From assembly GCF_003627215.1 (NCBI RefSeq), contig NZ_CP032678.1, positions 62,001 to 126,000 of the forward strand: DNA of 64,000 nt, read 5' to 3'. The position numbers and the translations under genes are program-made. Of this stretch, positions 1 through 64,000 are shown one piece after another. This stretch comes from Pseudomonas sp. Leaf58. GTDB lineage: Bacteria; Pseudomonadota; Gammaproteobacteria; Pseudomonadales; Pseudomonadaceae. Position 1 is the first letter of the stretch; each line of letters begins with the position of its first letter. A model generated the notes under the pieces. The model was given only the letters and a program-made list of their open reading frames with translations. It ran no database searches and was not told the origin of the DNA.

Positions 1-874
1 TAAACAACGGCTTGTCCAACTTGTTGTCACCATCATTGCCCTGTGGCTCCCAGGTGACGCCATCAATGACGTTCTCGGTCATCTCGCGGGTTACCTTGGG
101 GGTGTATTCGGCGTTCAGCGAAATGCCCGAGGTGTTGAAGTCGCCGGAGATGTTGAAGAAGGTTTTCTGCACGAAGTTGCGGATCGCCTCCTCGCGCTTG
201 TAGATCATGTACAGGGCGGCAGACTGCACGCGCCCCAGGGAGATCACGCGCTCGCGTGGCGATCCGCCGCGCCCCAGGTGATTGCCCAGCAACCCGTATT
301 GGCCGTAGTGGCTGAACACGCGGGTGATGTACATGTAGGCATGATCGCAATGGGCGCGAGCTTCGGCAGCGCGGGCCAGCGACTTCTTTTCAAAGCCTGG
401 CAGCAGGTTGGCCATGGACTTTTGCATACTGGCCGGGTCTTCACCGGAGGCAAGCCAGCAGCGGCGCACGCCCTTGTTCCAGTTCAGGTGCTCCAGGATC
501 GACCAGCCGATGTATTCACCTTCGCGGTCGGCGTCCGTCGCCAGGATCACTTCGTCAGACTGGCTGAGGGCTTGCTGGATGATTTTCAGGTGATCTTCGA
601 CACGTCGACCCTTGTAGTCGGGCGCGTCGACGATGGGGCGCAGTTTTTTGGTGCGGGGGATGTTCTCCATCGCCCTGGGGTTGTTCCAGCCAAGGCCTGG
701 CTGGATTTCATCCGGTGCAGGAAGGGTCAGCAGGTGTCCCCGCGCTGGCACCATGTGAACGGTGTTGCCCATCCACTGCCCCGAGAAGCCCAGGGCGCTC
801 TTGCTCCAGCCCATCGCTGCAGCCAGCTTTATGGAAACAGAGTTCTTTTCGGTAATTACCGTGATGGTTGTCAT
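1..874 (-). CDS. Type IA DNA topoisomerase, N-terminal part (runs off left edge)
   Basis: A reading frame starts at ATG 874-872 and continues past position 1. It would relax or decatenate single-stranded or negatively supercoiled DNA during plasmid replication or transfer. The TOPRIM domain is clear: the N-terminal TVITEK strand and the acidic motif TDADREGE at residues 113-120, followed by the conserved LGRVQS stretch at about residue 250. The catalytic tyrosine lies beyond the edge. The start codon overlaps the stop of the lytic transglycosylase gene (ATGA), so the two are translationally coupled. The DADREGE form and lack of any visible zinc region fit a TopB/TraE-like plasmid enzyme, but the C-terminus needed to decide is missing. 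A second type IA topoisomerase lies at 20854-22542. Confidence 0.93.
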   Translation of the reverse strand, partial: MTTITVITEKNSVSIKLAAAMGWSKSALGFSGQWMGNTVHMVPARGHLLTLPAPDEIQPGLGWNNPRAMENIPRTKKLRPIVDAPDYKGRRVEDHLKIIQQALSQSDEVILATDADREGEYIGWSILEHLNWNKGVRRCWLASGEDPASMQKSMANLLPGFEKKSLARAAEARAHCDHAYMYITRVFSHYGQYGLLGNHLGRGGSPRERVISLGRVQSAALYMIYKREEAIRNFVQKTFFNISGDFNTSGISLNAEYTPKVTREMTENVIDGVTWEPQGNDGDNKLDKPLF

Positions 875-1614
875 TCAATGAACCTTAACATACGACGTTT
901 ATTGTTTATCGCCACAACCTCGACTTTCGGGGTGACTGCCCTGGGCGTCGTGCGAGCCATAGGGGTGGAGAATTGGGGTTGGTTGCCGCCCTGGATGGAC
1001 TGCTCAAGCGCTGCAAGCGAGGGGACGCCCTTGTCGGTAAACACCATCACGCCGGGGGCGACAGGGGCGGGGGTGCTGGCGGCAGGGCTGCCCCACCCAG
1101 TCGTTCTGGGCATGGCGGATGCTTCTTTGGGAGTGCCGATGACGGAGGCCAGGTTGGAGTAGGCGGCGGCTATCTTCTTCAGGTAGCGGGTGCGAAATTT
1201 CGGGGTCTTTGAATGATAGTTGCCCACGGCCAGCCATGGCTTGCCGGGCACCTCACTCAGGCGTTTGGACAAGATCCAGGAGCCTGCCTGAATGTTCTTG
1301 CAAGGGTCGAACACCAGATCCTTCCAGCTGTAGCCCAGTTCGGCTTTGATGCTGGGCAGGTGCAGGGTGTTGACCTGCATAACACCCAGGTCGTAGGAGC
1401 CATTTGAATTGGGACTGATGGTGCCAACCCGACCGCCCTCGACCGCAATAATGGTCTTTAGCATCACGGGCTTTAGCTGGTAGCTTTGACTGGACTGATT
1501 GACGCATTGATTGAGCACCGCCATGGACACGGGCTCTTCTTTGAAAACACCTGCGTGGGCTAGCAGCGGGCTGCCAAGCAACATGGCAGTGCTGAGGATC
1601 AGTCTTCGAATCAT
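871..1614 (-). CDS. Exported lytic transglycosylase (VirB1/SLT-like)
   Basis: A 247-aa protein with a signal peptide (cleavage probably after LLAHA, residue 21). The SLT fold is visible: a likely catalytic Glu in the IIAVEGG stretch (about residue 59), then NSNGSYDLGVMQVN (about residues 69-82) and AVGNYHS (about residue 130), the usual order in VirB1/PilT-type muramidases. It would cut peptidoglycan in the periplasm to let the conjugation channel or pilus through. The last 90 residues are Pro/Ala/Thr rich and probably disordered. The stop codon overlaps the topoisomerase start (ATGA). The start at 1614 fits the signal peptide. Confidence 0.88.
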   Translation of the reverse strand: MIRRLILSTAMLLGSPLLAHAGVFKEEPVSMAVLNQCVNQSSQSYQLKPVMLKTIIAVEGGRVGTISPNSNGSYDLGVMQVNTLHLPSIKAELGYSWKDLVFDPCKNIQAGSWILSKRLSEVPGKPWLAVGNYHSKTPKFRTRYLKKIAAAYSNLASVIGTPKEASAMPRTTGWGSPAASTPAPVAPGVMVFTDKGVPSLAALEQSIQGGNQPQFSTPMARTTPRAVTPKVEVVAINNKRRMLRFIE

Positions 1615-1632
1615 GGTGGCTACCGATTATTA

Positions 1633-2079
1633 TTATGGGGATGCTTTTTTCGGTTTTCTGACTCTACCTGTTTCCAGGATTTCGATGCCAAGAATGTCCC
1701 TCATCAGTCGACGCTTCAAACGGTACTCCGGGGTTCTAAACCCCTTGACGTCCTCAACGACTGTCACATCCTGTTTTTTGTAAACAAAATCAGCCACATA
1801 GGTGCATATGTGAATACCACCGGCTGTCAATTCGTAGGGCACCTGGCGCTGCAGATCAGTGATCTCACCTGCGCGCAGCATCAGTTTCAAGTTCAGATAC
1901 CGCTGATACTCCATTTTGGAGTCGAAGCGGCCCTCACTGGTGGTGATGACAATGGCATTGAATTTGCCATTGCGCCCCTTTTTACCTTTCGCTGCCTGGC
2001 TGTTCAACTCACGAAATTTCGCGGCGCTCATGCGATTGTTCGGCGGAATGTCGGAGGAGGGGCTGGCCAGGCGGGACAT
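1633..2079 (-). CDS. DUF1064-like protein (putative nuclease fold)
   Basis: A 148-aa protein. Residues about 50-135 match the pattern I associate with DUF1064 proteins of phages and plasmids: FDSKMEYQRYLNLKLM, then AGEITDLQRQVPYEL, YVADFVY and VVEDVKGFRTPEYRLK. This arrangement (E, D, then a short beta strand with ED-K) resembles endonuclease-fold proteins, but a catalytic role is inference. The N-terminal 45 residues are Ser/Lys rich. It lies 2 bp downstream of the zinc-finger gene and 18 bp upstream of the transglycosylase, so the four genes likely share one transcript. Confidence 0.75.
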   Translation of the reverse strand: MSRLASPSSDIPPNNRMSAAKFRELNSQAAKGKKGRNGKFNAIVITTSEGRFDSKMEYQRYLNLKLMLRAGEITDLQRQVPYELTAGGIHICTYVADFVYKKQDVTVVEDVKGFRTPEYRLKRRLMRDILGIEILETGRVRKPKKASP

Positions 2080-2081
2080 GC

Positions 2082-2378
2082 TTACTCGCCTTCTTCTTCG
2101 TTCGACAGTGGCATCACCACTGGATTGCGGCCAGATTTACGACGCTTGGCATCTTCTTCACGTTGCCAGTCGTCCATGCAGTCTTTGTCGCACCAGCGCG
2201 GACGCTTGACCTTGGTTGGGTCTTCTCCCGCCGCAGGGGATGAATGAAGGGGTTCGTCACAAAAAAGGCACTTGCCGGTAGCTTTGGGTGAGTCAGAAAC
2301 CTTTTTCCGCTGGGCTTCAAGGCTGCTCGCCAAAAAAGCTTCCTGGAACTCGCCTGCTACATCTGCTTCATCAGCCAT
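2082..2378 (-). CDS. Small zinc-finger protein
   Basis: A 98-aa acidic/basic protein with two cysteine pairs, CLFC (about residue 37) and CDKDC (about residue 63), spaced like a small treble-clef or zinc-ribbon finger. The RWCDKDCMDDW segment is common in small phage and plasmid zinc proteins. No enzymatic residues are evident. It is first in the leftward operon ending in the topoisomerase. It could bind DNA or a partner protein. I recognise no named family. Confidence 0.7.
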   Translation of the reverse strand: MADEADVAGEFQEAFLASSLEAQRKKVSDSPKATGKCLFCDEPLHSSPAAGEDPTKVKRPRWCDKDCMDDWQREEDAKRRKSGRNPVVMPLSNEEEGE

Positions 2379-2503
2379 TTCAAAAATCCGTTGTAAATCA
2401 TATTGTTAGTAGGGATTCGATGGCTGATGCAGCCTTCGAGTAATGTATGTATTGACGTTTGAGCTGTCGACCCGGACAATCTGCCAGCCGAACTGATTCT
2501 TGT

Positions 2504-2519
2504 CAATATACGCTATAAT
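2504..2519 (+). promoter_or_regulatory. Promoter of the helicase gene with CAATATACGC motif
   Basis: CAATATACGC (2504-2513) is followed directly by a consensus -10 box TATAAT (2514-2519). The helicase ATG lies at 2555, giving a leader of about 30 nt. No good -35 box is visible 16-18 bp upstream, suggesting activator dependence. The ten-base motif recurs exactly at 47745 and 55184 and, inverted, at 29158. Confidence 0.6.
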
Positions 2520-2554
2520 TGAATTATGACCCAGACCTGGGCGAGAATAGAAGC

Positions 2555-4687
2555 ATGAATGCACCAGCGGGAGCCGGCATGGCACAGGCGATTACACTCA
2601 AAGACATCGTGGCACTCGATAGCGAAGAAGAGCGCATCGAGCTATTGATGCAGGGGCTCAATGAGCGGCAGCGCGAATGCGCCATGACCCTCAATGGTGC
2701 AGTTGCGGCGATTGCTGGCCCAGGCGCAGGCAAAACCAAAACCTTGATCGTGCGTACCGCGCACCTGCTGATCAAGGATGTGCCGGCTACTTCGATCATG
2801 CTGGTGACCTTCACCAACAAGGGCTCCGATGAGATCAAGGAGCGCCTGGAGACCATGGTGGGCGAGGTCGCCCAGTACATCACCGCAGGCACGTTCCACT
2901 CGATCATCTACAAGGTGATTCTCAAGGCCAATGCCAACCACCCGTACCTGGAATCGATCGGCATCGATTTCAACGAGTGCACCATTTTCGATGAAAGCGA
3001 GTCTTCAACCTTGTTCGAGGAAGCTATCAAGCAGCTCGACAAGGATACCCAGGAAATGATCGACGAGAAGCGCTGGGCCAAGAAGATCGAGGAGCAAATG
3101 GCTGCGGCCAGGGCCAAAGGGCATACCGCCGAAACCTATGCGCGGGAGATGATCGGTTTTGGCGATCCTTCTGACGTGCTGTATCGCGTCACCAAGGATG
3201 CCTGGGATCAGTACACCCTGTTGTGCCGTTCGGCCAATGGCATCGACTTTGACGACATCCTGGTCGTGGCCAATCAGCTGATGATGCGTGACCCACGCCT
3301 TGGCCAGGAGTTGGCGGAGCGGTACCGCTACATGATGCTGGATGAATACCAGGACACCAACCCGGTGCAAATGCGGATCATGGATCAGATCGCCAGGCAC
3401 CATGAAAACATCCTGGTGGTGGGTGACGAAAAACAATCGATCTATGGCTTCCGGGGCGCGGACATCCAGGTGATCTTGACCTTCATGCAGCGCTACCGCA
3501 AAGCGGTCAAGATCGACATGAACATCAACTACCGGTCAACCCCGGCCATCCTCGAAGCTGCCAACGTGGTGGCGGCCCGGATGAACCAGAAGCTCTCCGA
3601 TGGCGCCGTGTACAAGGATCATGACCAGTATCCGCAAGGCGCACCGGTTTCGATCGTGGCCTTCGAATCGGACAAGCAGGAGGCCGATGTCATCGCCAGG
3701 GGGATCAAGCGTGATCTCGCCAACGGTATCCCAGGCAAGGAAATTGCGATCCTTTATCACTCGCGCCAGGCCAAGCCGGCGATTGAGCAGGCGCTCGTGC
3801 AGAATGCGATCAACTACCAGGTGGTGGGCGACATCGGCTTCTATCAGCGCGCCGAGGTGAAGAACGCCATCGCCCTGTTGCGCTTCACGTTCCGCCCTTG
3901 GGACTCCATGGCCGCGTGCCGGCTGCTCAAGTGCACCAGCTTTGGGGTGTCAGACAAGAGCGCCAAGAAAGCCATGGCCCAAGGCAAGACCGCGCACGCC
4001 TATCTAGTGGAGATGGCCGCGAAAACCAATGCCAAGAAAGAGCCCTCGGCAGTGTCACTGAAACTGGCCCCGCTGCTGGACTCGATGCTCGCCATCCGCA
4101 AGCTGGTGGCCTATGGCGAACACGTGGACTACATACGCACGGGCGTTGAGCGCCTGTGGGAAACCTACCTAGGCCCAGGCGTCCGCCGCGCTGCGGCACA
4201 GAAAGACAACGTGCCGCTGGACGATGCCATTGCCAACTCCCTGCAGAACGTCGCCTTCCTGCTCGACCGCTTCTTCCGCGAGCTGGAGGAAGGGCGCAAG
4301 CCCGAGGATATCCTCGAAGAGCTCAGCATGCTCGGCGACATGAGCCGGCAAACCGAAGCGGATCAGTTGCAGACCATCCGCATCATGACCATTCACGCCT
4401 CCAAAGGGATGGAAATGGGGCATGTGTACCTGCCGGCGCTGGACAAGGACACCACCCCCGGTGAAAAGGAGCAAGACAATGACGTCCTGGAGGAAAAGCG
4501 CCGGGTGCTGTATGTCGGCATGACCCGAGCGAAGCACAAGCTGGTGATGTCCTACGCCAAAACCAAGCGTAAATTCGGTCAGCTTATCGTCACCGAGATT
4601 TCGCCGTACCTCAAGGAAGTGTGCTCGGGGCTTGGCAAAACCCCCTTTAACTACAAAGCACCGCAGCAGGATGGCCCGAGTCGCTGA
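2555..4687 (+). CDS. UvrD/Rep-type superfamily 1 helicase
   Basis: A 710-aa ATP-dependent 3'-5' DNA helicase by family. All SF1A motifs are present: Walker A GPGAGKT (about residues 55-61), TFTNKG (Ia), MLDEYQDTNPVQ (II), VVGDEKQSIYGFRG (III), NYRS (IV), IMTIHASKGMEM (V) and VLYVGMTRAKH (VI). The length is near that of UvrD. ATG 2555 is chosen because an in-frame TTG at 2519 sits inside the -10 box. It is monocistronic or weakly linked to the SbcC-like operon, which has its own promoter 130 bp downstream. The role is probably plasmid DNA repair or replication. It lacks the nuclease domain of RecB or AddA. Confidence 0.95.
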   Translation: MNAPAGAGMAQAITLKDIVALDSEEERIELLMQGLNERQRECAMTLNGAVAAIAGPGAGKTKTLIVRTAHLLIKDVPATSIMLVTFTNKGSDEIKERLETMVGEVAQYITAGTFHSIIYKVILKANANHPYLESIGIDFNECTIFDESESSTLFEEAIKQLDKDTQEMIDEKRWAKKIEEQMAAARAKGHTAETYAREMIGFGDPSDVLYRVTKDAWDQYTLLCRSANGIDFDDILVVANQLMMRDPRLGQELAERYRYMMLDEYQDTNPVQMRIMDQIARHHENILVVGDEKQSIYGFRGADIQVILTFMQRYRKAVKIDMNINYRSTPAILEAANVVAARMNQKLSDGAVYKDHDQYPQGAPVSIVAFESDKQEADVIARGIKRDLANGIPGKEIAILYHSRQAKPAIEQALVQNAINYQVVGDIGFYQRAEVKNAIALLRFTFRPWDSMAACRLLKCTSFGVSDKSAKKAMAQGKTAHAYLVEMAAKTNAKKEPSAVSLKLAPLLDSMLAIRKLVAYGEHVDYIRTGVERLWETYLGPGVRRAAAQKDNVPLDDAIANSLQNVAFLLDRFFRELEEGRKPEDILEELSMLGDMSRQTEADQLQTIRIMTIHASKGMEMGHVYLPALDKDTTPGEKEQDNDVLEEKRRVLYVGMTRAKHKLVMSYAKTKRKFGQLIVTEISPYLKEVCSGLGKTPFNYKAPQQDGPSR

Positions 4688-4821
4688 TCACCGATTGGTT
4701 TACCTGAAAATTGGCTCCTTGGAGCCAATTTGCATTTCTGTGGTGCAGCCGCATGCGCGAAAATAGCGCCCCCCTGAAATACGAACCCTCATAAAATTGA
4801 TTCAATCGATTAACATGCAAA

Positions 4822-4849
4822 TTGACAAAATGGCAATTTACCTTATACT
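4822..4849 (+). promoter_or_regulatory. Sigma70-type promoter of the SbcC/SbcD-like operon
   Basis: TTGACA (4822-4827), a 16-bp spacer, then TATACT (4844-4849). A strong ribosome site (GGAGG, 4864-4868) and ATG 4876 follow. The helicase stop is 134 bp upstream, so the three-gene operon is independently transcribed. Confidence 0.75.
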
Positions 4850-4875
4850 TTCAACATCACACTGGAGGATTCACC

Positions 4876-5187
4876 ATGTCGACTACTGACGCTGCTGCAG
4901 ACCTCAAGCAGGCTATTGAACTGGAGGGTCAAAATCAGGCGGATCTGATCCGTCTGGGTACCGAACTTCAGCATCACGAGGCTCAGGCTGCCGAGCTGGC
5001 GGCTCAGGCCAAGGCAGAAGGGTGCAACACCCTTGACGAGCTGCGTGCGCTGTTCACCACCGGCAATGCCGAAAACCTGCGGGCGGTCGCGGAATTCAAA
5101 AACACAGTCAGTGCCCGCCGCACCAAAATCAGCGAAATTCGAGACCAGCTCAACCGCCTGAATAACGCGCCTAGCGCTCGGGGGTAA
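4876..5187 (+). CDS. Small coiled-coil protein preceding the SbcC-like ATPase
   Basis: A 103-aa protein predicted from composition to be mostly helical: Ala/Glu/Gln/Leu-rich heptad-like segments at residues 5-45 and 65-95 with one short break (GCNTLDEL). ATG 4876 is chosen for its GGAGG site 7 nt upstream; an in-frame ATG at 4822 lies inside the -35 box. The gene ends 3 bp before the ATPase start. It is tempting to see it as a partner supplying coiled coil to the ATPase, whose own N-terminal coil is short, but that is inference. I recognise no family. Confidence 0.75.
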   Translation: MSTTDAAADLKQAIELEGQNQADLIRLGTELQHHEAQAAELAAQAKAEGCNTLDELRALFTTGNAENLRAVAEFKNTVSARRTKISEIRDQLNRLNNAPSARG

Positions 5188-5190
5188 GCG

Positions 5191-7089
5191 ATGACTCTGC
5201 AGCCTACAGTGAACCCCCTCGACGAGCTGAACCTGTTGACCGCGACCGTCCAGCAGCTTTCCCGTGACGAAAGCGAGCTGAAAGGCGTGGCTCGGCAGGC
5301 CATGAACGACATGGCGCGGGTGTCGGTTGAAATCGGCGCGTGTGATGCCCTGCTGATGCGTAAAGACGACATTCAGCATGCCCTGCTGGCGCTGCAGATG
5401 AAAGTGCAGGCCAAGAACAAGGGGGTTTTCGAAGACCTGCTGACCTCCCTGATTCATGAAATCATGCCTAACAAGACCGGTGAAAAGATCGTTTTCACCA
5501 GCTCGATGCGCAACAACCTGGCGGCGCTGGATGTGGACATCCTTTCCAACGGCGATCTGGAGAACGTCAGTCGTGACCGGGGCGGCAGCATTGCCAACAT
5601 CGTGGCCATGGGCCTGCGCTTCGTCGTGTTGGCGCGCCACCCCAACCGACGCGTGCTGTTTTTGGACGAAGCGGACTGCCATCTGGCTGAAATGTACATT
5701 CCGGCCTTTGCGGCGGTCATGCAGCAGCTGGCGCACCGCCTGGGCATTCAGGTGATCTACATCAGCCACAAACCCGCTGCGTACTTCTCCGGCTACTCGC
5801 GAATCATCGAGATTTACAGCGAAAATGGCAAAACCCACTCGCGTACCATCAGCGATGAGGTGGTCGATGACAGCGTCGAGTACCCTGATAACGCCCTGCG
5901 GTACATCCGCCTGAAGGACTTCGGGCCGCACGAGAACATCCTGGTGGAATTGGGCCCAGGGGTGAACGTGATCATTGGTGACAACGACCTTGGCAAGAGC
6001 AAGTTCATCACCGCCGTGTCGGAGTTGCTGGACAACGACGGCACCGAGACCCGGATTCGCCACCATCGCCCTCACTTCGAGGTGGAGATCGGGCTTGAAG
6101 AGGGCATGAGCCTGATCTGGAAATACGCCCGTAAAGGCAGTAATCGCACCAGCCTTGAGCTCAAGGACAAAAACGGGATGTGCATCGAAAGCTCGAACGC
6201 CGGCAAGGGCAAGGTGCCCGAATGGCTGCACACCTACCTGGCAATGGGGCGAATCCATGGCCAGGATATTCATGTGCATCCGCAGGATGAGCCCAAGTAC
6301 CTCCTGTCGAGTCGATACACACCGATGGATCGGGCCAAGATGCTGCCACTGGGGCGTGAGTCGCGAGACGTTCAGCGCATGCTCCAGCAGTTCACCCAGC
6401 AGATCATGGATGCCCGCCAGCGCAAGGCTGCGCTGGAGATTGAGCTGAACCGGATCAAGAACCAGCTCAAGATCTTGTCGCCCTTGCTCGACGAGGCACC
6501 AGATGACGATTTGCTGTTAGGTCACGAGCAACTGATTCAGCAGTGTCAAAAAATGGCGCGTCTGGCGAAGCTGGATGCCAAGTTAAACCATGCCGAACAA
6601 GCGATCGGCATTTTGAAATCCGGAATTGAAGAGGTCAGTCGCTACTTCTTGGTGCCTGTCCAGCTGATGGAAACCCAGAAACTACAGTCATTGATTCAGG
6701 GCATTGAGCGCAACAGCCAGGTGGTCAACATCCTTAGACAGCTGCGTAGCCTGCCTGGAGCGCCGGCAGTGCCAGTGCTGCATGACTCGAACAAGCTCAA
6801 GCATCTCGGGGTTCGCTGGGGCAAGAGCATCAAGGCGATTGAAATCCTGCAGGCGGTGCACGCGCTCCTCCCCGTAGCAGCACCAACCCTCAAGGACTTG
6901 TCGGCCCAGGCTGACTTGATCAATCGCCTGGACAAAACGTCCGCTGCTGTGGACGCCTGGAAGGGCAAGATCACAGCCTGCCAGCACGAAGCAGTCGCCA
7001 TCAAGGAACGCAAGGACGCCTTGATTGCGCAACTCGGTGGCATCTGCCCTACCTGCCAACAGACCATTGGAGCGCATTCCCATGCTTGA
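5191..7089 (+). CDS. Rad50/SbcC-like ATPase with circularly permuted head and C-terminal zinc hook
   Basis: A 632-aa protein. The order of motifs is reversed relative to Rad50/SbcC/SMC proteins. Residues 1-80 are helical; then come the signature-like SRDRGGS (127-133), Walker B VLFLDE (155-160) and switch histidine ISH (191-193). Only after these come the strand LRYIRLKDFGPHENI and Walker A GDNDLGKS (263-270). A long helical region (about 390-610) ends with CPTC (619-622), the CxxC of a zinc hook, ten residues from the C-terminus. In normal Rad50 the Walker A half is first and the hook is in the middle. The layout equals a Rad50 opened at the hook and joined at its natural ends. It overlaps the SbcD-like gene by 8 bp. 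I infer DNA-end processing or tethering. Confidence 0.85.
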   Translation: MTLQPTVNPLDELNLLTATVQQLSRDESELKGVARQAMNDMARVSVEIGACDALLMRKDDIQHALLALQMKVQAKNKGVFEDLLTSLIHEIMPNKTGEKIVFTSSMRNNLAALDVDILSNGDLENVSRDRGGSIANIVAMGLRFVVLARHPNRRVLFLDEADCHLAEMYIPAFAAVMQQLAHRLGIQVIYISHKPAAYFSGYSRIIEIYSENGKTHSRTISDEVVDDSVEYPDNALRYIRLKDFGPHENILVELGPGVNVIIGDNDLGKSKFITAVSELLDNDGTETRIRHHRPHFEVEIGLEEGMSLIWKYARKGSNRTSLELKDKNGMCIESSNAGKGKVPEWLHTYLAMGRIHGQDIHVHPQDEPKYLLSSRYTPMDRAKMLPLGRESRDVQRMLQQFTQQIMDARQRKAALEIELNRIKNQLKILSPLLDEAPDDDLLLGHEQLIQQCQKMARLAKLDAKLNHAEQAIGILKSGIEEVSRYFLVPVQLMETQKLQSLIQGIERNSQVVNILRQLRSLPGAPAVPVLHDSNKLKHLGVRWGKSIKAIEILQAVHALLPVAAPTLKDLSAQADLINRLDKTSAAVDAWKGKITACQHEAVAIKERKDALIAQLGGICPTCQQTIGAHSHA

Positions 7090-7984
7090 ATTGAACCCGC
7101 AAAGCATTGAAACCTCCGTGATTACCGGCATGAAGGGCTTTCTTCTGGTCGGTGACCCATGGTTGGGCTCAGAGCGCCGTGTAGGGCGCGTGGACAACAC
7201 CTGGGACACGTCCATGGGCAAGCTGGTGAACGCCTTCGAGATCGCTGCTGAGCGGCAGCTGCTGCCTGTTGTCCTGGGTGACCTGCTGCACGAAAACCGT
7301 GATATGGGCAAAGTGCTGGAGATCATCAATGCGGTGAAGGGGCGCCAGGCTGTTCTGGTGCCCAGGGATGGCCGCTGGCTTGACCGTAGCAAAGGGCATA
7401 TCGCCGCGATTCTCCAGGCTTCGGGTTTGGCACATGTCGCCGGATACAGCGCCAAGCGTTATCAAATCCAAGTCAATGACAATGGCCAATGGCATAAGCT
7501 GGAGATGGAGTGTCACACCTCCTGGGGTGGGCACAATCGACTGGATCAGGGCAGCCGTGCCCGCGTGGTGATTCCCGCCCTGGGGATTGTTGCCGAGCCC
7601 GATTCCTCGATTCCAACCATGGAGGCCGAGCAGGGTCATACGCTCATCAAGGCAGGCCGTCTGATCCGCCTAACTGCACTGGAAGAGTCGCTTGAGGTCA
7701 ATGTGTTCGCCGTCACCCAGGGGGGTGTTGAGCGCATCGCACTTAAAACTGTGCCAATCGTCTTCACCGACGCCTCAATGAGTGCCGATCAGTTCCAGCA
7801 GGGGTTGGTCAGGGATAGTCAGTTCGTCGAGCGTTTGCGTGCTTCGACCGCCGAAAGCCTTGAGGAGGAGGGAAAGGAAGGCATGATCGAACAGATCGAT
7901 GCCATTTGCACGGAAATCGGTGCCGATGACTATGTTCGCACCAAGCTCTATGAGCTTTCCAAAGACGCGGCTGCAGCGGTTTGA
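7082..7984 (+). CDS. Divergent Mre11/SbcD-like metallophosphoesterase
   Basis: A 300-aa protein starting at ATG 7082, inside the ATPase gene (8-bp overlap, coupled translation). The N-terminal half follows the calcineurin-type phosphoesterase plan: LLVGDPWLG (residues 21-29), an Asp-rich helix, VVLGDLLHENRD (63-74), LVPRDGRW (92-99), and late histidines in ECHTSWGGHN (143-152). Canonical motifs would be DxH, GD, GNH(D/E), H and GHxH; here DxH reads DPW and GNHD reads PRDG. Some metal ligands are therefore missing or replaced, so nuclease activity is uncertain. Its pairing with an SbcC-like ATPase is the strongest argument for the assignment. The C-terminal 120 residues would be the capping and ATPase-binding part. 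Confidence 0.72.
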   Translation: MLELNPQSIETSVITGMKGFLLVGDPWLGSERRVGRVDNTWDTSMGKLVNAFEIAAERQLLPVVLGDLLHENRDMGKVLEIINAVKGRQAVLVPRDGRWLDRSKGHIAAILQASGLAHVAGYSAKRYQIQVNDNGQWHKLEMECHTSWGGHNRLDQGSRARVVIPALGIVAEPDSSIPTMEAEQGHTLIKAGRLIRLTALEESLEVNVFAVTQGGVERIALKTVPIVFTDASMSADQFQQGLVRDSQFVERLRASTAESLEEEGKEGMIEQIDAICTEIGADDYVRTKLYELSKDAAAAV

Positions 7985-8113
7985 TCAACCTCCAGGGTTG
8001 ACTGGGCGCGCATCATGGGGCGTACCGTAGTAACAGCATTGGTGCCCCTAATGCCAATCCGTTCACCCACAAAGGGTGCCCTCTGTAGGCACGAATACCA
8101 GCAAGGAGTCGGC

Positions 8114-8347
8114 ATGAGTGCAAAATTGGTCATGCTGACTGCAGCGGAATTCAAATGGCTGCAACAACACCAGGCCCGGCAGTCTTCCAGCCGAACCCGA
8201 TGGGGGCGACGAATCGCCCATGTCGCAATGATTGGCATTTGGTCGCTGGGGGCGCTGATTTGGCTGCAGGCATTTGAGTTTCAGCGAAATCCCGTACTGG
8301 ACGAAGTTTCAGCCCCGTTGTCCTGGGTACTGGGCATCGCTCTGTGA
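8114..8347 (+). CDS. Small single-pass membrane protein, unknown
   Basis: A 77-aa protein started at ATG 8114, which has an AAGGAG ribosome site 6 nt upstream; longer in-frame versions lack one. A basic segment (RTRWGRR, about residues 26-32) precedes one or two hydrophobic stretches (about 36-52 and 63-77). The positive-inside rule puts the N-terminus in the cytoplasm. No family recognised. It follows the SbcD-like gene by 130 bp. Confidence 0.55.
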   Translation: MSAKLVMLTAAEFKWLQQHQARQSSSRTRWGRRIAHVAMIGIWSLGALIWLQAFEFQRNPVLDEVSAPLSWVLGIAL

Positions 8348-8469
8348 TGACCTGGCTGTAGTGCTATGCGTCACCCAATGGCCTGTAGCAAGAGTTCACC
8401 AACCCATTGTTTCTGCTCATTTTTCTCGTTGTCCGAAGCTGCCCCGAAGTTTAGGGGACGTCGTCGCTT

Positions 8470-8502
8470 CGTTCGCTTGCGAACGGCTCGCTTTTTGTTT
8501 TT
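8470..8502 (+). terminator. Possible rho-independent terminator
   Basis: Perfect 7-bp inverted repeat CGTTCGC-TT-GCGAACG (8470-8485) followed by GCTCG and a T-rich run (8491-8502). It lies in the 226-bp gap between two small membrane-protein genes. The tiny loop makes it atypical; it could also be a protein-binding palindrome. Confidence 0.4.
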
Positions 8503-8573
8503 TCGGGGTTTTTTTGCGTCCAAAATATGAGAGCATGACAAAGCGTCAATTTCGGCGCATGTAGAGATAGGTC

Positions 8574-8858
8574 ATGATTCGAATTCTCTGGATCTTCCCA
8601 GGCATGTGGGTTTCTGGGATCTTGTACATGCTGGTTTCCCGCTATCTGGAAATGGGTCACGCTGCTGGGTTCAGTCCGGTGCTTGGGATAATGCTGACAG
8701 GTTTTTTTGGAACGATAATTGGCCTACTGAAAGTCTGGATGCGCCCTGATGCCTCGTCGAGTGGGGCTCAGGCATTGGCCGAAGAAGCCCAGGTGACTAG
8801 GGTTTTCGGCGATGAAAAGGACGATGTCGCTGAGGAGGGGGCAGCGATCCCCCGGTGA
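8574..8858 (+). CDS. Small membrane protein, unknown
   Basis: A 94-aa protein with two hydrophobic segments (about residues 3-21 and 33-52) and a charged acidic tail rich in Ala, Glu and Asp. The start ATG 8574 has a weak GATAGG site upstream. No domain recognised. It sits in a run of four small membrane or secreted proteins between the SbcC-like operon and a DUF4326-like gene. Confidence 0.5.
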   Translation: MIRILWIFPGMWVSGILYMLVSRYLEMGHAAGFSPVLGIMLTGFFGTIIGLLKVWMRPDASSSGAQALAEEAQVTRVFGDEKDDVAEEGAAIPR

Positions 8859-8962
8859 CCCCGACCTGAGCTTCAGGGTGGCCTGGTCAAAGGCTCTTGA
8901 TTTATTCGGTGGCTGTGCGAACATGTGGTTGCGCCAATTTAGATGTATATCGAGAATTGCTC

Positions 8963-9253
8963 ATGCTAAAAATGCGTTGGATGATGCTCGGATTGTTCAT
9001 GCCACTCACTGCGTCAGCTGCCGAGCTAAACAAGCTTGATGACAGTATGCTCTGGACTATCGCCATATGCGGGCTGATCGTCTTTGTTTGGACGAGTGCA
9101 GCAGTCTGTAGTCAAATGGGTGAGCGCACCGAATCAAGCGGTGGTCGTCGTAGCAATCAGAGCGACTCAGGTGGCGGCACAGATGCTGGTGGCTGGGGTG
9201 ACGGAGGCGGTTGCGGCGGTGATGGTGGTGGCTGCGGCGGTGGCGGCGACTAA
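8963..9253 (+). CDS. Exported or membrane protein with Gly/Cys-rich tail
   Basis: A 96-aa protein from ATG 8963. Residues 1-20 form a signal peptide ending in TASA; a second hydrophobic segment (about 30-46) follows. The last 35 residues are almost only Gly, Asp, Ser and a few Cys, ending in GGGCGGGGD. Such tails occur in small TIGR04222-type and bacteriocin-like proteins, but nothing specific can be claimed. A related, frameshifted gene lies just downstream (9349-9596), with two hydrophobic segments and a similar Gly/Asp tail ending in DGGD. The start is uncertain; ATG 8972 is also possible. Confidence 0.5.
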   Translation: MLKMRWMMLGLFMPLTASAAELNKLDDSMLWTIAICGLIVFVWTSAAVCSQMGERTESSGGRRSNQSDSGGGTDAGGWGDGGGCGGDGGGCGGGGD

Positions 9254-9348
9254 AGCCGTTAGCATCCGCGTAATGACATTTCGCCCTTTTTACAGGCGAT
9301 ACCAGGCCCGGTATTGCCACTGATCCTGCCAATCCTTTCGAGGTTCAA

Positions 9349-9596
9349 ATGCCTGTGCTAGCCATTGCTGCCATATTGTTTGGCCTGTGTATCTGGGCCA
9401 ACGACGCGTGGGGGTGTTTCGCGGCTTGCCGACACCAGTGTTGATTGTCGCCTTTGTTTTCTGGTTTTGCATGAGTGCGTTCTTCCTGTGGTTGAGTGCT
9501 CCCACGAAGTCCGGACACAGTGGGAACGCCCAATCCGGAGGCGATGCTGGCGGGTATTTCGCCGACACAGATGCTGGTGGTGACGGGGGCGACTAA
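9349..9596 (+). pseudogene. Frameshifted two-helix membrane protein with Gly/Asp tail
   Basis: ATG 9349 opens a hydrophobic frame (VLAIAAILFGLCIW) that stops early at 9442-9444. The next frame continues with RGLPTPVLIVAFVF, a second hydrophobic helix and a Gly/Asp tail ending GGDGGD at 9596. Joining them needs one extra base in the G-run around 9410-9414. The joined product (about 82 aa) has the same plan as its upstream neighbour. This could be a real frameshift, a -1 slip on the G-run, or a sequencing deletion. Confidence 0.45.
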
Positions 9597-9667
9597 GACG
9601 GCCCGCCTTCGCCATCACCTGGGCTGGGCGCGGGGCATGGGGCAGCCATCCTTGGCTCTCCAGACGT

Positions 9668-10102
9668 TCAGGCCAACTGAGCGTAGTCGTATTCGTCCTC
9701 GAATTTACGCTGTTTTTCGACGTGATCCTGCAGGGCTTTCCAGCCGGCAGATGAGATCCGGATCAACACCTCTTCATGGTGCGCCAGGTTGAAAAAGCCG
9801 CGCTCTGAAAGTGTCTGGGCCCCAGCCAGTAATTTTTGCGGGACGTCAATCATGAGAATTTCATCAGGTTTGCGCTCCACGCGATTAACCTGCCTCACGA
9901 TGCTCTGCGCAACCCTCAGCTCGGTGGGAGAAAGGTCAGCCATCAGGGCCTTGTGCTGCTCCAGGCCAAAGACAATGGCTTCGTGGGCATTGCGGGCAAT
10001 CACCTTGTACAACCAGGCGTCATCGGGAAAATCTGGAGCAATGGCCTTCGCGTCCCACAGGGTGGTGGTGGGGTCATAGGCAACGAACCAAGTCTCTTTC
10101 AT
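9668..10102 (-). CDS. Unknown soluble protein (144 aa)
   Basis: The start ATG 10102 has a GAGGAG ribosome site 8 nt upstream. There is no signal peptide or membrane segment. Composition is ordinary globular: hydrophobic core segments such as DEILMIDVPQKLL and HHEEVLIRISSAG separated by helices. I recognise no domain. It is divergent from the DUF4326-like gene, sharing the 61-bp gap 10103-10163. Confidence 0.6.
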   Translation of the reverse strand: MKETWFVAYDPTTTLWDAKAIAPDFPDDAWLYKVIARNAHEAIVFGLEQHKALMADLSPTELRVAQSIVRQVNRVERKPDEILMIDVPQKLLAGAQTLSERGFFNLAHHEEVLIRISSAGWKALQDHVEKQRKFEDEYDYAQLA

Positions 10103-10163
10103 TTTATTGTTCTCCTCGACTTATACTAATATTGTCTTCCTTGAGCACCCTTGCGGACAAGCC

Positions 10164-10580
10164 ATGATTACCAAAGTCTCCAATATTCGCGCAAACAGCA
10201 ATCACGCCATTTTCATTGGGCGCAGCCGCGACCCCTATCATTTCGGGAACCCCTTTCCGATCGGCGGTAAAAACCCTCTGCATGAAAATCAGGTGTTCGA
10301 CCGTGCGGGTTGCATCCTGGCCTTCCATGACTGGCTGGCAGGAAAGCCTGGGTACGAGAAGATCGAGCAAGACCGGCGACGCTGGATCCTTGAGAACCTG
10401 GAAACATTGCGCGCCCAGACGCTGGGCTGCTTCTGCGCACCGAAAGCCTGTCACGGGGATGCCTATCGCGTATTTCTCGGTGAAATCACGTACGACGATC
10501 TGCTGGACATTGTCCAGGGTCGCCCCAAAGTTCAGGTGGCCCCGGCGCATGAAGCCCCGCTACAGGGCAGCCTCCTCTGA
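10164..10580 (+). CDS. DUF4326-like protein
   Basis: A 138-aa protein from ATG 10164. It shows the family pattern: IFIGR followed by FGNPFPIGG (about residues 17-35), a helix with FHDWLAGKPGYE, then LGCFCAPKACHGDAYRVFL (about 88-106). The cysteines and CHGD motif are typical of DUF4326, a family found in phages and plasmids and of unproven function, perhaps nucleotide-related. The last 20 bp overlap the convergent gene 10560-11177. Confidence 0.75.
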   Translation: MITKVSNIRANSNHAIFIGRSRDPYHFGNPFPIGGKNPLHENQVFDRAGCILAFHDWLAGKPGYEKIEQDRRRWILENLETLRAQTLGCFCAPKACHGDAYRVFLGEITYDDLLDIVQGRPKVQVAPAHEAPLQGSLL

Positions 10581-11177
10581 GCCCCTCCGACTGAGGGGGA
10601 GGTGAATATCAAGCTGGGGCGGGTTGCTCATCATCTGCCTGAACTGCTCGATCACAAGGCGCGCCCGAGGCTCTGCCAGATGGTATTCGTACCATTCAAG
10701 GGAAAGCGCACATTCACCGATGCGCTTAACCACCTCTGGCTGCGGGATATTGCACTTGTAGCGGGGGTCGGTGTTTCGGGTGAGGATGATCTCAGCATAG
10801 CCAAACTGGTCTGCCGTAAGATCGAGAATCCAGCCCTGCTCGTGTTCCAGCCAGGCATGGGCTGACCACTGCTGATTCCTGGCAAGCATGCCCCCTGACG
10901 GATAATGATCATCCACCCTGAATTCATCGACAAAAGGCACGCCCTCGCGGGGCGTCCAGCCCGTCACACCCGCCTGGGTGAACAGGTGCAAGAGGTAGGC
11001 GGTCGTCAGCAAGCACATGTTTTGCGAGAGGGGGTCTCGCAGGTGATCGGGATAATTCCGCTTGAACCAGTCCCAGTCTTCACAGAGCAGGCCCCTGATG
11101 GGCACCAGGGCGTTTTTCAGCCTAACTCTGTGAAAGATCATGGGTAGCCACTCAAGTCGGCTCAGGGGACTCTTCAC
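10560..11177 (-). CDS. Transglutaminase-like cysteine protein, tentative
   Basis: A 205-aa protein. A Cys-His-Asp series in the order seen in transglutaminase/papain-like folds is visible: NMCLLTTAYL (Cys about 54), SAHAWLEHEQGW (His about 107) and ILDLTADQFG (Asp about 118). The HAW(V/L)E...hLD segment is the most family-like part. The catalytic role is inference. The start at 11177 overlaps the preceding gene by 26 bp; ATG 11141 would avoid this. Last gene of a leftward operon starting at 16671. Confidence 0.55.
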   Translation of the reverse strand: MKSPLSRLEWLPMIFHRVRLKNALVPIRGLLCEDWDWFKRNYPDHLRDPLSQNMCLLTTAYLLHLFTQAGVTGWTPREGVPFVDEFRVDDHYPSGGMLARNQQWSAHAWLEHEQGWILDLTADQFGYAEIILTRNTDPRYKCNIPQPEVVKRIGECALSLEWYEYHLAEPRARLVIEQFRQMMSNPPQLDIHLPLSRRGSEEAAL

Positions 11178-13440
11178 GCTCCCTGCTGCGCTCGTTGCTG
11201 CGCCCCTTCGAGAACATGGCCATCATCATCTTGACGATGCTCTGGATCATGGCGATGACTTTATCCATGTGCTCCTTGGCCTGCTTGGCGCATTCGCCTA
11301 CGGCACCGGGCTCCTTGGCCTTTTCATCAACTACCGAGCGCACCTTGCGCAATGACTGGTCAGCCGCCCCGACAGATTCGGCCAGTGCCGGCGAGCCTTT
11401 CTTCGCGCCGAACTTGTGGGCCTTGGTCACGTCCTCCTGCAGGGATTTCATGCTGTTGGTCAACTCGCTCCAGCCACGCAGAGTCTGGTCGGCGCTCAGC
11501 GGCTTGCCGTCAGCGTGCGTACCGGTCTCCAGCATCGAGGTCAGGCCGTTGATGTGGTTCATCTTGGCATTAATGCTGTTGGCGGTAACACCCGGATCAA
11601 AGGCATTGCGCGAGAACACACCAGGCCGAGACGACAGGCCTTTGAAGCTCGGCGTCTTGGGCAGGCCGAAACTGATATTGAACATCGGCGGGGGTGGTGG
11701 CGGCATGCCCATGCCGCCCATACCGCGTGGCATACCACCCATACCACCCATACCACCCATGCCGCTCATGCCCATGCCTGGGAAGGCGTCCTTGGGTTTG
11801 GTCGGATCTTGAGGCCGAGGAGCAGCCGCCCCTTTCGGGGCCGGAATGTGTTGGCCCGGATCAATCAAACGATCTGCTGCTGCCGCTGCCCCTGCTGCCG
11901 CTGTGCGGCGGGTTTGCGGATCTGGCTCACCTGGAATGTAGGCGTCACTGTCGGCGTCCTGGAGGGCAGGATCGTTGTTCTTTTCCTCAGCGCGTCTTTT
12001 GGCTTCTTCGATCGCCTTCGGATCCTGGGGTGCTTCGTTGATGTCCGTGCTCATACTCAATACCTCATCTGGATGAAAGCTTCCAACATCCAGGTTGTTA
12101 AGAACCAGTGTGTAGCGCCCCGAATCATCGTGAATTTTCTCAATACGAGTCGGCGCCTTGATTTTCGCCATCAGGCCGTCAGCCAGCTCCGCCTTGACGG
12201 CGTTCGCGAAGTCGCGGGGCACGTCGAGAATCCGGTTTTTGGCAATTTCGCCACGGTTCACCGAGCTCAGCACGAAATCCTTGAGCGCCCAGTCCTTGAA
12301 GCCTGCATTGCGGATCCTGATTTGGCGCAACGGGCCTGCCTCAAACTCCTTGAATGCCTTGTTGTAGCGGGCCAGGTCATAACGTTTGGCCTCCATGCAA
12401 TTTCTATCCAGCGTGGCAGCTTCCTCGGCGTCAGGCTCGTGATTGGGAAAATCTGCAGGGCCTTTGCCGTCAAAATAGGCCTTGGCCCACCGATCGACAT
12501 CATCAATCGATCGCTCAAAAGACTCGTCCCACTCCATGTCGAATTTCGGGTCAAGCACAGGAAATTCAGCAAGGCTTGCTGGTACTTTTTCCACCGCCTT
12601 GGCCAGTTTGATGGCTTCATCCTGCTGCAGCGCTTCGATCTGGGCACGCATTTGAAGAATGTCTTCGCGTTGCTCAAAGCGCGCATTTTCCTCCGCTGCC
12701 TGGGCGCTGAGCGCCTCTATGCTGTTACCAGCATTAGCCGCCTCCCGCGAGCTGCGCTCCAACTCCTCAATGCTTGAGCCAGGTGCGGGCGCCATGAACT
12801 GCGCTGATGCTTCCTGAAGCTTGGCATGGATGCCCGAATCACTGAGCGCCTGCATGTTCAGTTCGGCAATAACAGTCTGTAGGCCAGCGATTTTCTGGCG
12901 ATGATCAGGGATTTCCCCTTTCTCAGCCATCATCCTGGCCATGTCGACACGATCCTGATCGCTCCAACGATCAATGAACAGGTTGTCGACGGTGAAGGGT
13001 GGATCATATTCCACCTGGAAATGCCGCTTGTTTTCCAGATCGTAGACGCCCTCAATGCCCGCATAGGCAAACAGCTCCTTCACGCGCTTAAAGTCGATCT
13101 TCCCCTTGTTGTCGGACAGGTAGTCAATCTGATCAAACAGCTGCGTTTCGATCTTGCGCGGCAAGTTGGCGCTTTGCACCATGCGCTCGATCTGATCCAC
13201 GGCGATTTCGAGAGGCTGCTCCCCACGCGTCGAACGCAGAGGCTTGTCGGTCTCGTAGTCGTAGTAGTTCTTGATGTTCGATTCATCAATACGGGCAATC
13301 CACTGCTTGAAAAAGCGCTCCTGGTAGGGATTGCCTTTCAACAGGTTACGGAAGTAGTACGCTACGCCAATATCATAGGATTTAGGCACTTCCCACTTGG
13401 GCAGGGATTGGGGCTCACTCATGGAAGCAATCTCTCTCAT
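11152..13440 (-). CDS. Large unknown protein with MGGMGG repeats
   Basis: A 762-aa protein (756 aa if it starts at ATG 13422; neither start has a strong ribosome site). Residues 1-180 look globular. A helical, Gln/Glu/Ala-rich segment spans about 200-300. A charged linker (about 440-540) leads to a Gly/Met-rich stretch with repeated GMGGM units and a run of six prolines (about 556-590). The C-terminus is helical and ends in an Arg/Glu tail. There is no signal peptide and no clear transmembrane segment apart from a methionine-rich amphipathic helix near residue 735. I recognise no family. It is in an operon with an exported protein related to the one upstream of the icmC/icmV/dotA genes, so a transfer role is possible. 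Confidence 0.65.
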   Translation of the reverse strand: MREIASMSEPQSLPKWEVPKSYDIGVAYYFRNLLKGNPYQERFFKQWIARIDESNIKNYYDYETDKPLRSTRGEQPLEIAVDQIERMVQSANLPRKIETQLFDQIDYLSDNKGKIDFKRVKELFAYAGIEGVYDLENKRHFQVEYDPPFTVDNLFIDRWSDQDRVDMARMMAEKGEIPDHRQKIAGLQTVIAELNMQALSDSGIHAKLQEASAQFMAPAPGSSIEELERSSREAANAGNSIEALSAQAAEENARFEQREDILQMRAQIEALQQDEAIKLAKAVEKVPASLAEFPVLDPKFDMEWDESFERSIDDVDRWAKAYFDGKGPADFPNHEPDAEEAATLDRNCMEAKRYDLARYNKAFKEFEAGPLRQIRIRNAGFKDWALKDFVLSSVNRGEIAKNRILDVPRDFANAVKAELADGLMAKIKAPTRIEKIHDDSGRYTLVLNNLDVGSFHPDEVLSMSTDINEAPQDPKAIEEAKRRAEEKNNDPALQDADSDAYIPGEPDPQTRRTAAAGAAAAADRLIDPGQHIPAPKGAAAPRPQDPTKPKDAFPGMGMSGMGGMGGMGGMPRGMGGMGMPPPPPPMFNISFGLPKTPSFKGLSSRPGVFSRNAFDPGVTANSINAKMNHINGLTSMLETGTHADGKPLSADQTLRGWSELTNSMKSLQEDVTKAHKFGAKKGSPALAESVGAADQSLRKVRSVVDEKAKEPGAVGECAKQAKEHMDKVIAMIQSIVKMMMAMFSKGRSNERSREREESPEPT

Positions 13441-13483
13441 TTTCTCTATCGTGAGCGATGAGCAACAGTGCCATCAAGCCCAC

Positions 13484-14602
13484 TCACATTTTATTGGCAG
13501 GGTTGTCGATGACGCCCAGCACGTATTTGGCCAGCAACTGTTCTTTGATCAGGCTGGATTCGTACCGATCAATCATTTGGCGCAACTGAATCGACTTCAT
13601 GATCGCACCTTCGCGGTTGATGGCACTGGTCGTGTAGGTGTTGTCCTGAGTAACCCTGGTCACCCAGCTTTTCCCGTCAGTTGCCAGAGCGCCTTGGTCG
13701 GTGAAACGCAGGGCTGTTTGCGCTTCAAGTGCCGTCAACTTGGAGGGTTGTCCAGGTTCAGGCGGGGTACGCATCTGAATGTGCCGGTTGATGATAGCCC
13801 CCACATCATTCACTGCGTTCTTCATCCGCAGCTCTGTCAGGATTTCCTGAGGTTCGGTGGGGTCGGTCGGATTGAAACGCACGTACGGAGGGTAGGTGAC
13901 ATACGCATACGTCTGGGCCATTTCCAGGTCTTCGGGGCTGAATTGCGGGTTGTAGTTGCCCATGGGCATGAGAAGCCGAGGGTCGCTCGCCAATTCGCCT
14001 TTGCCCGCATCCCCCCAGGCCTTGATTTTGTCAAAAGTGGCGATCTGTTTGGCCAGATAAGCCGCATAGTTCTTCTGTGATTCAGTGAGCGTCGCTGATG
14101 CACCGGACGTTGACGCACTGGTGACCAGCCCGGTAATCCCCTGGCCTACGCTTTTGGCCTTGGCGTACAGCCCAACCACGTTTCCTGACACGGTGTCGAT
14201 CACGTCTTGATAGGTGTCCAGCACCGAGCTGTCGCCACATGCCAGGTCGGAAATAGCAGTGCCATTGATGGTTGTCGTGCAGGCGTCGCGGGTCGGCAGT
14301 GATCGCTCCAGCTGGCGCTTGTTATGAATGTCGGTAAGCACCTGATTCATGCGCGCTACGGTGTTGGCCACACCATTGTTCATCGCCATGATCGAGCTGT
14401 CTTTGCCCGTGTGGTACATTTGCATTATCGAATCGAGGTGTGCATATTCGATCGCCGCATGCATCTGCGTTTGAATGTCTTCATAAATCTGCTGGGCCAG
14501 CTTTGCGTAATCGTTCACTGGGATCAAGAAGGCGTTGGCTCCCAGTGACAGCACCAAGCAGCCAAGACCCAGCGTGTTACGCATCTTGCGCTTGAAATTC
14601 AT
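13484..14602 (-). CDS. Exported protein, paralogue of 23858-24988
   Basis: A 372-aa protein with a signal peptide (cleavage near ANA, residue 24). It shares a pattern with the exported protein at 23858-24988: NNGxAN, AR, DIxN, QLExSxP and DAC (here residues 75-108), then a second cysteine, and a helical C-terminus with (K/R)(Q/E)EQL. The shared cysteines suggest periplasmic disulfides. The other copy lies directly upstream of IcmC-like, IcmV-like and DotA-like genes, so both are probably parts of the transfer apparatus. I do not recognise a named family. The gene is 2 bp from the upstream stop. Confidence 0.7.
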   Translation of the reverse strand: MNFKRKMRNTLGLGCLVLSLGANAFLIPVNDYAKLAQQIYEDIQTQMHAAIEYAHLDSIMQMYHTGKDSSIMAMNNGVANTVARMNQVLTDIHNKRQLERSLPTRDACTTTINGTAISDLACGDSSVLDTYQDVIDTVSGNVVGLYAKAKSVGQGITGLVTSASTSGASATLTESQKNYAAYLAKQIATFDKIKAWGDAGKGELASDPRLLMPMGNYNPQFSPEDLEMAQTYAYVTYPPYVRFNPTDPTEPQEILTELRMKNAVNDVGAIINRHIQMRTPPEPGQPSKLTALEAQTALRFTDQGALATDGKSWVTRVTQDNTYTTSAINREGAIMKSIQLRQMIDRYESSLIKEQLLAKYVLGVIDNPANKM

Positions 14603-14603
14603 G

Positions 14604-15995
14604 TTAATCCTCCGGAAGCTGTTCGCTGCGCGACATGATCAATGAATCGGAAATCGCCCAGATCCAGGCCAGGTGATGTTTGGCCTTGTCTCTGACACGA
14701 TCGAATGAAAGGGTGATGTCCTGAAGCGGTAAGTTACCCTCATTCAGCCGATCCTTCAATTTTTCCTCAAACCGAGAAAAATCCATATGCTCATGCTGTG
14801 CCAGATAGGTTTCTTTGTCTTCATCGGACATGGCGCTGATTTTATCGATCAGGTCAGCTCCCGCATCTTCCCATGCCTCCGACATTTGGCTGTCGATGTG
14901 CGCAAGATAATTGGATTTCCACCGAGCAGCCTCATCCGGGAGTAAGTCCGGAATCTTGGTGTTGTCGAGGTAACCTTTTGCGAGGGTGCGAACGCGCTCA
15001 ATCAGGGCCTGAGCGTCCTCGTCTTCATATCCCATGTCCAGCGACTCAAATGAGTTTTCAAACAAGGGTAGCGGCATTCCGGGATCACTAGGCAGATACT
15101 CGATCGGCTCCAGCTCTTCCATCACGCATTCACGATAGGCTTTTTCCGCAGCGTCCAGGCAATGGGGCAGGGCGCTGCTGAAGAGATTCTCCTTGTCGGA
15201 AATCTGGGAGCGCTTGCTCCAGCTGTACGCCACGTCTTTCGCCAGGATCAGGGCAATTTTCGACAGCTCCCTGAGGACATCTTTCGGCTCGTGCGCACAC
15301 CACAGGCCATCCAGTCGCGACTGGGTTTTCAATGTCGCGGTAAACAGTGCCAGCTTGATCACGAGGTTGCCGTCACCGGTGGCATTTTCAGCCATTGAGT
15401 TCTCAAAATCACTGCTCTCCAGCACCCATTGCTGTGCAACCTGAACCAGGCCGCTTAGGGTCTCAATGGGGGTGTCCACGTACAGACTGGCCAGGTTTTT
15501 GGCCAGGGCCCTGCGCATGTAACGCAGCAAGATGTCCTGGCTGTCGGCGTTGTTGGCCGTCAAGCACAAATCCACCAAGCTCAGGTGCTCCTTGCACTTC
15601 TGGGCGACCACCTGCTTCAAATCATCATCACTGAGGTGCGGGTTGCGTCGACGTTCACCCACATACAGAGGGGCTGCTTCAGTCATGGCCTGCAAAAACC
15701 CCTGCAGCGCACGGTAATACTGGATGCGACCCTGCCCCTGATCCAGCGGCTTGGACTCAGTGGAGGGTTTTGGCTTCGGGGTTTCCAGCTTGGGCTGCTC
15801 GCGCCAGTTGGCGGGCGCGCGTTCGCGCTCTAAGGCGCGCAGACGCTCGCGCTCACGCACCCGGCGCACAAAGTGGTCATTGCTGCTGTCACTGCTCTCA
15901 TCGGCGTCATTGAATCCTTTCTCCAGGTTATCCACCATGGAGATGGGATCATCGTCATCATCGTGACTACGACCGGAACCGCGATTAGAGGCCAT
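14604..15995 (-). CDS. Unknown cytoplasmic protein (463 aa)
   Basis: No signal peptide or membrane helix. Residues 1-90 are low-complexity and charged: an Asp run, then Arg/Glu-rich RRVRERERLRALERER, then Pro/Lys. The rest is helical with many acidic residues (for example EDEDAQALIERVRTL). No catalytic motif recognised. The start overlaps the upstream stop by 11 bp and the stop is 2 bp before the next gene, so translation is tightly coupled within this operon. Confidence 0.65.
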   Translation of the reverse strand: MASNRGSGRSHDDDDDPISMVDNLEKGFNDADESSDSSNDHFVRRVRERERLRALERERAPANWREQPKLETPKPKPSTESKPLDQGQGRIQYYRALQGFLQAMTEAAPLYVGERRRNPHLSDDDLKQVVAQKCKEHLSLVDLCLTANNADSQDILLRYMRRALAKNLASLYVDTPIETLSGLVQVAQQWVLESSDFENSMAENATGDGNLVIKLALFTATLKTQSRLDGLWCAHEPKDVLRELSKIALILAKDVAYSWSKRSQISDKENLFSSALPHCLDAAEKAYRECVMEELEPIEYLPSDPGMPLPLFENSFESLDMGYEDEDAQALIERVRTLAKGYLDNTKIPDLLPDEAARWKSNYLAHIDSQMSEAWEDAGADLIDKISAMSDEDKETYLAQHEHMDFSRFEEKLKDRLNEGNLPLQDITLSFDRVRDKAKHHLAWIWAISDSLIMSRSEQLPED

Positions 15996-16671
15996 CTACA
16001 CCACCCTCCAGGCCTGCCAGGCGCTCGAAGCGCTGGCGCTGCAATTGCTCCATCTCGAAGGCCTTCTCGCGAGCCTTGTTCAAAGCCAGGAGCGGCTCCG
16101 CTTCCATCAGCATGCCTTGCAAGTCGGACAAGGCGACCATGTTTGCATCCAGAAGCGGCAGGCCTTGGCCATCCTGATATTCCTGGGTGATCTTGAACAG
16201 ACCGTGGATGACCATGTTGTGTGGCTTGATTTTCACCAGCTTTTGTTTGGGGTCAATCTCGAAGGTGTCACCGATCGCACGATCCAGAATCATGCCCATC
16301 AAGCCACGGGTCAAGGTGTCCAGGGTCGCCACCTCGCGCTCCTGGCTTTGCTGGATATTGATGTCGGTTTGCTGATCGAAACTCAAGTCTTCGAAGTGCT
16401 GAATGATCATTCCGCACGGTGATTCGTTGCTGACCAAATAGCACGCATTGGGGAAAAGCCGCACGCCATACACAAGAATCGCAATCTCCTCGGCGCGCAT
16501 GGCCAGTCGAGATAGCAGTACGCCGGGGTGAGTTACCACCTCAACCGGGTGTTTTTCGTTGTCCACATCGACCTTGTACGAGCTCATGTTCAGGCGCGCC
16601 ATTGAGGCGTTGAAGGCTTCGCGTATGTCTTCGATCGATTCGATCGCAATAGCTCGGGGGTCGTTTGACAT
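15985..16671 (-). CDS. Unknown protein (228 aa), first gene of the 10.5-16.7 kb operon
   Basis: The start ATG 16671 is supported by an AAGG site 9 nt upstream and by the end of good codon use there; the open frame further upstream overlaps the divergent gene. The protein is globular with mixed alpha/beta features in residues 40-160 and a Gln/Arg/Glu-rich helical tail. No signal peptide and no recognised domain. The divergent partner starts at 16744, so 16672-16743 holds the promoters of both; it is AT-rich with ATTCTAATATC at its centre. Confidence 0.65.
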   Translation of the reverse strand: MSNDPRAIAIESIEDIREAFNASMARLNMSSYKVDVDNEKHPVEVVTHPGVLLSRLAMRAEEIAILVYGVRLFPNACYLVSNESPCGMIIQHFEDLSFDQQTDINIQQSQEREVATLDTLTRGLMGMILDRAIGDTFEIDPKQKLVKIKPHNMVIHGLFKITQEYQDGQGLPLLDANMVALSDLQGMLMEAEPLLALNKAREKAFEMEQLQRQRFERLAGLEGGVDGL

Positions 16672-16743
16672 GATACAACCTTGCTTTGTTTTTTCTTTGA
16701 TTCTAATATCTACCCATTCAATAAACAAGAAAATAGATAGCTC

Positions 16744-17241
16744 ATGGCCAGAGATAACAACCCGCTTGAGGGGAAAACCCCTGAAGAGACCTTGCTGCTC
16801 AACCTTGGGCATGAGATTCTGAATTTTCGGAGTGATTTTCCAAAAAACTCGTTGAAGCATACCTTTGTGCTTAGCCCTTATGGCTCTTCCATGTTTGGAC
16901 TCATGCCCTCGAACGGACAGGTGTATTTGGGCATACCCAAGCGATTTTACGAGAAATTCAAATCCGCGAAGTGGCTCTATGCTGCGCGGGTGACGGGGCA
17001 ATCGGGCTTGTTTTTGGTGATGCAAATCGGTTCAGGGGAAAGTGCCCACCCGATTGGCCTCAGGATTTTTGTCCGGCTGATGCGACTCGATGCCCTGGGG
17101 GACGAGATCAAGATGCTCCGGGCAGTACCGATGGACAAGAAGGGCATCACCCGTGAAAACGATCTGCTGCAAGGCTTCAATTTGAAATTGATGCAGGTTA
17201 GTCGCTATGTCTGGGAGTTCTCCGAGAACGACGACTTCTAG
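16744..17241 (+). CDS. Unknown protein (165 aa)
   Basis: A globular protein without signal peptide. Features such as NGQVYLGIPKRFYEKF and ESAHPIGLRIFVRLMRLD suggest a small beta-rich domain. No family recognised. Divergent from the operon starting at 16671 and overlapping by 4 bp the stop of the convergent gene 17238-17525. Confidence 0.6.
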   Translation: MARDNNPLEGKTPEETLLLNLGHEILNFRSDFPKNSLKHTFVLSPYGSSMFGLMPSNGQVYLGIPKRFYEKFKSAKWLYAARVTGQSGLFLVMQIGSGESAHPIGLRIFVRLMRLDALGDEIKMLRAVPMDKKGITRENDLLQGFNLKLMQVSRYVWEFSENDDF

Positions 17242-17525
17242 GGGGCTTCGATCATCTCCACGCTGATCAGCCAGGCTTCTCCGCTGCCCCCGATGTTGCC
17301 AATCCAGAAGTCGGCACCTTGGGTAACGTATGCCAGCAGTGCGTGCGGCATTTGGAATTGAATGGAGCGCCCTGTGCCTAGCATGAGGGTCATTGCGCCA
17401 TGTTCAATGGCGGCGGTCACAGGCATGTCCTGCGCATCGACCAGATCGGTGAAAAAACCGCAGCGAGGTTTCCCGGTTTCCTCGTCGACACCGATAAAGG
17501 TTAGATGAGAGTCCAGGGTGATCAT
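17238..17525 (-). CDS. Unknown small protein (95 aa)
   Basis: ATG 17525 is chosen for its CGGAGA ribosome site 9 nt upstream; an upstream in-frame start lacks one. The protein appears to be beta-rich and compact (for example LTFIGVDEETGKPRCGFF) with Gly-rich turns near the C-terminus. No membrane segment or recognised motif. Divergent from the metallopeptidase gene that starts at 17585. Confidence 0.55.
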   Translation of the reverse strand: MITLDSHLTFIGVDEETGKPRCGFFTDLVDAQDMPVTAAIEHGAMTLMLGTGRSIQFQMPHALLAYVTQGADFWIGNIGGSGEAWLISVEMIEAP

Positions 17526-17584
17526 GGGGTTTATTTCTCCGATTCGCAGGGTACACAATCAAGTATGACGTCCAGGTGATCAAG

Positions 17585-19137
17585 ATGAAAGCCAAAGATC
17601 TGCTTCGCAACGCGATTGTGCTTAAGACGCAGGGCCAAAAAGGCCTCTCCGATCGCCTAACCAGCCTTGTGCGAGACATTGAGTTCAAGGGATTGTCGAC
17701 CCTGGCTGCCTATGTCATGGCTTTGGTGGACAATGAGCGAGACCCGGTTGTTGGCCTAATGCGTCAGGCCAGCACGGACGAAATGGTGCGAAAGAAGCTG
17801 CTTGGCAACGCCATTTTGAAAATGTCCACCTTTAATAAAGTCCTGAACATGCGATTCGCCGTCCCAGGCACACTGCTGATGGACGCGGACGACCCAGCAC
17901 TGGCAGACATTGTTGCGGTGCTTCCACCCAAGCTGATCAAGGACGTTCGCTTTAAAAACCCTCATCTTGACCGGTTTGACGAAGTGCTCACTGCCACATT
18001 CCGTTGGTCGGCTACCTGGAAAGCCTGTCGCAGTACGCCAAGGATCATCACCTCTACAAGCGCGCTCAAGCCGAGCTCCACCACGAGATTGGACAGGGCA
18101 AGAACTACAATTCCTTCGCGAGGATGGCCTTTCTGCGGCATGAGCAGCAGGACGAGTGTGCCCATTCATTTCGATTTGAAGGCGAGGATGGCTTGCGCTT
18201 CGCCGCACTGAAATTTTCGCCAAAATCTGTAGAGGCTTTTGCCCACACCTGGTACCCCCAGGATATCGCCAAAACCTATCTGTTCGGACATGAGCTGGGC
18301 CATTGCCTGACCTCAAGCGTGCTTCACGGCGAATCGTATGATCAGTTTGTTAGCGATGGCAATCGTGACAACCTGACGTTTCGCGAAGAGCTTTTTGCCG
18401 ACATCTACTCCGCATGCCTTATGGCCAAGATCACTGGCTCCTGGGACTTCCTGCCATTGTGCATCCTGCCGTTCAGGGCTTCTGGCAGTGTGACCCACAA
18501 TACCTTTGATGTGATGCAAAGCCTTCCAAAGTCCGGGGTTGATCCGAAATCATTCCAGGCGCTAAGTGATCGTGATCTGGTGATGGCTGCAGAGAATATC
18601 TACCGTGAGTTTGCTCATAGTGCCATGAGTACGCGGCACAAGCCTTTGCAGGATGCGGCAGCGTTGATGATCACCTATTCCCATCGAGGGGATCTGCACA
18701 GCGCGCAAGCCTTTGAGAATTCGCTGCGCACGGCAATCACCGCCGTTGGGGTCACCTCGACTGCAGATAATCAGCAGCTGGTAGTTCAGTTCATGATGAA
18801 GCGTGTTCAGGCTGAAATTGACCTGATCGGCATGCGAGGTCAGATGGGTATCTCATCGCAATGGATACGCGAGAGCTTGCTGCACCTTTCCACCACCATT
18901 GATGCCAGCGGTAACGCCTGGGCCGCCAATAACCTGGGCAGAATTGCTGGCCTGGAGGATGACGCCATGCGATCTGAAATGATGACCATTATGTCCGATC
19001 AGGCGCTTTCCTCGTTGGAAAACTACGAGCAGACGGCCATGTCGATCGAGGTATTCTGGGAGGATTGGGGCAGGGATGAGTTGAAAATGGGTCGAAAGCC
19101 GGGCCCTATCGCTGAGGAAAGGGCCCTCGATCACTGA
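17585..19137 (+). pseudogene. HExxH metallopeptidase-like gene with a frameshift near 18000
   Basis: ATG 17585 has an AGGTGA ribosome site. The first frame is good to about 17997 (..DEVLTATF) and then becomes nonsense. The next frame takes over with LVGYLESLSQYAKDHHLYKRA and runs to 19137. Restoring one C in TTCC at about 17998-18002 gives a single protein of about 517 aa. The second part has a zinc-peptidase motif FGHELGHCLTS and, downstream, REELFADIYSAC whose Glu could be the third ligand. There is no signal peptide, so it would act in the cytoplasm. No named family is recognised. The break is either a real inactivation or a one-base sequencing loss. Confidence 0.72.
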
Positions 19138-19138
19138 A

Positions 19139-20350
19139 TCAGCCGAAGATTTTCAGAATGCGCTCACTAACGGCGGCGATGTTGGCTGCCAGCGCGGACA
19201 TCGACTTGGCCAACTCCACAGCATCCTTGCGATACGACTCGTTTTGCAGGCGAAGATTCTGCGTCTTTTCATCGAACATCCGCGAAATCAAGCGGTTGAA
19301 TTCCAGCATATCCTCACCACTCAGGCTCATGGAGTCCGCCGACTGGGACGGTTTCTCAGCCAGTTTCTGAGCCCGTTTTTGTGGTGCTGGCGCCGGGGCC
19401 GGCATGGCTGCTGGTTGTGCACCACTTTGCCCAGCTTCTGCTGCGCGGCGTTCAAGCTCCGCCTTCGATGGGCGACCGGGTCTGCGTCTTGTTGCTACCG
19501 GTTCGGTGAGCTCCAAGACAGGAGCAGCCTGTTGTCCGGCATCGACCTGTGTATTTGTGGCGGTACCAGCCGAGGCTGCTTCTGCGGCCCGGCGCTCGGC
19601 CAGCTCCTTGTTGGAAGGGCGACCGGGTCTGCGCTTGGTTGGGGTGGCGGTGACCCCTTCACTTGAAGCAGGAGCTGCTGCAGCGGCGACGGCTTTGACA
19701 GATTCCGGCTTGGGCAGTGCCTCGAAGAACGATTTTGGGAACTCAGTACGGCCTTTTTCGGTGAGTTTGAAGGTCATCTCATCCATGATTTTGTCCTGGA
19801 TGACCAGTTCATTGGCAATGAGGTCGCCCAAAATGGCCTCATGACCATCAATTGCCATCAATTCTTCTTCGCGGCGCGTTTTGGTATTGAGCAATTGCAG
19901 TATTTGAAGGCGCGGCTCCAGGGGGGAGGGTGATCCGACTGGCGCGCCAGCCTGGGCAGTATTGGCCGAAGAAGCCGCCTGTTTCTGGCGCGAGCCTTGC
20001 TTGATATCCACCACCTTTTGGCCTTTGCCCGCTTTACTCGCAGGCGCGGCTTTCGACCCGGCTTTGGCAGCGTTTTTCGAGGCAGCTTTTGGGGCGGCTT
20101 TTGCGGCAGCTTTCGGGGCCGGCGCGGCGCTCAGCTGGAATTTTGCAGCGCCTTCAGCCATTTCAAACTTGGGTGGGCCGGGCTCAGCGCTGTTGGTCGC
20201 AATCAGGCCTTCCTTGAGCATCTGGTTAAGCGGAATGTTGACCTTGTTGCGCAAAGTGCCCAGCGACTTGGCGATTTCCTCAGCGGTCAAGGGGGTTTTC
20301 GATTTGGACAGGGCACCCAGAATGTCTTGGTGGGTAGCAGTGATATTCAT
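19139..20350 (-). CDS. Winged-helix protein with two AT-hooks (nucleoid-associated type)
   Basis: A 403-aa protein. Residues 5-55 form a winged helix (TAEEIAKSLGTLRNKVNIPLNQ and LKEGLI). A Lys/Ala linker like a histone H1 tail follows (about 70-120). A second winged-helix-like segment lies at about 145-205. Two AT-hook cores, RRPGRPSNKEL and RRPGRPSKAEL, lie near residues 240 and 288. The last 60 residues are a probable coiled coil for oligomerisation. The design suits a protein that coats AT-rich DNA or regulates plasmid genes. It is convergent with the metallopeptidase gene (1 bp apart). Function is inferred from architecture only. Confidence 0.78.
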   Translation of the reverse strand: MNITATHQDILGALSKSKTPLTAEEIAKSLGTLRNKVNIPLNQMLKEGLIATNSAEPGPPKFEMAEGAAKFQLSAAPAPKAAAKAAPKAASKNAAKAGSKAAPASKAGKGQKVVDIKQGSRQKQAASSANTAQAGAPVGSPSPLEPRLQILQLLNTKTRREEELMAIDGHEAILGDLIANELVIQDKIMDEMTFKLTEKGRTEFPKSFFEALPKPESVKAVAAAAAPASSEGVTATPTKRRPGRPSNKELAERRAAEAASAGTATNTQVDAGQQAAPVLELTEPVATRRRPGRPSKAELERRAAEAGQSGAQPAAMPAPAPAPQKRAQKLAEKPSQSADSMSLSGEDMLEFNRLISRMFDEKTQNLRLQNESYRKDAVELAKSMSALAANIAAVSERILKIFG

Positions 20351-20482
20351 GATGAGACTCCGTCGTACTCGATTTGGTGTGTTGCCGAGGCACGCTATGT
20401 TTGATGGAGCATAGAATGGCGCCGGAAACGCAAATTATCAAGTACTCGGAGACTCAAACGGTAAATAAGTGTCAAAAAAACC

Positions 20483-20779
20483 CTATTTCTTTTGCGCTTT
20501 TTTCACATTGCGCGGTTTTTTCATCAGGGTCTGGCGGTTTTTCAGCACCAGGTCGATGAACCCCGCCAAGGGCACCTGGTTCTTCAGCGGCAAGCTCAGT
20601 TTTTCGTAGATGCTTTCGCCGAATGCGGTCATCGAAGCATCATCCAGCAATGCCTGGGAAACCTCTTCTTTGCTTCTGGCCTTGATCAGGGTATTTACTT
20701 CTTTGAGGATCTGGCTGCTCAGTCTGATGTTGGCCATACCGCCATTGGCCAGGGCTCTGGCCGCACTCATAACACCCAT
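20483..20779 (-). CDS. Small basic protein, unknown
   Basis: A 98-aa protein from ATG 20779; a longer in-frame start would lie within the -35 box of its own promoter. A basic tail (KKPRNVKKAQKK) and a helical middle part (SSQILKEVNTLIKARSKEEV) suggest a DNA- or RNA-binding helper. No family recognised. It has its own promoter (20802-20830) and lies between the AT-hook gene and the second topoisomerase gene. Confidence 0.6.
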   Translation of the reverse strand: MGVMSAARALANGGMANIRLSSQILKEVNTLIKARSKEEVSQALLDDASMTAFGESIYEKLSLPLKNQVPLAGFIDLVLKNRQTLMKKPRNVKKAQKK

Positions 20780-20801
20780 TTTCTTATCTACCTTTCTGTT
20801 T

Positions 20802-20830
20802 TTATTAGGGTTTGTGAAGTATGTAGTCAA
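20802..20830 (-). promoter_or_regulatory. Sigma70-type promoter
   Basis: On the minus strand TTGACT (20830-20825), a 17-bp spacer and TAATAA (20807-20802). The start ATG 20779 lies about 15 nt after the expected transcription start. Its position rules out the longer open frame that begins inside the -35 box. Confidence 0.7.
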
Positions 20831-20853
20831 CCCAGTTTTTCGTCAATAAGCAT

Positions 20854-22542
20854 TTAAATCGGTGATGGCGAATTGTCCAGATCGGTGTGGCCAGGCGCCG
20901 GTTCGGCGACCACTTCGACCGAGTGTTGGGGCGGAGTTGCCGGAGCAGGAGAGTGTCCTTTGCTTTTGCCAGTGCTGCCGAGCGGCGCCTGCTTCAAGAC
21001 CTTCCAGGCCGATTGCAAGCGGGCATCGATTGAAAGTCCAGGGGCCTTTTGCGTCAACACCTCTTCGATTTTGACAGCCACCAGGGGCTTGACCAATTCA
21101 GGGGAGCGCTCGGCCACAAGCTTGAGCATCAATTGCCCGCGCCCGTTAACCACGCCATAGCGATCCAGGTAGTTATGGGCAGTTTTTTGCGCATGAATCT
21201 TGATGGTCGAGGGTCTGCCGAGCTCCTCCCTGACCAACCTTTCCATCACCACATGCCCCACCTCGTGACGCCAGAGTGAAACGCCAGCCTGGTGAGTGTC
21301 TGCAGGTCGCGCCAACTCATTTCTCAGGGGGTGCTTGAGGTCGCCAATGGCATCAGTGTCACGCACAAATTCCAGGCTGCCCTTCCAGGATCGTAAGACA
21401 TGCTCCCATCGCCGCCCGTCGTCATTGAGCTGAAGCTTGCCCGTTTCACGGGTAAACACCTCTCCCGGCTCCCCCAAGCGCATGCTGTGCATGGCAATGA
21501 CGCGCAAGACAGCTTCGTCGGTAGAAAGGCTGCTGGTTGGAATGCTGGAGTCGGGAACATCTTCGACCATGGGCATGACTGCTTCGTGGGCTTCGTAGGA
21601 GCGGGCCAGCTTCTCCCCTTGCCGAAAAGCAGCCACCTCTCGGTCGAATGGTCTGCTGTAGACCTGCGCCATCCTTTCGGCCCAGCGCATACTGACTTCC
21701 CCCAGTTTTCGGCTGTCAGAGCGCGGGTAGCTGAGCTTCCCCTTTTCATAATTGCGCTGAAGTGACTCCAATACCGAATTGAGGGGTTCTTTCAACGATC
21801 TGCAGCAAAGCGACAATGCCTCTGGGCCGGTGAGGGGTTTGCACTCAAAGACCTGCTGCTCCTGGCGGGAAACTTCAATCACCGGGGTGGGCAGCGCATG
21901 CAGGAGACCAAGCACCGTCTCGGCGTGCACCGATTGCGTGGTAGGGAGGCGCATGATCGCATGCCAGCCATCTGGCAATGCCTTGTCAATCACCACTGCT
22001 TCAGCAGGGTCATCCTGTAAACTCCTGACTATGGGCGTTGTGATGCGCCCCATACTCATGCGCCACTTGTCATCCTCAGCTGTCAGCATGAAACCCAAGT
22101 GACGATCGAATAAGCGCCGGGCTTTGGCCGCACATACCCGGTCGGCATCAATTCGCATCCGATTGATCTCTGCTTGCTCAACATGCTCGGCAGAAAACCC
22201 CACCAGGTGCACTCGGTCGACAATTTGATCCTTCAGGCACAGGTGGGCCACCTGGCTGGCGATGAGCTCCCCCTCGATATCGCTATCCGTGGCAATCAGG
22301 ACTTCATCCGCCGATTCAATGAGCCCTTTGAGCTTGCGAATCTGATCGGGTCGCTTGGCTTGCCAGGCAACAATGTGAGGGTTGTTTGGGTCGAGCGCCA
22401 GCCGATCTTCGGGCAAGTCATAGAGCCGGCCATAAGTGGCAAGGATCCTGTCGTGTAGGAACCCTGCATCCTTCAGTGCGGCACGTAATGAATCAACCTT
22501 GCCGGGTGCCTCGATGACCCAGATCCGGTTTTTTCTCATCAT
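20854..22542 (-). CDS. Type IA DNA topoisomerase (second copy)
   Basis: A 562-aa enzyme. TOPRIM motif TDSDIEGE at residues 85-92, conserved MSMGRITTP at 163-171, and the active-site region LSYPRSDSR with the catalytic Tyr at 272, followed by EAHEAVMP. It is shorter than TopA and has no zinc-finger cysteines; the last 50 residues are Pro/Ala-rich. It differs clearly from the left-edge topoisomerase (TDSDIEGE versus TDADREGE). It belongs with plasmid TopB/TraE-like enzymes and could unlink DNA during transfer. The start overlaps the upstream stop (TAATG), so it is coupled to the exported protein gene before it. Confidence 0.92.
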   Translation of the reverse strand: MMRKNRIWVIEAPGKVDSLRAALKDAGFLHDRILATYGRLYDLPEDRLALDPNNPHIVAWQAKRPDQIRKLKGLIESADEVLIATDSDIEGELIASQVAHLCLKDQIVDRVHLVGFSAEHVEQAEINRMRIDADRVCAAKARRLFDRHLGFMLTAEDDKWRMSMGRITTPIVRSLQDDPAEAVVIDKALPDGWHAIMRLPTTQSVHAETVLGLLHALPTPVIEVSRQEQQVFECKPLTGPEALSLCCRSLKEPLNSVLESLQRNYEKGKLSYPRSDSRKLGEVSMRWAERMAQVYSRPFDREVAAFRQGEKLARSYEAHEAVMPMVEDVPDSSIPTSSLSTDEAVLRVIAMHSMRLGEPGEVFTRETGKLQLNDDGRRWEHVLRSWKGSLEFVRDTDAIGDLKHPLRNELARPADTHQAGVSLWRHEVGHVVMERLVREELGRPSTIKIHAQKTAHNYLDRYGVVNGRGQLMLKLVAERSPELVKPLVAVKIEEVLTQKAPGLSIDARLQSAWKVLKQAPLGSTGKSKGHSPAPATPPQHSVEVVAEPAPGHTDLDNSPSPI

Positions 22543-23030
22543 TATTGGCCCGCATTTGCAGCCGCATTCCTGATTTGTTCGGTCACCATGTCACCAATGT
22601 TGGTATTGCCACTGTTGATGACGTCGATGCCGCCAACTTGCTGCGACTTGTTGTTGATACCGTTAACGGTGTCGTTCATTGCGCCACGGATCGACGAGTT
22701 GACAGTGTCTACCATGGAGCCAGTGACAGCCTTGACGATGGAACAGGCGTTGATTCCACCACCAGTGATCGAACCGAAATCAGGCAGGCCAGGTAGCTGC
22801 AAACCGAGGTCGCATCCGCCATCCGCATTCACATAAACAAACGGGTTGTTGGCCAGGCTGGCGTCGGTGTTGATGCCAACACAGGAGTCCTTGATCAGGT
22901 TGCCGAATACAGCGTTGGCTTTGTCGATGTAGGTCTGGCATGCCCCGGCTGACGCAGGCTCTGCATTGAAGAGCGTCAATGCGCCGCAAAGCGAGATCAG
23001 GGCGGTGAGTTTCAGTGAGATCTGTTTCAT
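22542..23030 (-). CDS. Exported protein, unknown (162 aa)
   Basis: Signal peptide with cleavage near PASA (residue 28). The mature part has four cysteines (about residues 31, 50, 73, 96), enough for two disulfides, a Gly-rich LPDFGSITGGGINACS stretch, then an Asn/Val/Gly-rich region. It looks like a periplasmic or surface component. It is in one operon with the second topoisomerase. I recognise no family. Confidence 0.65.
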   Translation of the reverse strand: MKQISLKLTALISLCGALTLFNAEPASAGACQTYIDKANAVFGNLIKDSCVGINTDASLANNPFVYVNADGGCDLGLQLPGLPDFGSITGGGINACSIVKAVTGSMVDTVNSSIRGAMNDTVNGINNKSQQVGGIDVINSGNTNIGDMVTEQIRNAAANAGQ

Positions 23031-23046
23031 GTCAGTAAATCCCTAA

Positions 23047-23526
23047 TCAGTTGGACTTCAAAGGCCATTGAGAGTGCATGCCGATGACCTTTCTCACCCT
23101 CATCATCGTGGCAATACGCTCGACCAGCTGCTTGGCCAAATCGTAGTGAGGATGGTCAATGACATTGTTGGTAATATTGGTTGCTTCGAGGTAGCACAAG
23201 GTGCCCCAGCCGATCGGACTGTCCCCCGCCTGATGATTCAGCCAGTGAATGGCGAACACGCAGGTGCCGAAGGGCATACTTACAAGCAGAGGGATCAATT
23301 TCACCAGGACATCCTGGCTCTTTTCATCAATGGGCAATTGGGCAACGCGGGGCAGTGCGTGGGCCATGCGGATGAAAAGCTCGGGAAGCTCCTTGAAATT
23401 GTAGGTGAACGTCTCTTTCTTCTCGAACATCAGGATGCAGGCCCGAGCGTCAGGCTGCATGGATCCCCAAAACTCGGCGACAGCCTCCGGGGAGAACAAG
23501 GTTGGTGCGGCGGAAATTGAGTCCAT
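23047..23526 (-). CDS. Unknown soluble protein (159 aa)
   Basis: ATG 23526 has an AAGAGG ribosome site 5 nt upstream; the open frame extending to 23601 runs through the promoter region. The protein is globular, with segments such as DVLVKLIPLLVSMPFGTC and YDLAKQLVERIATMMR. No signal peptide or recognised domain. First gene of the leftward operon that ends with the topoisomerase. Confidence 0.6.
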   Translation of the reverse strand: MDSISAAPTLFSPEAVAEFWGSMQPDARACILMFEKKETFTYNFKELPELFIRMAHALPRVAQLPIDEKSQDVLVKLIPLLVSMPFGTCVFAIHWLNHQAGDSPIGWGTLCYLEATNITNNVIDHPHYDLAKQLVERIATMMRVRKVIGMHSQWPLKSN

Positions 23527-23552
23527 GACGACCTCTTGGCCATTCTTTTTTT

Positions 23553-23607
23553 CATATATTGACTGATTGACGGGTAAATAGCCACCCCGTATGATCATCA
23601 ATATAAG
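23553..23607. promoter_or_regulatory. Divergent promoter region with two TATATTG-type sites
   Basis: CATATATTGAC (23553-23563) reads toward the plus-strand gene at 23631, and the inverse complement CTTATATTG (23607-23599) reads toward the minus-strand gene at 23526. Each site is 70-75 bp from its start codon and in the orientation seen upstream of the other plasmid genes carrying the motif. Confidence 0.5.
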
Positions 23608-23630
23608 AATAAATAAGTAGCGGTGGGCCC

Positions 23631-23846
23631 ATGTCTAGCCTCGTCCTTGCAAGCTTCCCAGCCTTTCCCTATACCCTCGAAGAAGTCGCCTCACCCGACG
23701 CGAGCTATAGCGGCAGATCGCACAATCTCGAAACCATCAAAGAATCTCTCGTTGGCTTGAACAAGTATTTCGAGTCCTTTTGCCGTGAGCGTCAGGTTGC
23801 CGATCTGAGCAGAAACCTGAACCTAGGCATCGAACTGGCCCAGTGA
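23631..23846 (+). CDS. Small unknown protein (71 aa)
   Basis: Starts at ATG 23631 after a GGTGGG site. The protein is soluble with a helical C-terminal half (ETIKESLVGLNKYFESFCRERQ). No recognised motif. It is followed 11 bp later by the exported protein gene 23858, so it is likely the first gene of the rightward operon with icmC, icmV and dotA homologues. Confidence 0.5.
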   Translation: MSSLVLASFPAFPYTLEEVASPDASYSGRSHNLETIKESLVGLNKYFESFCRERQVADLSRNLNLGIELAQ

Positions 23847-23857
23847 TAGGAATCCTC

Positions 23858-24988
23858 ATGAAAACCCTGAAAAAATACAAGATGCGTGGGCTAGTGGCGG
23901 CCATGGCTGTAACGGGCATGCTGTCTACCCAGATGGCGAATGCACTGCTGCCTACAACCGACCCGGCGCTCCTGGCGCAGGCCATTTCGGCGAACATTCA
24001 GCGTGCTTTCGAGTGGGCAAAAGACGAGGCCATGCAGCTTGCGCAAATGGATTTAATGGGCGCTCTTTCGGCATTAGAAATAGACTCGCTGAACAACGGG
24101 TTCGCCAACATGATTGCCCGCTTCGGCAAAACCCAGCAGGATATCCAGAATACCGAGCAGCTGGAGAAATCGGTACCCGCCCAGGACGCCTGTCAAACTG
24201 TCACGGTTTCCAACATCCTGAACGATGCCTTGTGCGCCTCCGACAGTCAGGTAGAAATCATGGAAGCGACCCGCAAGGCCATTTCGGACATGAGCCGGGG
24301 TAAACCAGTGGGGAATACCGGCAAGGGGCCGACTGTCGAAGATGTTCAAGAAATACAGGTGAAGCAGTCGATTCAGACGCTTGAGGTCTGCAAAGGCCTG
24401 GTGGATGCCAAGGGCAACTCCCTGTGTGAAAAACCCTCGTTGGCAATCAGCCCGCCTGGTGGTCAACTGGACGCCAATGAATACAAGGCGGTGATGATTC
24501 AGAACGAGCTGGCCGCCAACGCCATCACCCCTGTTGTGGCCCTGTCTGCAGGGTTTGGGGTGGAAACCGGTACCTACAAGCAGGCCAAACTGCAGGATGA
24601 TCGTCGAGAGAACGTGCGCAAATTGGCGCTGGCTTCGCTGGATGAGGTGACCATCATTCGCGATGGTACCCTGGAAGCCGATGGGCAGACCCGCAAACCG
24701 GGTGAATTGTTTGCCATGCAGAAATTCGCTGACGACCGCTTCGGCAGTGCCGACTGGCTTTGCCAGATAACCAACTCCTGTGCCAACAAATCAGCGAACA
24801 GCGGTTATGTGTCGCCGGATGAGCTCCAGAAACGTGCCGCAGAAATGGATGCGTTCATGCTCCATCTCTCCGTACAGCAATACAAGCAGTCCCTGCGTCA
24901 GGAACAGTTGATGGCAAACTTGGTGTTGATGAACCTGGATCCCGTCAAAAACAACGCAGACACCGCATCCGCACGCTCATCGAAGTGA
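23858..24988 (+). CDS. Exported protein upstream of icmC/icmV/dotA; paralogue of 13484-14602
   Basis: A 376-aa protein from ATG 23858 (TAGGA site). Signal peptide ending near MANA (residue 32). Shares the pattern NNGxAN...AR...DIxN...QLExSxP..DAC with the gene at 13484-14602. Further cysteines near residues 129, 178, 188, 308 and 317 suggest disulfides. C-terminal half is helical and Gln-rich. By position it could play the role of IcmX/TraW, a periplasmic factor encoded near IcmV/TraX, but I see no sequence proof. Confidence 0.7.
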   Translation: MKTLKKYKMRGLVAAMAVTGMLSTQMANALLPTTDPALLAQAISANIQRAFEWAKDEAMQLAQMDLMGALSALEIDSLNNGFANMIARFGKTQQDIQNTEQLEKSVPAQDACQTVTVSNILNDALCASDSQVEIMEATRKAISDMSRGKPVGNTGKGPTVEDVQEIQVKQSIQTLEVCKGLVDAKGNSLCEKPSLAISPPGGQLDANEYKAVMIQNELAANAITPVVALSAGFGVETGTYKQAKLQDDRRENVRKLALASLDEVTIIRDGTLEADGQTRKPGELFAMQKFADDRFGSADWLCQITNSCANKSANSGYVSPDELQKRAAEMDAFMLHLSVQQYKQSLRQEQLMANLVLMNLDPVKNNADTASARSSK

Positions 24989-24998
24989 AACTAATGCC

Positions 24999-25631
24999 AT
25001 GAAAACAACAAAAAATACCCCTTGGCTGGCCGCAATGGCACTCTTCCCCGGTTTTGCCAATGCTGCTGATGTGGACACGGTTGGCCAATTGAGCTCCCTG
25101 TTTTCAGTGGTGCTCGGCCTCGCTTCCTTCCTTGGCGTGCTGCTTTTCGCCAATGGCCTGATGGCCGTGTATCAGTCGCAAACCGGGCGCAGCAACAAAA
25201 CCATTGGGCAAGCGCTCATCCACATGTTCGTCGGCACCTTCATGTTATCGGTAGGCTGGGTCTACGGCCTGATGAGAGCCTCATTTGTGAGCGCCAATGC
25301 AACCGGCGTCAGCTATGAAGGACGGGGCACCCTGGCGTTGGACTCAGCCGCCATCTCGGCGGGCAATGCGGCAGCTGCCACCGGCTTTGGCAAGTTCATG
25401 CCAGCACAGACATTGCAGGCGGTCTTCGCCTTCGTCTTCCTGGTTGGGCTTATGGCCTTTGTCCATGGCATCTATCTGCTGAGAAACATTGGTGCCGATG
25501 GCGGTAGTCCGGACATGAAACGCGCCTGCATTTACCGAATTTTCGGTGGGCTCGTGTGTATGAACATCACCTGGTTCAGCTGCCTGATTGGCGGAATTCT
25601 AGGCATTGAAGCCATGTGCTTTGGAGAGTGA
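24999..25631 (+). CDS. IcmC/DotE-like type IVB secretion membrane protein
   Basis: A 210-aa protein with a signal peptide (ending FANAAD) and four hydrophobic segments (about 30-55, 70-92, 133-160, 180-203). The last contains RIFGGLVCMNITWF, matching the (H/R)IxGGxLxxNI pattern I associate with IcmC/DotE/TraQ proteins. It would sit in the inner membrane as a conjugation component. It lies just before IcmV- and DotA-like genes, overlapping the IcmV ribosome site region. The family call rests on the C-terminal motif and context. Confidence 0.7.
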   Translation: MKTTKNTPWLAAMALFPGFANAADVDTVGQLSSLFSVVLGLASFLGVLLFANGLMAVYQSQTGRSNKTIGQALIHMFVGTFMLSVGWVYGLMRASFVSANATGVSYEGRGTLALDSAAISAGNAAAATGFGKFMPAQTLQAVFAFVFLVGLMAFVHGIYLLRNIGADGGSPDMKRACIYRIFGGLVCMNITWFSCLIGGILGIEAMCFGE

Positions 25632-25633
25632 CA

Positions 25634-26077
25634 ATGGGCTTGTTCAACGAACTAAGAACCATGAGCCAAACTCAGATCAAATCGAATCTGAAATTCAAGT
25701 CTCTGGCCGAAGATGTGAAGGCCCGCGTACGACAAGAAGAGGATCTGGCCGAAGATCAGGAATGGATGGAAGCCGATGAATTCCGCTTGCGCTACCGCAA
25801 TGTGAAGATAGCCGCGCTGAGCGCGGCATTTTGCGCGCTGGTGTCATTCATCATGATCGCTTTCGCCAACACCATGCAGGAATTTCTCCTCGCACTGCTC
25901 TCGATGCTGGTGCTAAAATTGTTTTACGTGAAATTGAGTTTTTTGCTGTGGGCATCTCGACAGATCTTGGAGACAAGGGAAGTCAAATTCCTGCGCATTG
26001 GCGACTATTTTGCGGCAGTGTGTGCAGATCCACGTCAGCTTCTGCCATTGCCTATCGCCCCTAAGGTGAAACAATAA
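25634..26077 (+). CDS. IcmV/TraX-like membrane protein
   Basis: A 147-aa protein from ATG 25634 with a GGAGAG site. The charged N-terminal half (about 1-60) is followed by two close hydrophobic segments (about 62-82 and 85-105) and a soluble tail. Size, topology and position directly before dotA match IcmV of Legionella and TraX of R64. Residue-level similarity cannot be checked here. Its stop overlaps the dotA ATG by one base. Confidence 0.65.
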   Translation: MGLFNELRTMSQTQIKSNLKFKSLAEDVKARVRQEEDLAEDQEWMEADEFRLRYRNVKIAALSAAFCALVSFIMIAFANTMQEFLLALLSMLVLKLFYVKLSFLLWASRQILETREVKFLRIGDYFAAVCADPRQLLPLPIAPKVKQ

Positions 26078-28541
26078 TGACAATAAGAAAACACCTGGCT
26101 AATTTGCTGCTGTTTGTTTCATCGGTTTTTGCATCTATTGGTGCATACGCCGCAACAGCCGCTGAATCAGCTCAAGCCACGAGCTTCATGCACGATATCC
26201 TGGGTGCGACACCATCATCTACCGACCTGGCCGACCAAAGCCTGGTCATGCTGTTCGGCACCTTCATCTTTAAGCCCTTCGGTGGCTATCCCGGCACGGG
26301 CGAAGTCACCACCGTGCTGTCCCAGGTACTGGGCTACTCCAACATCGTGGCCATGATTCTCGGGGTCGTGATTCTGTCCTATACCATCCTCGGCGGCGCG
26401 GTTAAAACTGCCGCCGATGGCCAATTGCTCGGCCAGGGGTGGTCAAGCGTCTGGCTCCCCATGCGCACGGCCACTGCCTTTGGCTTGATCACACCGGTTT
26501 CTGATGGCCAGGGAGTCTTCTCTGTGGCCCAGTCGCTGGTGGTCTGGATGGTCATCGTGGGCTCGAACGCTGGCACCTGGGTGTGGGAAAAAGGGGCTGA
26601 AGTATTGACGGTAGGCAGCCCTGCCATTCCGACCACGGCGGTCTATGATTTCAACGCTTACCGCAATGTTGTCGAGGTGTTGCATTGCTCGGTCGTTCGC
26701 CACAAATACCTGGTCTCCAAGGGGGTTTCCGGGGCCCAGACCGGCAATCTGAAATATAGCTTGGGCAGCAACGCCACGGTGAAGAAATTCTCCTATTCCA
26801 GTGGCTACACCCTGAATTTTGCTGAACTGAAAACCCTGAACTCGATCAGCTTCACTGATTGTGGCACCATCGCGTTCCCGAACAACACCAACGTGATGGG
26901 TGTCTACAACAGCGCGACATCCGGCACCACTGCTGAAAAAACCACGCTCAGCCGCATCCTGAACACCCAGAGCTGGGAAGACACCATTCGGACGAATTAC
27001 GAAAGCAACATTCCGACTGCTTACCTGGCATTCCTGAACAACGTGCTGGGCAAGGTTGTCACGCTCTCTGATGGCCCAACCCGTGGCGAGATTGAGGCGG
27101 CACTGACCAACTATTCGTCCAATCCGGCTGACAAGGCTGTCTACGACAAGGTGGCTACCAACGCTGCGACGCTGAACGAGATTGGCAGTGCATATCGCAC
27201 CTACATCGCCGAAGCCAAAAACAAGATTGTGACCCCGGATATCGCCAGTCAATGGAAAACCACCATGAAAGAGGGTGGGTGGATGGCTGCAGGCGCTTGG
27301 TTCTTCGAGGCCTCCAGGTTGCAGTCGGTGGTGTACAACTACCTGACCAGCCTCACCTCCAGCGCCACGTATGAGGGTAAAGCGACCAATTACGTGACGG
27401 GTTGCGGCTTCTTCCACTTCACCAGTTGTGATTCAGCAGCCAAGGATCAGGAGTCGCAGCTGCAGCGGATCGAGGCCCTTCAGAAAGTCGCCAGCACCTC
27501 ATCTACAGGTTCGAGCAGCACCCAGGTCATCGAACTCTCGGCGGGCGCTTCGGGCACGCTGGACGCTGGTTTCTTCAGCAGTGTGAGCAGCGCCATCGCC
27601 ACAATGTTTATGAATGGTCTGATGAACTTTGGCAGCACCCAGGCAGTTGGCTCCAGTATTGGCCTGGTTAGCGGCATGACCACCAACACCTCCGGGATGC
27701 TTTCGCCGTTCACCGCCATTTCGTCCATGGGGCGTGGCCTGCAAAGCATCAACGAAACCATCTGGGCGATCGGTTTGGTCGCAGCAGGCATGGCAGGTGG
27801 TGCTGACAATGCCGCAGGTGCACTGCCGTTGCTTGGCGCGGCAGGTGGTGGTGTAGCGGGCGTGCTTCGTTACTTGATCGCCACGCTGGTACCGCTGATG
27901 GGCGCCTTGCTCGGCATGTCCTTTGTGATGGCCATGGCCATTCCATTCATGCCTGTAATTACTTGGATCATGATGTGCTGCGGCTATCTGCGACCGTCAT
28001 CGAAGCAGTGGCAGCAGCGCCACTGGCTGTGATCATGATGGCGACCCCGGAAGGGGATGGTATCTCCGGGCAGAACATGCAAAAAGCCCTGCAAATGATC
28101 AATGCCATCATCCTGCGGCCAACCTTGAGCATTGTCGGCCTGTTTGCCGCGATGACCCTGTCGTATGTAGGGTTCAGCTTGATGAACACGCTGTTCTGGA
28201 AAGTGGCGGGCATGAACACCTCGCTGGGCTTGTATGAAATTATCGGCCTGATCACCATCTACATCAGCATGACGATGAAAATGTGTGAATACATGATTTC
28301 GGTTATGTACAAGATCCCGGATCAAATCCTGGATTGGATGGGCGGCGGTGTCTCCCGTCCGTTCGGTGAGCAGGAATCGATTGGCGAAATGAAAGGCGCC
28401 CTGGGCAAAGGCTCCAACCTCAATGAAAGCTCGTTCAAAGCCGTCAAGGGTGAGCATGACCGCAGCGTGGCCAAAGCCCGGTGGGAAAAGCAAAGGAAGT
28501 TCTATGACAGCATGATGGGTGAGGATGACAAGAAGGAGTAA
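26077..28541 (+). CDS. dotA: DotA/TraY-like integral membrane protein, frameshifted near 27991
   Basis: The inner-membrane polytopic protein of type IVB systems. Frame one (26077-28032) carries a signal peptide, several membrane segments and the conserved NIVAMILGVVILSYTILGG (about residue 90-108) and QGWSSVWLPMRTATAFG. It is normal up to PVITWIMMCCGYL near 27990. The next frame continues with TVIEAVAAAPLAVIMMATPEG and ends at 28541. That segment is the most conserved part of DotA, so both pieces belong together. One missing base at about 27991 (probably CTG CTG read as CTG CG) restores an 821-aa protein. Either the plasmid carries a dead dotA or the base was lost in sequencing. Confidence 0.88.
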
Positions 28542-28564
28542 TCCTTCAGTCGCAACCCACCAGG

Positions 28565-28631
28565 GTGGCCGTGAGGGCCACTCTTTCGTTTGGCCAAAGA
28601 AAAACCGCCGAAGCGGAAGCCAGGGCGGTTT
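28565..28631. terminator. Convergent terminators after dotA and the 28652-29026 gene
   Basis: Rightward: GTGGCC-GTGAG-GGCCAC (28565-28581) followed by TCTTTCGTTT. Leftward: AAACCGCC (28602-28609) pairs with GGCGGTTT (28624-28631); on the minus strand it is followed by a T-run. They separate the converging dotA operon and the membrane-protein gene. Confidence 0.7.
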
Positions 28632-28651
28632 GTTCATTGCAGGCAGAGCGA

Positions 28652-29026
28652 TCAGGCGGTTTGCGTTTCACCCTGAGCGCGATCGATCAGGAAGCGTGGC
28701 GGCTTGATGGCCCAGCACAGCAGGGTCACAACCACATAGAATCCCAGCTGGCCAAAGATCGCCGCGCTCGCGATAAACACCGAAGAACCCTCTGGCATCA
28801 TCCAGGCCAGCAGTGCCACGGGGGCCGTCAGGATCTGGAAGAGGGTGGCGTAGAGGTCGACATTATCGCTGGCCAGCAGGTCGAAGGTGCTCAGCAGGCC
28901 GCCAGTGAGATAGGTGCTCAGCTCCGAAAGCGATGCGGCATCGTAGAGGATGCCCATGCACACACCGGCAGGCAGAACGAAGAATTTGAATACATACCAG
29001 ATAACTGCAATGGCTTTCATGTCCAT
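28652..29026 (-). CDS. Polytopic membrane protein, unknown (124 aa)
   Basis: Three hydrophobic segments (about residues 5-27, 60-78, 84-108) and a short charged tail. ATG 29026 has a GGGAGA site. The promoter candidate on the minus strand is TTGACA near 29092 with a TAAACT -10. No family recognised. It faces dotA in a convergent arrangement, so it is transcribed independently of the transfer operon. Confidence 0.6.
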   Translation of the reverse strand: MDMKAIAVIWYVFKFFVLPAGVCMGILYDAASLSELSTYLTGGLLSTFDLLASDNVDLYATLFQILTAPVALLAWMMPEGSSVFIASAAIFGQLGFYVVVTLLCWAIKPPRFLIDRAQGETQTA

Positions 29027-29157
29027 CTCCCTGCCGAGGCAATAATTTGTTGGCTGTCGTCAGTTTATGTTTTATGGCCAAATTGTCAAGGGTTTTTTGA
29101 TGGTCGTTCCTGAGTATTTTGCATTGGTCGGGTTTTTGGGTTTGACCATTTATTTAT

Positions 29158-29167
29158 GCGTATATTG
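29158..29167 (+). promoter_or_regulatory. GCGTATATTG motif upstream of 29224-30465
   Basis: GCGTATATTG, the exact inverse complement of the CAATATACGC motif at 2504, 47745 and 55184. It lies 57 bp before the start codon in the same orientation (TATATTG toward the gene) as most other copies. Confidence 0.5.
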
Positions 29168-29223
29168 CAACCTGACAATCTCCCCGTGCCATAATGGTGT
29201 TAAGAACCTTGAGGAGCATTCCT

Positions 29224-30465
29224 ATGCAATTGTTTTCAGGCCTTGGGGCCAATACACCCATTGATCAGTACCAGGTCAAAAGCTGGTCTCAAGCGCTCGG
29301 TCGTGAAACCGTCATGGCCTCGTTGGAGCTCGATGAGCACGGCATCCTGCACGTGAGCGCTACCGACGCAGGGGCGGCATACTATGCCACACTGGGCCTT
29401 CCGGAAGCTGCTGATGGTGCTTATGTCGTCAACCTGCACGAAGCTCCCACATCGCTGATCGCCAAGGCCTTGGGGTTGCCAGGTGGCGATACCGCCTTCG
29501 AGCGCTCAATGGCCAAAACCACGGGTGAGTCTCCGACCGGGTATGACATGCTGGAAGCTGCCCTGCAAGGCCATCCTGCGCAGAGTGGTCGCTTGGTCGC
29601 AGGGGAGGAAAAGGGTTCCCGTTTCGTGAAAATTGACGAGAAGCAGTTCGTTGAACCCAATGCCACCAGCCTCCCGGACTTGGCCAGTTTCTATGTCAGG
29701 TCGCAAGACACCTATCAAGGCATGGTCAAGACTGACGTGCTGATCAAGGATGGCTCGGAGATCATCCCGGCCTACATTGTCTCGGTGCAGCCAGGTGCGC
29801 ATGAAAACGCCAGAGATCGCCTGGCCATCTATGCAGCAACCTTGCTGGAAGCTGAAAAAATTGGCCATGTCGTCGCAGATAAAATGCGCGGTTTCACCAC
29901 CACCGCTGATGGCCTGCCGGCCCTGATCTGTCAGGACGCGACCCGCCCGACCTTCGGGATCGTTGCGATTGGGCAGTCGGCCAGAAATCCCAATGTCGCC
30001 CTGGTCTCTGTCGAGCACGCACTGCTGCATGCCAAGTCCTCAGTGGAGCCTGCCGGCGCCTTCCAGTTCGAGCAGAGCCAGGAAGTCATTCGGGCCTTGG
30101 CCAAGGCCAGCGCCCTGCGTGAATTTGCACAGGACGCCAAAGGCCTCTCGGCAATCCCACCTGGAAAACTCGACGGTGGTGTGCGCATTGGCAGGCTGGA
30201 CATTCCCCGCCACATGACCATTGAATACCTGTCCCTGACTGCCCAGTCTGAAGCCCACACCCTCTCAGGCCCTGTGGCTGCGCTCAGCAAGCGCATCTCC
30301 CTCAATGCCACCGAGGTTGAAGACCAGATATCACAATTGCTCAAAGCCGTTTCACGCACGGCTGCGGGGCTGGTGGCTGAAATCGATCGTACCGTCTCAG
30401 CGGAAGTTTCTGCGCCAGAGCCGGAAAAACAGGTCAAGGGTCACAACGATTACGGGCTCTCCTGA
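29224..30465 (+). CDS. Unknown protein (413 aa)
   Basis: ATG 29224 has a GAGGAG site 7 nt upstream. The protein is soluble, without signal peptide. Mixed alpha/beta segments are seen in residues 20-90 and 160-300, with YIVSVQPGAHENARDRLAIYA and LVSVEHALLHAK as hydrophobic core; the C-terminal 100 residues are helical. No catalytic motif recognised. It is monocistronic: motif-containing promoter upstream, strong terminator downstream. Confidence 0.65.
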   Translation: MQLFSGLGANTPIDQYQVKSWSQALGRETVMASLELDEHGILHVSATDAGAAYYATLGLPEAADGAYVVNLHEAPTSLIAKALGLPGGDTAFERSMAKTTGESPTGYDMLEAALQGHPAQSGRLVAGEEKGSRFVKIDEKQFVEPNATSLPDLASFYVRSQDTYQGMVKTDVLIKDGSEIIPAYIVSVQPGAHENARDRLAIYAATLLEAEKIGHVVADKMRGFTTTADGLPALICQDATRPTFGIVAIGQSARNPNVALVSVEHALLHAKSSVEPAGAFQFEQSQEVIRALAKASALREFAQDAKGLSAIPPGKLDGGVRIGRLDIPRHMTIEYLSLTAQSEAHTLSGPVAALSKRISLNATEVEDQISQLLKAVSRTAAGLVAEIDRTVSAEVSAPEPEKQVKGHNDYGLS

Positions 30466-30481
30466 GCAGGTCAGCAAGAAG

Positions 30482-30510
30482 AAAAAAGGGGAGCCTAAGC
30501 TCCCCTTTTT
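30482..30510. terminator. Rho-independent terminator
   Basis: AAAAGGGGAGC-CTAA-GCTCCCCTTTTT, a long perfect stem with T-run on the plus strand and A-run allowing use on the minus strand. It ends the 413-aa gene and also faces the thymidylate synthase gene. Confidence 0.9.
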
Positions 30511-30556
30511 CATGCAGCGGTGGCAGCGACCCATCATTTTGCCACCTTGACCCCCT

Positions 30557-31534
30557 TCAAACCGCCATGGGTGCGGTCAGCACACCGTGATGCTGGTAGT
30601 CTTTGAGGGCAAAATCACCAGGTTCGATCAGGTCGAGCCATTCCGGCTGGTATACACCGGTCACCGCAAAATCAGGCACGCGCTCACTGATCTCCAGGGT
30701 AGGAAGTGGTAGCGGTTCACGAGTCAATTGCTCGCGCACAACATCGATGTGGTTTTCATAGATATGTGCATCGCCACCGATGATGTAGTTGATCCAGCGT
30801 GGCGTATAGCCGGCCAGGCGGGCAAACAACGACAACAATGCGGCAGCCTCAGCAAGATTCATGCCAAGTCCGAGGAAGGTGTCATTCGAGCGAAGGTAGA
30901 GGGAGATGGAAAGCTCTTTCTTAACCGGGTTCGGTAGGAATTGGTACCAGGCATGACAACTCGGCAGGGCCACACTTTCCAAATCTGCGGGGTTCCAGCC
31001 GTGGAAAATGATGCGCCTGTCCTGCGGGTTGTGCATGATCTTGTCCAGGCATTCGCGCACCTGGTCAATTTCCTTATACAGCACTACGCAGTCTTCATTG
31101 TCCGGGTTCTTGAATTCAGCGAGAATCTCATAACCCCGCCCCAGGGCATCCTTGATTTTCTCCAACTCGGTTTTTTTCAGTCGTTTGTAAGCCGGCCATT
31201 TGCGCCATTGCACCCCGTAGATAGGCCCCAGGTCATCATGCCCTTCGCGGTAGGGGTTGTTCAGCCATGCCTGGTTCTCGTTGGCATTTTGATCCCAAAC
31301 CTTGCAGCCCAGGGCCCTGAATCCTGCTGCACTGGAGGTAGCACGTAGAAAGCCTACAAGTTCTCCCATTGCTGTCTTGAAGGGCAAGCGACGGGTGGTG
31401 ATGGCCGGAAAACCCGCCTTCATGTCAAAGCGCATGGCTGCACCTGGAACACTGAGGGTTTTAACCCCGGTTCGGTTTTCCACCAGGGTGCCTTCACCCA
31501 AAATGTGAGTGAGTAGATCGTGGTATTGTTTCAT
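30557..31534 (-). CDS. thyA: Thymidylate synthase
   Basis: A 325-aa ThyA that methylates dUMP to dTMP with methylene-tetrahydrofolate. Family marks: [11 protein letters not shown] near the N-terminus, the phosphate-binding [12 protein letters not shown] (about 171-182), the active-site [11 protein letters not shown] with the nucleophile Cys193, [12 protein letters not shown] and [11 protein letters not shown]. It is longer than E. coli ThyA because of an insert of about 40 residues (about 115-155), seen in many proteobacterial and phage versions. Carried on a plasmid it would duplicate a host function and secure dTTP for a large replicon. Confidence 0.97.
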
Positions 31535-31551
31535 CGCGAAAATCCCCAGGC

Positions 31552-31586
31552 TGAAAAAATGTCCACCTGGTGGGGCCAGGTGGACG
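31552..31586 (-). terminator. Rho-independent terminator of the exonuclease gene
   Basis: Ten-base perfect stem GTCCACCTGG (31561-31570) with CCAGGTGGAC (31576-31585); on the minus strand it is followed by ATTTTTTC. It lies right after the exonuclease stop at 31606 and before the thyA start at 31534. Confidence 0.88.
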
Positions 31587-31605
31587 TGATGGCTAACCCT
31601 GGCAA

Positions 31606-33294
31606 TTAGGGCTGATAGTCGAGTCCCGTCACGTTGTGTCGGGATTCACGGTTTTTCCGATCGGATTCGATCATGCCGATCTCGGTGCGACCAACCTCCG
31701 GGGAGGTCGATTTGTTCTGCAACTCGGCACTCAGCTCCTTAAGCGACTCGATCATGGCGAGGTTCTGCTCGACGAATGCCTCCATTTCCTTGACCGCACG
31801 CTCCTGGTCAGGGGTCAGCGCGGTGCTGGCGCGCACTTCGAGCAACTCCGCCTGGTACATCGCGTAGTTGCGAGCATTCTTCGGAGGGTTCTCCTTGAAC
31901 CAGGCATTTTCAAGGTGCTTGACCCACTCGCTGAGCTCTTCTGGGGTGTATTTGTCGAGGGCAATGACCTGGTCTGCATGGTTGGCCCACTTGGCGCGCA
32001 GCGAGAGGTCAAAAGCGCGCAGGCGATCCCTTGCATTGAGGGTGGCGAGCTGGTGGGGATCGGTGCTGATGATTTTGGGCTGCAAGCCTTCAAGTCCCTC
32101 GGTTTGCACTGGGCGGCGCAGGGATGAACGCAAGTTCTGTTCGTCACGCCCGAACATGCCCAGGCTGTAAATCCCTTCGTACACGTCCTCACAGGGCGGG
32201 AAGACACTCTTCATGCCTTCCTGGAGTCGCTCCCTGAAGCCTGGATCAGCCTCGATCATGGCAGCGTGCTTCAGGCAGCGTTCGATATCCAAACCAGCGC
32301 GCTGGAGCACGTCCTGGCGCTGATTGAAGATGTTGAGCCCACACACCAGTGGCTGCTTGTTGAGGGCAATGGCGCGAATCGAGGTGATGCCCTCGCCGTC
32401 GCCCAGGTCATTGATGCTGGTGAACATGCGGCGGTTGATCTCGCTGGGCGACAGACTCAGCAGCTCGGTGGGATCCTCGCGCAGGTCAATGCTCCACATC
32501 TTGGTCTTATTCTGCACGCTGTCCATGATCACCGGCAGCATGATCGACAGGTGCCCTTGCTCACGCGGGAAAAACGAATTGATGACAGCCAACGGCTTGC
32601 GCTGCAGCACCAGGTCACTGGCAACAGTTTTGTCCGACAAGCTCAGGAAGTAGTCGAACAGCTTCGGACTGTTCTTCTTGACCAGGCGAAGCAGGTCAAG
32701 TGTCGCCATCACGTCGAACCGGGCGTCGTGCGCATACTCAAGCTTGATGCCGTTCTCCGCGCACAGATCGCCGAGCTTGAGAGTGTAGCGACCGGTAGCA
32801 GGGCTGATCGGCCAACGCAAGGTTTCCGGGCGCAATGCAAAGGCCAGCATGATCAGGCGCATGGCATCACCACGGGTGTTGCCGTTTCGCCATTCATGCT
32901 CGTAAGGATCGATCATGGTGCGGTAGAAAGCATTGCGCACCATTTCATCGTCGTAACCCTGCGAGTTGAAGCCCATCATCATCGAAGGAACGCTCGACCC
33001 CATGAACCACTCGCGAATACGGCCTGCCGCTTCCCACTCGGTTACTCCATTCTTGAGCAGGGACTCGATGGAAATACCGTGAATGGCGAATGCCTTGGGC
33101 CCTGGCACAACATCCGCTCGGGGCTTGACGTCGATCACCAGTTCGCTGCCAGGGATGATATTCAAGTCCTGGTCGACCTTCAGGCCGGCAAACTGCAAGA
33201 TCTGGTCATGATGGTGCGAGAGCCCTGTGGCCTCAACGTCATACAGCGCAAATTCAATAGGTTTCAAGGTGGCATTCGCTCTGGAAATTGACAA
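31606..33294 (-). CDS. sbcB: Exonuclease I-like 3'-5' single-strand DNA exonuclease (SbcB family)
   Basis: Up to 562 aa. The DEDDh fold of ExoI is clear: YDVEATGLS (first Asp/Glu, about residue 19), then [40 protein letters not shown] (about 108-135) and the late [17 protein letters not shown] (His/Asp, about 186-202). The C-terminal half is helical as in SbcB. No ATG starts the frame: TTG 33294 lies in the likely -10 box TATATT (33298-33293), so TTG 33267 may be the true start. In chromosomes SbcB acts with RecJ and SbcCD; here an SbcCD-like pair also exists on the same plasmid (5191-7984). Confidence 0.9.
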
Positions 33295-33301
33295 TATAGC
33301 C
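33292..33301 (-). promoter_or_regulatory. GGCTATATTG motif and promoter of the exonuclease gene
   Basis: On the minus strand TTGCAA, 16 bp, then TATATT inside GGCTATATTG. The motif is the same family as the GCGTATATTG sites and here coincides with a plausible -10 box. Confidence 0.55.
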
Positions 33302-33353
33302 CTAAATGAAATGCTTGCAAACTATCATTCTGGGCAGATAGGTTTAGAATAAC

Positions 33354-33734
33354 ATGGGAGAAAACCTCTTTGGATCAATAACAATGAAAATCATACCCCT
33401 CAAAGAAAAGCACAAGCTGTCCGAAACGGACATTAGCAACCTCAGTCAGTGGATGATTAGCGGCAAGAGTCTGGAAGAGATGGCTTACAGCTTCAACGAT
33501 CGCATTTCCGTGCCGCAGATCTTCATCGCAGCCGGGATCCTGGCCAAGGAAATGTATGACACCACGCTCGCCGAACTGTGCCCTCACCTGGTAGAGGAGC
33601 GCAGGGCGCTAAGTGAATCAAAGCATGGCCAATGGCAGGAAAAAAAGACCGAAAACCGCGTGCTGGACATGCTGCGCAAGCTGGTGGAAGACCTGACACT
33701 GTATGAGTACGAGATGATCATACGCCCAGCGTAA
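33354..33734 (+). CDS. Unknown small protein (126 aa)
   Basis: ATG 33354 or ATG 33384 (MKIIPLKEKHKLS) could be the start; neither has a strong ribosome site. The segment LSETDISNLSQWMISGKSLEEMAYSF resembles a helix-turn-helix-like helical pair, and the rest is helical and charged. A DNA-binding role is possible but not shown. Divergent from the exonuclease gene, so it could regulate the shared promoter region 33295-33353. Confidence 0.55.
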   Translation: MGENLFGSITMKIIPLKEKHKLSETDISNLSQWMISGKSLEEMAYSFNDRISVPQIFIAAGILAKEMYDTTLAELCPHLVEERRALSESKHGQWQEKKTENRVLDMLRKLVEDLTLYEYEMIIRPA

Positions 33735-33741
33735 TACCCCT

Positions 33742-33766
33742 GAAAAAGCCTGCTCAATTGCAGGCC
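33742..33766 (-). terminator. Terminator of the PilT-like gene
   Basis: GCCTGC (33748-33753) pairs with GCAGGC (33760-33765); on the minus strand the stem is followed by TTTTTC. It separates two convergent genes. Confidence 0.65.
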
Positions 33767-33782
33767 TTGTCAGGAAAAGTGA

Positions 33783-34748
33783 TCAATCGAGCTTGCGAAG
33801 CTCGATGGGCAGGTTGAGCTGAAACGCTTTGCGCTGCTGCAGCAGATCGTTCTTCAGGGTGTCTAGCGGCAAATTCCTGGCACGGATGGTGCCGGCAACG
33901 GCCTGGGTATCCAACAGGGCGTCAACCACCAGCCTGGCCTTGGCAGCCCCAGGCTGGGTCATCAGCTGCTGATGGAGGGCCATGCGAAAGCTCGAAGACA
34001 GCAGTTCCCTGACTTCTTCGGCGGTGAGGGTACGAGCCGCCATTGAGCACAGTCGCTGAATGGATTGAATGATGTTGCCGGCATGCATGGTCAGCAGCAC
34101 CAGTCGACCGTCAACCGCTGAACGCAGGGCCAGGGCCGCCGTTTCCGTGTCCCTGACTTCCCCGATCATCATCATCGCATTGGTCTTGGCGGGATAAGCG
34201 CGTAATGCTCCGCGAATAGCCTGGGCAAACTCTTCCTCACCGGATACAGGTCTTTGGAAGCAAATGCCCCCGCCATGATCGCCCTGCAAAGGCATCTCGA
34301 TCGGATCTTCAATGGTGATGCAAATGCCTGAGTACCGCTTCAAACGCTCAACAATGACCGAAGCCAGGGTGGTTGACTTGCCGTGCCCTGGGTTGCCCGA
34401 TACGATGATCAGGCCGCCCTTGTTCATCCGCTCTGAAGTCAAATGATGGGCAATCGGTGGGGGCATGCCAAGATCCTTCATGGAAAGGATCTCCGAGGGC
34501 ATTTTGCGCAGGATATACCATTCACCATTGGCGCTTGGGAAATAGGTGCAGCGGAAAGCCACTCTGCCGTCAGACAAGGTGCAGTCTTCAAGGCGCTTTT
34601 TCTTGGCCTGTTCTACCAAAAAAAGAGCACCTGCATGCATCTCGGGTGTTAGAGGTCGTTTCCCTGGATAGCTGTACCCAGCCTTGGGGTTTTCAATGGG
34701 CAGGTAAAGGTCTGTAACCGTCTCAAAGGGTGAATTGATAGCGTGCAT
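33783..34748 (-). CDS. PilT/GspE-family ATPase
   Basis: A 321-aa ATPase with Walker A SGNPGHGKST (117-126), Asp-box TIEDPIE, Walker B MMMIGEVRD (192-200) and His-box TMHAG. The short N-terminal domain (about 95 residues) is like PilT rather than GspE, which suggests pilus retraction or a DotB-like function. The classic R64 thin-pilus locus has no retraction ATPase, so its place beside pilS is notable. It is separated from pilS by a strong terminator and so is transcribed on its own. PilQ (37936-39792) and DotB (45090-46229) are two further members of this family in the window. Confidence 0.88.
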   Translation of the reverse strand: MHAINSPFETVTDLYLPIENPKAGYSYPGKRPLTPEMHAGALFLVEQAKKKRLEDCTLSDGRVAFRCTYFPSANGEWYILRKMPSEILSMKDLGMPPPIAHHLTSERMNKGGLIIVSGNPGHGKSTTLASVIVERLKRYSGICITIEDPIEMPLQGDHGGGICFQRPVSGEEEFAQAIRGALRAYPAKTNAMMMIGEVRDTETAALALRSAVDGRLVLLTMHAGNIIQSIQRLCSMAARTLTAEEVRELLSSSFRMALHQQLMTQPGAAKARLVVDALLDTQAVAGTIRARNLPLDTLKNDLLQQRKAFQLNLPIELRKLD

Positions 34749-34770
34749 CTTCAGGCCTTTTCTGTATGCG

Positions 34771-34804
34771 AAAAAAAGGGCAGCCTCAGCTGCCCTGATT
34801 TTTT
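34771..34804 (-). terminator. Terminator after the prepilin gene
   Basis: AGGGCAGC-CTCA-GCTGCCCT with A-run on one side and ATTTTTT on the other. In the minus direction it follows the prepilin stop at 34806 by a few bases. Confidence 0.9.
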
Positions 34805-34805
34805 G

Positions 34806-35354
34806 TTAGCGTGCAGTCCAGGACATCGAGACTTCGCCCGAAGAGCCGCAGCCGCTGGTTGCTTGGGCCACGGTGGTGACAGTGGTGGTGCCGGCAACCG
34901 CTTTGTCGAAGTGACGGAAGGTGCGGGTCATCAGATCGACGCAGGTGGCGGCTGGAACCTTGGTGAAGGTCACAGTGAAGCTGTCATTTGCCACGTTGGT
35001 GGTATCCGGCACGATGGTCACAGCGCCAGTGTTCTGGTTCCAAGGGTGGCGGAAGCGCGAGGCAGTACCCGAAGCGCCACCAGTGCCAGAACGAACCAGC
35101 ATGTTTTCTGGGACGTTGCCGAAGCGCATCGCCACATCAGCGGTCAGGCCGGTGTAGTCACCCTGGGTGGCAAACTGGTTGCGGATCACGGAGGTCAGGG
35201 CTGTGAGGCTGGCGGTGGCTTCCTGAACCTTGGACGATTCGTTAGCCGAGTTGAAGTAGACGAGGGCGCCGATGGTAATCACCGCCATCAGTGCAACAAC
35301 CATCATGGTTTCGATCAAGGTCGCACCGGCTTGGCGACGGAAATTTAGCTTCAT
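34806..35354 (-). CDS. pilS: Type IVb prepilin (PilS-like major thin-pilus subunit)
   Basis: A 182-aa prepilin from ATG 35354 (AAAGGTG site). The class III signal is exact: basic leader, then QAG|ATLIETMMVVALMAVI, with prepilin-peptidase cleavage after Gly10 and Glu at mature position 5. The hydrophobic alpha1 helix follows. The C-terminal part has a cysteine pair (TCVDLM and SGCGSSG) forming the usual D-loop. A TATATTG motif lies 78 bp upstream and a terminator directly downstream, so the major subunit is expressed as a single gene. No prepilin peptidase (PilU) is seen in the window. Confidence 0.92.
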   Translation of the reverse strand: MKLNFRRQAGATLIETMMVVALMAVITIGALVYFNSANESSKVQEATASLTALTSVIRNQFATQGDYTGLTADVAMRFGNVPENMLVRSGTGGASGTASRFRHPWNQNTGAVTIVPDTTNVANDSFTVTFTKVPAATCVDLMTRTFRHFDKAVAGTTTVTTVAQATSGCGSSGEVSMSWTAR

Positions 35355-35431
35355 AGCATTACACCTTTTCTTGTTTTTATTGTGGTTGGGTAACGGTTCA
35401 AACAATATCACCTTAAGTCGAATCCTTCAAG

Positions 35432-35443
35432 CCAATATATGGC
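35432..35443 (-). promoter_or_regulatory. GCCATATATTGG motif upstream of pilS
   Basis: On the minus strand TTTAGCCATATATTGGCTTGA. The core GCCATATATTGG is identical at 60567-60556 (before the dsbA-like gene) and, in opposite orientation, at 44764-44775 (before pilL). Confidence 0.55.
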
Positions 35444-35493
35444 TAAAGCATAATTTTTTGCTGTCCGTCACTATTGGCGTTTTGACAATGGCA

Positions 35494-36561
35494 TCAGATG
35501 TTCGCAGCCTGGCCCATGGCGTTGGCAACTGCGTTGAAGCACATATAAATCCACCCGACATAAGCCGTAATGCCGAACATGGCACCCGCGTTGATAAGGC
35601 TTGAGATGACCGAAATCCTTTCGATCCCGCGCTTGACCGATTGGCGACCGATTTCATTGATCGCCTGCTGGAAATTAGCGTTATTGCTCATCATGTGCAC
35701 GCTAACCATCATCTCTTGCGAGAGCAACCCAGTGTCCATGGATTCTGATAGCGACAACCCGTCCGCAATGTTGACGATCATCCGATCAAGGTGGTCTTGA
35801 AGATAAGCATCTGAATATTTGCTCAATTTCCCCATTGCATCCACGAACGGAACCCCTGAGCGCATCAATGCGGCGAGGGATATCAGCAGGTTGGCGCTGT
35901 GAAAGGCCTTGTAAAAGCTGTAGGGTGGGAACTTGTCCAGATACTTGCGCAGCGTGCCGGTTGTTCTAGGCAAACTCCACCCAACCAGCACAGCCAATGC
36001 TACGAGCGCCAGGCCGACAAAAATCCCCTTGTTCTGCACGAACATGGCTGTGGAGTACATGCTTTTAGAGTTTTCCGGCCAAAGACTTGGGTCAATCACC
36101 TCGGCGATACGCGGAATGATTTTCAGCGAGAAGAAGTAAATAAGCCCAATCAGAGCGAACACGAGCACCACAGGGTAAGAGAGCTTGTTAACAATCACCG
36201 ACTTCATCTCTGTGGCAGCACCCACAGCATCAATGGTGTTCTGCATGCCACTGACTGGGTCACCACTTTCCATACCTGCGCGCACGGACATTGCCTCGTT
36301 GGCAGGCACCCACCTCGAAAGTGCCTCCGAGAAATCAATCCCCGAGGACATTTGCAAAGAAATGTCTTCGAGAATGGTCACCTGATACATGAACCTTCTT
36401 GCCTTCGCTTTCTTGATCGAAGTCGACAGATCGGTCACGATATCGTTTATGGCCACACCTTGCTGGAGGTAGTCCAGGAAGGACTGGTACATATTTTTAC
36501 GCGCATCAGCGCCAAACTGAAACTTTGTCCACCACTCTTTTGCCGCCAAAGTGAATGTCAT
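35494..36561 (-). CDS. pilR: PilR-like inner-membrane platform protein (GspF/PilC family)
   Basis: A 355-aa protein from ATG 36561 (TTTGGAGC site). It holds two GspF-type repeats: helices around LEDISLQMSSGIDFSEAL (about 65-85) and SLAALMRSGVPFVDAMGKLS (about 228-248), with hydrophobic segments near 130-150, 175-195 and 325-345. It would anchor the PilQ ATPase and extract pilins from the membrane. It lies between a histone-like-tail gene (36596-37972) and the prepilin, whereas R64 has pilQ, pilR and pilS in a row. Confidence 0.9.
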   Translation of the reverse strand: MTFTLAAKEWWTKFQFGADARKNMYQSFLDYLQQGVAINDIVTDLSTSIKKAKARRFMYQVTILEDISLQMSSGIDFSEALSRWVPANEAMSVRAGMESGDPVSGMQNTIDAVGAATEMKSVIVNKLSYPVVLVFALIGLIYFFSLKIIPRIAEVIDPSLWPENSKSMYSTAMFVQNKGIFVGLALVALAVLVGWSLPRTTGTLRKYLDKFPPYSFYKAFHSANLLISLAALMRSGVPFVDAMGKLSKYSDAYLQDHLDRMIVNIADGLSLSESMDTGLLSQEMMVSVHMMSNNANFQQAINEIGRQSVKRGIERISVISSLINAGAMFGITAYVGWIYMCFNAVANAMGQAANI

Positions 36562-36595
36562 AGTAGGCTCCAAACTTCATCCATAGCCCGAAGGT

Positions 36596-37972
36596 TCAGT
36601 CTTCGGACTGGTCTTTCGAATCAGCTTTTGCTGGCTTCTTGGTTGCTGTCTTGCCTGCTGGCTTGACCCCAGTTTTGGCGGTCGCTTTCCCAGCGGCCTT
36701 TCCTGGCGCTTTCGCTGCCACCTGACCCTTGGTTTTCTGGGCACGAGCCACATCCAGGCTTTTCACATTGTCCTTGGATGCTTGTTCAGGGGTTGGCCCT
36801 GCGCCAGCAAGCAACTTCGATTTATAGGCCCTCGCCGGTTTAGCCTGAGCCTCCTTGGTCGTCTCCACGGACGGTGCTGTACTTGCATCAGCGCCAACTG
36901 GGGTCTCCTCCGGGAATTCGGTGGCTGCAGGCTTGCGACTACGAGCCTTACCAGCAGCGCCTGATTTCAAGGGAACCACGGAGGAGGGTTTTCTGGATTT
37001 TGCAGGCGCAGCAGGCTTATCAGCCAAAGGTGTTGGTTCCACCTGATCGGCGACCACTGCTGGCTGATCAGTCGGCAACCTGGCATCCAGGAAGGCCTGA
37101 ACTTCTTCAATCGTCAGTCCAAACACCCGGACTTGCTCCGCTGGGTTCAGCGCGCCAAAAGCGTCCTGCAGGTTTGCAGCCTGTTGTTCCGGCACCAGGT
37201 CACTGGAGAGCAGTGCCTCAATGGCTGGTGCCGACAACCGGCCTTTCATGAACCGCGCACTGAGGTTGAAGCCATTTCGAGCCACTTCGGTTTCCAGGAC
37301 TGTCTGAAGGGCTTCGAGGAATGCTGCCTCACAATCAAACTTAACCGAGGGCTCCGGTTGAACAACCTCAGACACGTCAACCACGGGCTCCTGTGCAACC
37401 AACTCAGGTGTGACCGGGATAACTTCAGCGATGGCCACCTCATCAACAACCTCAATCACCCCAGGCTCAGATGCGGACACCATCGATTCCGAGGTATCAG
37501 AATCCAGCTGTGCCCCAGCATCTGCAGCACCAGCCGCTTCAACATCTCCTTCACTGACACTCAGGTCAGGCACTTCCGGATCGTTCACCTGCGCTGAGGT
37601 GAGTGGTGGTGATTCAGTCTCAGCCACCTCTGTATGAGCAAGGGTCACAGAAGCCACCAGGGTCTCCTCTGCTGGGCTCGGGTGTGCTTGCTCCTGGGTA
37701 TCTGCAACGAGGCTCGCTCCCGCTCGCTCTGCTTCAGGCGCCACCACAGGAGTCTCAGGCACCATGGGCATTAAGGCCTCTACCGGTCGCAGCGGGGTGG
37801 CAATTACGTCAGCGATCGCACTGGTAGGTGCATCGGGTTCCACGGGAGGGGATTTCTCCAGCGAGATGGCGGTTTCAGCGGGCTGGCCTGCCATGTGCGC
37901 AGGCAGAATCAGGGCGGGCGCTTCCGCTGGGCGGGTCACCGAGTCGGGCAGGATGAGTTCGTTGCTTGGCAC
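36596..37972 (-). CDS. Low-complexity acidic protein with histone H1-like basic tail
   Basis: A 458-aa protein. Residues 1-215 are Pro/Ala/Glu/Val-rich and acidic. A compact, probably helical domain spans about 215-300 (AFLEALQTVLETEVARNGF, then a helix ending EVQAFLDARLP). The last 70 residues are Lys/Ala/Gly/Pro-rich, like histone H1 or AlgP tails (KAAGKATAKTGVKPAGK). It begins 37 bp inside the end of pilQ and is followed by pilR, so it is translated with the pilus ATPase. Such a protein is not part of the known R64 set. It might bind DNA or be a cytoplasmic pilus factor; I cannot decide. Confidence 0.65.
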   Translation of the reverse strand: MPSNELILPDSVTRPAEAPALILPAHMAGQPAETAISLEKSPPVEPDAPTSAIADVIATPLRPVEALMPMVPETPVVAPEAERAGASLVADTQEQAHPSPAEETLVASVTLAHTEVAETESPPLTSAQVNDPEVPDLSVSEGDVEAAGAADAGAQLDSDTSESMVSASEPGVIEVVDEVAIAEVIPVTPELVAQEPVVDVSEVVQPEPSVKFDCEAAFLEALQTVLETEVARNGFNLSARFMKGRLSAPAIEALLSSDLVPEQQAANLQDAFGALNPAEQVRVFGLTIEEVQAFLDARLPTDQPAVVADQVEPTPLADKPAAPAKSRKPSSVVPLKSGAAGKARSRKPAATEFPEETPVGADASTAPSVETTKEAQAKPARAYKSKLLAGAGPTPEQASKDNVKSLDVARAQKTKGQVAAKAPGKAAGKATAKTGVKPAGKTATKKPAKADSKDQSED

Positions 37973-39792
37973 GTAAATGCCACTCTCGCTTTCGACGACT
38001 CAGTCACCGACGAAGCATCGGTCAGTGTTTTTTCAATCCCGCTGATATGGACAAAATGGCGCACCGAAGCCTGCATTTCTTGCAAGGCAGAGATGCGATC
38101 AAGCTTGGTCTCGACATCACGCACATCCACCAAGCCCTGGATCAGCTTGTCAATGCCATGATGCAAGGCCACTTTTCCGCCTGTGTAGGCGTGGTACATG
38201 GCTGCGTCGATATCCTGGCGATCTCGGAAGGCCTTAAGCATGAATGCATCGGGCAGAATGACTTCCGACGCAACGGTACGGCCAACAACCCCTTTTTTGC
38301 ACTTTGGGCAACCGTCGTAATTGCGGAAGCGGATGTTCTGCACCTGGTTGTTACCCAGGTGGCGATACAGCCGCACCACCAACTCTTCCTCCGCCTCAGA
38401 TATGACCGTCTCTTTAAATGCGTCGATGGTGGTCGAGCAATGAGGGCAGACGACTGGCAACAATGCCTGATACATCAATGCCGTGACAAAGTTTTGGCTG
38501 CCTAACACATCGTCGGGAATGCCCTGGGAGCGCAAGCGTGCAATGATATCGATGCCACTGCCCGCGTGTGTGGTGGTATAGACTTGGTGACCCGATTGTA
38601 CCGCGTGGATCAGCAGTTCTGCCGATGCATGGTCGCGAACCTCACCAACCATGATGATGTCCGGGTCGCTTCGCATGGTGGCACGTACAGCTGCAGCAAA
38701 CGGGTTTTCTTTACTATCGCCGGATTTGGCCGCTGAGCGTGAACGCACAACCGGCACCTGTGTCGCACCGTTCAAAAGGTATTCAGGCGGATCCTCAACT
38801 GTGATGACTTTAATGCGACCATCGTGAGCAGCAATTTTCTCAGCAAGCATCGCATTGAGGGACGTCGACTTACCAGAACCGGTGGTGCCTGCCATGATAA
38901 TCGCGCCAGTGGGTTTGGCCACTGCACGTCGCGTCTTGGTAAGTTGCTCTTTGTTGTACCCGAGTTTATCCAGGTGAATGTTTTCACCCGTCTGTCCCAT
39001 CTTGAGCAAACGCATGATCATGTCGAAGCCCGAGGGATAGGCTGGCAATGTGGCAAGACGCACGCGAATCCGTACACCATCGCCTAAGTCTCGATCGATG
39101 ATAGCATCCTGGGGGCGAGAGGAATCGAACGCGGTGTCCTTCTCGTCAGCAATTACCATGTAAATTACGCCGGCCATGACGTTTGCATTGCGCACGGCCC
39201 ATTGCTCAGGGTCGCCAAGGTCGCCATTGACCCGCATACGAATCTGGGCCTGATCGCGGCGAACCTCCATATGGATATCGCTCGCCCCTATTTTTACGGC
39301 GCGCAGCAACAGCTCATCGAAGCTTTTCTGTATTTCTGTCGCTGCTTTTTGCTGCTCTTCCAGGGAACGGCGCTGCTCAGTCAGCTCATAGATAATCTGC
39401 AGAATTTCTGGACGTGCAATGTGCTTGCTACGAGCCCGCACATAACCAAGGCGCTTGAGTCGATCAACGATCGCCATATACTCGTCGTCAACGCCTGCCC
39501 GCTTGATCACATCCAGCGTACAAATGACCTCGACCTGCTTGCTTTCCTGACTGACCAGCAGCACAGCATAATTTTTTTGCAGTTCGGGGCTTAGCGAAAC
39601 GGGGCCGCCACTGATGGAAAGAACCGCAGAGTAGGGTGGAATGTCTTCTTTCTTGGATATGACCTTGTAGGGAGGCTCTCCACCGCGATTCTGAATTTCG
39701 GTGGGGCCACGCTCAGAGGCCTTCTGAGGTGCTGCAGTGACTTGTGCAGCCGGAGCAATGCTCTTAGGCTTATTCCTGCGAAAAAAATTCAT
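37936..39792 (-). CDS. pilQ: PilQ-like pilus assembly ATPase (GspE family)
   Basis: A 618-aa ATPase. An N-terminal domain of about 150 residues is followed by the GspE core: ASDIHMEV (about 170), Walker A AGTTGSGKST (301-310), Asp-box TVEDPPEY, Walker B IIMVGEVRD (379-387), His-box TTTHAG. The zinc-binding element typical of extension ATPases has CPHC (449-452) and CPKC (495-498). It would power thin-pilus assembly on PilR. It starts a transcription unit after the pilP terminator, with a TATATTG motif 53 bp upstream. Confidence 0.93.
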   Translation of the reverse strand: MNFFRRNKPKSIAPAAQVTAAPQKASERGPTEIQNRGGEPPYKVISKKEDIPPYSAVLSISGGPVSLSPELQKNYAVLLVSQESKQVEVICTLDVIKRAGVDDEYMAIVDRLKRLGYVRARSKHIARPEILQIIYELTEQRRSLEEQQKAATEIQKSFDELLLRAVKIGASDIHMEVRRDQAQIRMRVNGDLGDPEQWAVRNANVMAGVIYMVIADEKDTAFDSSRPQDAIIDRDLGDGVRIRVRLATLPAYPSGFDMIMRLLKMGQTGENIHLDKLGYNKEQLTKTRRAVAKPTGAIIMAGTTGSGKSTSLNAMLAEKIAAHDGRIKVITVEDPPEYLLNGATQVPVVRSRSAAKSGDSKENPFAAAVRATMRSDPDIIMVGEVRDHASAELLIHAVQSGHQVYTTTHAGSGIDIIARLRSQGIPDDVLGSQNFVTALMYQALLPVVCPHCSTTIDAFKETVISEAEEELVVRLYRHLGNNQVQNIRFRNYDGCPKCKKGVVGRTVASEVILPDAFMLKAFRDRQDIDAAMYHAYTGGKVALHHGIDKLIQGLVDVRDVETKLDRISALQEMQASVRHFVHISGIEKTLTDASSVTESSKARVAFTCQATNSSCPTR

Positions 39793-39844
39793 CGCCAGCT
39801 CTCTTATTATTTTTCTACTGGCCAGGTATGTTCCCGGTTTTTGT

Positions 39845-39855
39845 CAATATACAGC
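39845..39855 (-). promoter_or_regulatory. GCTGTATATTG motif upstream of pilQ
   Basis: On the minus strand GCTGTATATTGACAAAAACC lies 53 bp before the pilQ ATG, immediately after the pilP terminator. Same core (TATATTGA) as the dotD and dotF sites. Confidence 0.5.
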
Positions 39856-39892
39856 AAAAGAGTTTCGATCTAAAGCACTAAAACCGCAAAAA

Positions 39893-39926
39893 TGAAAAAG
39901 GCCAGCCGAATGTGCTCGGGCTGGCC
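39893..39926 (-). terminator. Terminator of the pilL-N-O-P unit
   Basis: GGCCAGCC (39900-39907) pairs with GGCTGGCC (39919-39926); on the minus strand the stem is followed by TTTTTCATTTTTGC. It lies 28 bp after the pilP stop. Confidence 0.88.
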
Positions 39927-39954
39927 TCTGGAGATCCGCACTCGGATTAACTGC

Positions 39955-40788
39955 TTATTGGGGGTAACTCACAGACGTGGGCGGGAAACCTGGGCTCATA
40001 CCGTTAATGCCGTTGTATTGCACGGGACTTTTACCAGCATTCTTATCCACCTCGGTGAACGAACGGGCTTCCGCCTGTTTTTCGGTGGTCAACAAGACGG
40101 TACGCGACTTGCCCTTGTAGGAGAACACCGCGCCATTGTCGAGAACGCGATCCATCCTCACGCCATCCGTCACAATTTGACCCCGCTTAACCTTGACGAT
40201 GCTGTTGTTGTAGTAGACCGTCACCACCTCTTCGCCGCTAAAGCCGTAGATCTGGGTGACATAAACCATTTCCAAGGGCGATTTAGGCTTCTGGGCCGCA
40301 GGTGCGGCGTTCTGCGTCGCCTGCTCGGCAGCCGCCTGGATTTCGCTTGGCAGCTTTTCGCCATTGAGCTTGCGGATTTCGCTCTGCGTGCGGGCTTTTT
40401 CCTGGTTGATTTTCAAAATTTCAAGCTCGGCCTGGGCTTGCTCGCGTTGGCGGTTGAGCTCATCGAGTTTTTTCGAGTTTTTTTCCGAGGTTTGCAGCTC
40501 CTGCTGTTGCTCGGGAGTCGTCTTGCTGTAGAGCGTGGCTGGCGCCAGCTCTTCAGCCTTCAATGATTCCAGTGCAGCACCGCCGCTGACGACCACAGGG
40601 GCAGGTTTGGCCAGGGTCGGTACCGCCGCAGGATTGTCTGTGCTGACGGCCTGCACTTGAGGCGGAGGCGGTGGTGGTGGAGGCGGCAGGGAAGTGTCTG
40701 CACCGGAAACATCAGCGAAGCAATGGGCTGACGCGAGGGCGAAGATGGCGCCCGCAATCAGATTCTTCTTAAAGATAGTGTTCATCAT
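39955..40788 (-). CDS. pilP: PilP-like thin-pilus biogenesis protein
   Basis: A 277-aa exported protein: signal peptide ending near CFADV, a run of nine prolines (about 35-43), a Gln/Glu/Lys coiled coil (about 90-145) and a C-terminal domain (about 175-245) with MVYVTQIYGFSGEEVVTVYY and ...KVKRGQIVTDGVRMDRV. This plan, and its place after pilO, match PilP of the R64 type IVb pilus. It would join the inner-membrane complex to the secretin. The start is 5 bp after the pilO stop. Confidence 0.82.
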   Translation of the reverse strand: MMNTIFKKNLIAGAIFALASAHCFADVSGADTSLPPPPPPPPPQVQAVSTDNPAAVPTLAKPAPVVVSGGAALESLKAEELAPATLYSKTTPEQQQELQTSEKNSKKLDELNRQREQAQAELEILKINQEKARTQSEIRKLNGEKLPSEIQAAAEQATQNAAPAAQKPKSPLEMVYVTQIYGFSGEEVVTVYYNNSIVKVKRGQIVTDGVRMDRVLDNGAVFSYKGKSRTVLLTTEKQAEARSFTEVDKNAGKSPVQYNGINGMSPGFPPTSVSYPQ

Positions 40789-40792
40789 TTCC

Positions 40793-42178
40793 TCATTCTT
40801 CGTACAAAGTGCCGGTGAGTTTCCATTTCACAGATGTTTGCGAACGGTTCAGTTCGATGGACTGAGGCAGGAAGTTTTCAGCTCGCTGCATCACACCCAT
40901 CAGGACAGTAAATCGATCCAGGCTGTCGCCAGTAATCTCGAATTGGCGGGTCTTCATCACCAACTGGGCCATGTTCGTCATGGCGGGGTTTTTCAACCCC
41001 TCAATCGGTTGCTTGCGGTCTTTCTGCTGAGTAACCGTCGAGACAAAATCCAGCTTGTTGTTGAACAAATCAGTCGCAAAAGCCTGGTGGCCAATACCCT
41101 TGCTCCTGAGATAGCCAAGAATATCATCAACCCCACGCGACCCGAGCGAAATCTTGTGCCCGGTACGTGACTTACCCATTTCCGGAGTGAATGACATTGA
41201 CACTTCGCTGCCGAAGGCTTCGCGCAGCAGCTGGGGTGTCCCATAGGACTGGCGCACCCAAAGCGCGGACATCTGGTTGCTGCTTTCGGCGTCGAAACGT
41301 ACAGTTGCCAGCTGCCAGCCGTTGATGAAACGCGGCAGCTCCTTGTTCAGGAAATAAAACTGCTTGAGCGCTGGCAGGGTGTTCAGGTGGTTGAAGCTAT
41401 CGCGCAACCAGGTGATTTCCTCTTGGCGTGCACGGCGCAACAACTCTTCATCTGTCGGGCCTTTCGCAATAACCTTCTCCACCGTCACTTGTGACTCGAT
41501 TTTTCCCAGGTCAGCTTGATCCTGGGCAATCAAGGCATCGAGTTCACGCTGCTTCTGGATTTCCTGATACTTCCAAAAACCCCCCATCAAGGCCACAACC
41601 GCAACCAGCGCCGCCCCCAGGTACACAGCACTCGGAATGCCAATCAGGTTCCGGATCTTGGCACTCTCACCTGGGCTTTCTTCCGCCAAAGCGTCCAAAG
41701 GGCTCTGGTTAGTGAGGTTGGACAGGCCAAAGGTGTCAACATCGAGCTCCATGGCCACTGACGATTGCATCAGTAACTTCATGTATTCCAGGGATATCTC
41801 CTGGGATAACTCCTGAAACAGCGACTTGATTTCCGTGCTGGAGGCGATGGTATCAAAGCCCGGCAAGACCCGACCGTCCTGGGCTACGCACAGCCAGTAG
41901 CTGTCATCGCCGAGTTTCTCGATCGAGATAAACGACTGATGATGGGTGGCCAGGTGCCCCGCCGCCGAGTAGAAGACCCCCTTGAGCTTCTGGTGGGACA
42001 GGCCCACCTGATTCACCGTGCTGACGTCTTCAATTTCAATGGTGCGAAGCACGCCGAAGCGCACCCCGGCACTCTTAGCCTTTACCTTCGCGGCCAGGTT
42101 CACGTCCTTACCGGTCAGTGGAACCCACTCAAGACCGGTAATGAAACGCTTACCCCCTACATCAAAGATGCGCTCCAT
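40793..42178 (-). CDS. pilO: PilO-like type IVb pilus protein
   Basis: A 461-aa bitopic membrane protein. The cytoplasmic N-terminal domain of about 180 residues resembles an actin-like/PilM fold region of type IVb pilus proteins. One membrane segment lies at about 182-202 (AVYLGAALVAVVALMGGFW). A coiled coil (about 205-250) leads to a periplasmic domain. Size and topology agree with R64 PilO. It lies between pilN and pilP with 5-10 bp gaps. ATG 42178 is the only reasonable start. Confidence 0.82.
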   Translation of the reverse strand: MERIFDVGGKRFITGLEWVPLTGKDVNLAAKVKAKSAGVRFGVLRTIEIEDVSTVNQVGLSHQKLKGVFYSAAGHLATHHQSFISIEKLGDDSYWLCVAQDGRVLPGFDTIASSTEIKSLFQELSQEISLEYMKLLMQSSVAMELDVDTFGLSNLTNQSPLDALAEESPGESAKIRNLIGIPSAVYLGAALVAVVALMGGFWKYQEIQKQRELDALIAQDQADLGKIESQVTVEKVIAKGPTDEELLRRARQEEITWLRDSFNHLNTLPALKQFYFLNKELPRFINGWQLATVRFDAESSNQMSALWVRQSYGTPQLLREAFGSEVSMSFTPEMGKSRTGHKISLGSRGVDDILGYLRSKGIGHQAFATDLFNNKLDFVSTVTQQKDRKQPIEGLKNPAMTNMAQLVMKTRQFEITGDSLDRFTVLMGVMQRAENFLPQSIELNRSQTSVKWKLTGTLYEE

Positions 42179-42187
42179 GGGTGCCCC

Positions 42188-43828
42188 TTATTTTTGCAAG
42201 ATGTAGGGGGTGAGTACGATCATAGTCATAACCTTTTTCTTGCCCCCTGCCTGGGAGCCACCGAGCATCCAGGTTCTGCGCCCAAACATCGATTCGATGG
42301 TGGACTTGTTGGACGTTTGCTCCAACCCGGCAATCATCAGCGGTTGACCGCTTCTTACGGTGACCAGCTGGTTGTACTTGTTGGTGGAGCGGTTTGGCGT
42401 TTGAATCTGAGCCCCGCCGTCCAAGCCGTAGGCGTCGATCGAGTTCAGGCGCGAAGAATCCATCGCCAGTTTCATCTGCACCCGCCCCTCGGAGTTGATC
42501 CGGGGGATGATTGTCATCGAGAAGCCCTGGCTGGTTTTACCGGGTTTAAGCGTAGCCAGGTTCGAGTCAGAGGCAGTGTCCGAGCTCGCGCCAGCTGTCT
42601 CGATCTGCACCTCGGCGAGGTAGCCAATTTCATCCAACTGCTGGAAGGGGGTGGGCTCACCGTTTTGGGCATAAATCGTCGAGCTGGTGACCTGGGTCAC
42701 GTTCTTGTTGGTGCGCAGCAGCTTCATCGCGGCTTTGGAGTCGCCCGAGAATTTGTTGTCCGAAGCGCTGTCATGACCACCACGGGAGAAGGTCAGGGTG
42801 TCATCGGAAATGCCCAGTTTCAGATCGCCCCAGTCGTACAGCGCGGACAGCTGCGGGTCAAACTCGCCATTTTCGTCCGACGAAATCTCGTAGATCTCGG
42901 TCTTGATCGCGACCTGTTTGCTGGCGATGGCGTTTTGAGTCTTGATGTAGTTATCGACGCGCCTCAATACCTGAGGAGTGTCAGTAACCGTCATGTTGCC
43001 AGTCGACTCGGCAATGGCGATCGAACCACCCGAGCTGAGCATGGACTGCACGCCACTTTGCACCGCCTTGAACGCAGAGTCGGTCTTGATGGTCGACTTG
43101 ACCGTGTGTACCGAGTCCGACGTCGAGGAGCTTTCAGAGCTGGAGCCGTTAGTCGACAGGTCGGATTTGATTTCCGATTCGAACTCCACCCCGCCTGGCG
43201 CGACATCCAGGATGAAGGTTTTGGTTTCGTAGCGACGCAGCACGATCTCGCCGTTTTCATGCTTCCAGAACAGCCCGGCCTTGGTCGCCACCAAGTCCAG
43301 AAGCCCGGCTGCAGTACCTTTGTAGTTGAGGGTAAAGGTGATCTTGGATCCCGCCTCGGTGCCGGCATTCATGGCCTTGAAGATGCTTTCTTCGTTCATG
43401 GACGGCGGTGGCACACCCAGGCCTGAAGCGGCTGCATCCGCAGAGCGGTCTTCCTTCTTCGCCGCCACCACGCCATTCGTGTAGTCGATGGCGTCCTGGG
43501 TCATGATGATCTTCACGCCCAGGTCATTGCTGATCATGCTGATGATGTCTGACGCGGAGATCGGGTCGAGTTGCTTGACCGATACTATACGCTTGAGCAC
43601 TGCCGGCGCATTTTCTTCCTGGGAGACATGGAACGGGTCACCGCCCAGCCAGATGCCATCCGTTTCATCAACGGAGCTCGCTTTCATCTTGCGCGCATCA
43701 GTGACAGAAGACTTCAGGTCGCGCATGTCCTGACGGCCTTGGTCATAGGATTTATCCACAACCGTACAACCTGCTGACAACGTCGCGGCAGCCAGTGCTG
43801 ATAAGCTGAAAATCTTCTTGAGCATCAT
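42188..43828 (-). CDS. pilN: PilN-like outer-membrane secretin lipoprotein
   Basis: A 546-aa protein from ATG 43828 (GAGGG site). A lipoprotein signal ends in LSAGC, lipid on Cys21. N-domains (about 80-300) are followed by the secretin core (about 310-545), with TVTDTPQVLRRVDNYI before it and the conserved SQGFSMTIIPRI and LMIAGLEQT...VLTPYIL near the end. It would form the pilus pore in the outer membrane. It lies 15 bp after pilL, as in R64. Confidence 0.93.
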   Translation of the reverse strand: MMLKKIFSLSALAAATLSAGCTVVDKSYDQGRQDMRDLKSSVTDARKMKASSVDETDGIWLGGDPFHVSQEENAPAVLKRIVSVKQLDPISASDIISMISNDLGVKIIMTQDAIDYTNGVVAAKKEDRSADAAASGLGVPPPSMNEESIFKAMNAGTEAGSKITFTLNYKGTAAGLLDLVATKAGLFWKHENGEIVLRRYETKTFILDVAPGGVEFESEIKSDLSTNGSSSESSSTSDSVHTVKSTIKTDSAFKAVQSGVQSMLSSGGSIAIAESTGNMTVTDTPQVLRRVDNYIKTQNAIASKQVAIKTEIYEISSDENGEFDPQLSALYDWGDLKLGISDDTLTFSRGGHDSASDNKFSGDSKAAMKLLRTNKNVTQVTSSTIYAQNGEPTPFQQLDEIGYLAEVQIETAGASSDTASDSNLATLKPGKTSQGFSMTIIPRINSEGRVQMKLAMDSSRLNSIDAYGLDGGAQIQTPNRSTNKYNQLVTVRSGQPLMIAGLEQTSNKSTIESMFGRRTWMLGGSQAGGKKKVMTMIVLTPYILQK

Positions 43829-43843
43829 GGATACATCCCTCAA

Positions 43844-44695
43844 TTAATAGGCTTCGGTATCAGTCATCGGAGTGCCCGGCTGATGCTCTGGGCTGTATCC
43901 GGCTTCGGTGATGACCACTACGTTGTTGCCACGATAGAAACGGCCTGTCAGCGGCGTCTGGCGATCGGCTGTCGCACTTAACACACGGTCAAGCACGCCA
44001 CCTTTGCCTGCAAACGGGCCAACCAGGGTGGCGGTATGGTCGATGGGGTAGTTCATTTCGGTTTTCGACCAGTCGATCTGCCAGTTTGCCTTGGCAGCCC
44101 AGTCGTTGAGATTTTCGCGCAACGACTTGCCGGCCTTCAGCGTCCACACCTGGGAACCGGGCTGGGCGAGTTTTTGTGCCATGTCGGCAGTGCGAGATAC
44201 CGAAATGCGCTTGGCTTGCTCATTGACCGCAATGACCAGGCGGTTGTTTTTCGAAATCTGGTCAAGCGCATCGCGCCAGTTGGCTGCGTCACGCCAGGAA
44301 ACAGGGGTGTTTTCAGTGCCTGGTTCGAAAACAATCGACCACGACTTGCTGTTCGGCACTAGATTTTCAAGAGCGGCGAACAACGGCACATTCTTGCCGA
44401 ACGACATTTCCCCGGTGCGCTTGGTCGACTCCATCTCGAATTTGCCATGCACGGTTGAGGTGCCCACCACTTTCTGGGTGGCAGGCGCGGGTACCGGTAC
44501 GGCTGGCGCAGGGTTATACGGCACGGGCGCCTTGGTCAGATCGGTGAAAGAGGGCGCTGGAGCCGGAACGTCAGCGGGCTTTTGGTAGGTTACGCTGTCC
44601 CGCACGACGGGGGAGATGTAAAGCTCAGCGTGCACTGCGTTTGAGCATGCCGCACCGATGAGCGCAGCCGTCAGAAGTTTCAGCTTGCGGGGCAT
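43844..44695 (-). CDS. pilL: PilL-like protein with TcpQ domain
   Basis: A 283-aa exported protein with signal peptide ending VHAEL. A Pro/Ala/Val-rich linker (about 40-75) precedes a folded middle part. The C-terminal domain (about 185-270) has VWTLKAGKSLRENLNDWAA, NWQIDW and a strand ending NVVVITEAG, the pattern of the TcpQ C-terminal (PF10671-type) domain found in PilL and TcpQ. It helps secretin assembly. The signal peptide has a Cys (AACSNA) but no good lipobox. First gene of the pilL-N-O-P unit. Confidence 0.85.
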   Translation of the reverse strand: MPRKLKLLTAALIGAACSNAVHAELYISPVVRDSVTYQKPADVPAPAPSFTDLTKAPVPYNPAPAVPVPAPATQKVVGTSTVHGKFEMESTKRTGEMSFGKNVPLFAALENLVPNSKSWSIVFEPGTENTPVSWRDAANWRDALDQISKNNRLVIAVNEQAKRISVSRTADMAQKLAQPGSQVWTLKAGKSLRENLNDWAAKANWQIDWSKTEMNYPIDHTATLVGPFAGKGGVLDRVLSATADRQTPLTGRFYRGNNVVVITEAGYSPEHQPGTPMTDTEAY

Positions 44696-44763
44696 TGTGA
44701 ATGTCCTCTTATCTTTAATTGCTGTAGTTTATTATCAATATTGAAAATTGCATAGCTGTTTAT

Positions 44764-44790
44764 GCCATATATTGGTCAGAAAACCAATAT
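44764..44790 (-). promoter_or_regulatory. Palindromic ATATTGGT operator candidate before pilL
   Basis: ATATTGGT (44769-44776) and ACCAATAT (44783-44790) form a perfect 8-bp inverted repeat with a 6-bp gap. The left arm is part of GCCATATATTGG. This is the only site with two complete arms and suggests that the recurring motif is the half-site of a dimeric regulator. Confidence 0.55.
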
Positions 44791-44792
44791 CC

Positions 44793-45044
44793 TCATAAAG
44801 CCATTGGTCGCCGCCAGGGCGAGCGAATCTGCCGCCGTTTGCCGACGATCCATCGACGGAAAATGCGCATCATCATTGAGATGGTGATGCCACGACGAGC
44901 CAGCATCCAAAGGAACAGGATTGCAACGAGAAGGATGTACGCCGTCCACACCCGTGGGTGAATCATCCACAGGAGAATAGGGTAAACCGCTTGCGCGTCG
45001 ATGGGGCCCAGCTTGGGTCTTCGGGTGATGTAATGGGCAGGCAT
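44793..45044 (-). CDS. icmT: IcmT/TraK type IVB secretion protein
   Basis: An 83-aa protein. Its layout, RRPKLGPIDAQAVYPILLW, then HPRVWTAYILLVAILFLWML and ARRGITISMMMRIFRRWIVG, matches the short IcmT/TraK family: IDARA-like motif, one or two membrane segments and a basic amphipathic tail. It would be an inner-membrane component. It lies 45 bp after dotB, matching R64 traJ-traK order. Confidence 0.88.
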   Translation of the reverse strand: MPAHYITRRPKLGPIDAQAVYPILLWMIHPRVWTAYILLVAILFLWMLARRGITISMMMRIFRRWIVGKRRQIRSPWRRPMAL

Positions 45045-45089
45045 GGCGTAATCCTAAAATACAGCGGGCCCTTAGTGACCCGCACTCGG

Positions 45090-46229
45090 TCAACCCAGGT
45101 TTTTCTTAATTGCTTTGTAGTTCATCCGCATGCGCTTGATGACTTCCTCGGAAATGATGCCATCGCGGTACTTGGACTCGGCATCTTCAATCATCGGACG
45201 CCCCCTGGAATCGAGCAGTTTGAACGCCGCCGAGGCGATGTTGTCGGACTCCATCATCCTGTCCTTGTCGTCCTGATCAAGAATCATGACCTCGCGAATG
45301 GCCGTACGTTTGCCATCAATGGTTGGAATCAAACGCTGAGCCACAATCATTTTCATGGGCTGGAGAACATCAAGACGCGCTTGCTGTTGCATCTCCTTGG
45401 GGTACACGTAGACCAGGCGCTGGAAGGTCTCAGGCACATTGTTGGCGTGAACCGTGGAAAAAACCCCGTGCCCAGTCATCGCCGCTTCCAGGGAGGCTTG
45501 CACGGTCTCAAGGTCACGGGACTCACCCACCAGAATCACATTGGGCGCCATACGAAGCGAGTTGACGACGCCATCATGAAAACCTGACACGTCGTTGCCG
45601 ACTTGCAGCTGGGTCACCAGTGAGTTGGTTTTTTCGATTGCGTCGTACACGAACTCAATCGGATGCTCGATAGTCACCAGGTTGGTATGGCTGTTTGGCC
45701 CTTCGATGCGGTCGCGAAGAATGGACGCCAGCAAGGTTGATTTGCCATTGCCTGTGGCGCCCACCACCAGCACCAGACCCTGATCGAGCGCCCGCGTCAC
45801 TTCGATGATTTCTTTCTCAACCCCGTAGACTTCCCAGTGGGGCGGGGTGGTGGGGATGGTGCGCAGGGTTATGGTCATGCTCTTACGACCATTGCGCAGG
45901 CAGCCAACTGCGTTGAGACGGAAGCGGTAGCGATTGCGCTCGCCACTCTCCTCGCGGTAAAACTCATGCGCATCGTTGATCGGCTGTGCAGCTCCGAGCA
46001 TGGAAGGGGCATTGGTGTTGTACAGCGCAATGATCAGGTCGCGGGCTTCGTTGTCGGTCAGTCGACGGTTGGTCAACTTCACTTTCCGACCGTAGCGAGA
46101 AACCCAGATTTCACCCGAACCGATGATGAAGAGGTCTGACCCTCCCATCTGCACCATCTGATACAACAGCTCGTTGACATGTTCCGCCGAGTTCATGCGC
46201 GGCGGAACTGGGACTATGAAGTCCTCCAT
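45090..46229 (-). CDS. dotB: DotB/TraJ secretion ATPase
   Basis: A 379-aa hexameric ATPase of the PilT/GspE superfamily. Walker A GATGNGKST (157-165), Asp-box TIEHPIEF, Walker B VILVGESRD (231-239), His-box TVHANN. DotB proteins typically have GESRD rather than GEVRD, as here. It would drive the type IVB channel from the cytoplasm. ATG 46229 is chosen because AGGGG is 6-7 nt upstream; ATG 46235 directly abuts that site. It follows dotC and precedes icmT. Confidence 0.95.
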   Translation of the reverse strand: MEDFIVPVPPRMNSAEHVNELLYQMVQMGGSDLFIIGSGEIWVSRYGRKVKLTNRRLTDNEARDLIIALYNTNAPSMLGAAQPINDAHEFYREESGERNRYRFRLNAVGCLRNGRKSMTITLRTIPTTPPHWEVYGVEKEIIEVTRALDQGLVLVVGATGNGKSTLLASILRDRIEGPNSHTNLVTIEHPIEFVYDAIEKTNSLVTQLQVGNDVSGFHDGVVNSLRMAPNVILVGESRDLETVQASLEAAMTGHGVFSTVHANNVPETFQRLVYVYPKEMQQQARLDVLQPMKMIVAQRLIPTIDGKRTAIREVMILDQDDKDRMMESDNIASAAFKLLDSRGRPMIEDAESKYRDGIISEEVIKRMRMNYKAIKKNLG

Positions 46230-46284
46230 GTACATCCCCTTTTATTATTTTTGTTGGGGTTTAAAGGCGTTTGGTACTGCGGCG

Positions 46285-47184
46285 TCACTTGCCCTGGTTG
46301 ATGGCGCGAACCTCATCAGGGGTGCGGTAGCCGCCACGTGGATCCAGATCCAGCGGCACCCATTGCTTTTCATTTCCGTTGAACGAGGCTGGTGCGGTAA
46401 TCGCAAAAGTTCGCTGGTTCAGGTGCATACGATCACCCGAATTGACACGACCCGTGTACTGCGAGGCGACGTAGGAGGGCTCGATCTTGCGCTCTTTGAC
46501 CAGCCTGAGATAGCGAATCATGCCGTTGATATCTGAGCCGAGGTTTCGAATGCGAGAAGTCATTTCAGCATTCGCCTGAAGCACGCCAGATTCCCAACCT
46601 TCCGAAATCCAGTCCGACCACAGCTGCTGCTCCTGCGGTGTTTTTGGGAGCAAAGCCCCCACGGGTTTCGACACATCCACCGGCAAATCAATCAGCAGAT
46701 ACTCGCGCCAATCCGGTGGGGCTGTCACCAACCGCTCCTTTTTGACAATGTCATAGTACTTGCCGGACACCTTGATGCGGTTGTTGTCGTCGGAATGTGC
46801 TGTGACATCGTTGGATTCATGAATGACCGGTGGCAGGAAATACAGGGACTTCTCGCCTGGTGCCGCCAGGCGCATCAAGTCCTTGAATGGAAACTGCATG
46901 TCCCAAGTCTTGGACTCTGAGCTGAGCTGCTTACGCAGCTTGTTCATCTCCGCAACGTAACCGTTCTGGGCGCCCACTGCCATTGCTGCCTCACGCATCG
47001 CTTCGTGGCGTTTGTTGGCAAGATCATCCTCGCCGGCAAGCGGCATGTCTTTGTAGTAGTGAAGCGATTGCAGCTCTTGAAGACTGGAGTTGTCGTACTG
47101 AACGCCAGGTGTTAACTCATCGGCATTGGCGGCAGGAACCGCTACGCCGATCGCCAGGGCCAGCAGCAGGGGCTTGAACATCAT
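46285..47184 (-). CDS. dotC: DotC/TraI outer-membrane complex protein
   Basis: A 299-aa protein with signal peptide ending AANA|DE. Family marks: ELxSLHYYKDMPLAGE region, AMREAAMAVGAQNGYVA (about 64-80), NNRIKVSGKYYDIVKKERLVTAPPDWREYLL (about 135-165) and YVASQYTGRVNSGDRMHLNQRTFAITAPA. Unlike Legionella DotC, a lipoprotein, no lipobox cysteine is seen, so it may rely on DotD or DotH for membrane placement. It lies between dotD and dotB, as in Legionella. Confidence 0.93.
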   Translation of the reverse strand: MMFKPLLLALAIGVAVPAANADELTPGVQYDNSSLQELQSLHYYKDMPLAGEDDLANKRHEAMREAAMAVGAQNGYVAEMNKLRKQLSSESKTWDMQFPFKDLMRLAAPGEKSLYFLPPVIHESNDVTAHSDDNNRIKVSGKYYDIVKKERLVTAPPDWREYLLIDLPVDVSKPVGALLPKTPQEQQLWSDWISEGWESGVLQANAEMTSRIRNLGSDINGMIRYLRLVKERKIEPSYVASQYTGRVNSGDRMHLNQRTFAITAPASFNGNEKQWVPLDLDPRGGYRTPDEVRAINQGK

Positions 47185-47193
47185 GCGAGCCTC

Positions 47194-47706
47194 TTAGTTT
47201 TTGTAAACCAGGTTGATCACGTTCGCCTGCTCAAGCACTTCCACGCGAATGGATGATCCAGACTGAACACCAAGCTCACGCAAGGCATCGTTGAGCGGCT
47301 GGTTGACAATGTTGATGGTGGCCCACGGTTCGTTGGGCATGTTGACGCTAGGCTTGCGGAACTTGTAGCCGGCCATCTTGGCCAGGGCTTCGGCGGTCTT
47401 GGTGACCGTGCCGGTGTAAGAGAAACTCGCTATGCGCTCGAAGCTCTTGGGAACATGGGTGGACTGAAAGTACATCTGGGCATGCTGCTCCTTGGTCAAG
47501 GAAGGCGCATTCACGGCGTCATTGACCTTGGCCAGCAGGCGCAGCTCATCACGGGTTTCAATGGCGACAGCCCTGAGTTCATCAAGTGGATTCACAGGGG
47601 GCGTCACCAGAACATTGGTGGAACGCGCCGTCTGGTTGCTGGCGCAGCCCCCAAGGGTCACGCTCAACGCCAGTACGCTCAGAGCAAGGGAAAATTTACG
47701 GTTCAT
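47194..47706 (-). CDS. dotD: DotD/TraH outer-membrane lipoprotein
   Basis: A 170-aa lipoprotein with lipobox LGGC (Cys21). The C-terminal domain (about 95-165) has FSYTGTVTKTAEALAKMAGYKF and WATINIVNQPLNDALRELGVQSGSSIRVEV, the secretin N-domain-like fold of DotD. It would form the outer-membrane ring with DotC and DotH. First gene of the dotD-C-B-icmT unit; a TATATTGA motif is 39 bp upstream. Confidence 0.93.
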   Translation of the reverse strand: MNRKFSLALSVLALSVTLGGCASNQTARSTNVLVTPPVNPLDELRAVAIETRDELRLLAKVNDAVNAPSLTKEQHAQMYFQSTHVPKSFERIASFSYTGTVTKTAEALAKMAGYKFRKPSVNMPNEPWATINIVNQPLNDALRELGVQSGSSIRVEVLEQANVINLVYKN

Positions 47707-47744
47707 GAAATCACCTGTGTCGTGGACATATGCTTGCCCTCAAT

Positions 47745-47754
47745 CAATATACGC
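47745..47754 (-). promoter_or_regulatory. GCGTATATTG motif upstream of dotD
   Basis: Exact CAATATACGC on the plus strand, so TATATTGA reads toward dotD on the minus strand. It lies between the dotO stop (47774) and the dotD start. Confidence 0.55.
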
Positions 47755-47773
47755 TATATTAGGTTAGTAAGGG

Positions 47774-50700
47774 TTACTTGACAACCGGCATCTTGGCCGC
47801 ATCAATCAGCTCGCGATAATCCTTCATCAGTCTCACAACCAATACGTCGAATATCGTTTGATCCTCTTCAAAATCCACTACATCAAGCGAGTTCTCCGAC
47901 ATAATTTGCTGGATATCGGCCTTCGCTGAACCGTTCGGGTAAGCGGCGGTCAACACCTTCAGCGCGTTGTTCAGGCCAATCTTAAACGTAGGCGGCGACG
48001 CAGGGACACGTCTTGTGGCACGGTGGTATAGGCCCAGATTTCACTCCCGCCCAGGGTCAGTCTCAATACTTGCTCAATGCGAGGCGCCGTTTCACTTTTC
48101 AGGGCTCCAAGGTAGAGCATACTGGAGCCTTCGACGCCTGGGCCTGTGAGCCAGCGGTTCATGTGTTTGATCGCATCATTGGAAGGCCTGAAACGCGCCT
48201 TGATTTCATCCAGCGTAGTTTCGGCAATACCCTTAGACAAGATAATCGTGTTGTTGATCAGCTGAATCAGGTCTTCAGGGAAGTCACTGAGCAACTGAGA
48301 GAGGAGCGTGACGTGTACGTCATATTTTCGCCCTTCACGAATGTCGACAATGGCCTGCTTGCGAATCATCGGCACAGCGGTGGTACGGTGGAATTCGTCC
48401 ATGCAGAGTTTTTTCGGCACAGACTCGTCCTTTTCGATAACCCGTCTGTGGTAATCGCGGAAATGATGAGGGATTTCCGGGAGGGTAAATTCCGCCTTGC
48501 GGTAATAATCTTTGCAGATGATCTGACGACCCAGCAGGTACATCACCGCCGTACGTTTTTCTGCTTGGGCGGAACCATCCTTGGCCACACTCATCAGGTC
48601 AATGGAGATGATTCGCGCCTCACCAATACTGAACACGGTTGGCTGGGAGAGGATAGGGTAGTCATTGACCGCCGAAATGATCATCACTTTGAGGTAGTTG
48701 ATCAGCGTTTCATCGCCAACCATGGAAGACCCGAACACATCGCGGATGGTGGTCTCTTGCGACAGCACTGTGGTGGCATCATTGAGGGTCGGCACCGCAT
48801 AGCGCTGCGCCTGGCTCGCATCGTTAAACAGACCTTCGTCAAAAAGCAGCCGGCTGACTTTCCACCAGGATTCACCACCCATCAAGCGGATATTGTTGTT
48901 TCGGAGGGCCTCGTCGATCAACTCATCCATGCCCGCTTCGTAGGGCTGCGGGTACTTGTCTTCGGAGAAGTAGTCGTACATCGCGTCAACCAGACTGGAG
49001 ATCAGCTCCGGCATCCGATCCACCGGCTCCTTGCGGCCTGCCGGAGTGGTCAGCAGCGTCATCATGTTGACCACGTATTCGCGATCCACACTCAGGGGTT
49101 TTTGGCAGCCCAGTGGTGTGTCAAAGAAGTTCACCGCGTAATCACGGGTCATTTCCAGGCGGAATGCCTGGGCCAGATGCTTGAGGTGCGGTGGCAAGGA
49201 GTCCTTCACCAGCTCCACGAACATTGCCGAGGAAAAGCCGATGTCGAGAATCCCGATACGTGGCAGCACTTCGTTGCCTGGGCGGGTGATAAGGCCCATG
49301 TTTGACGCGGCCAGGTAGAACGACTTGCCAAAGCCAGGCGGGGCAAACACAACTTCCATGTTGGCGGTCTGCAGGTCAGAGCCCGGCAAGAAGGGGAAGA
49401 GCTTCTCATCGATGGTGCGATACAGCATGGTGCCGTCCGACCACGGCGAAACAGGGCGGGTAATGGGGCTCATCACCAGCGCTTCCAGCACCTCCAGGGG
49501 GATGCGGGTCGCCAGGTGTTCTGCCGAGAATCCGGGCAACGTGTTGAACCACGCCTCGATCGCATCGCCGCGTTCCTCGACAACCTGGGTTTGCCCCCAG
49601 GATTCGACCGCCGTTTTCAGCTTGGAACGGTTGCGACGCACCTCCTCGATGTCACGCCCCCACGTGGAGAAGGTGATCTGAGCCGAGACCATCGTGCTCT
49701 CGATCGCGGTCTCCAGCAGCTCTTCGGCTGACTCACGGATCAACTTGTTTTCACTGGAGATGAATGCAATGAACGAGGCAAAGGTTTTACGCCGGGAGAG
49801 CAGCTGGCAGACCCTGTCATGCCCGGAGTCAATCACCAGCGACATCTGGTACGGTACATTACGATCGATGGAACTGAATAGCTCGGCAAACGGCTTGGCG
49901 TCCTGTGGTCGCTGGTCAACCATGATCGGAGCAATCTTCCAGTCGCCGAGATCGACCAGGGTGTTGTCCTCCGCCGCAATCTTCGGCTCCCTGGAAAACA
50001 GCTGCTGACCCACATCGGGGAACATGATGTGCGACATGTCAGTCTCGACCGGGGTGTCCTGCTCTAGGCGAGCAGCCATGCGATCACCCGGCAGATACGG
50101 TCTCCAGCTGTCACTAGTGTCATACTGGGTGATCTGACGGCGGATCTGGTGCAGGAATTCGTGGGTTTTCATCTTGCGCAGCGAAAGCTTCTCCTCCAGG
50201 CGCGAGATAATCTGGTTCACGAAACCGGTGTGCACCATGTCAATGCCGGGCACCTCGACATTCAACGACTGGCCGAATTCGCCTGGCTTGAGGTTGCCGT
50301 TCCTCTTAGCCTTCTCGGCACGCTCCTTTTTGGATCCTGCCAGGATATCCGGGTGGAGGGCACGCTCGGAGGTGGTGATCACCAAGAAGCAGGTTTCCAG
50401 GACGGTTTTTTTCTCCAGCTTGTCCGAACGCTCCTGCACCATCTGCTCCAAGTCCATGTTCAACGTGGCCAGTGTGCGAATAGCGCCCTGGATCGATTTG
50501 CGCAGGGCTTGCTTGGAATTCAGCGGATCCCGGCGAAAGACGAACTGGAGGCGATGTCCTGGTCGTTTCAGCGCAGACGAAAGTGAATCGACCAGTGAGT
50601 CGATGTGTGCACGGGTGGCGTCAGGCCCCATGATGCCGAATGTGCCCTTGATTTCGTAGGCAGTCATCAGGCCACCCTCACGGGTGACCATGGTGAAAGG

Positions 50701-50790
50701 GTCATTGGCCGTTTCGAACTGGCAATAATGATTGACGCTGCTCTTGAGCAGCTTGTTCATCCAGGAGGCAACAGTAAAGCTAAGGCTCAT
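47774..50790 (-). CDS. dotO: DotO/IcmB/TraU ATPase, frameshifted near 47989
   Basis: The VirB4-like ATPase of type IVB systems. The main frame (50790-47971, 939 aa) has Walker A FAPPGFGKS (482-490), MDEFHRTTAVP (Walker B region, about 795) and TTVPQDVSLRRRL close to its end. The adjacent frame carries LTFKIGLNNALKVLTAAYPNGSAK and ends at 47774. This fits the usual DotO C-terminus (KIG..EA...L...FPGGSA). One missing base at about 47989 joins both into 1005 aa, close to the length of Legionella IcmB. So either the gene lost its last 66 residues or a base is missing from the assembly. Starts 10 bp after the 68-aa gene. Confidence 0.93.
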
Positions 50791-50799
50791 GGTCTTTCC

Positions 50800-51006
50800 T
50801 CACATCTTGAGCATGGCATCAGTAACGAGCTTTTTGACGAACTCGTTATTGGTGTGGCGTTCGTAGTCATGGTCGATAAGCGAATCCATCTCTTCAAGCA
50901 CCTTCAGGGCACGCGCTGAAGGCTGCAGCTGCTGAATCGGGATCATGATCATGTCTTGCTGAATGTCATTGGCGAGCTGCAGGTAGCTCTTGGCAAAGGA
51001 ACTCAT
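50800..51006 (-). CDS. Small unknown protein between dotN and dotO
   Basis: A 68-aa helical protein (ANDIQQDMIMIPIQQLQPSA, then ALKVLEEMDSLIDHDYE). No signal peptide or membrane segment. Its ATG overlaps the stop of the 394-aa gene (ATGA) and dotO follows 10 bp later, so it is made with the transfer ATPase. It could be an adaptor for DotO. No family recognised. Confidence 0.65.
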   Translation of the reverse strand: MSSFAKSYLQLANDIQQDMIMIPIQQLQPSARALKVLEEMDSLIDHDYERHTNNEFVKKLVTDAMLKM

Positions 51007-52187
51007 GAGGCTTCTCCTGGAAAGGGCGGAATCATTCCAATCTTCAGGGCCAGCTTCTCCGCTCGTTCACGCTCGCCTTCACGAATCAGCACAATGATCC
51101 TGCCCGAGCTGTACGAACCAACCACAAAGCCTGCATTGTGGAACGCCTCTGCAGCGCGCCCACAGGCCATTCGATCGTAGGCCCGCATGTAGGCACCCAG
51201 CGCCGTATTGCGCTTGTCTATCGGGGCCATGAGCGCACAGTAGTAGTTCTCAAGGAAAAGTCCGGCGCTCATGCAGTTGCTGTAAAGCGGATTGTCAATG
51301 CACGGCACATCCTGGAGCACCCCGGCACCCACGCTCGCCGATTCGTAGACCATCAGTTCGCTGTAGCGCATCAATTCCAGTACTTCCGGGTAGGTTGCCC
51401 ACACCCGAGGACTTTGCGATCCGGCAGCAAAGGTGGCAAAAGCGCGGTGGGTCGGCTCTTGGCTAAGGATCGAGATGCGCAGGAAGATGCTTTTGTTGCT
51501 CTTCAAGATGTAGTTTTCCATCATCTTGATGAAATCATCGGTCTGCTTGGTGGTTTTGCCTTCACGGACACCAACTTTCCACTCTTTGTGCAGATTGTCC
51601 TTTTTCCAGGTCAGATCCATCGGATAGGGTTGCGACAGTAACCAGCGGGCGTAGGTAAAACGCGGGTAGCAAAACGCCACGGCGCTGGAGCGCTCAGGTT
51701 TCTTCACCCCGGTCATGGCCTGATTTTCCTGGGTGCAGTGATCGATGATCAGCTGCACTTCATTCGGGTTCAGGCCCCGTGGAAGCGAGTGAAGCGAGGG
51801 TACATCAAGTTTTGAGGAGACCGCCTGGGTGTAGCGGTAATTGAACTTCATCGGATCAATTCCCAGGTGAATGTCACCCAAACGTGCTACCCGGCTGAAC
51901 AGCTGGGACACGAAGCGTGCGAATTCCTTGGGCTCATCGATACCGAACTCGTTCTGGAGCAGCGAGAGTTTGGTGCGAAAATACTGGGACTGGGCCAGGT
52001 GCTTGAGCCTGAGCAGATTCAGGGACTTGAAATCTGGGAAGTCCAGGTTGGTCACCCAGAGCTTGTCCGAGGCAAGCTCATGGAACCCGGTGACGCGATA
52101 GCTGGCTTCGCCATTGACTGACGCCCAGCCGTCGCGGGCGGATTTGGTGTCGTCAAAAATGCAGACACCGATGGAAGTCTGGCTCAT
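51003..52187 (-). CDS. Unknown protein inserted between dotN and dotO (394 aa)
   Basis: A soluble protein without signal peptide. Features include TSIGVCIFDDTKSARDG at the N-terminus, cysteines at about 315 and 324 near PCIDNPLYSNC, and a C-terminal AFHNAGFVVGSYSSGRIIVLIREGERERA. It is followed by the overlapping 68-aa gene and dotO. In Legionella icmJ and icmB are adjacent, so this is an insertion or a local component, possibly analogous to R64 TraT or TraS by position only. Confidence 0.65.
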   Translation of the reverse strand: MSQTSIGVCIFDDTKSARDGWASVNGEASYRVTGFHELASDKLWVTNLDFPDFKSLNLLRLKHLAQSQYFRTKLSLLQNEFGIDEPKEFARFVSQLFSRVARLGDIHLGIDPMKFNYRYTQAVSSKLDVPSLHSLPRGLNPNEVQLIIDHCTQENQAMTGVKKPERSSAVAFCYPRFTYARWLLSQPYPMDLTWKKDNLHKEWKVGVREGKTTKQTDDFIKMMENYILKSNKSIFLRISILSQEPTHRAFATFAAGSQSPRVWATYPEVLELMRYSELMVYESASVGAGVLQDVPCIDNPLYSNCMSAGLFLENYYCALMAPIDKRNTALGAYMRAYDRMACGRAAEAFHNAGFVVGSYSSGRIIVLIREGERERAEKLALKIGMIPPFPGEAS

Positions 52188-52566
52188 TAACTGAGGCTCT
52201 TTTTATTAGAATATTGATGAAATCTATACGGTTTTAACCCGCACTGCAATCAATTTATCGTAAACGCGAAAACAGGAGGCGTCGCAATCACAGGGGGTTG
52301 CGGCATGATCACCGCTCAATGGTATCCATGTACTTCCACCGTATTGATGAAAGGCAGGGTGATCAATAGGCAGCCTATCAAGATCAGTACGCTCCCTTTG
52401 ATGCAATGAGCCTTACTGAGTTTTTTTCATGCTGATGAATAAATGCCAGGCCACGCAGGCTCATCGCCCCGCCCAGGACACAATAGGCAAGAAAAGTCCG
52501 CTGAAAGAGAGCGACCTGTTCGAAGACATAGGAAAAACAGGGCATGCGATCGCCCTGCTCATCGTG
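52188..52566. other. 379-bp gap between the 394-aa gene and dotN, nothing convincing
   Basis: Only short frames without good starts are present. Near the left end GAATATTGATG (52210-52220) resembles the TATATTG motif and probably belongs to the promoter of the 394-aa gene. No terminator with a T-run, tRNA or clear repeat was seen. dotN ends at 52567, so the gap probably holds a promoter and perhaps a leader. Confidence 0.4.
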
Positions 52567-53232
52567 TCACACGCTGTCGCGCCAGTCAGCGAATTTCTGC
52601 CGGGCAGTCTCCACCCAGTCAGCCGGCTTGTAGCTCTTCGAGCCCTCAATCCAAAGCTTCAGGTAGGGCAGGTAGGCCTGCTTGTTGGGCAACAAGTAAA
52701 TGTCCTGGAGCACCAGGCCGCGCTTTTGATACTCATCGTCCGGCAAGCTGGCCATGTAGTCAGCCATGATCGAGGGGCTGCTGGTACCCAGCAGGGTCGC
52801 AGCAGGAATATCCGCACGGTCAAGGCGCGAGAGCAGGCTCGATGCGGTGTTCTTCAAATCCCCGGTGCTCATGTGTTCCGCAATCCAGAGCATTCGCACC
52901 AACTGGTTCAGCCCAGCCTGGTCGATCTGTGAGCCGGGCAGGTAGATCAGCTTGCCCCGGTTTTGCGTGGCGGCAAAACCAATGTGGTGGCACATGTGAC
53001 AAAGCACGCAGGAAGTCACCAGGTTGTCATCGGAGTGATCTTCATGGTTGTCGTTGGCGTGATGGACTTCATTCTTCTCGTGCTTGAAGCCGCAAAAGCG
53101 ACAAGTGAAATCATCGCGCTTGAGCGCTTTTACACGGGCTTGCCGATATAGGGCGTCCGAGCTAGGAGGGTGTGGGTGGTCGGCACGAAAGGCGCCTCGT
53201 TTGACGGAGAGCGCGATAGGGAGGTAGGTCAT
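52567..53232 (-). CDS. dotN: DotN/IcmJ zinc protein (HNH-like fold)
   Basis: A 221-aa protein. CRFCGFKHEKNEVHHAND (about 44-61), HSDDNLVTSCVLCHMCHH (about 65-83) form the HNH-like zinc fold with two CxxC pairs. In Legionella DotN/IcmJ uses this fold to bind the coupling complex DotL rather than to cut DNA; whether it is a nuclease here is unknown. It lies between the dotP/icmD-like gene and the dotO region, as in the Legionella icm order. DotL itself is not in the window. Confidence 0.88.
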   Translation of the reverse strand: MTYLPIALSVKRGAFRADHPHPPSSDALYRQARVKALKRDDFTCRFCGFKHEKNEVHHANDNHEDHSDDNLVTSCVLCHMCHHIGFAATQNRGKLIYLPGSQIDQAGLNQLVRMLWIAEHMSTGDLKNTASSLLSRLDRADIPAATLLGTSSPSIMADYMASLPDDEYQKRGLVLQDIYLLPNKQAYLPYLKLWIEGSKSYKPADWVETARQKFADWRDSV

Positions 53233-53256
53233 GAAGGGTCACCGAATTTTCGATAG

Positions 53257-53287
53257 AAAAAGGGTGGCAAACGCCACCCTTTTTTTG
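53257..53287 (-). terminator. Terminator after the dotP/icmD-like gene
   Basis: AAGGGTGGC-AAAC-GCCACCCTT with A-run and T-run on either side. It lies between the icmD-like stop (53307) and the dotN start (53232). Confidence 0.9.
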
Positions 53288-53306
53288 TGTCCAAAGCCAG
53301 GCGCGC

Positions 53307-53690
53307 TTAGAACGTGGTGCCTTTGGTGGCGTTTTCTGCGTTGTCACCTTCACCGGTCGCAACGGTTTCGGTGAACACGCCGAGCAGCCATGGGATGATC
53401 ATCAGACCGGTACCCACCAGACACGCAACGATGCCTTTCTTGACTTCACCCTGGCCAGGCTGTTTGCTGTCCTTGTAGAAGTAGAAGAGACCACCTGCGA
53501 ACAGGAAGAAGCCAATCATGGCGAATGCCATCTTGGCAATACCGATACCAGCCGCGAATTGGGTTTTCCACTGGCTACCCATACCATCGAGCCCAGTAGC
53601 GGCACTCGCATCAACGGCATACAATGCCATCAACGCACCTGCCCCAACGACGCTCAACGCACCCTTGCCGAAAAGACGTTTCAACTTCAT
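53307..53690 (-). CDS. IcmD/DotP-like small membrane protein
   Basis: A 127-aa protein with signal peptide (ending DASAA) and two hydrophobic segments (about 48-70 and 86-106: KMAFAMIGFFLFAGGLFYFY and IVACLVGTGLMIIPWLLGV). Size, topology and position between icmG (dotF) and icmJ (dotN) fit IcmD/DotP. IcmC and IcmD share this plan, so the call is by context; the longer IcmC-like protein is at 24999. It has its own promoter region with a TATATTGG site and its own terminator. Confidence 0.72.
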   Translation of the reverse strand: MKLKRLFGKGALSVVGAGALMALYAVDASAATGLDGMGSQWKTQFAAGIGIAKMAFAMIGFFLFAGGLFYFYKDSKQPGQGEVKKGIVACLVGTGLMIIPWLLGVFTETVATGEGDNAENATKGTTF

Positions 53691-53782
53691 GAGTTTTTAC
53701 CCTCGTTATTATTATTGTCCGGGAAGGTGAATTCCTATAGTTAAAATATGCCAATTTAGGCTTAAATGCAACAGGAGCAAAC

Positions 53783-53792
53783 CAATATATGT
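53783..53792 (-). promoter_or_regulatory. ACATATATTGG motif upstream of the icmD-like gene
   Basis: On the minus strand TTTCACATATATTGGTTTGCTCC, 93 bp before the start codon and directly after the dotF terminator. Confidence 0.5.
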
Positions 53793-53815
53793 GAAAAAAT
53801 ATTATCAGAAATGAA

Positions 53816-53838
53816 AAGGGAGGCCGGCGGCCTCCCTT
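53816..53838 (-). terminator. Terminator of dotF
   Basis: Ten-bp perfect stem AAGGGAGGCC-GGC-GGCCTCCCTT; on the minus strand it ends in TTTTC. It lies 16 bp after the dotF stop. Confidence 0.9.
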
Positions 53839-53853
53839 AGGTGTTGCGATGAA

Positions 53854-55161
53854 TCAATACACCGTTTTAATCACGGTATTACCCACCTTCAGGTCACCGA
53901 CCTCATCCAGCCCCTTGACCACACCCAGATTGTCAATGGTGTCGCCAATCTTGTAGGACTTGAACTCACCCTTGTTGTTGACGATGCCGAACGAGCGCTT
54001 GTCGTTGTACACCGCGTTGAGCGTGTAGCCTTCAGCGGTACGACTGGCAATGGGCTTGGCTTGCCGAGCCGGCGCCAGTTTGCGCTCTGGCGCTGTTGCT
54101 GGTGCCGCTGCTTTCACCGGGGCTTTAGCCGGAACTTTTGGCGCTTCCAGCACCTTGTCGATGAAGTATTTGTCTCCGACGAGTACCAGCTCGCCGTCAT
54201 TTTCGATCGAAGTCACCTGGCTCTTCACACCCGCCCAGTTGATGGTCTCACCCTTGAACAGGGTAAAAACCCGACCATTGGACGCCTTCTTGATGATCGA
54301 CATCGCGCCGCCCTGGGAGGTCTCGATCACCTGCAGGCCTGCCATACGCTGGCGTGGGCTCGCCTCTGCCTGGCGCACGGGAGCGGCCTGTCCGGCGTTC
54401 ACGGTCACGGCGGGGGTGTTAGGGGCCAAGACCACGGGCGCTGGCTCTTCAGCCTTTTTCACCAGATCCGCTTTGATGCTATTAACACTGTCGATCAGGG
54501 CCCTTTGCGCAGCTTCCTGGCGCTCCAGCGTGCGGTTGACACCGCGCAGCAGCTCCTTGATGTCCGAGCTCTGCTCCTGCAGATTGGCAATCGAGGCTTT
54601 CAGTTCTTCAAGCTCTTTCGCCGACACAGGTTGCACGATTTCAGTCGCCGGAAGCGGAACCACGACAGGGGCGGCTGGCGCCATCGGCAAGTTCTGAGGT
54701 TGAGTCGCCTGGGCAGCCTGCACCACTTCTGGTGATGCCTGGGGCTTCAGCAAACCTGAGGCATTGCCGATCTGAGGTTCCGAGGCAGGTGCCACCAACA
54801 CTGGCGCCACGGCCACTTCAGGCTCCGGTTCACCTGGAAACGCACTTGTCACTGCCTTGTAGCCAATGAAGCCCACCATAGTCACCGCGAAGGCAATCGC
54901 ACACATGCCGATCGGGGTCTTCATGAAGGCTTTTGGCGCCGCATTGGTCGAGGCAACTTTCGGGGCTTTCGGGGTTTTCTCAGGCTTGCTGGGCTTCTCG
55001 GCAGAAGGTGGCACAGCAGTGTCATCGGGCGTGTCGAAATCGTCATCCCCTCCGATGATACCGCCAAATTGGTCTTCCTGGCCGAAGCCATGTTCGCCAC
55101 CCGCTCCGAGGTTGTCGAAGTCATCTTCTTCGCTGAACGGGTCTCTACGGTCGTTGCTCAT
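53854..55161 (-). CDS. dotF: DotF/IcmG-like envelope protein
   Basis: A 435-aa bitopic protein from ATG 55161 (CGGAG site). The cytoplasmic N-terminus (about 1-80) is acidic and Lys/Pro-rich; one membrane segment at about 85-105; then a Pro/Ala linker, a coiled coil (about 180-240) and a periplasmic tail with two repeated SH3-like stretches (MAGLQVIETSQGGAMSII and YTLNAVYNDKRSFGIV). This layout and its position between dotG and the icmD-like gene fit DotF/IcmG (TraP). Primary-sequence conservation in this family is low. Confidence 0.78.
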   Translation of the reverse strand: MSNDRRDPFSEEDDFDNLGAGGEHGFGQEDQFGGIIGGDDDFDTPDDTAVPPSAEKPSKPEKTPKAPKVASTNAAPKAFMKTPIGMCAIAFAVTMVGFIGYKAVTSAFPGEPEPEVAVAPVLVAPASEPQIGNASGLLKPQASPEVVQAAQATQPQNLPMAPAAPVVVPLPATEIVQPVSAKELEELKASIANLQEQSSDIKELLRGVNRTLERQEAAQRALIDSVNSIKADLVKKAEEPAPVVLAPNTPAVTVNAGQAAPVRQAEASPRQRMAGLQVIETSQGGAMSIIKKASNGRVFTLFKGETINWAGVKSQVTSIENDGELVLVGDKYFIDKVLEAPKVPAKAPVKAAAPATAPERKLAPARQAKPIASRTAEGYTLNAVYNDKRSFGIVNNKGEFKSYKIGDTIDNLGVVKGLDEVGDLKVGNTVIKTVY

Positions 55162-55183
55162 CGCGGTCTCCGGCAATGGGTAT

Positions 55184-55193
55184 CAATATACGC
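55184..55193 (-). promoter_or_regulatory. GCGTATATTG motif upstream of dotF
   Basis: Exact CAATATACGC on the plus strand; TATATTGA reads toward dotF, 23 bp before its start. dotF is therefore probably transcribed separately from dotG. Confidence 0.55.
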
Positions 55194-55256
55194 AATAATA
55201 GTTGAAGGAGGGAGGCATGACAAGCGACCGGAGTCATCCAATCGCTGCCCCTGCCT

Positions 55257-56666
55257 TTATTTGGCCTTGGCCAGATCGACCGTTGCCATGAACATCACAA
55301 TAATGCTCTTATTCGCTTCAACCGTGACGGTTGGTGGTCGGTCGAACTCTCGCTCGAAGATTGGCGAGAATTTTTCTCCCATCTTGCCGATGCCCATTTT
55401 TATTTGGTCGGCAGCATCAGGAAGGGCATTTGTTTGGGTCGAGGAACTGCCATCCGTGTTAGTCACCGTCTGAGTATCCTGCAAAGCATCGGCATAGCCA
55501 TCGACAAATGACGCGATGGCCAGCTTGCTGTAACGCTCGAACGTGTGATTGTCCACGCTATCGGCCAGGCCAGAGCGGTACGTTTCCGGATCGAGAGCAA
55601 TGGCGTTGATGCTGTAGTTCTTGCCTTTCCAGCTCATGTTCGAAAACTGGATCTTGGCTTTTTGGCCAGTGCGTACAGGCTCACCAGTCAGGACTGCACC
55701 TTCGAGCAGGCCTTTTTGCACGGTTACCGCACGCACGGGGCTGATTTCATCGGTATCGACACCGATCTGCAGAACCGAGTAGAAGGTCTGGCCGACGCTG
55801 ATCGAACCCACTGGAACCTGCTTGGTGATCGAAGCCTTTGCGATTCGCTCGCTCGGGTAATCACTGCCACGCACCTGGGCATCGCCATCCTCGTCCTCAG
55901 GAGACTCATCATCCATGTTGGCGGGCTGTTGCTGGGCTACAGCACCATCCACCGAATTGGAGGTGTTGAATTTGCCGGGGTTCAGATACCTGCTGTAGCC
56001 GGAATCCGCAGTACTAGTGCCAGTGTTGGCGGTGGTGCTCTTGACTGGAACCTGCTGTGATGAATCGTACTGAGGTTTTGCCGCCAGGGTCATGGCGTCG
56101 GTTTGGATCTCGTCCACTTTGGCAGCAAAGCTCACCTCAAACTCGGTGACGCTCTTTTTCTCCTCATCCAGGAACGCTTTCCACGGGTTTTCCTGGATGT
56201 TGGCCGCCCGCTGGGCCCGCTGTGTTTGCACTTTAGCAGATGCAATTTCAGCCTGAGCGTTTCGCTCATTCACCAATTGCTGCAGATTCATGGGGGCGGC
56301 AGGCTCAGATTTTGGCTCGATCTTTGGCGCAGCCCCAACATCGCCTACGTTAACCCGCAGGGTTTCCACATGGCTATCCTTGCCCTTGGCGGCCTCTTCA
56401 GCACGTTTTTGATTGTCCTGCTGATAGTTTTTTGCAACCTCGGTATTTTCATCGAAAATGAGCTTGTCCGATGCTTTGTCCTTGTGAATTTCCTTGTCGG
56501 TCGGCGCCGATTCCAGGCTGGCCACCGCTTCGGTTGGTTTCTCATCTTTACTGGAGATCCGCAGGTAAGCAGAAAGCACGATCACGAACACGAGGACAAT
56601 ACTGATACCAATCATCAGTCGGGCTTTGGTGGTGATGTTGGCGCTGATATTAGCTAATGTACCCAT
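55257..56666 (-). CDS. dotG: DotG/IcmE/TraO core-complex protein
   Basis: A 469-aa protein with one N-terminal membrane anchor (about 18-37), a charged Lys/Glu/Ala linker, and a VirB10-like C-terminal domain (about 285-465): VPVGSISVGQTFYSVLQIGVDTDEISPVRAV..., GxLxGAVLTGEPVRTGQKAKIQFSNM, YSINAIALDPET and a conserved end IIVMFMATVDL. DotG spans both membranes in the core channel. Its central region has no long pentapeptide repeats as in Legionella DotG; it resembles the shorter TraO. It starts 2 bp before the dotH stop region. Confidence 0.95.
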   Translation of the reverse strand: MGTLANISANITTKARLMIGISIVLVFVIVLSAYLRISSKDEKPTEAVASLESAPTDKEIHKDKASDKLIFDENTEVAKNYQQDNQKRAEEAAKGKDSHVETLRVNVGDVGAAPKIEPKSEPAAPMNLQQLVNERNAQAEIASAKVQTQRAQRAANIQENPWKAFLDEEKKSVTEFEVSFAAKVDEIQTDAMTLAAKPQYDSSQQVPVKSTTANTGTSTADSGYSRYLNPGKFNTSNSVDGAVAQQQPANMDDESPEDEDGDAQVRGSDYPSERIAKASITKQVPVGSISVGQTFYSVLQIGVDTDEISPVRAVTVQKGLLEGAVLTGEPVRTGQKAKIQFSNMSWKGKNYSINAIALDPETYRSGLADSVDNHTFERYSKLAIASFVDGYADALQDTQTVTNTDGSSSTQTNALPDAADQIKMGIGKMGEKFSPIFEREFDRPPTVTVEANKSIIVMFMATVDLAKAK

Positions 56667-56668
56667 TA

Positions 56669-57727
56669 TTATTTTACCCCAGCATCAAAAACAGTTTTGG
56701 CGCGCTGAATGTCTACCGAATACAGATCCTGAATCGTCCCGCTGCGACGTTCGCCGTTCAGGGACATGGAAATGTAGGTTGTCGGGTTGACCTTGTAGAG
56801 GAAGCGACCGGTAGGGGAGATGGAGCTGTTAATTGGCGGGGGAAGCAGCAAGCGACCAGGCAGCGACAGGTAGAGGAATTTGCCATCAAACCAGGCTTCA
56901 GAGTTCGGCAATCCTGCCACAGAAAGTGTTTTGGAGCCGGCTGGTGCATCACCACCCTGGAGTCGAACCAGTTCATCTGAGACATTGTCCATCTCATGCT
57001 GAAATACCGGCTGAATGGTTGCGTTGGGGCTCAGCTTCGGAATCGTCACCGAAACGCGGCTGTCCACCGTTGACGCGGTGCCTTTGAGCACCACCGGAAT
57101 TGTGGTGTTCAAGCCATCCAGAACGATGGCTGCGTTGGAAGCCTTGTAGCTTTTATTGAGCGTGAAGGAGGAAATATGGTGTTTCTCCCCCATGATCTTC
57201 TTCGAGAATGACTGGCCATCCCCAAGCACGCCATCTTTCTTGATCGACCAAGGTTGACCACTCGCATCGTAGAATTCAACCTGCGCCGCATAGCCAGGTG
57301 CAATCGAGATCACCAGTGGCTGATTGGAATCAGGGTTGTAAGTGACGTTGCGAATCCGGATCGAAGCATCCCCATAGACGCTTTCGTTCGAAGCCTTATC
57401 GATTGCATCGAGACGCTTTCGGAGATCGCGGATCTCACTAGGCTCCATCGGAGTCTTGTTCTGCAAAACCTTTTTTTTCCGATCACTGGTCTCAACATCA
57501 TTGAAATATTGCCGAATCTCTTTGAGCTCTTCTTTCTCATTGAGGTAACCAGCAAGCGCCCCCTTTTTGGCAGCCGCTTGCTGCCGATCCATGTTGGTGA
57601 CATCGGCTGGATCGATCTTGTACTGGGCTGCTGTTTCATTCAACTGATTGTCGAATGACCCGGCTGCAAGGGCATGGGAGCCCTGCAGGATCAGCAGCAG
57701 GGCTATCGCCAGTGGCGTCTTGCGCAT
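56669..57727 (-). CDS. dotH: DotH/IcmK/TraN outer-membrane protein
   Basis: A 352-aa exported protein; signal peptide ends LAAGS. The N-terminal half is helical and charged; the C-terminal half is beta-rich, with IRIRNVTYNPDSNQPLVISIAPGYAAQVEFYDASGQPW (about 120-160), the hallmark DotH region, then KASNAAIVLDGLNTTIPVVL and a C-terminal domain. It forms the outer-membrane disk with DotC and DotD. It lies between dotI and dotG as in Legionella icmL-K-E. Confidence 0.93.
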   Translation of the reverse strand: MRKTPLAIALLLILQGSHALAAGSFDNQLNETAAQYKIDPADVTNMDRQQAAAKKGALAGYLNEKEELKEIRQYFNDVETSDRKKKVLQNKTPMEPSEIRDLRKRLDAIDKASNESVYGDASIRIRNVTYNPDSNQPLVISIAPGYAAQVEFYDASGQPWSIKKDGVLGDGQSFSKKIMGEKHHISSFTLNKSYKASNAAIVLDGLNTTIPVVLKGTASTVDSRVSVTIPKLSPNATIQPVFQHEMDNVSDELVRLQGGDAPAGSKTLSVAGLPNSEAWFDGKFLYLSLPGRLLLPPPINSSISPTGRFLYKVNPTTYISMSLNGERRSGTIQDLYSVDIQRAKTVFDAGVK

Positions 57728-57797
57728 TTGAGGTGACCTCCAAAGCTTTTCTTTTTATAGGGAGCCAATTTACATCAAAATCGACATTGCGTATAGG

Positions 57798-58492
57798 CTA
57801 TCTTTTGGTCATCACCACCTTGGAAATGCCCAGGCCTGATACGTCTTCCAGCATGCTTCGACGCTCAACGGTCACCATGAACCGCACCTTGTTCGTAAAT
57901 TGCTGGGTCTGGGTATAGAAGGTCATCAGACCATCCACCTGGAAAACCCATTGAAAGACACCCTGGGTATTCGCTGGCGACTTGCCAACAGGATCGGAGT
58001 CGAATCGAGGCTGGTGTTCAGCAGCATCCGCTTTTCAGTGATCACATCGAAGTTGCCGGAGTCTTTCAGTGCCTTGAGCAGTTCTTTGGCGCCATCGTCG
58101 GTAAACCAGCGCATAGTGGCTTCGTTCTGGTGAGTGTCAAGGTTTCGCCAGTTGGCTGTGAACGTATCAACCAATGCATTGGAAACCCACTGGGCCACCA
58201 CTGGATCCTTTTGGTTCGGCTGATTGAGCATCTGCATCTTGATCAGCGAGCCGTTAGGGTCAGTGGCAAAATACACGCGCTCATTGCGAGCATTGAACCC
58301 CAAAAACGCAATGAAAATCTGGATGACCAGCACCACGGACACAAATCCGGCGACGAAAAACAGCTTCTTGTCACCCTCCTTGTAGAAGTCATTGCGATGC
58401 TGAACCGCCTGGAGGCCTTCGCCGACAGGAATGTTAGCGCCAGGGTGCTGCCGAACAGCGGGCTTGGATGCTTTGGTGTTGGGATTGGGCAT
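57798..58492 (-). CDS. dotI: DotI/IcmL/TraM inner-membrane protein, frameshifted near 57985
   Basis: The first frame (58492-57926) is normal up to LDSTPILLA; it has a membrane segment (about 44-66) and VYFATDPNGSLIKMQMLNQPN. It then reads into a foreign frame. The neighbouring frame continues KSPANTQGVFQWVFQVDGLM and FYTQTQQFTNKVRFMVTVERR, ending ISKVVMTKR at 57798. Restoring one base at about 57985 gives a 231-aa DotI, the size of R64 TraM. Both pieces carry expected family features (GV..W.F...L.F, then F.VTVER). Either a real disruption or an assembly error. Confidence 0.9.
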
Positions 58493-58503
58493 GATCGCTC
58501 TTC

Positions 58504-58803
58504 TTATTTTTTTAGGGGGGTGACTTCAATGATCCGCCCATCCTGCGTGGTGACATAGGAGTAGGGCGCAGGGATCATGTTGAAATAGATGCTCGACGCC
58601 AAAACCAGGCTGGAGCCCAGTACGGCGCAGAAGACAATGATGTTGAGAGAAAGATTGAAACGTGCACGGCGTGAGGTGGAGGGAACTTCGGGCTCGCCGT
58701 ACTGATCAGCGGCTTCAGCCATCTGGCTCAGGTATTCTTCGACCTTTGCTTTGCGCTCGGCAGGTTCAAGGTCGCGAAGACCCAGGCTGTCTTTTTTTTT
58801 CAT
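58504..58803 (-). CDS. dotJ: DotJ/IcmM-like short paralogue of DotI
   Basis: A 99-aa protein with a charged N-terminus, one membrane segment (about 50-73) and YSYVTTQDGRIIEVTPL at the end, equal to the start of the DotI periplasmic domain. In Legionella DotJ/IcmM is such a truncated DotI partner and is encoded just before DotI. Here it is first in the icmM-L-K-E unit, 11 bp before dotI. The start ATG 58803 lies in a TAATAATG context with GG before it. Confidence 0.82.
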   Translation of the reverse strand: MKKKDSLGLRDLEPAERKAKVEEYLSQMAEAADQYGEPEVPSTSRRARFNLSLNIIVFCAVLGSSLVLASSIYFNMIPAPYSYVTTQDGRIIEVTPLKK

Positions 58804-59325
58804 TATTATGGCCAGCTTTGTATTTTAGCCCGAATATACCATTGACTCCTGGGGTTATCAATTAACCACATAACCGAAGTGTGCAGGTTGTCCGGATGCA
58901 CTGACCGGGGCTGTGACCAAGGGTTGTCGAAAATCCAGATCACACATCCAGACTGTGACATCTATCGGCAAAAAAACCGGTCACAGTGGGTCATTGCGAC
59001 CGAAATCAGCGCAGCAAGGGCTGGAAAATCTCCCAAGATGGTCGCTCTCACGTAAAGCACTCTACAAGAACTGGCGATCATCTGCTGCACACGCTTCTGT
59101 AGCCAGTTCACGAAACTGCACAATGCCTATTTGCGATGAGTGGGGCATTTTAGGCTCGATGAAAGCCATATTTGGCATCGACGGTGTCAAAATTTACCCG
59201 AGAAATGCCCGAAATGGCACCAGACATTTCTGTGAAAATCATGGAAAATCTAAAGCCCACGTGTTTCGGGGCTCGCGTCCTTATTTTAATTATAATTTAT
59301 ATAATTTCTATAATTACTATAAGCA
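58804..59325. other. 522-bp non-coding region upstream of dotJ
   Basis: No convincing gene. It holds the dotJ promoter region (GGTATATTC on the minus strand, 58840-58832), an inverted repeat GGTTA-N5-TAACC (58853-58867), the CTGTGACC/GGTCACAG repeats (58911-58986) and a run of 9-bp AT repeats (59282-59332). Such concentration of repeats is typical of a plasmid control region, for example an origin or oriT, but no such function is proven. A plus-strand open frame at 58913-59446 has poor composition and no ribosome site. Confidence 0.5.
58911..58986. repeat. CTGTGACC / GGTCACAG repeats
   Basis: CTGTGACC at 58911-58918 and its inverse complement GGTCACAG at 58979-58986, with a related direct copy CTGTGACA at 58953-58960. 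The spacing (about 60 bp between the arms) and the extra copy suggest a protein-binding array or a nic-site type region. Confidence 0.5.
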
Positions 59326-59332
59326 TTATAAC
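59282..59332. repeat. Nine-bp tandem array TATAATNNN
   Basis: TATAAT begins at 59291, 59300 and 59309, TATAAG at 59318, TATAAC at 59327, and a weaker TATTTT at 59282: six steps of exactly 9 bp in a nearly pure A/T stretch within a GC-rich plasmid. It starts before and runs slightly into the end of the AP2-like gene (stop at 59326-59328). Confidence 0.7.
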
Positions 59333-59850
59333 CTACCGCACTCTGAGAAAATGCCAAGTCGGAATTTCTTGGCTTCCTCGATCGCAGTGGCCATCCCCAG
59401 GCTTTTTATCGAAAAACGGCGCTTCGATGGCCTTCCATCGACCTGAAAACTGACCACAATGTACAGCAATGCCCCACGATGAAAGGAATACGACAACCCT
59501 GCCGGCAACTGGGCAAGCTCTTCCCCAGACACCGGATCAAACTTGACCTGACTGACCCGTCGACTCCCCAGCTGGTAGATCTTTTCCGACACTGGGTAGC
59601 CAAAGATCCTCATGTGCTCAGCGTTTCTCCAGGCGATGGCGGCATTGAGCGCTTTCTCCGTGGATTCATAAGCACGAATCTTGAAATGACGGCAGACATA
59701 GGGGAAACCCTTGCGCTCAATCTTGACCCGTACAGACCCTTCGCAGTAACGAATGTATTTCAACGATGCCTGGTTGAGTGCATCAAGGATGGATGACCCT
59801 CGGTTTGCAGAAGCGAGGGGAGCGGTGGCAATCAAAGGCGCGTCTGTCAT
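59326..59850 (-). CDS. Protein with two AP2-like DNA-binding repeats
   Basis: A 174-aa protein. Residues 30-80 (IRYCEGSVRVKIERKG, then a helix KALNAAIAWRNAEHMRIFG) and 115-172 (LSYSFHRGALLYIVVSFQVDGRPS then TAIEEAKKFRLGIF) both follow the three-strand plus helix plan of AP2-like DNA-binding domains found in phage and plasmid proteins. Two such domains would recognise a repeated DNA site. The ATG overlaps the stop of the dsbA-like gene (ATGA). Its stop lies within the 9-bp AT array, so it may bind nearby repeats; this is inference. Confidence 0.65.
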   Translation of the reverse strand: MTDAPLIATAPLASANRGSSILDALNQASLKYIRYCEGSVRVKIERKGFPYVCRHFKIRAYESTEKALNAAIAWRNAEHMRIFGYPVSEKIYQLGSRRVSQVKFDPVSGEELAQLPAGLSYSFHRGALLYIVVSFQVDGRPSKRRFSIKSLGMATAIEEAKKFRLGIFSECGRL

Positions 59851-60542
59851 GGTCTAGTGGCCGCAGTCAGGGAGTGGGAGGTGGGCGCTTCTTTCGAACT
59901 GGAGAGGAGCTTGAGTACCGCAGGCAGCATCTCGTGGTAGCCAACCCCGTTGCCAAGCTCGATCAGGCTTTGTTTATTGACCAGCATGGCCGGAACACCC
60001 CTGAGGCCAACCGCCTGGACGAGCTGCTTGGCCGCACGAATTTCCGCATCGGTTTTCGGGTTGTGCATGTCAGCAGCTAGCTTGTCCCCCGTGGTCATCA
60101 CGCCTGGGTTGTGGGCGTTGACGTAGCCGGCGATCTCGCCGAGCGATCCCGACAGCCTGCTGGTGTTATGGAGGCGCTTGTCCTGGATGAGGTTCATCAC
60201 GTACCAATGGGTGTCACTGGAAACCTTCAGGTGATCCAGGGCGTAATACAGCCGTGCATGCATCTCCCAGGTCGGGTTGAGAGGCGCAGGGATCTTCAGG
60301 AAATGCTCGCCATCCTTGAGCAGGGCTGTGATTTTCTGTTCAGCGGACTCTGCGCGAAAAATCCGTTCCACCTCTCGGCAATGCCCGCAGCCATACCAGA
60401 AGAACAGCACAGCATCACTGGTGGGCCGCTCGACGGAGGCTCGCGCTGAAACAGAAGGGCGCTCGTATGCCAGGTAGCCGACTACCAACAACTGCAGGGC
60501 AAAGGTGATCGCAATGCACTGCCACATTTTGCGGATGGTCAT
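59847..60542 (-). CDS. DsbA/DsbC-like thiol-disulfide oxidoreductase
   Basis: A 231-aa protein from ATG 60542 (GAGGC site). N-terminal membrane anchor or signal (about 8-26). A thioredoxin-fold active site FFWYGCGHC with C52-G-H-C55, and a late cis-proline loop VGLRGVPAML (about 183-192). It would form or shuffle disulfides in the periplasm, where several exported proteins of this plasmid carry paired cysteines. Transfer regions of IncI plasmids also encode a thioredoxin-fold protein (TrbB). Its promoter region carries a GCCATATATTGG motif. Confidence 0.9.
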   Translation of the reverse strand: MTIRKMWQCIAITFALQLLVVGYLAYERPSVSARASVERPTSDAVLFFWYGCGHCREVERIFRAESAEQKITALLKDGEHFLKIPAPLNPTWEMHARLYYALDHLKVSSDTHWYVMNLIQDKRLHNTSRLSGSLGEIAGYVNAHNPGVMTTGDKLAADMHNPKTDAEIRAAKQLVQAVGLRGVPAMLVNKQSLIELGNGVGYHEMLPAVLKLLSSSKEAPTSHSLTAATRP

Positions 60543-60555
60543 GGTAAGCCTCAAA

Positions 60556-60567
60556 CCAATATATGGC
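60556..60567 (-). promoter_or_regulatory. GCCATATATTGG motif upstream of the dsbA-like gene
   Basis: On the minus strand TTTAGCCATATATTGGTTTGAGG, 14 bp before the start codon. The stretch TTTAGCCATATATTGG is identical to that before pilS. Confidence 0.55.
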
Positions 60568-60616
60568 TAAAAGATAACGCCAAATTACGGTCATGGCAAG
60601 TTGCCGGGCGCCCCTG

Positions 60617-60740
60617 TTCGGCGCGCAAGCGCGGCTGCTGTTACGAGCGGAAGCGAGTGCCTTTCGGCGCGCAAGCGCGGCTGCCGTTGCGAGCGGCAGC
60701 GAGTGCTGTTCGGCGCGCAAGCGCGGCTGCTGTTGAGGGA
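60617..60740. repeat. 46-bp tandem repeat, 2.7 copies
   Basis: TTCGGCGCGCAAGCGCGGCTG starts each copy, at 60617, 60663 and 60709, giving an exact 46-bp period. Differences between copies are few. Each unit contains self-complementary GCGCGCAAGCGCGGC and CGAGCGGAAGCGAG segments. There are no unique spacers, so this is not a CRISPR. Confidence 0.88.
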
Positions 60741-61229
60741 AGGGTGGACAAAAGCACGGTCGGAACGACCAGGGGAAATAGCCAGGGCAAGAGGCAGGTC
60801 GAAGACCGAGCCTGGGCGCTTTAAAAAAGCACGACAGCCGGCTGCGCCGGAGAAGGCGACCCCATCATGGTGTGGTGACTTCGAAAGAAAAACACCACAT
60901 CTTGTGGTTTTTTCATTTTTTTTGAATAAAGCGATAGGTATTTGAAGCCAAAATCAAAAGCAGCGGTCGCTGGCGCTCCCGAATAAAAGCGATTCCCTCC
61001 TTGCCCTCCAGCCTCCGGCTAGGGGCACAACCCGGTTGTTTCCTCAAGATCCAGGCCAAAACACAGCAAAAGCGTATTTCCTTGAGACCGTATTTTTTCA
61101 GGAAAAATGAGGTGGCTGGGACACCGCTGCTTTTTCTTAGGTCTCAAATATATAAGCTCCGTCTCGCAAAAAAAAATGACAGAGTGGAAATCGAAAAAAA
61201 ATTTAAATGCGGACGAACGGTCGTTTTTA
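60741..61229. other. Non-coding region before the 61268 gene
   Basis: About 490 bp without a credible gene. Contains short inverted repeats GGTCG-GAA-CGACC (near 60758) and GGTC-GAA-GACC (near 60798), a hairpin ACCACA-TCT-TGTGGT followed by a T-rich stretch (60893-60920) that may be a terminator, and A/T-rich runs near 61170-61205. Possible remnant or regulatory leader; nothing specific recognised. Confidence 0.4.
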
Positions 61230-61258
61230 TTGACATTTTGGCAACGCTGTTTTAGATT
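61230..61258 (+). promoter_or_regulatory. Sigma70-type promoter
   Basis: TTGACA (61230-61235), 17-bp spacer, TAGATT (61253-61258), followed by a GAGGAG ribosome site and ATG 61268. Confidence 0.7.
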
Positions 61259-61267
61259 ATTGAGGAG

Positions 61268-61704
61268 ATGAGACCCAGGCTGGAACCCGCAGATTTACTG
61301 GCTCTCCCGTTTTGGGAAGGTGTATGGAAGTCGCTTATCGAGACAAAAAGCTCGCGCAGAGCTTGACCTCGTTAAAATCATCAGGCTTGGCGCATGAGAC
61401 GCCGAAATTGTCGTGGGTGATCTCGGCAGACAACGCTAAAATTCCTGACCTCCAGGCCGCTCCGCGTGCGATGGACGAGGTATTCTGCATACCCCTGGGG
61501 GGCAAGCTGAGCCAGTTCGACATTGCGCTGCTGCCCAATGGCCTCATGTCACTGCGTGAATACCAGGCAGACACGATGACCTGGAAGGTGCTGTTCTACC
61601 AGACCAATCCTGGGTACATCGTGGATCTCGCCCGTGATCTTGATGTAGGATCGTCCTGTGTCCATCTCCAGGAGAAGAGTCGTGCCCAAGTTGCAGGCCA
61701 GTGA
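61268..61704 (+). pseudogene. Unknown gene (about 145 aa) with a one-base frameshift near 61347
   Basis: Promoter, GAGGAG and ATG 61268 begin a frame reading LLALPFWEGVWKSLIETK and stopping at 61364-61366. The next frame continues KLAQSLTSLKSSGL and ends at 61704. Adding one A to the A-run at 61345-61349 fuses them. The alternative is a later start at ATG 61324. No domain recognised; the protein is soluble, with LSQFDIALLPNGLMSLREYQAD as a beta-rich core. It overlaps the next gene by 23 bp. Confidence 0.6.
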
Positions 61705-62272
61705 ACTCACCGCCCCGGCCAACCTCGATTTGCTTCATCGTTTTGCCCTGCGTATCCATTCATTGTCGTCGGCCATGGGCCTGGATGCGATGGACGAACA
61801 GCTGCTCTGGGAATTCCTGGCGAAAGTCGGGCCTGAGCGGATTGAATCTGATTGCGCGCCGATCGCACGGTTCTTGAAAAAGGCTGGCGAGGGAGAAGCA
61901 CTGCACGTCAAAGCCATGTACTACACGTTGAAGATGGATGAACGTTTTGACCGACGACCCTGGTGGAAAAAAACCACCCAACCACTGTTCAAGAAGGGGC
62001 AGGTGACGATTGACCAGGTGGTTGCGATCGAGCGTCCCGAGAGCCAAGCCTATTTCGACCAGATCATCGAGAACATCAAGGCGGAGTGTTTTTCTGAATG
62101 GTACCCTCACCTGAAGTCCATCCCGCGTGAAAACGGCGTGGATTGGAACCCGCCTGAGACCTCGGATATCGCCGTGCATGCCATTTGCTCGGTCAGCGTG
62201 CTGGTGCCGGCTAACTTGAGCAACTTGCAGGATCGACTAACATGCGGCGGCACCATTCTGCCAATCCGATAA
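61682..62272 (+). CDS. Unknown protein (196 aa)
   Basis: GTG 61682 is chosen for its AGGAGA site 7 nt upstream. A soluble, helical, charged protein: RRPWWKKTTQPLFKKGQVTIDQVVA in the middle and an ordinary C-terminus. No signal or recognised motif. It overlaps the upstream frameshifted gene and is followed by the nrdB promoter region, so the two genes form a small operon. Confidence 0.6.
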   Translation: MPKLQASELTAPANLDLLHRFALRIHSLSSAMGLDAMDEQLLWEFLAKVGPERIESDCAPIARFLKKAGEGEALHVKAMYYTLKMDERFDRRPWWKKTTQPLFKKGQVTIDQVVAIERPESQAYFDQIIENIKAECFSEWYPHLKSIPRENGVDWNPPETSDIAVHAICSVSVLVPANLSNLQDRLTCGGTILPIR

Positions 62273-62276
62273 CGGG

Positions 62277-62308
62277 TATTGGATATATTGGTTCGGCGAG
62301 CCTAGAAT
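62277..62308 (+). promoter_or_regulatory. nrdB promoter region with two TATTGG-type sites
   Basis: TATTGG (62277-62282) and ATATATTGG (62283-62291) in direct repeat, then TAGAAT (62303-62308) as possible -10 box with TTGGAT 18 bp upstream. The leader to ATG 62377 is about 60 nt. Confidence 0.5.
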
Positions 62309-62376
62309 AGACCTATGAACAACATTCCGTGGCGGCTATCCCTGGCCGCCACAGTCGTCTTCAAGAGGAAACTACT

Positions 62377-63540
62377 ATGCTTGACTGGAACGAAACCGAA
62401 GAACCTGCTGCCGGCTCGCAGCCTGCTGCAGCCGCCCAGGGTGGTCTGTCCCACGCAGCACGCGCTGAGCTGGCGGCACTGGACATCGGTGTCGGCAAGG
62501 CCGAACTCGAACAATCGGCGGCCAGCCGCGTGCAGGTGAGCCAGAAGGCCATGATCAATGCCCGCGCTGACGTCAACCAACTGGTACCGTTCAAATACGA
62601 CTGGGCCTGGCAGAAGTACTTGGATGGTTGTGCCAACCACTGGATGCCCCAGGAAGTGAACATGACCGCTGACATCGCCCTGTGGAAGAGCCCGCAAGGC
62701 CTGTCGATCGACGAGCGGCATATCGTCATGCGCAACCTGGGCTATTTCTCGACGGCAGACAGCCTGGTGGCGAACAACCTGGTGCTGGCCGTGTACCGCC
62801 TGATCACCAACCCCGAGTGCAGGCAGTACATCCTGCGTCAGGCGTTCGAGGAAGCCATCCACACCCATGCCTACCAGTACTGCGTCGAGTCCCTGGGCCT
62901 GGATGGCGGCGAAGTGTTCAATATGTACCGCGAGGTTGAATCGGTGGCCAAGAAGGCCGCCTGGAGCATCAAGCACACCGATGCGATCATCGACCCGACC
63001 TTCACCACGGGTACCCCGGAGACGGATGCCATCCTCCTGGAAAACCTCATCGCCTACTACTGCGTGACCGAAGGGATCTTCTTCTACTGCGGTTTCACCC
63101 AGATCCTCTCGATGGGCCGTCGCAACAAGATGGTGGGCGTGTCCGAGCAATTCCAGTACATCCTGCGCGACGAATCGATGCACCTGAACTTCGGCATTGA
63201 CGTGATCAACCAGATCAAGCTGGAGAACCCGCACCTGTGGACGCCTGAAATGCAGCGCAAGGCGACGCTCATGATCATCCAGGGCGTGATGTTGGAGACC
63301 GAATACGCTCGCGACACGATGCCACGTGGCGTCCTGGGCATGAATGCCGAGATCATGGAGGAGTACCTCAAGTTCATCGGCAACCGCCGCCTGGCCCAGA
63401 TCGGCCTGCCGGAAGAATGGCCTGGTGCGACCAACCCGTTCCCGTGGATGAGCGAGATCATGGACTTGAAGAAGGAGAAGAACTTCTTCGAGACCCGCGT
63501 GATCGAGTACCAAACCGGTGGCGCGCTGAGCTGGGATTGA
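62377..63540 (+). CDS. nrdB: Class Ia ribonucleotide reductase beta subunit
   Basis: A 387-aa NrdB from ATG 62377 (AGAGG site). It houses the diiron-tyrosyl radical that powers NDP reduction. Ligand and radical residues are visible: QEVNM (Glu93), [11 protein letters not shown] with ExxH (159-162) and the radical Tyr166, [12 protein letters not shown], and [10 protein letters not shown] (ExxH). The C-terminus ends in GGALSWD, a typical NrdA-docking tail. No nrdA is found in the window, so it pairs with a subunit encoded elsewhere on the plasmid or by the host. With thyA it would secure dNTPs for a large replicon. Confidence 0.97.
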
Positions 63541-63560
63541 TGCCCAGCAGCAGGAATAGA

Positions 63561-63584
63561 GAAGGGCCCTACGGGGCCCTTTCT
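63561..63584. terminator. Terminator between nrdB and the right-edge gene
   Basis: AAGGGCCC-TACG-GGGCCCTT, perfect 8-bp stem with a UACG tetraloop, followed by TCTTA. It can act in both directions for the two convergent genes. Confidence 0.8.
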
Positions 63585-64000
63585 TATGCCATTGATTCCT
63601 GAATCAAGGCTTCAAAAGCTGGCGAGGTGAGAAACCCTGCTTGAAGGAAGCTCTCTCGAATGGCGTCCAGGGTCAGGTCTTCCTCGATGGCAAAAACAGC
63701 CTCCATGTCTTCACGGCAGCGTAACCCTTTGGGGTAGAAGGCCTTGACCGTGTGCTCAAGGTGCACGGAATCCATGTAACCATGTTCATCGAAGTAGTCC
63801 TTGTACACCATGTTAACCATGGCGCTGGCAGCAGCCATGCCCTCGTCGTCGTAGGGCTGAACCGAAAAATAGAAATCGGATGCCGCAAAGGTTTTTGGCT
63901 GCCTGACATAGAAGTCACGTTCGTTGGTGATGACCTCCTCATAATCTTCGTTGACCCAGACGGTACCCACGGTGGGGTGCGCAAACCGGCGAATTTCGCA
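63584..64000 (-). CDS. Unknown protein, C-terminal part (runs off right edge)
   Basis: The reading frame is open from position 64000 to the stop at 63584-63586. A GTG at 63970 is possible, but coding-like sequence (IRRFAHPTVGTVWVNEDYEEV) continues upstream to the edge, so the start probably lies outside. The visible 138 residues are acidic and soluble (for example FYFSVQPYDDEGMAAA). No domain recognised. Convergent with nrdB. Confidence 0.6.
   Translation of the reverse strand, partial: CEIRRFAHPTVGTVWVNEDYEEVITNERDFYVRQPKTFAASDFYFSVQPYDDEGMAAASAMVNMVYKDYFDEHGYMDSVHLEHTVKAFYPKGLRCREDMEAVFAIEEDLTLDAIRESFLQAGFLTSPAFEALIQESMA

Follow-up and report, generated by a model that had tools for sequence, protein, structure and literature searches.

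A circularly permuted ATPase of the Rad50/SbcC type is encoded on a 904,163-base contig of Pseudomonas sp. Leaf58 (NZ_CP032678.1), in which a helical arm is followed by the C-lobe of the ABC head, the N-lobe, a second helical arm and a terminal CxxC. The gene was analysed in a window of 64,000 nucleotides (positions 62,001 to 126,000 of the contig), the positions of which are used throughout. It lies between genes for a small coiled-coil protein (S) and an Mre11/SbcD-like protein (M), with which it forms a conserved operon. In Rad50, SbcC and SMC proteins Walker A is N-terminal, the hook is central and Walker B is C-terminal, and these proteins are thought to depend on an unbroken loop that leads from the head to the hook and returns. 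Features are collected in Table 1.

Table 1. Features of the permuted ATPase and of neighbouring genes in the window
Feature	Positions	Strand	Residues or length	Basis or remarks
Permuted SbcC/Rad50-type ABC ATPase	5191..7089	+	632 aa	ATG start
N-terminal helical arm	5215..5463	+	9-91	predicted helices 9-56 and 58-91
C-lobe of ABC head	5482..5853	+	98-221	motifs, profiles, predicted fold
N-lobe of ABC head	5896..6354	+	236-388	Walker A, Q-loop
C-terminal helical arm	6355..7032	+	389-614	five predicted helices, linkers between
Terminal hook CPTC, then HSH	7045..7083	+	619-622, 629-631	CxxC in 74/74 aligned rows
S, small coiled-coil protein	4876..5187	+	103 aa	profile built without itself, E 3.8e-9
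M, Mre11/SbcD-like, degenerate catalytic site	7079..7984	+	301 aa	fold match, profile
UvrD-type helicase	2519..4687	+		TTG start (ATG at 2558); Pfam UvrD-helicase, E 3.9e-62

The C-lobe carries the signature GGS (G131-G132-S133), Walker B within LFLDEAD at 156-162 (D159, E160) and the switch histidine H193, and the N-lobe carries Walker A GDNDLGKS at 263-270 and the Q-loop glutamine Q365. The C-lobe (98-221) precedes the N-lobe (236-388), the reverse of the Rad50/SbcC order of N-lobe first and C-lobe last, and the CxxC lies 10 residues before the C-terminus and not centrally. The first-pass annotation had placed signature, Walker B and switch histidine before Walker A, with a single CxxC at the C-terminus, and had described a gene opened at the hook with its ATPase termini fused; the positions were confirmed (131-193, 263-270 and 619-622), and motif order, lobe folds and homologues agree with that description. 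The arm at residues 9-91 would be the counterpart of the return arm that follows the hook in the usual order.

Matches to separate N- and C-terminal profiles followed the swapped order. The end of Pfam SMC_N (profile positions 143-218 of 220) matched residues 136-214 with a whole-protein score of 30.8, below the cut-off of 40, and AAA_23 (positions 2-199 of 201) matched residues 239-471 with a score of 32.5, above the cut-off of 27, the C-half match preceding the N-half match. Among PHROGs, phrog_15167 (211 positions, 'ATPase') matched residues 57-215 (E 4.9e-11) and phrog_16465 (491 positions, 'exonuclease') residues 236-515 (E 6.1e-14). Comparison of a 64-sequence profile with the Rad50 chain 5f3w_B placed profile positions 225-294 on chain residues 5-78 and 126-202 on 290-364, in swapped order, only the former stretch being significant alone. 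The VIA list, which informs on little outside residues 228-472, scored Rad50 at 11.6, Smc5/6 at 11.4 and RecF at 10.4, i.e. within about 1. No SbcC model was among the 11 NCBIfam matches at E ≤ 1, and the best matches, RecN (26.7 bits) and Rad50 (23 bits), were both far under their cut-offs; the SbcC cut-off is a weak test here because the canonical SbcC of the host also scores below it. The general Pfam domain scan (E ≤ 1) gave no SMC hinge match. In the AlphaFold model (pTM only 0.56) residues 98-221 were predicted as a lobe, and a fold search with this model matched Rad50-type C- and N-lobes, with Rad50 C-terminal pieces among the best, in agreement with the earlier assignment of the region around residues 127-193 to an ABC head lobe.

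The order of C-lobe and N-lobe motifs was kept in every row of a 74-row alignment of 63 database homologues, ten plasmid proteins and the query (near-copies included), which covered plasmids of alpha-, beta- and gammaproteobacteria. Invariant residues were G132, N136, R143, D159, E160, D162, Q187 and H193 in the C-lobe and G263, G268, K269, Q365, C619 and C622 in the N-lobe and hook; G131 and S270 each failed in about one of the 74 rows (S270 kept in 99%). Such conservation is far beyond chance. An assembly or annotation artefact was ruled out, as the 63 database homologues span 83-100% of the query with no change of order in the alignment. The fusion of two unrelated proteins, which had been envisaged in the first-pass annotation, was also ruled out, both halves being Rad50-type lobes that occur as separate complementary pieces in phages.

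H629 was found in 96% and H631 in 93% of the rows, and the tail after the CxxC (7-58 residues, median 10) held at least two His or Cys in 72 of 74. The terminal HxH could supply extra zinc ligands for a self-contained knuckle, but single-chain hooks also carry His or Cys just after the CxxC (9 of 10 rows, two hooks being counted twice). In 16 members the N-terminal arm measured 36-109 residues, mostly near 85-95, and the C-terminal arm 188-281. The short N-terminal arm on the Aeromonas plasmid pAC1520 (36 residues) is preceded by a separate 49-aa ORF (L008:5859-6008), which could reflect a further split of the arm or a frameshift.

The plasmid collection contained 21 matching records among 72,556, of which 14 matched over at least 80% of the protein (Pseudomonas, Vibrio, Variovorax, Bosea, Rhizobium and Acidiphilium). 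Loci were read for 11 of the 21, the other 10 including one Bacillus record (15% of the protein), and reading showed that the shorter matches on plasmids of Bosea, Alteromonas, Aeromonas and Methylorubrum are this permuted gene as well. The gene was rare in genomes (2/398 of the phylum and 1/298 of the genus, the window's own counted); a genome-contig scan gave two clear further cases, in Pseudomonas serbica and Thalassospira. A protein search with a diverse profile added one new protein only, a 345-aa fragment, among the matches listed (7999 candidates). The permuted operon is an additional system, since the host chromosome encodes canonical SbcC and SbcD.

The order S, permuted SbcC, M on one strand was found in 16 of 16 loci inspected, with genes mostly within some 20 bases of one another or overlapping; in the window the M gene overlaps the ATPase gene by 11 bases. 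The S and M profiles had been trained on most of these 16 loci, and members were therefore left out as a control. A profile built without any gamma-type member matched the window M (E 3.6e-8) and found M in 8 of 8 gamma-type loci (E 2e-8 to 9e-4). When each plasmid S protein in turn was omitted from the profile, 10 of the 11 were found at E ≤ 1e-3, the Alteromonas S being missed, and only 8 of 11 scored better than a background coiled-coil ORF; the leave-out profile that found the window S scored such an ORF at 3.7e-5. The window S was not matched by a phage-only S profile. A DUF2312 gene of the Acidiphilium plasmid (L006:12340-12711, minus strand) also scored with S profiles (E 3.6e-5) and was taken as coiled-coil background; it may be a distant S relative.

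A fold search on the predicted structure of the window M gave a calcineurin-like phosphoesterase fold of Mre11 type; a PDB sequence search with the M profile gave no match. The metal-binding catalytic motifs of Mre11/SbcD are GDxH, GD, GNHD, H and GHxH. The window M has lost its catalytic residues: only 2 of 8 positions are kept, and the His of GDxH, the NH of GNHD, the later His and the GHxH pair are absent. All 26 gamma-type rows (the window and 25 related partners) kept at most 2 of 8 positions. The alpha/beta plasmid rows (6 of 6) retained all 8, and among 34 phage rows the individual positions were retained in 32 to 34. Outside the lost site the gamma-type M is conserved, with 55 invariant columns in 20 sequences. 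In the part of M where Mre11/SbcD proteins have a C-terminal helical region that binds Rad50, helices were predicted at residues 231-299 with lower confidence, and some E. coli SbcD rows of the fold search aligned to residue 301 with an rmsd near 8. The SbcD-like partner of the first-pass annotation was recovered as an adjacent gene with the Mre11 fold, with S as a further member; judged from its residues, the window M is probably a pseudonuclease that has lost nuclease activity.

Phage records searched with the window ATPase gave C-lobe stretches only, in 4 records, and none covered 80% of the protein. No permuted copy was found in viruses; the one confirmed locus (L018) looks by eye like a different ATPase. 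In the matched phages and their relatives SbcC is divided into an N-half with a terminal CxxC, a C-lobe and a small S-like protein, and M is encoded close by. Of 37 distinct phage N-halves, 36 end in CxxC. Magritte differs in that its N-half has no CxxC and is located far from the C-lobe. Scanning IMG/VR with the M of a single phage, LR745208, yielded 40 loci, and 48 phage loci, some of them pieces of one phage, were scanned for all four genes. These were present in 31 loci (27 distinct M sequences), in the order N-half, M, S, C-lobe in 30; this count mostly describes one clade, because 29 of the 31 loci were fetched via one phage's M. The exception was Bacillus phage vB_BboS-125 (N-S-C-M). 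Microcystis phage Mvi-JY20, found independently of the LR745208 scan, has the order N-M-S-C with four adjacent, overlapping genes, and a scan with its C-lobe found no relative.

Further features were observed at the phage loci. An unannotated SbcD-like ORF (L016:6659-7639; M profile E 1e-26) lies behind the split SbcC genes of vB_BboS-125, and an AP2-domain gene is annotated between the N-half and S gene (L016:4819-5391). The AP2-domain gene may be a homing element, and splitting by such a mobile gene could be one way for SbcC fission to begin. In LR745208 (L015:3229-5676) nuclease-like and sliding-clamp-like genes were noted by eye at the gaps between M and S and between S and C-lobe, and similar gaps between M, S and C-lobe occur in most IMG/VR loci. 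Tunturiibacter phage Tunturi_5 carries a stand-alone C-lobe (L025:7803-8468), and no N-half, M or S was detected in the 16 kb covered.

The plasmid order S, C-N, M is an exact cyclic rotation of the phage order N-M-S-C with C and N fused. Phage-only profiles matched the C-lobe and N-half in 16 of 16 permuted proteins. The phage-only M profile matched 8 of 16 plasmid loci, none of them among the 8 gamma-type loci, and the phage-only S profile reached E ≤ 0.1 in 4 of 16 loci and gave one false match (E 0.0036), so that for S much of the argument is carried by position. In trees of each lobe the permuted proteins formed one clade, joined with the split phages and separated from six single-chain phage SbcC and four canonical SbcC. 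The SH-aLRT value for the permuted and split grouping was 94 for the N-lobe and 99 for the C-lobe; the trees were quick searches assessed by SH-aLRT only, with long-branch warnings that were strongest for the C-lobe.

These comparisons support an origin of the permuted ATPase from a phage complex and suggest a history more specific than that of the first-pass annotation, with SbcC already split at the hook in phages and the plasmid operon a rotation of theirs. In the simplest course a single-chain SbcC would first have been split at the hook. Rotation of the operon, for which tandem duplication and deletion would be the simplest means, would then have brought the genes for C-lobe and N-half side by side, and these would have fused.

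The UvrD-type helicase upstream has counterparts, annotated as ATP-dependent or UvrD-type helicases, at the same place in loci L002, L003 and L011, and neighbours in relatives include helicase, topoisomerase, RecJ, RecQ, LigD and RdgC genes. A DUF1064 gene lies upstream in the window (1633-2079, minus strand, E 3.1e-14), and pMPPla107 and FeN3W likewise have DUF1064 annotated close to the operon. Downstream, the minus strand of 10560-15995 holds four long ORFs (205, 762, 372 and 463 aa) with no Pfam match at E ≤ 0.001.

We infer all biochemistry of the permuted complex. Of the readings considered, we regard as probable one in which the permuted Rad50-type ATPase works with S and M, arose from a split phage SbcCD by rotation and fusion, and serves here as a nuclease-free clamp, tether or recruiter. 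By its motifs the head would bind ATP between two subunits and hydrolyse it there, as Rad50 does; two heads would engage around ATP, with M bound near the head, to give an ATP-gated DNA clamp. The arms would end free at the hook, and S may be needed for them, since they are free ends of unequal length. That S completes or caps the arms is a guess, because the arms are unequal and no similarity of S to the arms of single-chain SbcC was detectable. A clamp, tether or recruiter is likelier than a nuclease because the window M is probably catalytically dead. In the Pseudomonas-type lineage the complex may tether or organise plasmid DNA rather than cut it; alternatively, it may recruit further enzymes, for example the adjacent UvrD-type helicase. 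A role in plasmid replication, recombination or maintenance is favoured over defence because the neighbours in relatives are replication and recombination genes. More tentatively, the family could represent a third Rad50/SMC architecture, an open-apex, nuclease-free clamp whose arms would be the free ends of a fused head, with a small subunit that closes or regulates the tip and a structural or DNA-sensing M. Very large plasmids would have derived this DNA tether or loop organiser from a phage repair complex through operon rotation.

It is unlikely that the complex is instead an active SbcCD-like nuclease, which would cut DNA by means of the host's SbcD, of some other nuclease or of a site in M that has been displaced, and would serve the plasmid in ordinary recombination or end repair. 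The intact sites of the alpha/beta and phage M proteins, the RecJ, LigD, RecQ or RdgC genes near the operon in relatives and the canonical SbcD of the host would fit such an activity; the motif residues missing from the window M, and the conservation of the degenerate M group as such, argue against it. Less likely still is a role in defence against phages or competing plasmids, comparable to that of Lamassu and further systems of Rad50/SMC type. The PADLOC scan in the window covered the ATPase, S, M and the helicase. The best match of the ATPase was LmuB (E 9.1e-10, residues 237-629), and the helicase gave GajB-like matches (best E 5e-78, best 25 of 51), which would suit defence, as would the SMC-like systems known in plasmid defence (PMC10586767). 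The LmuB match is limited to the N-half and says little, however, because 64 PADLOC families matched the ATPase at E ≤ 0.1 and 23 of the best 25 cover the Walker A stretch; S and M matched no PADLOC model. A decaying, nonfunctional fusion carried along on a large plasmid, to which the lost site of gamma-type M and the rarity of the gene could point, is highly improbable given motif residues nearly all invariant down to 21-28% identity, an operon kept in all 16 loci and an M conserved outside its lost site.

A family opened at the hook, with the head joined at its natural termini, offers a natural experiment on the roles of the hook and of arm return. Comparison of single-chain, split and permuted forms with intact or dead Mre11 partners would separate clamp from nuclease function. 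The series of fission, operon rotation and fusion indicates one way in which a protein may come to be circularly permuted. The system is also a candidate mechanism of DNA maintenance for plasmids near 1 Mb, and giant plasmids from other bacteria show this unusual arrangement too.

No Rad50 of this order was known to the first-pass annotation, and no permuted or split-and-fused SbcC/Rad50 was found in the literature searched, whose scope lay outside bioRxiv and most subscription journals, or in the accessible parts of PMC3175470, PMC7824862, PMC5105663, PMC12153180 and PMC8628078. In Mre11/Rad50 fusion proteins (Mimivirus R555 and others) Mre11 is fused before a Rad50 domain; they too are rearranged MR proteins spread by viruses and plasmids, and no swap of Rad50 halves is described in the available portion of that account (PMC3175470). 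SbcCD occurs in giant phages, not in the permuted arrangement as far as the available text extends (PMC7824862, PMC5105663). T4 gp46/gp47 is likewise a phage Rad50/Mre11 pair with a CxxC, but gp46 is a single chain in the usual order, its CPTC being central (residue 288 of 560). Lamassu LmuB, which shares a locus with the effector LmuA, is a Rad50/SMC-like ATPase whose profile does not reach the C-lobe of the permuted protein, and neither S nor M gave a PADLOC match.

The split phage SbcC (vB_BboS-125, Mvi-JY20, LR745208 and IMG/VR contigs) is nearest in the trees of both lobes and has in common the break at the hook, an N-half ended by CxxC, S and M. It differs in that SbcC comes as three separate pieces, with N-M-S-C as the prevailing gene order; no C-N fusion was seen, and nearly all of the M rows compared have an intact catalytic site. 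A single-chain head is also normal in Rad50, so this part of the first-pass annotation does not set the protein apart; its arms, which are the free ends, do. With Rad50/SbcC-Mre11/SbcD (bacterial SbcCD and archaeal and eukaryotic MR) the system shares the ABC motifs, both lobe folds, the CxxC and an adjacent Mre11-fold partner. It departs from them in the swapped head halves, the C-terminal hook and the extra small subunit, and, in the window lineage, in an M without catalytic residues. The permuted ATPase is of the Rad50/Mre11 kind and its head should work alike, while departing from that kind in two defining features, the order of the lobes and the central hook.
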